From contig NZ_LXFF01000036.1 in the NCBI RefSeq assembly GCF_001655775.1, positions 1-33,609 of the forward strand: DNA of 33,609 nucleotides. Reading direction: 5' to 3'. The translations under genes and the position numbers were made by a program. How positions within the stretch are numbered: the stretch's first letter is position 1; each line of letters starts with the position of its first letter. The notes below the pieces were generated by a model. The model was given only the letters and a program-made list of their open reading frames with translations, did no database searches and was not told where the DNA came from. Of this stretch, positions 1 to 33,609 are shown one piece after another. Origin of the DNA: Candidatus Arthromitus sp. SFB-turkey (lineage in GTDB: Bacteria; Bacillota; Clostridia; Clostridiales; Clostridiaceae).

Positions 1-127
1 AACTTACGAACGTAGAAATGATGGAAGTTTGATATCTATAACATCTACTACTTCCAATGGAGAAATATTTAAACAAGATTTTGATGTAAATAACAAACCA
101 TTAAACGCTCCATACAGAATTAATTAG
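1..127 (+). CDS. C-terminal end of a tandem-family secreted protein (5' end outside window)
   Basis: Only the last 41 codons are visible, read from base 2 to the TAG at 125-127. The sequence begins TYERRNDGSLIS, continues with KQDFDVNN and ends APYRIN. It aligns position by position with the C-termini of the next two genes, so it is a third member of the same tandem family. The next gene starts 20 bases downstream, which suggests one transcription unit. The function is unknown, and nothing can be said about the missing N-terminal part. Confidence 0.8.
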   Translation, partial: TYERRNDGSLISITSTTSNGEIFKQDFDVNNKPLNAPYRIN

Positions 128-147
128 TTTTTTAAAAGGTGGTACTA

Positions 148-1194
148 ATGAAAAAAATCTCAAAAACATTTATTAATAATTCAATTTTCATTTCAACTAA
201 CATAGCTATGCTAATTTTATGTAATAAAACAACTCATTCTTCACCGATAACTCATTATTCAAAACCTTCTACAATACGATTGCTAAGTGAAGTATTTAGA
301 AATGAATCTGGAGCATTTTTAAGTAAACTTTCAAACGGACAATTAAAAGCAAGTTTTTTATATTCTGGCAAAACAAACCATACACCCAATAATTTTCCAG
401 TTAAAGCTGGATCCACTATATATGTTAAAAAATCACATAGTACTCCTTTTAAGCATTTAAATCTACAAAGAAATCAAAGAAAATTAGTAGAAAATGGCGT
501 AGCTTTTAGTATTTATACCAAAAGTAAATCGGGACTCATAAAAGAAATTAACATTTCAACAGAAAATGGAAATATCGTAGTTAATTCTACGAAAGGATAT
601 GGAACTCCTAATTATATTTTAAAAAGAACAACTCTTGAGTTTGGAGATGGTGCATCAACTTCTTCTCAATCTTCTTCATCTAAACCTAAAATTACCGTAA
701 AAAGATATTCTATTTCTGATGAAAATTCAAATGTTTTTGATATTGAAGAAACTCGTATCTACAATCCTCTAAACTTAAATTTAATCTCACAAAAAACTAA
801 AAATAAAGCAACAAAACAAAGCGAATCAATCACAATAAATGAAAATAATACAAAAACAAAAATTATGAAAAATCCAGACGGTAGTTCTCTTTACACAATT
901 ATAAATCCAAATGGTAAAACTTTATTTTCAAAAACAACCAATGCAGATGGAAATGCAACAGAAACAAAAAAATATAATCAAGATGGTTCTCTGATTTTTA
1001 CTACATCAAACTATAAATTTTCAGATGATTCAAGTTTTGAAACAACATCATCAAATTCCTCAACAACAACCTATGAACGAAGAAGTGACGGAAGTTTAAT
1101 ATCAATACTAACAACTAACTCTGCCGGAGAAACATTTAAACAAGACTTTGATACAAATAACGATCCATTGAATAATCCATATAAAATCAATTAA
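148..1194 (+). CDS. Tandem-family protein, probably exported, unknown function
   Basis: This is a 348-residue protein of no family I recognise. The ATG at 148 is chosen because the ribosome site AAAAGGTGG lies at 134-142; an in-frame GTG at 139 falls inside that site. Residues 1-30 have a basic start (MKKISK) and a moderately hydrophobic stretch, so a weak Sec signal peptide is likely. Then comes the motif KPSTIRLLSE, shared with the next gene. A mixed beta-type domain follows, then a Ser-rich linker (SSQSSSS, about residue 172). The C-terminal third consists of short NPDGS/NADGN/NQDGS repeats resembling YD/RHS-type beta repeats, and the protein ends NNPYKIN. Its tail matches those of both neighbours. 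A surface or secreted role is inference from the N-terminus and repeats only. Confidence 0.85.
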   Translation: MKKISKTFINNSIFISTNIAMLILCNKTTHSSPITHYSKPSTIRLLSEVFRNESGAFLSKLSNGQLKASFLYSGKTNHTPNNFPVKAGSTIYVKKSHSTPFKHLNLQRNQRKLVENGVAFSIYTKSKSGLIKEINISTENGNIVVNSTKGYGTPNYILKRTTLEFGDGASTSSQSSSSKPKITVKRYSISDENSNVFDIEETRIYNPLNLNLISQKTKNKATKQSESITINENNTKTKIMKNPDGSSLYTIINPNGKTLFSKTTNADGNATETKKYNQDGSLIFTTSNYKFSDDSSFETTSSNSSTTTYERRSDGSLISILTTNSAGETFKQDFDTNNDPLNNPYKIN

Positions 1195-1207
1195 AAGGTG
1201 ATATAAA

Positions 1208-2962
1208 ATGAGAAACTTTTCAAAAATATGTATCAATAGCTCTATTTTTATTTCTAGTAATATTATGACTCTATTAACTTTAAAACAACATGTCAACGCA
1301 ATGCCTAATCCTCTATTTTCTAAACCTTCTACACTTCAACTATTAAGTGAAGCTATTAAAAATCCTACAGAATCATTTATTCAAAGACTATCAAATGGAA
1401 ATTTAAGAGCAAGTTTTCTACATTCTGGAAGGACTGGACATTCATTTCGCAATTTCAATATACGATCTGGTGCATATATAGGTGTTAAAAAAACTTCTAA
1501 CTCTGATTATTCTCCATTGATATCAACAAAATTCAAGAAAAGACTTACAGCAGATGGAATTAATTTCAAAATACATACATTAGTAAAAATAGTTTAAAAA
1601 AAGAAATTGATATATTTGAAGAAAATGGAAAAATTATTGTAAACTCAAAAAAAGGCGAAGGAACTCCAAACTATACTTTTAAATCAACAATTCTCGATTT
1701 CGGAGATAGTGCATCAACTTCCTCACAAGCTTCTTCATCATCAAATCAGCCAAAAATTACTTTAACTAGATACTCTAATTACGATCAAAATACTAAAGAT
1801 TTTATTATAGAAGAAACAACCATATATAATCCTTTCAATTTAAAAGTACTATCTCAAACGAGTACAAATAAAATTACTGAAAAAATATCTGCTTTGTTAG
1901 ATAAACCCGTAACTGATACACCACCTAGAAAATATGACCCTAAAAATTTTCACAAACCTTCTACTGTAAGACTACTAAGTGAAGCCATTATGAATCCAGA
2001 TAAAGCACCAATTACCAAAACTTCTAATGAAAATTTAAAAATAAAATTTTTATATTGGGGTAAAGATTCTTATTTATCTAATAATTTTAATGTTAGAGTT
2101 AACTCGACGATAAATGTTAAAAAAACTTCAGATGCTAGTTTTCAAAAAGTAAATAAACCAACAGGTAAAAGACAAATAACTGAAGAAGGTGTTGCTTTTA
2201 ATATACTTACTCATAACAAGTATGGACTCAGTAAAGAAATTAATATTACAACTCAAAATGGAAATATAATAGTTGATTCTATAAAAAGTGTAGGTACACC
2301 TTTGCATGTTACTAAAAGAACAATGCTTGACTATGGTGATGGATCATCTTCGCCAAAAATCATTGTAACAAGAAATTCTTTTTCAAGTGAGCAATCGAAA
2401 GAATTTGATGTTAAAAAAAGTGCTATATATGATGCTACCAACTTCAAATTACTTTCTCAAATAATTAAAAACGAATCTACTGGAGCAATAGAACATATAA
2501 CAAAAAATCCAGATGACACAAAAACTAGAATTGTTACACATGCTAATGGAAAAACAGAAAGATTTATTATGACACACTATGATGAACATCATTCATTCAG
2601 AATCAATAGATGATGATGGAAATAAATTAATAACAAAACAGCTTGGTAACGAAATATTATCCTTTAAAAAACTTAGCTCAGATGGAAAATTAATTGAAGA
2701 AAGTATCTCTTCTCCTACCCAATATGAATCACGTACATATGATGAAAATGGATTTATAACCTCATCAACAAGATCAAATACACTTCCAAGTGGAGAATCA
2801 CTTGGTACCATAACTTACGCAAATGGATCTTCTATAACTCAAGAACGTAGAAGTAATGGAAGTTTAATATCATCAATAACTCGTACTACTACTGGTGAGT
2901 TAATTAAACAAGATTTTGATGAAAATAATACGCCTATAAATCAACCATATAGAATCAATTAA
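1208..2962 (+). pseudogene. Frameshifted fusion of two tandem-family paralogues
   Basis: The reading frame opens at ATG 1208 after AAAAGGTG (1195-1202), with a signal-peptide-like N-terminus ending HVNA. It follows the paralogue at 148-1194 until about 1580, where one base appears to be missing and the frame stops at TAA 1595-1597. Homology continues without a stop in the new frame (KNSLKKEID onward) to TGA 2611-2613. A 4-base tandem duplication, ATTC ATTC at 2591-2598, caused this second break: removing one copy restores DEHHSESIDDDG and the last frame to 2962. The middle contains a second N-terminal module (KPSTVRLLSE, near 1957) without a signal peptide. The locus therefore looks like one paralogue's front fused to another's body. 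The total of about 585 codons compares with 348 for the intact copy. Separate short products from the fragments are possible but unlikely. Confidence 0.8.
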
Positions 2963-2964
2963 AA

Positions 2965-2993
2965 AAGCAAGTATAGAAGACCTATACTTGCTT
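2965..2993. terminator. Two-way terminator between the tandem array and the RDD gene
   Basis: A perfect 12-base-pair stem (AAGCAAGTATAG with CTATACTTGCTT) encloses a 5-base loop. It has an A-rich left flank and a T-rich right flank, so it can end transcription from both sides. The right arm covers the last codons and stop of the minus-strand RDD gene. Confidence 0.85.
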
Positions 2994-3467
2994 TATATTT
3001 TTTCTGACATCAATAACTCTTACAGAAAATAAATGATCTAACATAAAAGTTTTGGGGAAACTTCGTTTAGCTATTCCAACAAAAATAGAATAAAGAAACA
3101 TCATTGGAATTATTAAAATTCCCATTCCTATTTTTGCAAAATACTCTCTCAAAAAATACATCCAATAAGAAAGTTCATCGCCATCATTAATATGTTTTAT
3201 TCGAATTCCCATAATTTTCTTTCCTATTGTCTGTCCATTTAATTTTTTAGGAATGTACGCAAACAAAAATATTGAAACTATTATCAAACAAATAATCATA
3301 AAATATGATTTTTGAGTATTATTTTCAAAAGCATAAACTTTTGAAGATAAAATAAACAAAAATGCTAGCGGTGCATATATACAAATGTCAATCAAATACG
3401 CAAATAGTCTTTTAATTATTGGTGCATTATCATACCTTTCCTTGTTTATTAAATTTGTTTTAGTCAT
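2982..3467 (-). CDS. RDD-family integral membrane protein
   Basis: This 161-residue membrane protein has an RDD domain. The N-terminal segment APIIKRLFAYLIDICIY carries the R...D pattern that names the family. It is followed by two or three hydrophobic helices, the motif NGQTIGKKIMGIRI typical of the domain's centre, and the late D in FMLDHLFSVRVI. The ATG at 3467 is chosen because GAGGTG lies six bases upstream; an in-frame TTG 15 bases further up overlaps that site. RDD proteins are poorly characterised, and some are linked to ion exchange or transport. The gene follows the ABC exporter pair on the same strand and is probably co-transcribed with it, so an accessory membrane role is possible but unproven. 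Confidence 0.85.
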   Translation of the reverse strand: MTKTNLINKERYDNAPIIKRLFAYLIDICIYAPLAFLFILSSKVYAFENNTQKSYFMIICLIIVSIFLFAYIPKKLNGQTIGKKIMGIRIKHINDGDELSYWMYFLREYFAKIGMGILIIPMMFLYSIFVGIAKRSFPKTFMLDHLFSVRVIDVRKNIKQV

Positions 3468-3501
3468 TAAATTACACCTCAATTTTAATTTTTAAAAAAC
3501 A

Positions 3502-5310
3502 TTACGCTTCTTCTGAAAACTGACTATTATACAAATCAGCATAAACTCCATTTTGTTCCATAAGCTGATCATGATTTCCTTGTTCTATAATATCCCCTTG
3601 TTTCATAACAAGAATTATATCCGCATCCTTTATAGTAGAAAGCCTATGGGCTATAACAAAACTTGTTCTGCCTTTCATAAGTGTTTTCATTGCATTTTGA
3701 ATTAAAACTTCCGTTCTTGTATCTACATTACTTGTAGCCTCATCTAATATAAGAATTTTAGGATCTGCAATTATCGCTCTAGCTATTGTCAAAAGTTGTT
3801 TTTGTCCTTGAGAAATATTAGATGCATCTTCATTTAAAACTGTATCATATCCATTTTCAAGTAATCTAATAAATTCATCTGTATGAGCTGATTTAGATGC
3901 TGATAAAATTTCATCATCTGTAGCACCAATTTTACTATAAGATAAATTTTCTTTTATACTTCCATTAAATAACCATGTATCTTGCAGAACCATGGCAAAA
4001 AGACTTCTTAAATACTCTCTACTCATTTGTGAAATATCAACACCATCAATTTTTATACTACCAGAATTAATTTCATAAAATCTCATTAAAAGATTTATAA
4101 GTGTTGTTTTTCCTGCACCTGTATGACCAACAATCGCAACTTTTTGACCTGGTTTAACATCAATATTAATATTATTCATAAGAATTTTATCAGGAAAATA
4201 ACCAAATTTTACATTTTCAAAAGTAACATGTCCTTTTACATTTTCAATTTCTTTTCCATCTTTTAAATCACTAGAAAATTCTTCTTCGTCTAAAAATTCA
4301 AATATTCTCTCAGCAGCCGCTATAGTAGATTGAAAAATACTTGAAATACTTGCAAGTTGGTTTATTGGCATACCAAATTGACGTGAATACTGTATAAATG
4401 CTTGTATATCACCAATTCCAATTTTACCAATTATTGCAAAATATCCACCTACTATCGCTATAACAATGTAATTTATATTATTTATAAACATCATTATAGG
4501 CATTATAATCCCTGAAATAAACTGAGATTTCCAACCACTTTGATAAAGATTATTGTTAATCTCATCAAATTTTTCAATATTATTAGGTTCACGTCCAAAA
4601 GCTCTTATAACATTATGTCCTGAATACATTTCTTCAATATATCCATTTAAATTTCCTATATATTTTTGTTGTTCTCTAAAATATCTCTGAGATTTTAACA
4701 CCATAGGTTTTATAAAATTAGTACCTATAAATAAAATTCCTATTGCAATAGCAGTCATAATGGGACTTATAGTTATCATAACAACTATAACTCCAACTAT
4801 CGTTATTAAAGAGGAAATAAATTGAGTTAAACTTTCTTGTATAGTTGTACTTACTAACTCAACATCATTTGTAAGTCTACTCAAAACTTCACCATGTGTT
4901 TTTGCGTCGTAATACTTTAAAGGAATCTTCGATATCTTAAGATTTATATCTTTTCTTATATCATACATAGTATTTTGACCAACATTAGCCATAATATAGT
5001 TCTGCAAATAAGTAAATAGACATCCAGTTACATAAACAAGAATAAGTATTAAAATTATTTTTCCGATAAATCCAAAATTAATGCCTCCCACACCGTTTGC
5101 AATTCTAACTGATCCATCAAAAATTTCATTAACAGCTATACTCATAATTTTAGGACCTAAAATATTAAATAACTGTCCTAGTATAGCAAATAAAACAATT
5201 AAAAATAACAATTTAGATCTAACTTTAAAATAACCAAATAATCTCTTTGTTGTTTTCTTAGAATCTTTAGGTTTAGCCCCAGAGAAAGACTTTACATCTA
5301 AATTTTTCAT
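3502..5310 (-). CDS. ABC exporter half-transporter (consensus ATP-site partner)
   Basis: This 602-residue half-transporter has an N-terminal six-helix exporter membrane domain (about residues 30-335) and a C-terminal ATPase domain. The Walker A motif is GHTGAGKT (395-402), Walker B is ILILDE with catalytic Glu524, and the switch is His555. The signature reads ISQGQ (499-503) instead of LSGGQ. Its ATG overlaps the stop of the upstream half-transporter by four bases, so the two are translationally coupled and almost certainly form a heterodimer of the LmrCD or TM287/288 type. Such pairs export drugs, lipids or peptides; the substrate cannot be read from the sequence. The degenerate signature here belongs to the same composite site as the degenerate Walker B of the partner, as expected for an asymmetric exporter. 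Confidence 0.95.
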   Translation of the reverse strand: MKNLDVKSFSGAKPKDSKKTTKRLFGYFKVRSKLLFLIVLFAILGQLFNILGPKIMSIAVNEIFDGSVRIANGVGGINFGFIGKIILILILVYVTGCLFTYLQNYIMANVGQNTMYDIRKDINLKISKIPLKYYDAKTHGEVLSRLTNDVELVSTTIQESLTQFISSLITIVGVIVVMITISPIMTAIAIGILFIGTNFIKPMVLKSQRYFREQQKYIGNLNGYIEEMYSGHNVIRAFGREPNNIEKFDEINNNLYQSGWKSQFISGIIMPIMMFINNINYIVIAIVGGYFAIIGKIGIGDIQAFIQYSRQFGMPINQLASISSIFQSTIAAAERIFEFLDEEEFSSDLKDGKEIENVKGHVTFENVKFGYFPDKILMNNINIDVKPGQKVAIVGHTGAGKTTLINLLMRFYEINSGSIKIDGVDISQMSREYLRSLFAMVLQDTWLFNGSIKENLSYSKIGATDDEILSASKSAHTDEFIRLLENGYDTVLNEDASNISQGQKQLLTIARAIIADPKILILDEATSNVDTRTEVLIQNAMKTLMKGRTSFVIAHRLSTIKDADIILVMKQGDIIEQGNHDQLMEQNGVYADLYNSQFSEEA

Positions 5311-7037
5311 GATAATTCCTCCTCTGACAATTGAGATTTTGCAATTTCTTGATAAACTTCACAATTTTCTAAAAGCTCTTTATGATTTCCGATACCAACA
5401 ATTTTTCCATTATCTATAACAATTATTTTATCAGAATGCATAACTGACGTAACTCTCTGCCCAACAATTATAACTATAGAATCTTTCACATTTTCTTTAA
5501 GAGCAGCTCTTAATTTTGAATCTGTTTTAAAGTCAAGAGCTGAAAAACTATCATCAAATAAATATATCTTTGGTCTTCTAACTAGTGCTCTTGCTATAGA
5601 TAATCTTTGTTTTTGTCCTCCTGATAAATTAGAGCCCCCTTGAGAAACATCAGAATCTAATTTTTTCTCAAGTCCAAATACAAAATCATAAGCTTGTGCA
5701 ATTTTCAAAGAATCTATCATTTCCTCTTCTGTTACATTTTCTTTACCATAACACAAATTTGAACGAACTGTTCCAGAAAATAAAACAGCTTTCTGTGGTA
5801 CATATCCAATTTGCTTTCTCAATTCTTTTTGTGAAAGCTCTCTTATATCAATACCGTTTAACATAATTCGTCCTTTGCTTGTGTCGTAAAATCTAGTTAT
5901 AAGATTTAAAATAGTAGATTTACCCGAACCAGTACCACCAATTATTGCAATAGTTTCTCCTGCTTTACATTCAAAATCTATATTTTCAAGGTCATATTCA
6001 CCTGAATTGTTATAAGAAAAACTAACATTATCAAATTTAAGAGAACATTCACTATCTCTATTAAGATTTTGAGTTGTTTCCAAATCTGTTATTGAAAAAT
6101 CTGTTTCCAAAACTTCATTAATACGCTTTGCTGATGAAATAGCTTTTGGAATCATACCAAAGAGCATGAAAAACATCATAAGTGCTATCATTATTTGGTT
6201 TGAATATTGGATAAATGCTATCAAATCTCCAACCATTAATGTTCCACCACCAACTCTTTGACTACCAAACCATATAACAGCAACAGAATTTAAATAAAAT
6301 ATAAGCATCATAAGAGGAATGAGTCTCGCAAAAATTTTATAAGCAGTCATTGTAGATTTTGTTAAATCTTTATTTGCTTCATCAAATCTCTTTTCTTCAT
6401 ATCTTTGCTTATTAAACGCTCTAATAACTCTTATACCTGTTAAATTTTCTCTAGAAATCAAATTTACTTTATCCAATTTTTTCTGTATTGAAGAAAATAA
6501 TTTCACAGTTTTCAATCCAATAATAAAAACTGTTGCCATTAAAATTGGTATAGAAATCATCAAAATAGTTGATAATTTAAAATCCTTATAAACTGCTATT
6601 ATAAGTCCTCCAATTGCCATAATTGGTCCAAATATCATCATTCTAAGCATCATTAAAGTTAAATTTTGAACTTGAGTTATATCAGTTGTTGTTCTATTTA
6701 TTAGTGATGCAACTCCAAATTTATTAAACTCACGTGATGAAAAACTTTGTACTTTTACAAATACTTTTCTACGTATGTCTTGACCAAACTTAACTGCAAC
6801 TCTTGATGCTAAAAATACTGAACTTAAGGAACTTACTACTGCAATTAAAATTACAACAACCATTTTAATTGCTTCAAAATTTATATAATTCATATTTTTT
6901 TTCACAATACCTTCATCTATAATCTGAGACATAATAGTCGGTAAAAGAAGTTCCATTATAGATTGAATAAAAATTAAAATAACAATAGCTAAGATTAAAT
7001 TTTTATATTTTTTTAAATGTTTAAATAAACTGAACAT
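5307..7037 (-). CDS. ABC exporter half-transporter (degenerate ATP-site partner)
   Basis: This 576-residue partner of the following gene starts at ATG 7037 after AGGAGG. It has six membrane helices (about residues 13-300), then an ATPase domain with Walker A GGTGSGKST (367-375) and a canonical signature LSGGQ (471-475). Walker B is IYLFDD, so Asp496 replaces the catalytic Glu. Gln527 (VGQRVTS) replaces the switch His. These two substitutions mark the non-hydrolytic site of heterodimeric exporters. The predicted catalytic site pairs the partner's Walker motifs with this subunit's LSGGQ. The gene is first in an apparent three-gene operon with the second half-transporter and the RDD protein. Multidrug or lipid export is the usual annotation, but the substrate is unknown. 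Confidence 0.95.
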   Translation of the reverse strand: MFSLFKHLKKYKNLILAIVILIFIQSIMELLLPTIMSQIIDEGIVKKNMNYINFEAIKMVVVILIAVVSSLSSVFLASRVAVKFGQDIRRKVFVKVQSFSSREFNKFGVASLINRTTTDITQVQNLTLMMLRMMIFGPIMAIGGLIIAVYKDFKLSTILMISIPILMATVFIIGLKTVKLFSSIQKKLDKVNLISRENLTGIRVIRAFNKQRYEEKRFDEANKDLTKSTMTAYKIFARLIPLMMLIFYLNSVAVIWFGSQRVGGGTLMVGDLIAFIQYSNQIMIALMMFFMLFGMIPKAISSAKRINEVLETDFSITDLETTQNLNRDSECSLKFDNVSFSYNNSGEYDLENIDFECKAGETIAIIGGTGSGKSTILNLITRFYDTSKGRIMLNGIDIRELSQKELRKQIGYVPQKAVLFSGTVRSNLCYGKENVTEEEMIDSLKIAQAYDFVFGLEKKLDSDVSQGGSNLSGGQKQRLSIARALVRRPKIYLFDDSFSALDFKTDSKLRAALKENVKDSIVIIVGQRVTSVMHSDKIIVIDNGKIVGIGNHKELLENCEVYQEIAKSQLSEEELS

Positions 7038-7134
7038 TTAAAACCTCCTAACCAGTTAAAATTTTTTAGATAATTAAACCATTATATAACTAAAAAAATA
7101 AATTTTAGTTTCAAATAAGTTAATTTTATTTCTA

Positions 7135-7153
7135 AAATTGGTTATTCCAATTT
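7135..7153. repeat. Small inverted repeat in the ABC/PTS divergent spacer
   Basis: AAATTGG and CCAATTT face each other across a 5-base loop. This is the clearest structure in the AT-rich spacer 7038-7277 between the divergent exporter and PTS genes. It has no T-run directly after it, so an operator is as likely as a terminator. Apart from it and the PTS promoter, I see nothing distinct in the 302-base spacer. Confidence 0.35.
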
Positions 7154-7271
7154 ACTCAATACTTTAAAGAATTTTTTTTATTAATTTACATATACTTTAT
7201 TTGAAATACTTTTAATTAATTTACAAAAATATTATTTTTCCTAAAAATTATAAAAATAAACCTTCATATGT

Positions 7272-7306
7272 TTACAATTGTAATTTTTATTACATTTTTG
7301 TATAAT
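7272..7306 (+). promoter_or_regulatory. Putative PTS promoter overlapped by a 12-bp palindrome
   Basis: TTGTAA (7278-7283), a 17-base spacer and a perfect TATAAT (7301-7306) form a plausible vegetative promoter about 34 bases before the PTS start. The -35 box is the right half of the perfect palindrome TTACAATTGTAA (7272-7283), so a dimeric repressor bound there would block the promoter. The regulator is not encoded nearby. Confidence 0.55.
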
Positions 7307-7339
7307 TATTTTTTGGATATTTAGAAGGAGGTCACTTAA

Positions 7340-8962
7340 ATGAAAAAAGAAAACAAAGTTTTTGCAGTCCTTCAACGTGTAGGTAGATCCTTTATGTTAC
7401 CTATAGCGTTACTTCCAGTTGCGGGTTTGTTACTTGGAATTGGTGGTTCATTTACAAATCAAACCCTAATTTCAGCCTATGGTTTATCTGGAATACTAGG
7501 AGAAAATACTATATTGTATAGTATCCTTTCTGTACTTAGAGATGCTGGAGACATAGTTTTCGGTAATCTTCCTATAATTTTTGCCATAAGTGTTGCAATC
7601 GGTATGGCTAAATCAGAAAAAGCTACTGCTGCTTTATCAGGTGCAGTTGCGTTTTTTGTTATGCACGCTACTATTGCAGCAGGACTTAGAGTTTTTGACA
7701 TAGTAAATGTTGTTGATGGTGAAGTTATAACAAGTTTAGCACCAGGTTCTTTAACAACTGCCGTTGGTATACAAAATACTCTACAAATGGGTGTTTTCGG
7801 TGGTATAATAGTTGGTTTACTTGTTGCATTCCTTCACAATAAATTTTATAAAGTTGAATTTACTCCAACACTGTCATTCTTTGAAGGAACTAGATTTATT
7901 CCTATAATTTCTGCTTTAGGTGCAATAGTTTTAGGATTTATTATGGTATTTATTTGGCCTACAGTTTTCAAAGGAATAACAGCTTTAGGTAATTTGGTTC
8001 AAACTACAGGTTATCTTGGAACTTTTATATATGGATATATAGAACGTGCTCTTATTCCTTTTGGCTTGCACCATGTTTTCTATTTACCATTCTGGCAAAC
8101 TGCTGTTGGTGGAACTTTAGAAATAGGTGGAAGACTTGTAGAAGGTGCTCAAAATATTTTCTTTGCTCAACTTGCAGATCCAAATTTTACTGGAGTTTTT
8201 GAAGTTGCAATGGGAACTAGATTCATGGCTGGTAAGTTTCCTTTCATGATGTTTGGATTACCTGCAGCAGCATTAGCAATGTATCATACTGCAAAATCTG
8301 ATAGAAAAATAGCTGTTAAAGGACTATTATTTTCAGCAGCATTAACTTCATTTTTAACTGGTATAACAGAGCCTATAGAATTTACTTTCTTATTCGTTGC
8401 TCCATTCTTGTACTATGGTATACACGCAGTGTTATGCGGACTTTCATTCATGTTAATGCACATATTTAACGTAGGAGTTGGACAAACATTCTCAGGTGGT
8501 TTCATAGATTTTGTGTTATATGGACTTCTTCCTGGATTAAAAAGAACAAATGCTCAATGGATTATAATTGTTGGTATCGCTTACGCAATAATTTACTACG
8601 TATTATTTAAAACATTAATTCTAAAATTAAATCTTAAAACTCCTGGTCGTGAAGATGATGGAGAAGAATCTAAACTTTACACTAAAAAAGATTTTCAAAA
8701 TAAACAAGAATCAAAAAATAATATCTCTGCTAGCATTGCAGAAGGTCTAGGTGGAATTGAAAATATCGAAGATTTAGATAATTGTGCTACTCGTTTAAGA
8801 ACTACCGTTAAAGACCCTTCTCTAGTTAATGAAACTCTTTTAAAACAAACAGGTGCTTCAGGAGTTATTAAAAACGGAAACGGTATACAAGTTATATACG
8901 GACCAAAAGTTTCAGTTATAAAATCAAATCTTGAAGAGTTTATTATGGAAAATAATAAATAA
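7340..8962 (+). CDS. PTS sugar transporter, fused IIC-IIB, glucose superfamily
   Basis: This 540-residue permease couples uptake of a sugar to its phosphorylation. It starts at ATG 7340 after AAGGAGG. The IIC membrane domain spans about residues 10-430, with the family motif GITEPIEF and a GGFIDFVLYG segment near its end. A charged linker leads to a IIB domain with NCATRLRTTV, in which Cys482 is the phospho-acceptor. No IIA domain is fused and no IIA, HPr or EI gene lies nearby, so the phosphate must come from proteins encoded elsewhere. The family includes glucose, GlcNAc, maltose and alpha-glucoside carriers. The GFIDF region hints at the maltose/alpha-glucoside branch, but I would not fix the substrate. 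The gene is monocistronic, with its own promoter and terminator. Confidence 0.93.
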   Translation: MKKENKVFAVLQRVGRSFMLPIALLPVAGLLLGIGGSFTNQTLISAYGLSGILGENTILYSILSVLRDAGDIVFGNLPIIFAISVAIGMAKSEKATAALSGAVAFFVMHATIAAGLRVFDIVNVVDGEVITSLAPGSLTTAVGIQNTLQMGVFGGIIVGLLVAFLHNKFYKVEFTPTLSFFEGTRFIPIISALGAIVLGFIMVFIWPTVFKGITALGNLVQTTGYLGTFIYGYIERALIPFGLHHVFYLPFWQTAVGGTLEIGGRLVEGAQNIFFAQLADPNFTGVFEVAMGTRFMAGKFPFMMFGLPAAALAMYHTAKSDRKIAVKGLLFSAALTSFLTGITEPIEFTFLFVAPFLYYGIHAVLCGLSFMLMHIFNVGVGQTFSGGFIDFVLYGLLPGLKRTNAQWIIIVGIAYAIIYYVLFKTLILKLNLKTPGREDDGEESKLYTKKDFQNKQESKNNISASIAEGLGGIENIEDLDNCATRLRTTVKDPSLVNETLLKQTGASGVIKNGNGIQVIYGPKVSVIKSNLEEFIMENNK

Positions 8963-8995
8963 AAAAAGTCCAATGATTTATTCATTGGACTTTTT
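8963..8995 (+). terminator. Terminator of the PTS gene
   Basis: AGTCCAATGA pairs perfectly with TCATTGGACT across a 5-base loop. A-runs and T-runs flank the stem and extend it, and the T-tract follows on the plus strand. It begins immediately after the PTS stop codon. Confidence 0.9.
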
Positions 8996-9012
8996 CCATA
9001 TAAACCGCCAAA

Positions 9013-9147
9013 ATTCAAACGAAATATCATTTATTTCATGTGAATATTAAAATTTTAACAATTAGAACAATCTCTCTCTTTTTTGAAAATTTTAAATTTT
9101 TTAGGGCAAAATACATTCACGTGAAATATTTGAGATTTTGTTTGAAT
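9013..9147. repeat. Long imperfect inverted repeat upstream of hydA
   Basis: Two 33-base arms (9013-9045 and 9115-9147) are reverse complements at 28 of 33 positions, across a 69-base AT-rich spacer. Each arm is itself a near-palindrome, so the element contains four related 13-base units: ATTCAAACGAAAT (9013), ATTTCATGTGAAT (9033), ATTCACGTGAAAT (9115) and ATTTTGTTTGAAT (9135). It ends about 50 bases before the probable hydA -10 box. It could be a multi-site operator, a MITE-like element or a structured RNA; no target-site duplication is evident. Confidence 0.75.
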
Positions 9148-9195
9148 CGAAATTCATAATTTAATTATATTTTTGATGATAATTTATTTATTATA

Positions 9196-9204
9196 TGTTA
9201 AAAT
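9196..9204 (+). promoter_or_regulatory. Possible extended -10 promoter of hydA
   Basis: TG-T-TAAAAT is a TGn-extended -10 element about 55 bases before the hydA start. No good -35 box is found at 16-18 bases upstream; TTGATG at 9173 is 20 bases away. This is the best candidate in the spacer, with modest support. Confidence 0.4.
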
Positions 9205-9259
9205 TAAAACGTAATATTTCTAATTTTTTTGCAAATTTTCAAAGTTTGGAGGTTATTCT

Positions 9260-10990
9260 ATGATAAATCTGATTATTAATGACAAAAAAATATCAACTGA
9301 AGAAAATCAAACTATTTTACAAATAGCAAAAGAAAACAATATAAAAATAAAAACTCTATGCTTCTTAGAAGATTGCTTAAATGTAAATAAATGCGGTGTT
9401 TGCCTTGTTGAAATAGAAGGTCAAGAAGATTTAGCGCATTCGTGTTCAACAATCGCAAAGGATAACATGGTCATACATACGAATAGTGAAAAAGTTAATG
9501 AAAAAATAAAAGAAAACATCTCAAAAATTTTAGACTCTCATAATTTTACCTGTGGAAAATGTAAAAGACGTGAAACTTGCGAACTTCTTCCATTAGTTGT
9601 AGAAACCAAAGCTAGAGCATCAAAACCTTTTATTGTTAAAGATCATGCATCATATATAGATGACAGAAGCAAATCTATAGTATTAGACAAATCTCGTTGT
9701 ATAAAATGTGGACGTTGTGTTGCTACATGCAGAGAAAAAGTTGGAACAAATTCTATAATATTTCACGATGTTAATGGTGACATTGTTGTAGGACCTCAAA
9801 ACTTTGATTGCTTTGATGATACAAATTGTATACTATGCGGTCAATGTGTAAACGTTTGTCCAGTTGACGCTTTATATGAAAAATCTCACATAGATAGAGT
9901 TAAAACAGCTCTTGAAGACCCTGAAATACATGTTATTGTTGCAATGGCTCCTTCTGTAAGAACATCACTTGGTGAACTTTTCAAAATGGATTACGGTATA
10001 GATGTTACTAATAAAATCTACACAGCACTAAGAAAAATCGGTTTTGATAAAATATTCGATTTAAATTTCGGAGCAGACCTAACAATAATGGAAGAAGCAA
10101 CTGAATTAGTAAATAAAATTAAAAATAATGATACAAAATTCCCAATGTTTACTTCTTGCTGCCCTGCATGGGTCAGACTTGCAGAAAATCATTTTCCAGA
10201 ACTTCTAGATAATTTATCATCTGCAAAGTCTCCTCAACAAATTTTTGGAGCTGCAAGTAAATCTTATTATCCTGAACTTGAAAACCTTGACCCTAAGAAA
10301 GTATTTACAGTTACAATTATGCCATGTACAGCAAAAAAATATGAAGCAGATAGACCAGAAATGGTTAACAATGGTATAAGAAATATAGATGCTGTTATAA
10401 CTACACGTGAATTTGGAATGATGTTAAAAGAATTAAAAATTGATTTCTCCTCTCTTGAAGATGGTGAAATGGATGAAGCTATGGGACTATATACAGGTGC
10501 CGGAGCAATTTTCGGTGTAACAGGTGGAGTTATGGAGGCAGCTCTTAGAAGTGCAAAAGATATGATAGAAGAGAAAGATTTAGATAAAATTGAATACACT
10601 GATGTTCGTGGATTTGAAGGAATTAAAGAAGCTACAGTTGAAATAAACAATCAAAAATATAACGTTGCCGTTGTAAATGGTGCGAGCAACTTCTTTAAAA
10701 TGAAAAATGAAGGACTTCTTGAGAAAAAACAATATCACTTTATAGAAGTTATGGCTTGCTCTGGTGGTTGTATAAACGGTGGTGGTCAACCAAGAGTTAC
10801 TCCAGAAATGAGAGAAAAAATTGATTTCAGAAAATTAAGAGGAAATGTTTTATATAATCAAGATAAAAATTTAAAATATAGAAAATCACACCAAAATCCT
10901 GCACTAATAAGAATGTATGAAAAATATATGGGTAAACCTGGAGAAGGTATAGCTCATGAATTATTACATCAAAAATATTCTCAAAAATAA
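9260..10990 (+). CDS. hydA: [FeFe]-hydrogenase, monomeric CpI-like
   Basis: This 576-residue enzyme interconverts protons and H2 using ferredoxin, normally to discard fermentation electrons in the cytoplasm. The start follows TTTGGAGG. Its architecture matches the clostridial CpI type: an N-terminal [2Fe-2S] domain (Cys34, 45, 48, 62), a His-ligated [4Fe-4S] site (His94, Cys98, 101, 107), and two [4Fe-4S] motifs (Cys147/150/153/157 and Cys190/193/196/200). The H-cluster domain carries all three signatures: TSCCPAW (298-304), MPCTAKKYE (354-362) and EVMACSGGCINGGGQP (496-511). Cys301 would be the proton-relay cysteine. No residue expected for catalysis is missing. The maturases HydE, HydG and HydF are encoded convergently next door. 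A subunit of a bifurcating complex is less likely, because no NADH-binding subunits are adjacent. Confidence 0.97.
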   Translation: MINLIINDKKISTEENQTILQIAKENNIKIKTLCFLEDCLNVNKCGVCLVEIEGQEDLAHSCSTIAKDNMVIHTNSEKVNEKIKENISKILDSHNFTCGKCKRRETCELLPLVVETKARASKPFIVKDHASYIDDRSKSIVLDKSRCIKCGRCVATCREKVGTNSIIFHDVNGDIVVGPQNFDCFDDTNCILCGQCVNVCPVDALYEKSHIDRVKTALEDPEIHVIVAMAPSVRTSLGELFKMDYGIDVTNKIYTALRKIGFDKIFDLNFGADLTIMEEATELVNKIKNNDTKFPMFTSCCPAWVRLAENHFPELLDNLSSAKSPQQIFGAASKSYYPELENLDPKKVFTVTIMPCTAKKYEADRPEMVNNGIRNIDAVITTREFGMMLKELKIDFSSLEDGEMDEAMGLYTGAGAIFGVTGGVMEAALRSAKDMIEEKDLDKIEYTDVRGFEGIKEATVEINNQKYNVAVVNGASNFFKMKNEGLLEKKQYHFIEVMACSGGCINGGGQPRVTPEMREKIDFRKLRGNVLYNQDKNLKYRKSHQNPALIRMYEKYMGKPGEGIAHELLHQKYSQK

Positions 10991-10994
10991 AAAT

Positions 10995-11019
10995 AGAGAA
11001 CAAGTTTAACTTGTTCTCT
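10995..11019. terminator. Two-way terminator between hydA and hydF
   Basis: AGAGAACAAGT and ACTTGTTCTCT form a perfect 11-base-pair stem with a TTA loop. The loop is the complement of the hydF TAA stop, so the last hydF codons lie in the stem. T-rich flanks on both strands let it serve both converging genes. Confidence 0.85.
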
Positions 11020-12211
11020 TTTCTTTATTAAAAATATTTATAGCTCTATCAAGAATTCCTGTTAAATACGCAAGAATAACTCCATAATTAGTTATACTAA
11101 TATTTCTTTCTTTACAAAAGTTAACTCTATTTATAACACTTTTTCTATTAATCATACACGCTCCACAGTGTATAACCAAATCATATTCATCAATATTATC
11201 TGGAAAATCATGTCCTACAACAAAATCATATTTAAGTTCAAAACCAACCTTTTTATTCAATAAATTTGGTATCTTAAACCTTCCAATATCTTCATGAGAA
11301 ATATTATGAGTACAACTTTCTGAAACTAATATTTTAGAATTTTGATTTAATTTTGCAATTTTCTTAACTCCTTCAACAAATGTATCTAAATCTCCCTTAT
11401 GTCTGGCAAATAAAATTGAAAAACTTGTAAGTTCTATGTTTGAAGTCAGAATTTCAGATACTTTTTTAAATACTTGAGAATCTGTAATAACTAAATCTAC
11501 ATTTTTTATATCTTCAAGTGCCTCTTTAAGTTCCGTATCACGAACAACATAACTTTTTATACCATGATCAAGACAATCTCTAATACATTGAACTTGTGGT
11601 AATATTATTCTTCCTTTAGGAGCTTCAGAATCAATAGGTACAACCATTATTACTTTACTATTGTAAGGTAAAATATCTCCAATTATAGGAATTTCATATT
11701 GATTTTCTTCTAAAATTTTTATAAGTTTATTTTTTAATTCTTCAATTCCAAATTCAGTTTCTGTAGAAACTAAAATAGAATCCTTAAATTCCTCTTTTAA
11801 TAAATTTAATTTTTCTTCACCAACTAAATCAATTTTATTTATAACAATTATATATGGTATATTAAATTTTTTAAAATTAATCCTCATTTGTTCATATAAA
11901 TTATAATCTATATCATTTACATCAAAAACATATATTCCTAAATCCACTCTCTTCAAAGTTTTATAAGTTTTATCAAATCTTAATTTCCCAAGTTCTGTAG
12001 TATCTCCAATTCCTGCAGTATCAATAAAAAGAACTGGTCCAACTGGAATTAATTCCATCGCCTTAGAAACAGGGTCTGTTGTGGTTCCTTCGATAGGAGA
12101 AATTATGGATACTTCCTGTCCCATAATTTTATTTATTAATGATGATTTACCAACATTAGTCTTTCCATAAATTCCAATATGTTTTCTATTAGAATTTGGT
12201 GTACTAAACAT
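11006..12211 (-). CDS. hydF: [FeFe]-hydrogenase maturation GTPase and scaffold HydF
   Basis: HydF carries the [2Fe] precursor made by HydE and HydG and delivers it to apo-HydA. The ATG at 12211 gives 401 residues and is chosen because GGGGAGAG lies about eight bases upstream. An in-frame ATG 33 bases earlier would reach far into hydG. The GTPase domain has G1 GKTNVGKS (16-23), TTT near residue 43, G3 DTAG (64-67) and G4 NKID (125-128). The C-terminal cluster domain has Cys300-x-His302 and His348-Cys349-x-x-Cys352, the family's CxH...HCxxC [4Fe-4S] site. The start overlaps the hydG stop by eight bases, so the two genes are translationally coupled. It is the last gene of hydE-hydG-hydF. Confidence 0.96.
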   Translation of the reverse strand: MFSTPNSNRKHIGIYGKTNVGKSSLINKIMGQEVSIISPIEGTTTDPVSKAMELIPVGPVLFIDTAGIGDTTELGKLRFDKTYKTLKRVDLGIYVFDVNDIDYNLYEQMRINFKKFNIPYIIVINKIDLVGEEKLNLLKEEFKDSILVSTETEFGIEELKNKLIKILEENQYEIPIIGDILPYNSKVIMVVPIDSEAPKGRIILPQVQCIRDCLDHGIKSYVVRDTELKEALEDIKNVDLVITDSQVFKKVSEILTSNIELTSFSILFARHKGDLDTFVEGVKKIAKLNQNSKILVSESCTHNISHEDIGRFKIPNLLNKKVGFELKYDFVVGHDFPDNIDEYDLVIHCGACMINRKSVINRVNFCKERNISITNYGVILAYLTGILDRAINIFNKEKRTS

Positions 12212-13580
12212 ATAAATCTCTCTCCCCATCTTTAAGTTTCTCAATTCTATTTTCTACCATGTTTCTAACATTTTGTTTATCAAAACTATTTTTAACATCA
12301 TCTATAAGTGCTTCTACCTTATTTTTAAATTCATCATCTCCGTAATCCAAAGCATATTCAACTAAACTCATTAAAGCATTAGGTTCACAAACATTTTGAA
12401 TTTCTCCACTTTTAGCAAGTGACATAAATCTTTCTCCAGTACGCCCTTTTCTGTAGCATGCTGTACAATAACTTGGAATATATCCATCATCTACAAGTTC
12501 CTTTAAAACTTCAAGAGGACTTCTCTCATCTGATGTTTCAAATTGATTAACATTTTTTCCTTCCTCTTTTTCCTTATATCCTCCAACTCCAGTAACAGAA
12601 CCTGCACTAATTTGAGAAACTCCATACTTTAAAAGCTCTCTTCTCATTTCTTGATTCTCTCTTGTAGATAAAATTATCCCTGTAAATGGCACAGCTATTC
12701 TTATAATCGCTACTATCTTTTTGAAAGTTTCATCATCTAAAATATTAGGAAAATCTTTAAGATTCATTCCTTCAGCTTTCTTTAATCTTGGAACAGAAAT
12801 TGTATGAAATCCAACCTTAAACTTTTCTTCTAAATACTCGTTGTGAAGCATAAGTGCTAACACTTCAAATTTTGGATCTGCCAATCCAAACAATACTCCA
12901 CCACCAACATCATCAATTCCAGCTTCCATAGCTCTATCAAAAGAAGTTAAATGATATTCATAGTTACCCTTTATTGATTTTGGATGCATTTTTTCATAAG
13001 TAGGTCTATGATATGTTTCTTGGAAAAGTATATATGTTCCTATGTTTGCATTTTTTAATTTTTTATAATTTTCTACAGTAGTAGCAGCAATATTAACATT
13101 TATCCTTCTAATTTCACCATTATCATTCTGAGTTTTATATATGGTATCTATACACTCTAAAATATAATCTATAGGTACATTTATAGGATCTTCACCAACT
13201 TCAAGAGCAAGCCTCTTATGTCCCATACTTTCAAGAATTCTAACTTCATTCGCAACCTCTTCTTGCGTAAGTTTTCTCCTTATAAATTTATTATCTCTCT
13301 TATAACCACAGTAAACACAATTATTTACACAATAATTACTTACATATAACGGTGCAAACATAACAATTCTTTTACCATATATTGATTCTTTAATTTCTCC
13401 AGCAAGTTTATATATCTCATCAAGTTGATCTTTATCTTCAACTTGAAGAAGTATCCCAACTTCTTTATGATTAAGTCCTTCTCGTCTTCTAGCTTTATCA
13501 ATTACAGATTGAATTTCATCTTTAGATACATTTTTAGAGTCTTCTAAAATTTTTTCAATATAATCATGATCTATAAACAT
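12204..13580 (-). CDS. hydG: [FeFe]-hydrogenase maturase HydG, radical SAM tyrosine lyase
   Basis: HydG splits tyrosine to yield the CO and CN ligands of the H-cluster, with p-cresol as by-product. The ATG at 13580 (458 residues) is chosen because GAAGGAGA lies nine bases upstream; the longer in-frame start at 13622 lies inside hydE and lacks a ribosome site. The radical-SAM motif is CVNNCVYC (Cys84, 88, 91). The C-terminal auxiliary cluster motif that separates HydG from ThiH is present as Cys372-x2-Cys375-x22-Cys398 (CTACYRKGRTGERF). It starts 22 bases after the hydE stop and overlaps hydF by eight bases, so the three maturases form one operon. Confidence 0.96.
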   Translation of the reverse strand: MFIDHDYIEKILEDSKNVSKDEIQSVIDKARRREGLNHKEVGILLQVEDKDQLDEIYKLAGEIKESIYGKRIVMFAPLYVSNYCVNNCVYCGYKRDNKFIRRKLTQEEVANEVRILESMGHKRLALEVGEDPINVPIDYILECIDTIYKTQNDNGEIRRINVNIAATTVENYKKLKNANIGTYILFQETYHRPTYEKMHPKSIKGNYEYHLTSFDRAMEAGIDDVGGGVLFGLADPKFEVLALMLHNEYLEEKFKVGFHTISVPRLKKAEGMNLKDFPNILDDETFKKIVAIIRIAVPFTGIILSTRENQEMRRELLKYGVSQISAGSVTGVGGYKEKEEGKNVNQFETSDERSPLEVLKELVDDGYIPSYCTACYRKGRTGERFMSLAKSGEIQNVCEPNALMSLVEYALDYGDDEFKNKVEALIDDVKNSFDKQNVRNMVENRIEKLKDGERDLYV

Positions 13581-13602
13581 ATTATTAAAATCTCCTTCAA
13601 AT

Positions 13603-14712
13603 TTAAAATCCAAGTATCCCATTTATATCTACAATCTTATCATCATATTGAGGAACATGAGGATTTTCTTGACTCCATTTTACGTTATCTCCTCTAGTTA
13701 CAGCTATTTCAAATCCTGCATTATTAATTCTTCTTTCTATACATTTCCTACATTCTGCCGCTTCGTCACCCGTACAAATTTTCCCATCATATAAAGCATA
13801 TTTTTCTCTAACATTCGTTGGAGATAAATTCGGCATAACAACATTTCCTCCTGCTTTTATTCCTTTTTCTCGTCCAACTTTGTCAATACTTCCAAGTGCC
13901 GTTGTTGCAGGAAGTAAAACATTCGGTAAAAGAAGTCTAACCAAAGCAAGCATTGTTATAGTATCTTCAAGAGTTCCTGATGAATATTCTCCCAAAGATG
14001 TTTCTTTTTGTGGAATAAATGGACCAATTCCACACATATGTGGTTCAATTTCTTTCACAAATCTTAAATCTTTAACCAAATCTTCATTAGTTTGACATGG
14101 AAGCCCAACCATAAAACCTGCTCCAAATTGATAACCTATTTCTTTTAAATTATACAAACACTTTATCCTATCTCCAAAAACTTCACCTGGATGAAGCCAC
14201 TCATAAAGCTCTTTTGAAGCCGTTTCATGTCTCAATAAATATCTATCAGCACCTGCATCAAACATTTTTTTATACGAATCATAGCTTCTTTCACCAAGAG
14301 ATAAAGTTATTGCATTATTTGGAAACCTTTTCTTAATACCTTTAATTATTTCAATCATTCTTTCATCATTAAAATATGGATCTTCACCACCTTGAAGAAC
14401 ATAAGTTTTATATCCCAGTCTATCTCCAATTTCAGCACATTCCATAATTTGTTCATAGGTCAATCTATATCTGTCAGCTTTTCTATTTTTATTTTGAATT
14501 CCGCAATACTCACAATTTTTTTTACAATAATTAGTAAACTCAATAAGACCTCTCATAAAAACCTTATTACCATAAGTTTTCATACGAGTTTTGTGAGATT
14601 TATCAACCAAATATTCTCTTGATTTATCGTCTATATTTTCCAAAATATATAAAAGCTTCTCATCATCCAAATCATTTTTCTCATAAAGTTCATCTATATA
14701 TTTTTCTAACAC
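13603..14712 (-). CDS. hydE: [FeFe]-hydrogenase maturase HydE, radical SAM
   Basis: HydE is the radical-SAM enzyme that works with HydG to build the organometallic precursor of the [2Fe] subcluster. It starts at GTG 14712, eight bases after GAGGAG, and has 369 residues. The SAM-cluster motif is CKKNCEYC (Cys63, 67, 70), preceded by the typical FTNYC context. VLQGGEDPYF, GLPCQTNEDL and GIGPFIPQ match the TIM-barrel core of the HydE/BioB group. BioB is ruled out by the lack of other biotin genes and the immediate linkage to hydG and hydF. It is the first gene of the maturation operon. No convincing consensus promoter was found in the 112 bases before it. Confidence 0.95.
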   Translation of the reverse strand: MLEKYIDELYEKNDLDDEKLLYILENIDDKSREYLVDKSHKTRMKTYGNKVFMRGLIEFTNYCKKNCEYCGIQNKNRKADRYRLTYEQIMECAEIGDRLGYKTYVLQGGEDPYFNDERMIEIIKGIKKRFPNNAITLSLGERSYDSYKKMFDAGADRYLLRHETASKELYEWLHPGEVFGDRIKCLYNLKEIGYQFGAGFMVGLPCQTNEDLVKDLRFVKEIEPHMCGIGPFIPQKETSLGEYSSGTLEDTITMLALVRLLLPNVLLPATTALGSIDKVGREKGIKAGGNVVMPNLSPTNVREKYALYDGKICTGDEAAECRKCIERRINNAGFEIAVTRGDNVKWSQENPHVPQYDDKIVDINGILGF

Positions 14713-14787
14713 CTACTTACCTCCTCACGAAAGATATTATTAGTTTAGTTCATGTAAAGAATTATGTCTAGTAATTTAAATTTTTAA

Positions 14788-14823
14788 AACAAAAAAAAAA
14801 AAGACTATCTTAAAAGATAGTCT
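14788..14823 (-). terminator. Terminator of the VOC gene
   Basis: On the minus strand AGACTATCT pairs with AGATAGTCT across a 4-base loop. A run of 14 U residues follows (A-run 14788-14801 on the plus strand). The hairpin begins right after the VOC stop and insulates it from hydE. Confidence 0.9.
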
Positions 14824-14824
14824 C

Positions 14825-15205
14825 TTACTTATCAGAATAAAGCAAATATGTATTTCCATCATTATCAAAAAAATTATACATTTTTCCATAAGGATAATTC
14901 ATAACCTCCCCAACAACTATACCTATAGATTTCATATCACTATGACTTTTATCAATATCTTTAGTATACAACATAACAGATGGATGCCCAACATTAATAG
15001 AAGGATTTTGACTTTTCATAAGATTTTTATCATACAAAACAAATGTTGTACTATCATCATCTTTAGGAGAAACTTCCAACCACTTATGCTCTCCCATCAT
15101 ATTCTCTTCACGTTTAACTTCAAATCCCATTTTATCAACCCAAAATTTCTTTGCTTCCTCTTGATTATTTACATATATTGTAATTTTAAATATTTTATTT
15201 ATCAT
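14825..15205 (-). CDS. VOC-fold (glyoxalase/bleomycin-resistance-like) protein
   Basis: This small 126-residue protein has two beta-alpha-beta-beta-beta modules typical of the vicinal oxygen chelate fold. The first is KITIYVNNQEEAKKFWVDKMGFEV, given here only as the start of strand one, and the second runs through VGHPSVMLYTKDIDKS to FFDNDGNTYLLY. The ATG at 15205 is chosen because AAAGGTG lies upstream; an in-frame GTG three codons earlier is part of that site. Family members include metal-dependent lyases, dioxygenases and antibiotic-binding proteins; the activity here cannot be told. It is flanked by its own terminator and lies 23 bases after ychF on the same strand, so co-transcription with ychF is likely. 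Confidence 0.8.
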   Translation of the reverse strand: MINKIFKITIYVNNQEEAKKFWVDKMGFEVKREENMMGEHKWLEVSPKDDDSTTFVLYDKNLMKSQNPSINVGHPSVMLYTKDIDKSHSDMKSIGIVVGEVMNYPYGKMYNFFDNDGNTYLLYSDK

Positions 15206-15228
15206 ACAAATCACCTTTCAAAATAAAT

Positions 15229-16323
15229 TTAAACATTAAATCTAAAATTGATAACATCTCCATCTTGGACAATGTAATCCTTACCTTCTAAACGATAATA
15301 TCCTTTTTCCTTAGCAATAGCTTCACTTCCACATTCAACAAGTTTATCGAAAGAAATAATTTCAGCTCTTATAAAACCTCTTTCAATATCAGAATGTATT
15401 TTACCAGCAGCTTGAGGTGCCTTTGTACCACCAACAATAGTCCAAGCCCTAACCTCCTGAACACCAGCAGTTAAATAACTAATAAGTCCTAACAACCTAT
15501 AACTTGAAGTTATTAATTTATCAAGACCTGATTCATTCAAATTATATTCTTTCATCATCTCTTTTCTATCTTCTTCCTCAAGTATTGATAATTCCTCCTC
15601 AAACTTTGCACATAAAACAATAACTTCTGATTTCTCTTCCAAAGCAAAATCTTTAACTTTTTTTACAAACCCATTTTCCTCACCTGAAATAAATTCATCT
15701 TCAGATATATTACAAACATATAAAGTCTTCTTATTAGTTATTAAGAAATATTTTTTAATTCTATCATTTTCTTCCTTTGTTAACTCCATACTTCTAACCA
15801 TTTTTCCATTTTCTAAATGTTTTTTTACTTTATCCAAAATCTCAAATTCTAATTTAGATTCTTTATCACCAGAACGTGCTAATTTACCAACTTTTTCAAT
15901 TCTTCTCTCAATAATTTCTAAATCTGATAATATCAATTCAAAATTTATAGTTTCTATATCTCTCACTGGATTAACTTTTCCATCAACATGTACAATATTC
16001 TCGTCTTCAAAACATCTTACAACATGTACAATTGCTTCAACTTCTCGTATATTTGATAAAAATTTATTTCCTAATCCTTCTCCATTACTAGCTCCTCTAA
16101 CAAGCCCAGCTATATCATAAAATTCAACAGATGTATAAACTTTCTTTTTAGAATTATATATTTTTTCTAAATCATCAAGCCTTTTATCTGGTACAGTAAC
16201 GACACCAACATTTGGCTCTATAGTACAAAATGGATAATTAGCTGATTCTGCACCAGCTTTTGTTATAGCATTAAACAACGTACTTTTGCCTACATTAGGC
16301 AAACCAATTATTCCTAATCTCAT
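15229..16323 (-). CDS. ychF: Redox/ribosome-associated ATPase YchF (Obg-like)
   Basis: YchF is a universally conserved Obg-family P-loop protein that prefers ATP and binds ribosomes; it is linked to stress and translation quality. The ATG at 16323 gives 364 residues, the usual length, and follows AAAGGTAAG; an upstream TTG in frame is rejected. G1 is GLPNVGKST near residue 7, the switch region is FYDIAGLVRGAS, and the usual NKxD base-recognition motif is altered, as in this subfamily. A coiled-coil insertion occupies the middle. The C-terminus (GGTKAPQAAGKIHSDIE to GDVINFRF) is the TGS domain. Confidence 0.96.
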   Translation of the reverse strand: MRLGIIGLPNVGKSTLFNAITKAGAESANYPFCTIEPNVGVVTVPDKRLDDLEKIYNSKKKVYTSVEFYDIAGLVRGASNGEGLGNKFLSNIREVEAIVHVVRCFEDENIVHVDGKVNPVRDIETINFELILSDLEIIERRIEKVGKLARSGDKESKLEFEILDKVKKHLENGKMVRSMELTKEENDRIKKYFLITNKKTLYVCNISEDEFISGEENGFVKKVKDFALEEKSEVIVLCAKFEEELSILEEEDRKEMMKEYNLNESGLDKLITSSYRLLGLISYLTAGVQEVRAWTIVGGTKAPQAAGKIHSDIERGFIRAEIISFDKLVECGSEAIAKEKGYYRLEGKDYIVQDGDVINFRFNV

Positions 16324-16437
16324 AAAACTTACCTTTCCCAAAAAATACTTAATAAAACTTATATTTACACTTATTTATAACATTAAATAGTTGCATAATA
16401 AAATTAAAATATTCTAAATTATCAAGGAGGATTTATT

Positions 16438-17244
16438 TTGAATAAAGCTATCATTTTATTCTTTCTTTTATTTACAAATTTAATTTCATCAACTTACATA
16501 TGTAAAGATACCGAATTAAAAAACTACACACAAGTATCTACAAATCATAACTTAAATACTAAAGAAATAGATTGGTATATAGTACCAAACAAAAATAATT
16601 TGCCTCCAGAACCTAATAAAAATGCAGTTCCCATGTTTCAAAATTTTTCTGCACATTATATAGGAAATACAGAAAAAAAATTTCTATATCTAACCTTTGA
16701 TGAAGGATACGAAAACGGATATACTTCTCAAATACTTGATATACTAAAAAAACACGAAGTACCAGCTGCATTTTTTGTTGTAAAACCATACATAAAAACA
16801 AATAAAGACTTAATATTAAGAATGGTAAATGAAGGTCATCTCGTATGTAACCATTCATCAAATCATCCATCCATGGCAAAAGTTACAAATATAGATAAAT
16901 TTAACAAAGAATTTATAGAAGTAGAAGAAGAATTTAAAAAAATAACTAACACAGATATGCCAAAATATTTCAGACCACCAATGGGGAAATTTAGTGAATT
17001 TTCATTAAAACTTACTAATGATTTAGGATACAAAAGCATATTTTGGAGCTTAGCATATAAGGACTTTGATGTGAAAAATCAGCCTTTAAAAGAAAAAGCA
17101 GAAAATACTATACTTAGCAGAATTCATAACGGAGCAATAATATTACTTCATGCCGTTTCAAAAACAAACGCTGAAATATTAGATAATATTTTATCAACTT
17201 TAAAATCTCAAGGATATGAATTCAGACCTCTAACAGACTTCTAA
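16438..17244 (+). CDS. PdaA-like polysaccharide (peptidoglycan) deacetylase
   Basis: This 268-residue exported NodB-type deacetylase starts at TTG 16438, seven bases after AAGGAGG. A hydrophobic N-terminus (residues 3-18) is a likely signal peptide or anchor. Motif 1 is TFDEGYENGYT (86-96), motif 2 HSSNH (139-143), motif 3 RPPMG (179-183) and motif 5 LLH (236-238). The GYENGYT context matches PdaA, the enzyme that deacetylates MurNAc during muramic-lactam formation in spore cortex. PdaA has Asn where NodB has a metal-binding Asp; here the position is Glu. A cell-wall deacetylase is well supported, and a sporulation role is not, since no sporulation genes are in view. Its last 15 bases overlap the convergent polymerase-like gene. 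Confidence 0.88.
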   Translation: MNKAIILFFLLFTNLISSTYICKDTELKNYTQVSTNHNLNTKEIDWYIVPNKNNLPPEPNKNAVPMFQNFSAHYIGNTEKKFLYLTFDEGYENGYTSQILDILKKHEVPAAFFVVKPYIKTNKDLILRMVNEGHLVCNHSSNHPSMAKVTNIDKFNKEFIEVEEEFKKITNTDMPKYFRPPMGKFSEFSLKLTNDLGYKSIFWSLAYKDFDVKNQPLKEKAENTILSRIHNGAIILLHAVSKTNAEILDNILSTLKSQGYEFRPLTDF

Positions 17245-18447
17245 TTTTTTATTTTTAACATATCCTAAAATCATCCAAAATATAATACCAATTAAACTTG
17301 GAGTATATATCAAAACAGATTCAAACATCCCTATAAATAAAAAACTCAAAATTGCTGAATATAAAACTATATAATTATAATTATTTATATTTTCTATTAA
17401 GATTTTATAAGTTTTTATAATATAACTGGTAATAAACACACCAAATAAACTAAATGCCACAAATCCATAAGACAAAAGTACATCTAAAAACGTATTATGT
17501 GTTCCGCCTTCCTTAGCTCCAGATAAAAATCTAATAGTACTATCAAGCAATACATTTATTGAATCTGTTTTTGAATATCCAAAAAATATATTATCTTTAA
17601 TAACATAAAACACTTGCTCCCAAATTTCATATCTACCATTTAACAATTTTACCAAAATATCTCTATTGAAAAATATCAAATACACAGAAATCAAAAATAA
17701 TATAAAACTTACAATTATCCATCTTTTTTTTAACATAATTGCCGTAAATAAAAAACAAAATACTAAAAAAGCAATTACTGCACTACGAGCATTAACTAAA
17801 AATAGCATTATAACTGATAATATAATATTAATTATAGCTATTTGTTTAAATATAATTTCTTTATAATAATTTAAAAAAATAAACGAAAAAACTATACCAA
17901 TAAAACAAATTATTCCTAAAATATTTTCATTATCATATATACCTGTAAATGATCCATTATAATGAATTCCATAAACTTTATTAAAAACAAATCTAATCTT
18001 AAATATGTAAATTATTATACTGAATATATGCGATATAAAACATACAAACAGTATAACAGAAGATAGTATTTTCAATTTAATATAAATATTGTTATCAAAC
18101 ACATTAAAAAAAATGAAAAATTGAAATAACCCTAAAATTATAAATTTTATTTCATTAATATACTCATATGTACTATAAGAATTCAAATACATAGTAATGC
18201 ACGTGGATATTAAAAACATAATAAGTAACATTGTATAAAAATCCACTTCATATCTATTACTAAAAACTTCATACATAAATATACAAATAAAAATCATATA
18301 AAATAAATAATTAAATAAGCTAACTAAAAATGTAAATTCACCAAATATACTTATATAAGAAAAATTAAAAATCAAATACAAAATTACTATGTAAAATTTA
18401 ATCATATTAAAATTTATTTTTTTGTCAGATGTCAATATATATTTCAT
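17230..18447 (-). CDS. O-antigen ligase/polymerase-like membrane protein
   Basis: This protein of about 405 residues is almost wholly hydrophobic, with roughly ten to twelve membrane helices. It has a larger outside loop containing GGTHNTFLDVLLSYG, the pattern typical of Wzy/WaaL-type glycan polymerases and ligases. In a glycan cluster it would join repeat units or attach polymer to an acceptor on the outer face of the membrane. The start is uncertain: ATG 18447 follows the upstream transferase stop by 11 bases but has a weak ribosome site, and an in-frame TTG at 18474 overlaps that gene. It is the last gene of the operon. No clear terminator lies between its 3' end and the convergent deacetylase, which it overlaps by 15 bases. 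Confidence 0.75.
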   Translation of the reverse strand: MKYILTSDKKINFNMIKFYIVILYLIFNFSYISIFGEFTFLVSLFNYLFYMIFICIFMYEVFSNRYEVDFYTMLLIMFLISTCITMYLNSYSTYEYINEIKFIILGLFQFFIFFNVFDNNIYIKLKILSSVILFVCFISHIFSIIIYIFKIRFVFNKVYGIHYNGSFTGIYDNENILGIICFIGIVFSFIFLNYYKEIIFKQIAIINIILSVIMLFLVNARSAVIAFLVFCFLFTAIMLKKRWIIVSFILFLISVYLIFFNRDILVKLLNGRYEIWEQVFYVIKDNIFFGYSKTDSINVLLDSTIRFLSGAKEGGTHNTFLDVLLSYGFVAFSLFGVFITSYIIKTYKILIENINNYNYIVLYSAILSFLFIGMFESVLIYTPSLIGIIFWMILGYVKNKKLEVC

Positions 18448-18458
18448 AAAATCTAACT

Positions 18459-19619
18459 TTAGATGTTTAAACAATTTTTATACACGTCCTTTAGTTTTGC
18501 TATAATAATATGCTTCTCAAAATTATCTAAAAAATATTTCCTAATGTATTCTTTACCATAATATTTAATATTACAAATCATTTTTTCCATAGCATCAGCA
18601 ATTTTAAAATAATCACATTTATCTACTAAAATACCGACTTTTTCATTTATAATTTCTTCAGCTCCCCCATTTTTAACAGCAATAACAGGTTTACCACAAG
18701 CAAGAGCTTCTATATAAACAACTCCAAAAGTTTCATAACAAGATGCCAATATAAAAGCATCACATTGATTCATCTTCAATATTACCTGCTCTCGTGTTAA
18801 CAAACCCAAAAAAATAATATTATTACTTAAATTTTTATCTCGCACATTCTCTTCTAATTTTTTTCTTAAATAGCCATCTCCACCTATTTCTAACAAAAAA
18901 TCATAACCCTTACTTACAAGAATCTCACAAGCACTTATTAAGGTTTCAAATCCTTTACCATCAACCAAAAATGCTAACGAAAAAAAATTAAATTTCTTCT
19001 TTAAATTATCAGTATTTTCTTGAATAATATTAAATTTTTGTCCATCTATAAAATTATGTATAACAGTTATATCTCTATTTAAAATTTCTAACATTTCACA
19101 TTTTAAAGAATTACTTACACTTATCAAGGCATCAGCATTCTTATATGCATTATAAATATAATCCATATAACTTTTTTTAATTTTTTTGGAGTTATATATA
19201 CTTGTATGTTCTGTTATAATGTATGGTATTTTAAATGTATTTTTTATATATGGTGCACACACTCCTGCCCAAAAACAGGAATGAAAATGAATTAAATCTA
19301 TTTTCCCTTTATCTTCTAAAACCTTATCTATTAATCTTTTAATACGTCTACTAAATAATAAAAATCTTTTATGACTATGTAATAAATAATTAAAATCTCT
19401 ATATCTATATGTATCTAATCCATCTTCAATATTTCGAGTAATTTTATTAATAAATATGTTTTTAAGTTTATCATAACTATAAATTGGAAAAATCTCATTA
19501 TAACAAACAGTGATATCTATTCCTGATTCTTTCAAAGCTATAGCCTGTTCTTTGAAAAAACTACCTAAAACAGCATTTTTTTCATTTGAATACCACGATG
19601 GAACTATTACAACATGCAT
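18459..19619 (-). CDS. Glycosyltransferase family 4
   Basis: This 386-residue GT-B retaining transferase starts at ATG 19619, six bases after AAGGAG; the in-frame upstream extension overlaps the previous gene. The N-terminal Rossmann half begins MHVVIVPSWYS, with the GSFFKEQAIAL acceptor-side pattern. The C-terminal half contains LVDGKGFETLI, GDGYLRKKLE and the E-x7-E motif in ETFGVVYIEALACGKPV, which binds the nucleotide-sugar donor. The donor and acceptor sugars cannot be predicted. It sits between another transferase and the polymerase-like gene in a surface-glycan operon, so it probably adds one sugar of a lipid-linked repeat unit at the cytoplasmic face. Confidence 0.92.
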   Translation of the reverse strand: MHVVIVPSWYSNEKNAVLGSFFKEQAIALKESGIDITVCYNEIFPIYSYDKLKNIFINKITRNIEDGLDTYRYRDFNYLLHSHKRFLLFSRRIKRLIDKVLEDKGKIDLIHFHSCFWAGVCAPYIKNTFKIPYIITEHTSIYNSKKIKKSYMDYIYNAYKNADALISVSNSLKCEMLEILNRDITVIHNFIDGQKFNIIQENTDNLKKKFNFFSLAFLVDGKGFETLISACEILVSKGYDFLLEIGGDGYLRKKLEENVRDKNLSNNIIFLGLLTREQVILKMNQCDAFILASCYETFGVVYIEALACGKPVIAVKNGGAEEIINEKVGILVDKCDYFKIADAMEKMICNIKYYGKEYIRKYFLDNFEKHIIIAKLKDVYKNCLNI

Positions 19620-19635
19620 ATGTAACTCCTTATAA

Positions 19636-20736
19636 TTACTTATAAAAAACATTTTCTAATTTTTTATAAATATCTTCATTATTATTAAAATTACTTCTAT
19701 CAAAATAGCTATTTACATTAAAACTATCTATCAAATTCATCAACATTATAACAATGTCATCACAATTATTTAAAACACATATTACTCCTTCAATGTTTTT
19801 AACCAACTTATATAATGGATCTTCATAACTCTCAAAAATAATCAAAATATACGAATTAGTCCCCATATAGTCATATATTTTAGCTGGTATTTGTTTAAAC
19901 TCTTTATTTGCAAATATAATAAGAACATCAGAATTAATCATAAAATTAATAATTTTAGAATATGAAACCCTATGTTTAAAACAAATATAATCTTTACTTT
20001 TAACTAATTTTTCCTGATTAAAATCATTTATATTACCATAGAAATTTATATTTAATTTTTTAAATTTTTCATTATAATTTTGATTTATGCAATCTAAAGC
20101 CTTAATAAAATTTGTTACATCTCTCATTCCACTCACAATATCTCCAGCGTGCAACAAATTTATTTTACTTTTTGAAAATTCTATTGGATAACTTTTATCA
20201 CAATTTTTGTAAATTTCTTTATCAAAACACCTATGAATTAATTCCATATTATTTGAATTTATACCATATTTTTTTTTTATAAAATCTTTTATTTTATAAC
20301 TACAAATTAAACTGGATGGTGGTTCATGCATTCCTAATATAATATCAAATTTTATATCCTTTAAATTTTCTTTAAAATATTTAAAAGCTTTATACGTCCA
20401 TGAAATATATGGATCAACCATAGTCACAATATTTTTAACTTTTATCAAAATAGATTTATAATTTTTAAATTCCTTTTTATCACTATTAAAAGACACTCTT
20501 GGTAACATTCTATCAAGAATAATACCGCCTTTAACTCTATGTACTACAACATTTTTATGTACAAATTTTGAAATCTCTGAATCATAATAAATAGTGTTAT
20601 TAGGAAAATCCATAGTTAAAAGATGAACATTAAACTTACCACTTTTAGCTAATAAATTTATATAATAAATTAATTCTATACTTGCAGAATTATTTATATC
20701 TGTTGAATAACATGAAACAAATAAAATATTGGTCAT
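19636..20736 (-). CDS. GT-B glycosyltransferase, apparently shortened by an internal deletion
   Basis: This 366-residue protein resembles GT4-like enzymes. The N-terminal half shows DPYISWTYKAFKYFKE and DIILGMHEPPSS, which in relatives is followed by a strand with a DFRDPW-like motif and about 60-80 further residues of the first Rossmann domain. Here that part is absent: FIKKKYGINSNNMELIHRCFD passes almost directly to the linker before the second domain, from near residue 175. The second domain (INLLHAGDIVSGMRD, QIPAKIYDYMGTNSYILII) looks complete. The frame is open throughout, so this is either a functional short form or an inactive relic kept in the operon. Its ATG overlaps the preceding stop by four bases. 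Its base composition matches its neighbours. Confidence 0.75.
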   Translation of the reverse strand: MTNILFVSCYSTDINNSASIELIYYINLLAKSGKFNVHLLTMDFPNNTIYYDSEISKFVHKNVVVHRVKGGIILDRMLPRVSFNSDKKEFKNYKSILIKVKNIVTMVDPYISWTYKAFKYFKENLKDIKFDIILGMHEPPSSLICSYKIKDFIKKKYGINSNNMELIHRCFDKEIYKNCDKSYPIEFSKSKINLLHAGDIVSGMRDVTNFIKALDCINQNYNEKFKKLNINFYGNINDFNQEKLVKSKDYICFKHRVSYSKIINFMINSDVLIIFANKEFKQIPAKIYDYMGTNSYILIIFESYEDPLYKLVKNIEGVICVLNNCDDIVIMLMNLIDSFNVNSYFDRSNFNNNEDIYKKLENVFYK

Positions 20737-21479
20737 TTACATCTATCCTTAAAATGATAATCAATACTCTTAAAAATAAATTTAGGTATACTTACTAATC
20801 TCTTTATCCTAAATGGTTCATTTAAAACTCTATACAACCATTCTAAACCCAAATTTATCATAAATTTAGGTGCTCTTTTAACTTTTCCAGAATATAAATC
20901 AAAACTTCCACCAACACCCATAAAAATTTTGCAATCCAACTCATCCATATACTTGCTTATAAAAATATCTTGTTTAGGGCTTCCCATAGCAATAAATAAT
21001 ACTTTTGGCTTACTCTTCTTTATATCTTCTATAATTTTAGTCAATTCTTCCTCATTAAAATATCCATCATGAAAACCTTCAATTTTAATTTGAGGATATG
21101 CTTTCTTTATATTTTTAATTGCAAGTTTCAAATTTTCAGACGTTGCCCCTAAAAAATATGCACTCGAAAAACTATTATTTAAAATTTTCAGAACTTCTTC
21201 CATTATCTCAATACCTGCAATTTTTTCTGTAACATATTTTTTAAAAATTTTTAACAACACAATAACACCCACACCATCTGGTATTATTAAACTATCTTCC
21301 CTTTTGAAAAATCCATTCAATTCTTTATTTTCTATTCCATTTAATAAAACTTCTGGATTTCCAGAAACTATATTTAATTTATCAAAACACTCTTGATCAA
21401 TTAGGTATTTTTGTAGCTTTAATACTAAATCTTTCTTGCTTCCAACATATATTTTATATCCGGTTAAATCTACATACAT
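20733..21479 (-). CDS. WecG/TagA/CpsF-family glycosyltransferase (GT26)
   Basis: This 248-residue transferase moves ManNAc, glucose or a related sugar from a UDP donor to a lipid-linked acceptor, usually the second sugar of a wall teichoic acid or capsule unit. The ATG at 21479 follows GAGGT. Family hallmarks are NPEVL and PDGVGV (the Asp that is catalytic in TagA), then AMGSPKQDIF, GVGGSFDLYSGKVKRAP and GLEWLYRVLNEPFRIKR at the C-terminus. These make the family assignment firm, while the exact sugar is open. It lies four bases after the TPR gene and overlaps the next transferase by four bases. The initiating phosphoglycosyltransferase that should act before it is not in the window. Confidence 0.92.
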   Translation of the reverse strand: MYVDLTGYKIYVGSKKDLVLKLQKYLIDQECFDKLNIVSGNPEVLLNGIENKELNGFFKREDSLIIPDGVGVIVLLKIFKKYVTEKIAGIEIMEEVLKILNNSFSSAYFLGATSENLKLAIKNIKKAYPQIKIEGFHDGYFNEEELTKIIEDIKKSKPKVLFIAMGSPKQDIFISKYMDELDCKIFMGVGGSFDLYSGKVKRAPKFMINLGLEWLYRVLNEPFRIKRLVSIPKFIFKSIDYHFKDRCK

Positions 21480-21482
21480 ATT

Positions 21483-22568
21483 TTACCTCATTCCAAGGAT
21501 AAAATTTTCCAATTCTTTCAATACTTCATCATCTTTATTTATACTTCTCGCTATATTAAAATACTTATTCATCTTTTCAATTTCATTTAGCTTAAAATAA
21601 CACATTATTATATTTGTACATACTTCTACTGCATTCGTAACTTTAAAAACAGTTTCAAAATAATTTATAGCTTTATCATACATATTTAAACTTGCGTAAT
21701 TTAAACCAATTTCATTTACTACTTCAACAATATCAATATCAATTTTCCTAGAACATTCTAAATAATAAATCGCCTGTTCATACATTTCCAATTTTCTACA
21801 AGCTATAGCAATATAATAATAAAGCAATGCATCATTATTAAAAATATCAGTCAATGGAATTAACTTTTCCAAAGCCTCTTTAGGAGAAGAATATATTTTT
21901 TCTTTACCATCTTCATAATTTTTATAACTTATAAGTTGCTTCCTATAATTTTTAATTTCCTCATTTTCACCATCATTAGATTTTTTAATGTACGTATCTA
22001 TACTTTCTAACGCTAAAATATAATTTCCATCATCTCGTTCCATCATGGATTTATACAAATACGCTTTATTAAAATTTCTATAATTTTTAATCGCATCTTC
22101 AATTTGTAATTTAAATTCGTAATTTAAAAAATCACTTTTGTCTTTTAAATTAAATAAAACTACTATCAATTTTTCTTTATACTCGTCATTAAAATAAATT
22201 TTTGATAGTCCCTTAAGCATTATGTACGCTTCAAATAACTCATTTTTTTGTATAAGTGAATAAATATATCCTTTATAAAATTCCTGACTGCTGTCAAAAT
22301 CTAAAATTATTTCTTCATAATAAACGTTATAAATAAATTCTTCATTACCACCAATACATAAAAGCATCCCTACAAAAAACTTATCCATTGTAAGATCACT
22401 TCTTTTAGGATTTTCTTTATCTGTAACCATTTTTAAATCTACAGGGAAAAGAACTTCTTTTCCCTCTAGCTTTTTATATAAATTTGAATTAATTTTTTTA
22501 AGTACTGTTAAATCTTTTAATTCAATAAATATCAATTTTGAAAGTCTATCATTTACACTATAATTCAT
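21483..22568 (-). CDS. TPR-repeat protein in the glycan operon
   Basis: This 361-residue protein starts at ATG 22568, six bases after AGGAG and eight bases after the mutase stop. It has no signal peptide or membrane helix. The C-terminal half has tetratricopeptide-type helix pairs, for example DALLYYYIAIACRKLEMYEQ, VVNEIGLNYASLNMYDKA and VCTNIIMCYFKLNEIEKM. The N-terminal part is Lys/Glu-rich and unrecognised; some glycan clusters have a GT2 transferase fused to such repeats, but no transferase motif is seen here. A cytoplasmic scaffold or regulator of the transferases encoded beside it is a reasonable guess from position alone. The function is otherwise unknown. Confidence 0.8.
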   Translation of the reverse strand: MNYSVNDRLSKLIFIELKDLTVLKKINSNLYKKLEGKEVLFPVDLKMVTDKENPKRSDLTMDKFFVGMLLCIGGNEEFIYNVYYEEIILDFDSSQEFYKGYIYSLIQKNELFEAYIMLKGLSKIYFNDEYKEKLIVVLFNLKDKSDFLNYEFKLQIEDAIKNYRNFNKAYLYKSMMERDDGNYILALESIDTYIKKSNDGENEEIKNYRKQLISYKNYEDGKEKIYSSPKEALEKLIPLTDIFNNDALLYYYIAIACRKLEMYEQAIYYLECSRKIDIDIVEVVNEIGLNYASLNMYDKAINYFETVFKVTNAVEVCTNIIMCYFKLNEIEKMNKYFNIARSINKDDEVLKELENFILGMR

Positions 22569-22576
22569 AAATTCTC

Positions 22577-24310
22577 CTAATTTTGATTCATACATTTTTC
22601 TATTAAATCTAGAACGTTTTCTTTAAACTGATTCATATTCAAACTTAAAGATTTTTCATCAATACCTATAACAGATAAATAAATCTTCATTTTAGGTTCC
22701 GTCCCTGATGGTCTAACTGCAAACCAACTTTTATCTTTAAATATAACTTTAAAAACATTAGAAATTGGTAATGATATTTTTTCTACATTTCCATTTGATA
22801 AATCTTTCTCAATACTGAGCTTATAATCTTGAATTTTATAAATCTCCATACCTTCTATTTGTATTTTGTCCATGTTCCTTAACGTTTCCAAACATCTTGA
22901 AATTTTATCCTGACCTTCTTTACCCTTAAGCTCTATGGAAATAAGTTCTTCAGAAGAAAAACCATATTTTTTATACAAATCTTCTAAAGCACAATTTAAC
23001 GTTTTTCCTATTTTCTTATAATACAAAGCCATCTCAGATATAATATTAACTGCTATAACTGCATCTTTATCTCTTACGAAAGTTCCCATTAAATAACCAT
23101 AACTTTCTTCAAATCCAAAAATATACTTTTGGTTACCATTCTCTTCGAATTCTTTTATTTTTTCACCTATATATTTAAATCCAGTTAAAACTTCTAAAAG
23201 TTCAACATTATATTTATCACATATATCTTTAACAACATCAGTACTAACAATAGTTTTAATAATAGTTCCGTTGTTATCTAACTGATTTTTTTCACTAAGT
23301 GACATCAATATATACTCAGATAACAAAATACCAATTTGATTTCCTGTTAAAAGTTTATATTTATCATTTTTATCCTTAACAACAACACCAACTCTGTCAC
23401 AATCTGGATCAGTTGCAAAAATTATATCCGAATCATTAACTTCTGCAAACTTAATAGCTAAATCAAATACTTCTTCTAACTCTGGATTAGGATATGGAAC
23501 AGTAGTAAAATTACCATCAGGACTTTTTTGTTCTTCAACAATTTTTAAATTATCATATCCTAACTCATTTAATACTCTTGTTACAGGCATATATCCACTA
23601 CCATGCAATGGTGTATAAACTATTTTTAAATCCTTTGAATTATCTCTTACTAAATCTTTTCTAATTACTAAGTCTTTAACTTTTTCTATATAAATATTGT
23701 CTATTTTTTCACCAATATATTCAAGTTTTGAAGATTCAAGCGCAACCTTTTCATCTACAATCTTAATATCATCAAAAATATTAACATCACAAATATAACT
23801 ATATACTTTTTTAGCTAAATCATCTGTTAGTTGACCACCATCCTCACCATATACCTTATATCCGCTATATTCTTTAGGATTATGAGAAGCAGTTATAACA
23901 ACTCCTCCCTTACATTTCAATTCTCTTAATGCAAAAGAAAGCATTGGTGTAGGTCGTAAACTTTCATATAAATAAACTTTTATATTATTTGCCGCAAAAA
24001 TAAGCGCTGCTCTTTTGGCAAATTCATCTGATTTTATTCTTGAGTCATAAGCTATAGCAACACTTATTTCTTCATTTTTAAAGTTACTCTTTAAAAAACT
24101 TGCATAACCTTGAGTAACTTTACCAATTGTATAAATATTTACTCTATTAACACCTGAACCTATAATCCCTCTAAGTCCACCAGTACCAAATTCTAATTCT
24201 TTATAAAATCTATCTTCTAATTCTTTTTCATCCAAATCGTATATCTCTTTTTTAAAATCTTCATCTATTTTTTCTGAAGACAACCATTTATCAATTAAAT
24301 CTTTATACAC
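22577..24310 (-). CDS. Phosphoglucomutase/phosphomannomutase
   Basis: This alpha-D-phosphohexomutase of 577 residues interconverts hexose 1- and 6-phosphates and feeds nucleotide-sugar synthesis. GTG 24310 is preferred because GAGGTGG lies six bases upstream; a GTG three codons earlier is part of that site. The catalytic phosphoserine loop is TASHNPKEYSG (Ser about 142), the metal loop DPDCDR (about 301-306), the sugar loop GFEESYGYL and the phosphate-binding loop SGTEPK near the C-terminus. The length fits the bacterial PgcA/PGM2-like group. It heads the glycan operon, which suggests it supplies glucose-1-phosphate or mannose-1-phosphate for those transferases. It may also serve general metabolism. 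Confidence 0.95.
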   Translation of the reverse strand: MYKDLIDKWLSSEKIDEDFKKEIYDLDEKELEDRFYKELEFGTGGLRGIIGSGVNRVNIYTIGKVTQGYASFLKSNFKNEEISVAIAYDSRIKSDEFAKRAALIFAANNIKVYLYESLRPTPMLSFALRELKCKGGVVITASHNPKEYSGYKVYGEDGGQLTDDLAKKVYSYICDVNIFDDIKIVDEKVALESSKLEYIGEKIDNIYIEKVKDLVIRKDLVRDNSKDLKIVYTPLHGSGYMPVTRVLNELGYDNLKIVEEQKSPDGNFTTVPYPNPELEEVFDLAIKFAEVNDSDIIFATDPDCDRVGVVVKDKNDKYKLLTGNQIGILLSEYILMSLSEKNQLDNNGTIIKTIVSTDVVKDICDKYNVELLEVLTGFKYIGEKIKEFEENGNQKYIFGFEESYGYLMGTFVRDKDAVIAVNIISEMALYYKKIGKTLNCALEDLYKKYGFSSEELISIELKGKEGQDKISRCLETLRNMDKIQIEGMEIYKIQDYKLSIEKDLSNGNVEKISLPISNVFKVIFKDKSWFAVRPSGTEPKMKIYLSVIGIDEKSLSLNMNQFKENVLDLIEKCMNQN

Positions 24311-24347
24311 AATTGCCACCTCATCAAGAAAATAATTTTACAAAGAG

Positions 24348-24376
24348 ATTATACTACAAATATATAAATAAAACAG
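24348..24376 (-). promoter_or_regulatory. Possible promoter of the glycan operon
   Basis: On the minus strand a perfect TATAAT (24348-24353) lies about 40 bases before the mutase start. CTGTTT, 17 bases further upstream (24371-24376), is a weak -35 box. That box sits in the end of the L25 terminator stem, so termination and re-initiation would be back to back. Confidence 0.4.
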
Positions 24377-24402
24377 TACAAATACCTTATATTTGTACTG
24401 TT
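24372..24402 (-). terminator. Terminator of the L25 gene
   Basis: AACAGTACAAATA and TATTTGTACTGTT pair over 13 bases with a 5-base loop. On the minus strand a U-rich tail (TTTATTTATATATTT) follows. It lies 13 bases after the L25 stop. Confidence 0.85.
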
Positions 24403-24414
24403 AATAAAATCACA

Positions 24415-25008
24415 TCAACTAATTTCTGGTTCAGTTTTTACATCTTCTTGCGGAACTTCCTCTACTGTATTTTTAGCAAAATTTATTGAAGCAACAACAG
24501 ATTCCAAACTATCCAAGATTGTAATTTCATCTCCGATTTCCATATCAGAAATTCTTATAGCATGACCTAACATTTGTTCTTTAATAACTAAATCTATATG
24601 ATCAGGAATCTTACTAGCTTTGCATCTAACTTTTATGCTACTCTTTTCTTTTTGTATAACCGCACCATTCTTTGAAGCTATAAATTCATTTACATAATGA
24701 ACTGGAATTTCTGCATTAATAATTTTATCTCCATTAAAGCATTCCAAATCTATATGTAAAATACTATTACTAGCATGACATTTCTGTATTTCTTTAACTA
24801 TAGCATTATATTTTTTGCCTTCAACATTTATCTCAATTGTATTATGATTTCCCCCATTAGATATTAATTTTTTAACCTCTTTTTCGTCCAAAATTATTCT
24901 AGTTGGAGAAACATCTATTCCATAAATATTTCCAACAACTTTACCTTCTCTTCTTAATCTTTTAGTTGATCCTTTTGTTGTTTCTCTATTTATTATAGCA
25001 TTTATCAT
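24415..25008 (-). CDS. rplY: 50S ribosomal protein L25, CTC form
   Basis: L25 binds 5S rRNA; the long CTC form, named for a general stress protein in Bacillus, adds a C-terminal beta domain. The 197-residue length fits that form. The N-terminal domain shows KGSTKRLRREGKVVGNIYG, the RNA-binding signature, and the second domain runs from about residue 95 (ECFNGDKIINAEIPVH) to an acidic tail (EEVPQEDVKTEPE). The ATG at 25008 follows AAGGGAG by ten bases. It is transcribed alone: a terminator follows directly, and the divergent decarboxylase lies 175 bases upstream. Confidence 0.95.
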   Translation of the reverse strand: MINAIINRETTKGSTKRLRREGKVVGNIYGIDVSPTRIILDEKEVKKLISNGGNHNTIEINVEGKKYNAIVKEIQKCHASNSILHIDLECFNGDKIINAEIPVHYVNEFIASKNGAVIQKEKSSIKVRCKASKIPDHIDLVIKEQMLGHAIRISDMEIGDEITILDSLESVVASINFAKNTVEEVPQEDVKTEPEIS

Positions 25009-25108
25009 TAATCATCAACTCCCTTGTCTGTATTATCACACTTTTAAATATTTCTTATACATTTTTTTACACCCTATAAAAATTTTTTAATAAGTGTTAT
25101 TTTAAATA

Positions 25109-25136
25109 TTGTAGAAATTTTAGTTTGTGTTATTAT
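25109..25136 (+). promoter_or_regulatory. Possible promoter of the decarboxylase gene
   Basis: TTGTAG (25109-25114) and TATTAT (25131-25136) are separated by 16 bases and lie about 47 bases before the decarboxylase start. Both boxes deviate by one or two bases from consensus. Confidence 0.45.
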
Positions 25137-25182
25137 ATAGATTTGGAAATAAGAAATATTTTTTGAAAGGATGTTGTAATAT

Positions 25183-26646
25183 TTGTACAAATTAGATCAA
25201 AACAAAACACCAATTTTTGATTCGTTAATGAAATATGTAAATAACAATACAATTCCTTTTCACGTTCCTGGACACAAAAAAGGAATTGGCATTCCAGATG
25301 ATTTTAAAAATTTTATTGGAGAAAATGCTTTTAAAATAGATGTTACTGTTTTTAAATCAGTTGATAGTTTGCACCATCCAACTTCATCTATAAAAGAAGC
25401 TGAAGAATTAATTGCAGATGCATATAATTCCGACTATTCTTTTTTGTGTATTAATGGTACAACAATTGCAATTCAAGCAATGATAATGTCAGCAGTTTCT
25501 GAAGGGGATAAGATTTTAATACCTAGAAATGTACATAAATCAATAACGGCTGGGATTATTTTAAGTGGTGCAATTCCAATTTATATGGAACCAGATATTG
25601 ATGAGTTTTTATCTATTTCGCATGGAATTTCATTAGAAACTATAGAAACATCTCTAAAAAATAATCCTGATGTTAAAGCTGTCTTAATAATAAATCCAAC
25701 TTATTATGGAGTATCAACAGATATTAAAAATATTGCAAATGTAGTTCATTCTTACAACATTCCACTATTAGTTGATGAAGCTCATGGACCTCATTTAATT
25801 TTCAATAAAAAACTTCCTATTTGTGCAATGGACGCAGGTGCAGATATATGTGCACAAAGCACACATAAAATAACAAGTTCACTTACACAAGGTTCTCTAT
25901 TACATGTAAAATCAAAATATATTGAACCGAGTAGAGTTCGTCAAGTTTTAAATTTACTTCAAACAACCTCTCCTTCATATATAATTTTAGCTTCATTAGA
26001 CTGTACAAGAAAACAATTAGCTTTAAATGGTGAAAATTTGATAGAAAAATCAATAGAACTTTCAAATTACGCTAGAAATGAAATAAATAAAATAGATTAT
26101 TTATATTGTTTTGGAGAAGAATTAAACAATGGAAAGGGATTTTTCGCTTTCGACCCAACAAAAATAACAATTAATTGCAGAAAACTTGGAATTAGCGGTT
26201 ATGATTTAGAAAATATTTTATCAACAAAATATCATGTACAATTAGAAATGGCAGATGCTTATAATGGACTTGCAGTAGGATCGTTTGGGGATACAAAAGA
26301 AAGTATAGATTCATTAATAAATGCACTTAAAGAAATAAGTGAAACTACCAAAGGTAAGACTCTCAAAAATTTTTCACTTGTTTTGCCTAAAATTCCTGAA
26401 CAAATTTATTCTCCTAGAAAAGCATTTCAAGCACAAAAAAAATCAATTCCATTAAAACAAAGTGCTAACAAAATAAGCGGAGAATTTTTATTAGCATATC
26501 CACCAGGAATTCCGATTCTCTGTCCTGGCGAAATGATAACACAAGAAATAATAGACTATATTGAATATATAAAATCTATTGGTTTATTTGTTCAAGGAAC
26601 TGAAGATCCAAAAATTGAAAATATAAAAATAATTGAACAAAATTAA
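25183..26646 (+). CDS. Orn/Lys/Arg decarboxylase family, PLP-dependent
   Basis: This 487-residue fold-type I PLP enzyme removes CO2 from a basic amino acid to give a diamine or agmatine. It begins at TTG 25183 after AAAGGATG; the nearby ATG at 25171 runs straight into a stop. Motifs are PFHVPGHKKG at the N-terminus, DEAHG (198-202, cofactor ring-binding Asp) and STHK with Lys229 as the Schiff-base lysine. The C-terminal domain ends LLAYPPGIPILCPGE, typical of the biosynthetic SpeA-like group of Gram-positive bacteria, which lacks the extra N-terminal wing of inducible enterobacterial enzymes. Arginine or lysine are the likely substrates; the sequence alone does not decide. No spermidine-synthesis genes are adjacent. 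Confidence 0.92.
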   Translation: MYKLDQNKTPIFDSLMKYVNNNTIPFHVPGHKKGIGIPDDFKNFIGENAFKIDVTVFKSVDSLHHPTSSIKEAEELIADAYNSDYSFLCINGTTIAIQAMIMSAVSEGDKILIPRNVHKSITAGIILSGAIPIYMEPDIDEFLSISHGISLETIETSLKNNPDVKAVLIINPTYYGVSTDIKNIANVVHSYNIPLLVDEAHGPHLIFNKKLPICAMDAGADICAQSTHKITSSLTQGSLLHVKSKYIEPSRVRQVLNLLQTTSPSYIILASLDCTRKQLALNGENLIEKSIELSNYARNEINKIDYLYCFGEELNNGKGFFAFDPTKITINCRKLGISGYDLENILSTKYHVQLEMADAYNGLAVGSFGDTKESIDSLINALKEISETTKGKTLKNFSLVLPKIPEQIYSPRKAFQAQKKSIPLKQSANKISGEFLLAYPPGIPILCPGEMITQEIIDYIEYIKSIGLFVQGTEDPKIENIKIIEQN

Positions 26647-26670
26647 AGAGTCACAGAAATCTGTGACTCT
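26647..26670. terminator. Two-way terminator between the decarboxylase and rpsU
   Basis: AGAGTCACAG and CTGTGACTCT form a perfect stem with a 4-base loop directly after the decarboxylase stop. T-runs follow on both strands (ATTTTT on plus, TTTAATTTT on minus). It is the first good terminator downstream of rpsU, 168 bases after its stop. Confidence 0.88.
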
Positions 26671-26768
26671 AAATTTTTCCATAAATATGTTAATACATAA
26701 TCACTTACCCAACAAAACTATTAATCAATAATTCAAAACTAATATTTATAACTTAATTCGTAGCTGTC

Positions 26769-26822
26769 GAGGAAGGTGTAAATCACCATAAAATATAACA
26801 GTAATTGATCCTGCTATTCCTC
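26769..26822 (-). ncRNA. Predicted three-helix RNA element in the rpsU 3' region
   Basis: Read on the minus strand, GAGGA (26822-26818) closes on UCCUC (26773-26769). Inside it AUAGCAG pairs with CUGUUAU around a 9-base loop, and GGUG pairs with CACC around AUUUA, with an AUUUUAU linker between the two hairpins. One pair in the first hairpin is G-U on this strand but A-C on the other, so transcription with rpsU is favoured. It begins 15 bases after the rpsU stop. I do not recognise it as a known riboswitch or ribozyme class. Confidence 0.5.
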
Positions 26823-26837
26823 TATATTAATCATACG

Positions 26838-27014
26838 CTATTTAAATTTTCGCTTTCTTGCAGCTTCAGATTTTTTCTTTCTCTTAACACTTGGTTTAAC
26901 GTAATGTTCTCTCTTTTTAACCTCAGATAAAACTCCAGCTCGTGCACACTTTCTCTTAAATCTTTTCAAAGCACTCTCTAAAGATTCATTTTCTCCAACC
27001 TTTATTTCAGACAT
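26838..27014 (-). CDS. rpsU: 30S ribosomal protein S21
   Basis: This 58-residue basic protein starts [19 protein letters not shown], then [20 protein letters not shown], and ends in a Lys/Arg-rich tail ([15 protein letters not shown]). This is the full S21 sequence pattern, a small subunit protein near the mRNA entry/anti-Shine-Dalgarno region. The ATG at 27014 follows a very strong ribosome site (GGAGGGAGGG, seven bases away). The gene stands at the conserved end of the prmA-rsmE-mtaB-HIT block but has its own consensus promoter, because a DUF4214 gene intervenes. It ends at TAG 26838, followed by the structured element and a shared terminator. Confidence 0.97.
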
Positions 27015-27085
27015 ATATTTTCCCTCCCTCCGCTAGTACAAAATACAAACTTTATACTCTATATGGGTCAGCGATTTCATCTAGA

Positions 27086-27114
27086 ATTATACAATAAATA
27101 ATTTTTTATGTCAA
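27086..27114 (-). promoter_or_regulatory. Consensus promoter of rpsU
   Basis: On the minus strand a perfect TTGACA (27114-27109), a 17-base spacer and a perfect TATAAT (27091-27086) give an ideal vegetative promoter. The predicted leader of about 65 bases ends in the GGAGGGAGGG ribosome site and contains CGCT/AGCG complementarity that could fold it. Confidence 0.85.
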
Positions 27115-27218
27115 TATAGAAAAATTCTATACTTTAAAGCTATTTAATTATATTTTTTTAAAACTATCTCACAATTAATTATGTACTTTTTTTGAACTAA
27201 TTATTACATTTTTTAAAA

Positions 27219-28346
27219 TTATTTTTGTGCTTTTAAAACTTCCATCGGATCAAATTTATAAGTCGATGAAGGATCAGAAAATATAAAATACATTTCTTTT
27301 GAACCATCTACAGTATACTTAGCAATGTTAACCCCATTAACACTAGAAACATTTTTAGTTCTACCAAGCTTAACTATTATATCAAAAAAAGTCATTCCCA
27401 TTTTTATTTCTGAAAGTTGATTTGATGTTATTGATCTAATATTATTTTTTGTAGTCAAAAGCTCTGAATAAAATAAATTCAAATCTACCTTTTTAAAAAT
27501 TACATTCATGTTTTTAATTCTTGATAAAAATTCTGTATTATCAGCAATATTTAATACAATATTTGCCATTCTATTTGAAGATTTATCTTTTTGATAAATT
27601 GAATTCCAATAATTTAATCCATCTTGATCAGCTGTTCTATTAAACAACACCTCATACATTACTCCTATAAATTGCTGATCTGTTAAATTTCTAGCTTTAA
27701 ACTCATCAAGAGATATAAATTGATTAATCAAATCAATAGCACCTTTATCTTGAGATGTTAATTGTCCTTTCCAATAATTAAAACCTTCTTGATCATACTG
27801 ACGTCCTAAAATATGTTCATACGCATCTCTTATAAAAATATCAATATCACTAAGTTGTTCCGGAACAACTACTGGTTTTTCTTCCTCATATATCTTAAAA
27901 ACTATTCCCATTTCATTTATTTTGCCAATAAATTCTTCACTATGAGCCATTTGATTTATTAAATTAAGTTGTTGTTCTTTAGTGCTGTTTTCTCCTAACT
28001 TACTCATCCAATAATTAAATCCATCTTCATCTGGTTCTCTATTTATTAAAAGATTGTAATTCTTAGTTATAAAATCTTCAGATGAAATACTTAAACTCGC
28101 AAACTCTTCCTGACTTAATATTTGATTTAGGAAATCTAAAATTCCTATATCTCCACTTAATATTTTTCCACTCCAATATGATTTACCTTCTTCATCTGCT
28201 TCTCTATTAAGCATAATACTGTAAACACTATCTAAAAAACTATCCAAATATTCTTCCTTAGTTTCAGCATAAGCAGAAAAACCACCCAAACACAACGACA
28301 ACGATAACAAACTACCAAGAACAATTTTCTTAATATTTTTTTTCAT
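27219..28346 (-). CDS. Exported protein with four DUF4214 repeats
   Basis: This 375-residue secreted protein starts at ATG 28346 after AAAGGA; the longer open frame overlaps the HIT gene. Residues 1-27 are a clear signal peptide (basic start, LGSLLSLSLCLGGFSAYA, cleavage before ETKEE). Four DUF4214-type units follow, each with the pattern Y-x-x-x-L-x-R-x-x-D-x-x-G-x-x-Y-W: MLNREADEEGKSYW, LINREPDEDGFNYW, ILGRQYDQEGFNYW and LFNRTADQDGLNYW. The last 90 residues contain EIKMGMTFFDIIVKLGRT, reminiscent of BamE/SmpA-like small domains. DUF4214 is common in S-layer and other surface proteins, with no defined activity. It lies 29 bases after the HIT gene and seems co-transcribed with the translation block. 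Confidence 0.88.
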   Translation of the reverse strand: MKKNIKKIVLGSLLSLSLCLGGFSAYAETKEEYLDSFLDSVYSIMLNREADEEGKSYWSGKILSGDIGILDFLNQILSQEEFASLSISSEDFITKNYNLLINREPDEDGFNYWMSKLGENSTKEQQLNLINQMAHSEEFIGKINEMGIVFKIYEEEKPVVVPEQLSDIDIFIRDAYEHILGRQYDQEGFNYWKGQLTSQDKGAIDLINQFISLDEFKARNLTDQQFIGVMYEVLFNRTADQDGLNYWNSIYQKDKSSNRMANIVLNIADNTEFLSRIKNMNVIFKKVDLNLFYSELLTTKNNIRSITSNQLSEIKMGMTFFDIIVKLGRTKNVSSVNGVNIAKYTVDGSKEMYFIFSDPSSTYKFDPMEVLKAQK

Positions 28347-28375
28347 ACTAAATCCTTTCTTAATAAAAATAACTA

Positions 28376-28717
28376 TTAGCAAAATGTAGGTGTAAGTTCT
28401 TGTCCACCAACAATATGAAAATGTATATGCTTTACAGATTGAAAAGCATGTGCTCCACAATTATTTACAACTCTATAACCAGTCTGATCAATTTTAAGAG
28501 CCTTTACTATTTTTGTTATAGCTAAGAAAACGTGTTTTACATAATCAATATTACTATCATTAAGACCATTTAAATCTTCAACATGCAATTTAGGAATAAC
28601 AATTATATGATTAGTTGCAGATGGATAAATATCTTCAAACCCAATTACATATTCATCCTCATATACAACTGTACAAGGAACTTCACCTTGAACTATTTTA
28701 CAAAAAATACACTCCAT
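28376..28717 (-). CDS. HIT-family nucleotide hydrolase (HinT-like)
   Basis: This 113-residue histidine-triad protein hydrolyses purine nucleoside phosphoramidates or related adenylates in HinT relatives. It begins MECIFCKIVQGEVP at ATG 28717 after AAGGAGG. Cys3 and Cys6 form the usual N-terminal metal pair. The triad HIHFHIVGG covers residues 97-105, with His97, His99 and His101 (the catalytic nucleophile). The length and sequence match the family. Its position after mtaB and before rpsU is the conserved arrangement in Clostridia, here modified by the DUF4214 gene. It starts 14 bases after the mtaB stop. Confidence 0.95.
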   Translation of the reverse strand: MECIFCKIVQGEVPCTVVYEDEYVIGFEDIYPSATNHIIVIPKLHVEDLNGLNDSNIDYVKHVFLAITKIVKALKIDQTGYRVVNNCGAHAFQSVKHIHFHIVGGQELTPTFC

Positions 28718-28731
28718 TTACTTATTCCTCC

Positions 28732-30039
28732 TTATACGACTGCTTGTCCAATAAGAAATTCTTCATTAAAATTTTTTATTAAGGTAGGTACTATTTGACC
28801 TAAATATTCTTTATTTGTAGAATCCAAATAAACTTTTATATAATTATTGGTATATCCATACATACCTTTTCCATCTGAAGCAACAGTGCAATAAAGTACA
28901 TCAACAACTTTTCCTAAATATTTTTTCATAAAATCAACTTTATTTAAAGCATTAATACTCAAAATTATTTTACTTCTTTCATCTTTAACAGAACCATCTA
29001 TTTGAAAATCCATCAAAGCTGCTTTTGTACCTGTTCTTTTACTATACTTAAAAACATGCATGTCCTGTAATTTTATCTTCTTTAAAAATTCTACAGTCTC
29101 TAAAAATTCATTCTCCGTCTCTCCTGGAAATCCTACAATAATATCTGTAGTTATACTCACATCATCAATTAATTCTCTAAGTTGATTTACAACTTCTTCA
29201 TATTTAGCTGTATCATACTTTCTTCTCATTCTTTTTAAAGTTTCATCACATCCACTCTGCAATGATAAATGAAAATGAGGCATAAGTTTTTTTACATTTT
29301 TTAGCCTTCTAATAATTTCAATGTCAAAAAATTCAGGATCAACAGATCCAAGTCTTATTCTTTCAAGTCCTTTTATTGGATCTAACATTTCTATTAAATC
29401 AACTAAATTAATTTCAATTCCTAAGTCATCTCCATATGACGTAGTATTTATTCCCGTTAAAATAACTTCTTTATATCCATTTGAAACAAGAGATTTTACT
29501 TCATCAAAAACCTTTCTTGGTTCTTTACTACAAACCCCTCCACGTGCAAATGGAATTATACAATATGTACAAAATTTATTACATCCATCTTGAATTTTAA
29601 TAAAAGCTCTATGTCTCTCTTGTAAATTTTCTAAACTTCCATCTTCAAAGCTAACATTTTTCAAAATATTCTCATCTATCTTAACAACTTTTTCACGTTT
29701 CTCAACAAATAAATTTATGTAATAAGGCAACTGATTTTTAAATCTATTTCCTAAAATAATATCAACATCTTGTATATTTGAAACCTCTTCTTTAGAAACT
29801 TGAGGATAACAACCTACCATAGCAATAATAGCTTCTGGATTACTTTTCTTGCACCTAGAAATAAACTGTCGAGATTTTTTATCACTATTGTTAGTTACTG
29901 TACATGTGTTAATACAATAAACATCTGCAAATTCATCTGAAGACACAACTTGAAATCCATTTTTCTTCAATGCAGATATCATAATTTCTGTATCATAAAT
30001 ATTTACCCTACAACCTAATGTAAATATTGCAACTTTCAT
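28732..30039 (-). CDS. mtaB: tRNA N6-threonylcarbamoyladenosine 2-methylthiotransferase
   Basis: MtaB adds a methylthio group to t6A at position 37 of tRNAs reading ANN codons, giving ms2t6A. This 435-residue protein starts at ATG 30039 after AAGAGG. The N-terminal domain has three cluster cysteines (Cys10 in LGCRVNIYD, Cys46, Cys77). The radical-SAM motif is GCNKFCTYC (Cys153, 157, 160), and a TRAM-like tRNA-binding domain closes the protein. GCRVNxYD, rather than GCQMNxxD, places it in MtaB and not MiaB or RimO. It is the third gene of the prmA block, 22 bases after rsmE. Confidence 0.95.
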   Translation of the reverse strand: MKVAIFTLGCRVNIYDTEIMISALKKNGFQVVSSDEFADVYCINTCTVTNNSDKKSRQFISRCKKSNPEAIIAMVGCYPQVSKEEVSNIQDVDIILGNRFKNQLPYYINLFVEKREKVVKIDENILKNVSFEDGSLENLQERHRAFIKIQDGCNKFCTYCIIPFARGGVCSKEPRKVFDEVKSLVSNGYKEVILTGINTTSYGDDLGIEINLVDLIEMLDPIKGLERIRLGSVDPEFFDIEIIRRLKNVKKLMPHFHLSLQSGCDETLKRMRRKYDTAKYEEVVNQLRELIDDVSITTDIIVGFPGETENEFLETVEFLKKIKLQDMHVFKYSKRTGTKAALMDFQIDGSVKDERSKIILSINALNKVDFMKKYLGKVVDVLYCTVASDGKGMYGYTNNYIKVYLDSTNKEYLGQIVPTLIKNFNEEFLIGQAVV

Positions 30040-30061
30040 CTTCTATTCCTCTTAAACTAAA

Positions 30062-30802
30062 TTATTTATCTCCAAATTCATATTGAAGTACAGATGAAAT
30101 AAATATAGATGCTGTTTCTGTACGGAGTATTCTTTTACCTAAACTTACAGATTTTCCTCCCAAACTCTGTATATATTTAATTTCTTGATCTTCAAATCCT
30201 CCCTCTGGGCCTATAAAAACACCAATATTTTTTATGTTTTCATTAATTTTGTCTTTTAAAACAGTCTTAAGATTAATTTCTTCTTTTTCATAAGGAACAA
30301 TTATAAGATCATATTTATCTAAACTTCTTAAATCTATATTTTCAAGTTTTATTGGTACATTTATAGTTGGAATACTAGATATTCCACACTGTTTGCAAGC
30401 TTCTTTAGCTATTCTATTTAATCTATCAAGTTTAAATTTACCCACATCAAATTTACCATTAACACGTTTAGTTAAAACTGGTACTATTTCTCTTACTCCA
30501 ATCTCTGTTAATTTCTGAACAATAAGTTCAAGTTTATCAAATTTAGGATAACCCTGAAAAATTGTTATATTAATATTACTTTTATTAGTTATATCAACTG
30601 GTTTCAACAATTTAACAACGCAAAATTTTAAATCAGCATTTATAATTTCACTTTCAAAACTTTGATCATTATAATTACTTATAATAAACCTGTCTCCAAC
30701 TTTGAAACGTAACACTTTCAAAATATGTTTTGCTTCTTCATCTCTAATTGTTAGAGTTTCAATTCCTTCTTCGTATTCAAAATCTGTAAAAAATTTACGC
30801 AT
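30062..30802 (-). CDS. rsmE: 16S rRNA m3U1498 methyltransferase
   Basis: RsmE methylates U1498 of 16S rRNA near the decoding site. This 246-residue protein starts at ATG 30802 with a moderate GGGG ribosome site. It has an N-terminal PUA-like RNA-binding part (HILKVLRFKVGDRFIISN) and a C-terminal SPOUT knot with GVFIGPEGGFEDQEI and SLGKRILRTETAS, the SAM-binding loops that define the family. It lies 31 bases after prmA, as in many Gram-positive genomes. Confidence 0.96.
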   Translation of the reverse strand: MRKFFTDFEYEEGIETLTIRDEEAKHILKVLRFKVGDRFIISNYNDQSFESEIINADLKFCVVKLLKPVDITNKSNINITIFQGYPKFDKLELIVQKLTEIGVREIVPVLTKRVNGKFDVGKFKLDRLNRIAKEACKQCGISSIPTINVPIKLENIDLRSLDKYDLIIVPYEKEEINLKTVLKDKINENIKNIGVFIGPEGGFEDQEIKYIQSLGGKSVSLGKRILRTETASIFISSVLQYEFGDK

Positions 30803-30833
30803 TAAAATTACCCCACAGAAATTATACCATATT

Positions 30834-31757
30834 CTACTTATTTTTTATAGCAAAAGCAAACCATCCATTCTCATTTACCTCATCAAAAATATCAAGTCCA
30901 TATTCAGAAAGTTTACTCTTTATTAAATCAACTCTACTTTCAATTATACCTGATGTTATAAAAATTCCTTCTCTATCTAAAATTTTAACAATATCTGGAA
31001 TTAAATCAACAATTACTTCCGCTATAATATTTGCAACAATTAAATCTCCTTTTTCTGAAGCTTTATCTAAAAGATTTCCCTCTAAAACCTCAATATTAGA
31101 AAGATTATTTAAACTCACATTATATTTTGCAGCACTAACAGAAACTTTATCTAAATCAATAGCAACAACTTTTCTAGCTCCAAGTTTTGATGATAATATA
31201 GCTAAAATTCCAGAACCTGTTCCCACATCATAAACAAAAGAATCTTTTTTCATGTATTTGTCAATTAATTGCATACACAGTTTCGTTGTTTCATGTGTTC
31301 CAGTTCCAAATGCCATTCCTGGATCAATATTAATTAAAATTTCACCATTTTTTAAATTGTAATTTTCCCATTCAGGCTTGACTACAATTTTATCATTAAT
31401 TTTAAAAGTATGATAATATTTTTTCCAATTATTAGCCCAATCTTCTTCAAATATTTCACTAGTTTCAATTTTACAATTTATTTTTTCAGAACAAATCATT
31501 TGATTTAAAATATTTAAAAATTCAATCGGGTTTTCTTTATCACTCAAATAATATTTGACAATACAAACGTTTCTTCCTTCTGTAAAAATTTCATCTTCAT
31601 CAAAATATGTATCAAAATTTATATAACTTTTTTCAAATAAATCTCGTGGATCCTCAATTGATAATTGAAATACTCCTAATCTATAAAATATGTTTTCAAT
31701 TTTTTCAAGATCATTTACACTAACTTTAATTTTAATTTCTGTATATGTATTTTTCAT
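30834..31757 (-). CDS. prmA: Ribosomal protein L11 methyltransferase
   Basis: PrmA trimethylates several amino groups of ribosomal protein L11. This 307-residue protein starts at ATG 31757 after GGGGG. It has an N-terminal substrate-recognition domain (residues 1-95), a linker, and a class I methyltransferase domain with DPGMAFGTGTHETT before motif I DVGTGSG (177-183), acidic motif AIDLD, and VANI in the active site. It is the first gene of prmA-rsmE-mtaB-HIT-DUF4214. In many relatives dnaJ lies upstream; here a divergent HIRAN gene is found instead. Confidence 0.95.
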   Translation of the reverse strand: MKNTYTEIKIKVSVNDLEKIENIFYRLGVFQLSIEDPRDLFEKSYINFDTYFDEDEIFTEGRNVCIVKYYLSDKENPIEFLNILNQMICSEKINCKIETSEIFEEDWANNWKKYYHTFKINDKIVVKPEWENYNLKNGEILINIDPGMAFGTGTHETTKLCMQLIDKYMKKDSFVYDVGTGSGILAILSSKLGARKVVAIDLDKVSVSAAKYNVSLNNLSNIEVLEGNLLDKASEKGDLIVANIIAEVIVDLIPDIVKILDREGIFITSGIIESRVDLIKSKLSEYGLDIFDEVNENGWFAFAIKNK

Positions 31758-31791
31758 TTTTCCCCCATATAAATCAATAACATTTCACAAA

Positions 31792-31821
31792 ATTATATCA
31801 TTTAAATTATACAAATTTCCA
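31792..31821 (-). promoter_or_regulatory. Possible promoter of the prmA operon
   Basis: On the minus strand TGGAAA (31821-31816), an 18-base spacer and a perfect TATAAT (31797-31792) lie about 35 bases before the prmA start. A second TATAAT sits 15 bases upstream. The -35 box is weak. Confidence 0.45.
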
Positions 31822-31849
31822 TATTAAATAAACTTTAAAAAGAAAACTG

Positions 31850-31858
31850 TGCTATAAT
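31850..31858 (+). promoter_or_regulatory. Extended -10 promoter of the HIRAN gene
   Basis: TG-C-TATAAT is a perfect TGn-extended -10 box 29 bases before the start codon, leaving a leader of about 23 bases that carries GGAG. No clear -35 box is seen, which extended -10 promoters can do without. Confidence 0.6.
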
Positions 31859-31887
31859 ATAAACGAAATAATTTATGGAGATGAAAA

Positions 31888-32235
31888 ATGCATGACATTT
31901 ACACAGCCATAATACAAACTGGCTTCAATAAATCTAAAAGAATTTTAAACTTAGGTGAAGAAGTAATTTTATTAAAAGAACCAGAAAACAATTATGATTC
32001 AGAAGCAATTAGTTGTGTTGTTCCATCAGTTGGAAAAATAGGATACGTTATAAATAATTTTAGAACTTTACCTATCGGATGCTTTAGCGCTGGTAGAATT
32101 TACGATATGTTTAAAGTTGGGATTTTTGCGGAAACTAAATTTATAGTTAACAACATCTCTATTTTAAAATTGAATTTAGAAAGCCGAAATATTTTAAATG
32201 ATATCTATAAATCTTCATTTTCCAATCTATTTTAA
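31888..32235 (+). CDS. Small stand-alone HIRAN-domain protein
   Basis: This 115-residue protein starts at ATG 31888 after GGAG. It consists of little more than a HIRAN domain: GFNKSKRILNLGEEVILLKEPENNYDSEAI is the usual opening (shown in parts here as LGEEVILLKEPENNYDSEAI), followed by KIGYVINN. HIRAN domains bind single-stranded DNA ends in the eukaryotic remodeller HLTF and occur alone or fused to helicases and nucleases in bacteria, where their role is largely unknown. There is no partner enzyme in the same direction. The gene is monocistronic, between its own promoter and a shared terminator. Confidence 0.82.
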   Translation: MHDIYTAIIQTGFNKSKRILNLGEEVILLKEPENNYDSEAISCVVPSVGKIGYVINNFRTLPIGCFSAGRIYDMFKVGIFAETKFIVNNISILKLNLESRNILNDIYKSSFSNLF

Positions 32236-32241
32236 AAATGA

Positions 32242-32277
32242 TAAAAGCCACTTTAAAATTTTTAAAAGTGGCTTTTA
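32242..32277. terminator. Two-way terminator between the HIRAN gene and the large helical protein
   Basis: TAAAAGCCACTTT and AAAGTGGCTTTTA pair perfectly across a 10-base AT loop. A- and T-rich ends make it usable from both sides. It lies seven bases after the HIRAN stop and ends five bases before the other gene's stop. Confidence 0.85.
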
Positions 32278-32281
32278 ATAT

Positions 32282-33609
32282 TTATATAACTAAAATATTA
32301 TCATTTTTAAGTTCTTCTGATGTTTGGTTATTAAGTTCTATACTTTTATTTCCTATATATATAGTTTTAAATTTTATATTTTCAAGTTTAGATCCAAAAT
32401 CAACAAATTCTTTTTTCAAGACCTCAATATTTTTAACTTCTTTACGTTTTCTATCTTTATCAATTTTTGTATTTTTTATAAGCCTTCCTATTTTATTATC
32501 AAGTTTTTTTACATATTTAGAAAGTTGTTTATCAACGCTGTGAACACTTTTTTCAATCAAAGAATCTACATTATTAAATATTTCAATTTTTGTATTCTCA
32601 AAAACTTCTTGAATAGTTTGTAAAAACATATCTTTAAAATCTTTAACATCAACTGAATAAACAATTTTCTCTCTAATTTTTGTACTTTTTATTTTCTTAA
32701 CATATAAATACGCCAAACCAATCCCAGCACCAAAAGCAGCTCCAATAGCAGTCTCTAAAATTGGTAAAGTTCTTCCCATAATTCCACCTAATGCACTTCC
32801 TGCAACGCTTGTAGCTGCCATACTTATGCTAAGTGTAGAAGTATTAAAATCATCAGATTCTTTCACCATACTTTGCGTCTCAGTAATGTTCAATTCATTG
32901 AAATTTATATTACTCATGCAAATATCATCAAAATTATAAATTTGAAACTTGAATTTTATCTGTTCATTTATGTATTTATTAAATTGATCTCCAATTTCTC
33001 TAAAAGCTTCATTCAAATTGTTATTTATCTCAATTTGAGTATTAAATGATTCATTATAAATATGATCATTAATTTTATTAATTGTAACACTTAAACTTTC
33101 TTTAATATTATTTTCAATAACATTTATCTTATAAAGTAAATCTTCCCTAGTATCAGCCTCTAATACATTTTTTATTGGTAACATTTCACTAACCATATTA
33201 TCTAAATATCTAGACATTTCATCAAGCTTAACAGATATACTACTTTTCAAAACATTAAGAGATATTTTTGGAATATCAAGCACTTCTATAAAATTATTTT
33301 TAAGATCAGTCAACCTATTTTTGATTTTTTCAAATTTTTCAATAGATAAATTATACTTATTATTAATAACAGCTATATCATTTTCTAAACTGTTTATTAT
33401 ATCATTATTAATATTTATAAGTTTTTCTATAGCAAGCTCTAAATTTTCTTCTGCAAAATTAGAAAAAATACAATTTAAAATTTCTTTTTCAATAATTTCA
33501 ATTCTACTTTCTTCTAAAAGTTTATCTGCATATTCAGCAGGTTCTAATTTAAAACTTCTAACAATTCCATTAATTTCAATTTTTTCAGTATATCTTGAAC
33601 CATATAACC
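32282..33609 (-). CDS. C-terminal part of a large helical membrane-associated protein, possibly dynamin-like (5' end outside window)
   Basis: The frame is open to the window edge, so the TTG at 33313 is not the true start; 441 C-terminal residues are visible. Most of the chain is Lys/Glu/Asn-rich helix with coiled-coil potential. In the middle is a glycine/alanine-rich hydrophobic stretch, MAATSVAGSALGGIMGR then AIGAAFGAGIGLAYLYV, like the membrane-inserting paddle or hairpin of bacterial dynamin-like proteins. Another long helical part follows. No GTPase motif is in the visible portion, so the dynamin assignment rests on this general layout. The first visible residues (LYGSRYTEKIEING) could also belong to an actin-like ATPase fold. 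The upstream sequence would decide. Confidence 0.55.
   Translation of the reverse strand, partial: LYGSRYTEKIEINGIVRSFKLEPAEYADKLLEESRIEIIEKEILNCIFSNFAEENLELAIEKLININNDIINSLENDIAVINNKYNLSIEKFEKIKNRLTDLKNNFIEVLDIPKISLNVLKSSISVKLDEMSRYLDNMVSEMLPIKNVLEADTREDLLYKINVIENNIKESLSVTINKINDHIYNESFNTQIEINNNLNEAFREIGDQFNKYINEQIKFKFQIYNFDDICMSNINFNELNITETQSMVKESDDFNTSTLSISMAATSVAGSALGGIMGRTLPILETAIGAAFGAGIGLAYLYVKKIKSTKIREKIVYSVDVKDFKDMFLQTIQEVFENTKIEIFNNVDSLIEKSVHSVDKQLSKYVKKLDNKIGRLIKNTKIDKDRKRKEVKNIEVLKKEFVDFGSKLENIKFKTIYIGNKSIELNNQTSEELKNDNILVI

Follow-up and report, generated by a model that had tools for sequence, protein, structure and literature searches.

The window, that is, the whole stretch of 33,609 nucleotides analysed here from Candidatus Arthromitus sp. 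SFB-turkey, whose genome is 1.63 Mb, carries on its minus strand the gene rpsU for ribosomal protein S21 (58 amino acids; 26838..27014, with the stop codon UAG at 26840-26838), and the S21 sequence does not differ among the three species of the genus (G000-G002). Upstream lies a promoter-like site, TTGACA-17-TATAAT (27086..27114, -), which agrees with the consensus at 12 of 12 positions and is identified by that agreement only. The 5'UTR strand UUUUGUACUAGCGGAGGGAGGG at 27022..27043 (-) includes the Shine-Dalgarno (SD) sequence GAGGGAGG at 27030-27023 and, by complementarity and folding, is one strand of a proposed long-range helix. Its counterpart, the putative anti-SD strand CCUUCCUCGACAGCUACGAA, follows the gene at 26757..26776 (-) and, as complementarity, folding and conservation suggest, may take either the 5'UTR or nearby local strands as its partner.

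A terminator-like stem common to rpsU and a convergent gene lies at 26647..26670 (-); its upper stem differs in one species of the genus (G001) with the pairing kept. The hairpin is terminator-like on both strands and could therefore serve both rpsU and the convergent gene, which occupies 25183-26646 and by eye resembles an Orn/Lys/Arg decarboxylase. The remaining rpsU 3'UTR, 26680-26757 (-), holds the blocks AATTAAGTTA, TAATAGTTTT and GGGTAAGTG, which are common to all three species. Between rpsU and a gene resembling the HIT family, 27219-28460 (-) probably encodes a secreted protein, whose sequence we take to resemble DUF4214 repeats; a gene of similar appearance lies near 40.7 kb of contig G000:C12.

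The local junction downstream of rpsU

The original prediction for this locus was a compact three-way junction at 26769..26822, formed by three nested helices on the rpsU transcript. These helices are real. On the minus strand, P1 (GAGGA/UCCUC, 5 pairs), P2 (AUAGCAG/CUGUUAU, 7 pairs, one of them G-U) and P3 (GGUG/CACC, 4 pairs) fold at -14.6 kcal/mol (z -2.86), a stability that 4 of 200 dinucleotide shuffles equal or exceed, as against -10.7 (z -2.27) for the plus strand of the same interval. The element is a conserved RNA feature of the rpsU strand. With the flanks included (26755-26842, -) z is -1.68 and 11 of 200 shuffles do as well, so that the element is just mildly unusual when judged by energy alone. 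Folding also predicts an outer helix, UAGC/GCUA, which surrounds the junction, contains the rpsU stop codon and was absent from the earlier description; the local fold and the genus alignment together give a competing strand, UAGC...GAGGA, that runs from the stop codon to the 5' strand of P1 (26818..26840, -). When the rpsU 3'UTRs of the three species are aligned, the stems of the junction are identical, the loops differ and the outer AGC/GCU is kept, and since the stems are identical compensatory change cannot show within the genus.

The junction had also been said not to be the terminator, with which we agree, and to match no familiar riboswitch or ribozyme consensus. An intrinsic terminator was rejected as the identity of the element: the sole terminator-like stem found is the one at 26670-26647, about 100 bases further on. 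Rfam (release 15) placed no family over the element when the whole window was searched at gathering cut-offs, none of its six hits at E<=10 within 26600-27100 lay over the element, it gave no match at E<=1 across 12 loci, and a scan for tRNA and tmRNA returned none. Three further candidates were set aside. The best other match in the genome (34 nt, 88%, on G000:C12), considered as a second copy, lies inside a coding gene that by eye resembles DUF4214 and was taken as chance; a small open reading frame in the rpsU 3'UTR was rejected by eye; and for an internal promoter near the element we found no convincing site, the two weak matches (26770-26741 and 26693-26666, each 9/12) being within chance.

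A conserved motif, mostly inside yqeY

Relatives carry the exact 14-mer ACCTTCCTCAGCAG downstream of rpsU, and its counterpart in the window, ACCTTCCTCGACAG, lies on the 3' side of the junction. The 3' strand of the junction, CCUUCCUCGACAGC, appears to be a divergent version of the motif UACCUUCCUCAGCAGUUAA, which is found downstream of rpsU across the Clostridiaceae. The gene next to rpsU is usually yqeY, and in most loci of the family the motif falls within its reading frame as the codons for Y-L-P-Q-Q-L; in the window and in loci without yqeY it is free in the rpsU 3'UTR. Our family set consists of 130 rpsU loci (30 + 100), drawn largely by rank of E-value from 190 matching genomes, and codon use was computed for 127 loci (140 with a YqeY hit, less 9 short matches and 4 odd frames), 101 of them full-length yqeY genes of the family. 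Within these 101 the six codons are close to fixed: TAC in 95/100, CTT in 96/99, CCT in 94/101, CAG in 89/94, CAG in 78/101 and TTA in 87/100. The leucine codon CTT holds its place even though TTA is the commonest choice in 8 of the 14 leucine columns of yqeY, and the CAG of 89/94 does so although CAA leads in 5 of the 6 other Gln columns (the two Gln of the motif excluded). Columns 4, 70, 111 and 119 of yqeY are biased as strongly as single columns of the motif, and the distinctive trait is therefore the unbroken run of six. These four columns suggest further constrained stretches in the gene; serine at column 119 is AGC in 70/80 and alanine at column 111 is GCA in 38/41.

The motif is also retained where the reading frame is not. 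Beside rpsU, yqeY is lost or decayed in the genus of the window (G000-G002) and in genera g18, g19, g25, g3, g30 and g47, with stop-containing fragments at rpsU in G175, G184, G134 and G026. Across 24 loci of eight genera in which the rpsU-linked yqeY is absent or decayed (eight being a count of genera, not of independent losses derived from a tree), the 14-mer survives with, as an average over genera, 1.15 mismatches, whereas the 14-mers of yqeY as a whole have a median of 4.5 and the best stretch off the motif, which is AT-rich, has 3.1. The three species of the genus show 2, 2 and 6 mismatches, the 6 belonging to G001, and a search for YqeY (PF09424) found it in none of these three genomes; of 24 genomes outside the genus whose yqeY at rpsU is decayed, 21 carry a full YqeY match elsewhere. 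One retention case, L048 (identical in sequence to L266), comes from another family, in which L268 and L269 keep yqeY with TACCTTCCTCAACAG. Retention of the motif after loss of the frame points, in these comparisons, to a constraint on the nucleotides and not on the protein. Among the 70 loci without a YqeY hit, 20 were counted as bearing the motif (L123, the G001 locus, was positioned manually, and L156 and L252 show 3 mismatches). From the other 50 came five weak matches only, at 5-6 substitutions in 19; in L083 (C. beijerinckii) both yqeY and the motif are missing beside rpsU.

In the relatives, AAGG(G)AAAUA and a hairpin precede the motif, AAGG pairing with the CCUU of the motif (P1) and P2 following. 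An alignment of 42 hand-picked sequences (A2), which omits L126, L174, L198, L156, L240 and L048 so that they could be used as held-out loci, has 89.8% of its cells paired and 7 pairs changed on both sides, a number reached by 23 of 500 shuffles; its P1/P2 covariation score is above that of all slid versions and is reached by 0 of 500 shuffles. A second alignment (A4), of 14 hand-picked sequences with yqeY missing or broken, has 88.5% of its cells paired and 4 double-changed pairs (8 of 500 shuffles; score, 1 of 500), and slid by one column it gives 4 pairs and 7 double-change cells against 4 and 8 unslid; it omits near-duplicates and poor fits (L298-L300, L174, L198, L156 and L240 among them), and its pair counts therefore lean towards structure. 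The A2 model found five of the six held-out loci at E<=0.01, L156 not being found at its motif, and at the same threshold it has a match in 109 of 117 genomes from the order (a single one in 107 of the 109), partly because yqeY itself is conserved. A covarying, conserved RNA structure on a ribosomal protein mRNA, the feature expected of an autogenous S21 operator, is thus present in the relatives as P1/P2.

The original prediction had named compensatory changes in relatives, sought with a covariance model, as the mark of a genuine fold. The outcome is divided: such changes are seen in P2 of what is probably the homologous element of the relatives but not among the three species of the genus, and the copy in the window scores weakly. 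Against the A2 model it reaches 13.2 bits (E 2.2 in 136 kb), and a genome-wide search of the genus with that model gave no hits above chance level (0 of 3 genomes); against the A4 model, 26826-26760 has E 0.025 over the 211-base 3'UTR, G002 scores 14.0 bits (E 0.85 in 127 kb) and G001 is missed. With scores as weak as these, the membership of the window copy rests on position, motif and layout, by which it is probably a homologue of the relatives' element.

Predicted pairing with the Shine-Dalgarno sequence and two competing states

Clostridia use SD sequences generally. The motif UACCUUCCUCAGCAGUUAA is complementary to the rpsU 5'UTR sequence GCUAGCGGAGGGAGGG, a region that is near-invariant in the family (GCTAGCGGAGGGAGGGA in 115 of 130 loci, ACTAGC.. 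in 11 of 130). The computed helix, GCU-A-GC-g-GAGGGAGG with CCUUCCUC-a-GC-AG(U/C), has 13-18 pairs in 16 of 17 loci and 10 in L126, at about -18 to -23 kcal/mol across loci. In the window the pair is UUUGUACU-A-G..GAGGGAGG with CCUUCCUC..CAG-c-UACGAA, at -20.1, and in g30 a variant motif still pairs at -23.4. An unusual extended SD, GGAGGGAGGG, stands upstream of rpsU in 41 of 80 named clostridial loci (L043-L122), whether the motif is present or not, and RAGGGAGGG in 17 more of those 80. Within the family, and likewise in L268/L269, the GCTAGC part accompanies the motif, as it partly does in L271 (CCTAGC).

Because the SD core is nearly invariant it cannot covary. The complementarity might be a by-product of a pyrimidine-rich sequence, in an element that consists of the local hairpin and a single-stranded motif only and that binds S21, YqeY or a nuclease or stabilises the mRNA. 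We consider this unlikely. The complementarity reaches beyond the SD into GCUAGC, and in 94 of the 99 family yqeY loci used for the recoding test the native codons outdo 95% of synonymous recodings in pairing with the SD of their locus (outside the family, the native codons are within the best 5% in 4 of 26 loci). Native SD-motif pairs are also better than pairs swapped between genera: among yqeY-bearing loci of 32 genera, 18 of 4000 permutations were as good, as against 545-3800 of 4000 at 10 control positions, where pairing is about -6 to -9 kcal/mol compared with -20 at the motif. Over 37 genera the figure was 5/4000, and over 50 genera, with 20 added loci chosen from hits of the element model plus L048, it was 72/6000; for the flanks alone the signal was weak, at 294/4000 (32 genera) and 251 and 441/4000 (37-genera test). 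Genus g3 (L299-L303) has moved both strands into a new register, ACUGCU with AGCAGU; the 5'UTRs of other genera pair less well with the g3 motif in 49 of 49 swaps, and the motifs of other genera pair equally with its 5'UTR in 13 of 49. On the other side stand the covariation of P1/P2 in the relatives, the folds of a few loci in which the local structure wins (below) and the fact that at least three genera hold the 5'UTR without the motif, namely g12 (L150, L193, L236), g60 (L246, L247) and g22 (L304), the GCTAGC part persisting there (as ACTAGC in g60 and g22); L193 and L236, which have no motif-like stretch within 5 substitutions, were excluded from the swap, recoding and fold tests. A lead towards covariation of the Sporomusa type (AGUGG with CAACA) is not counted as support, because recodings as strong, infrequent in L072 (0.025) and L070 (0.062), are frequent in L073 (0.443) and L086 (0.608), and because in L314, whose 5'UTR carries AGUGG and whose motif carries CAGC, the change is uncompensated.

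In the genus of the window itself the record is more mixed, and the copy there might be decayed yqeY debris or a chance match with no present function, even if the element of the relatives works. Its weak covariance score, the divergence of G001, with its 6 mismatches and its absence from the A4 hits, and the pairing of the flanks in the genus, no better than shuffles (393, 434 and 287 of 1000), all lean that way; for G001, 34 and 33 of 49 swaps with the motifs or 5'UTRs of other genera give pairing at least as strong. We nevertheless find this reading improbable: the 3'UTR stems and the motif region are kept across three species while the loops vary, CCTTCCTC occurs once on the minus strand of the 33.6-kb window, at this very site, and the pairing of the 3'UTR with the SD is matched by 6 of 1000 dinucleotide shuffles. 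On the opposite side, 26 of 838 tiles of 160 nt from the window pair with the rpsU SD as well as the 3'UTR does. Taken together, the long-range pairing is well supported in the family and moderately so in the genus of the window.

The long-range helix and the local junction share the strand 26776-26757 and are for that reason mutually exclusive. Folding of the complete 435-nt rpsU mRNA from the window gives the SD-motif pairs a probability of 0.94-0.98, local P1 and the outer helix about 0, and the outer long-range flank UUUGUA with UACGAA nearly 0. The mean SD-motif probability is 0.89 in G002 and 0.019 in G001, where the local state is favoured; it is at least 0.5 in 79 of 128 loci and 0.0 in the yqeY-less L137 and L160, in which local folds win. 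In 17 loci the forced SD-open state and the full long-range helix differ by 0 to 8.4 kcal/mol (13 of them within 5.3), the long-range state being the lower in 10, the SD-open state in 6, with one tie. From these modelled energies we infer that the two states form a switch and would interconvert. The compact junction, originally put forward as a structure in its own right, thus exists as a fold and is at best one of two states, the putative SD-free one. Conservation falls on its 3' strand, for which the full mRNA of the window predicts a partner about 250 nt upstream, the rpsU SD.

A proposed control element of rpsU

We propose that the element is probably a cis-acting translational control element of rpsU, in which an anti-SD motif covers the SD in one of two stable states. 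The pyrimidine-rich motif, CCUUCCUC..AGC.., would pair over some 220-510 nt with CUAGC-GGAGGGAGG of the 5'UTR and so cover the SD. The local hairpin domain upstream of the motif (P1/P2 in the relatives; P1-P2-P3 and the outer UAGC/GCUA in the genus) would use the motif strand too, and because the strand is the same the mRNA could switch between SD-covered and SD-free forms. After the downstream motif has been transcribed, covering of the SD would be expected to reduce translation of rpsU, and bS21 may stabilise the closed form, being the likeliest signal because it binds a mimic of the SD:anti-SD duplex in OLE RNA. In the genus of the window yqeY is gone and the element would have been left behind in the rpsU 3'UTR. 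A fuller version, that an S21 RNA regulator inside yqeY outlived the gene in several lineages and that excess S21 clamps the SD:anti-SD duplex of its own mRNA, mimicking the ribosomal site and turning off its own synthesis, we put forward tentatively, as somewhat less probable than not. The suggestion of an autoregulatory site for S21, one of several in the original prediction, therefore comes near to the best-supported reading, with S21 entering as the ligand by analogy. That the motif pairs in trans with the SDs of other mRNAs, as a 3'UTR-derived small RNA set free with the 3' fragment, is very unlikely, since, although the pyrimidine-rich anti-SD motif adjoins a terminator and the long 3'UTR is conserved in the genus, the motif lies inside yqeY and away from the 3' end in most family loci, matches the rpsU 5'UTR over more than a generic SD and has near it only the two chance-level promoter matches.

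The arrangement has parallels in known systems. In the icaR mRNA of Staphylococcus aureus, a UCCCCUG motif in the 3'UTR pairs with the SD of the same mRNA, and a block of translation and cleavage by RNase III have been demonstrated (PMC3868564). Here, too, a downstream C-rich motif is complementary to the SD of its own mRNA and would be expected to block initiation; by comparison with icaR as described there, the gene and the sequence are different, and the rpsU motif lies beside a covarying hairpin domain, occurs in many genera and is mostly inside a second coding gene, being in the 3'UTR for the window and the yqeY-less loci and within yqeY in most family loci. Escherichia coli bL20 is under autogenous control with a long-range pseudoknot (PMC10931766), and the features shared with that account are a ribosomal protein mRNA, a long-range structure proposed to lie on or close to the ribosome site, and a proposed mimicry of an rRNA site for recognition; in contrast to bL20, the downstream half of the rpsU element follows the coding region, and S21 is a putative ligand of its own mRNA.

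For rpsU itself, the same recent review has the regulation of the E. coli gene as remaining unknown (PMC10931766). In Flavobacterium johnsoniae, ribosomes that lack bS21 bring about autoregulation of rpsU by way of an extended SD (PMC9976891); the likeness lies in an rpsU gene with an extended SD and S21-related control (here proposed), and the difference in that control there runs through the ribosome, with no downstream mRNA element described. The closest analogy for recognition is P6 of the OLE RNA of Halalkalibacterium, a mimic of the SD:anti-SD duplex that is bound by bS21, binding being strongly reduced when conserved base pairs are inverted (PMC12054373). According to the same source, the yqeY and bS21 genes are often in one operon and both proteins are linked to OLE RNA. 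In OLE P6 as in the rpsU mRNA, SD-like and anti-SD-like strands would form a duplex within one RNA; OLE, however, is a separate noncoding RNA of about 600 nt, and our comparison with it is limited to the absence of an Rfam hit. We found no description of the element in the openly licensed literature on the control of rpsU, yqeY and S21, so far as the available parts of those sources go. That an SD can be covered by a motif further down its own mRNA is already known, as is the control of ribosomal protein mRNAs; what look new are this instance, its location inside another gene and its survival after the loss of that gene.

A conserved element on the rpsU mRNA across the Clostridiaceae would supply a concrete mechanism for the control of S21, a protein tied to the recognition of the SD itself. 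It would, moreover, clearly exemplify a regulatory RNA that is embedded in a protein gene and persists after the death of that gene, so that what appears to be pseudogene debris would be the functional part.
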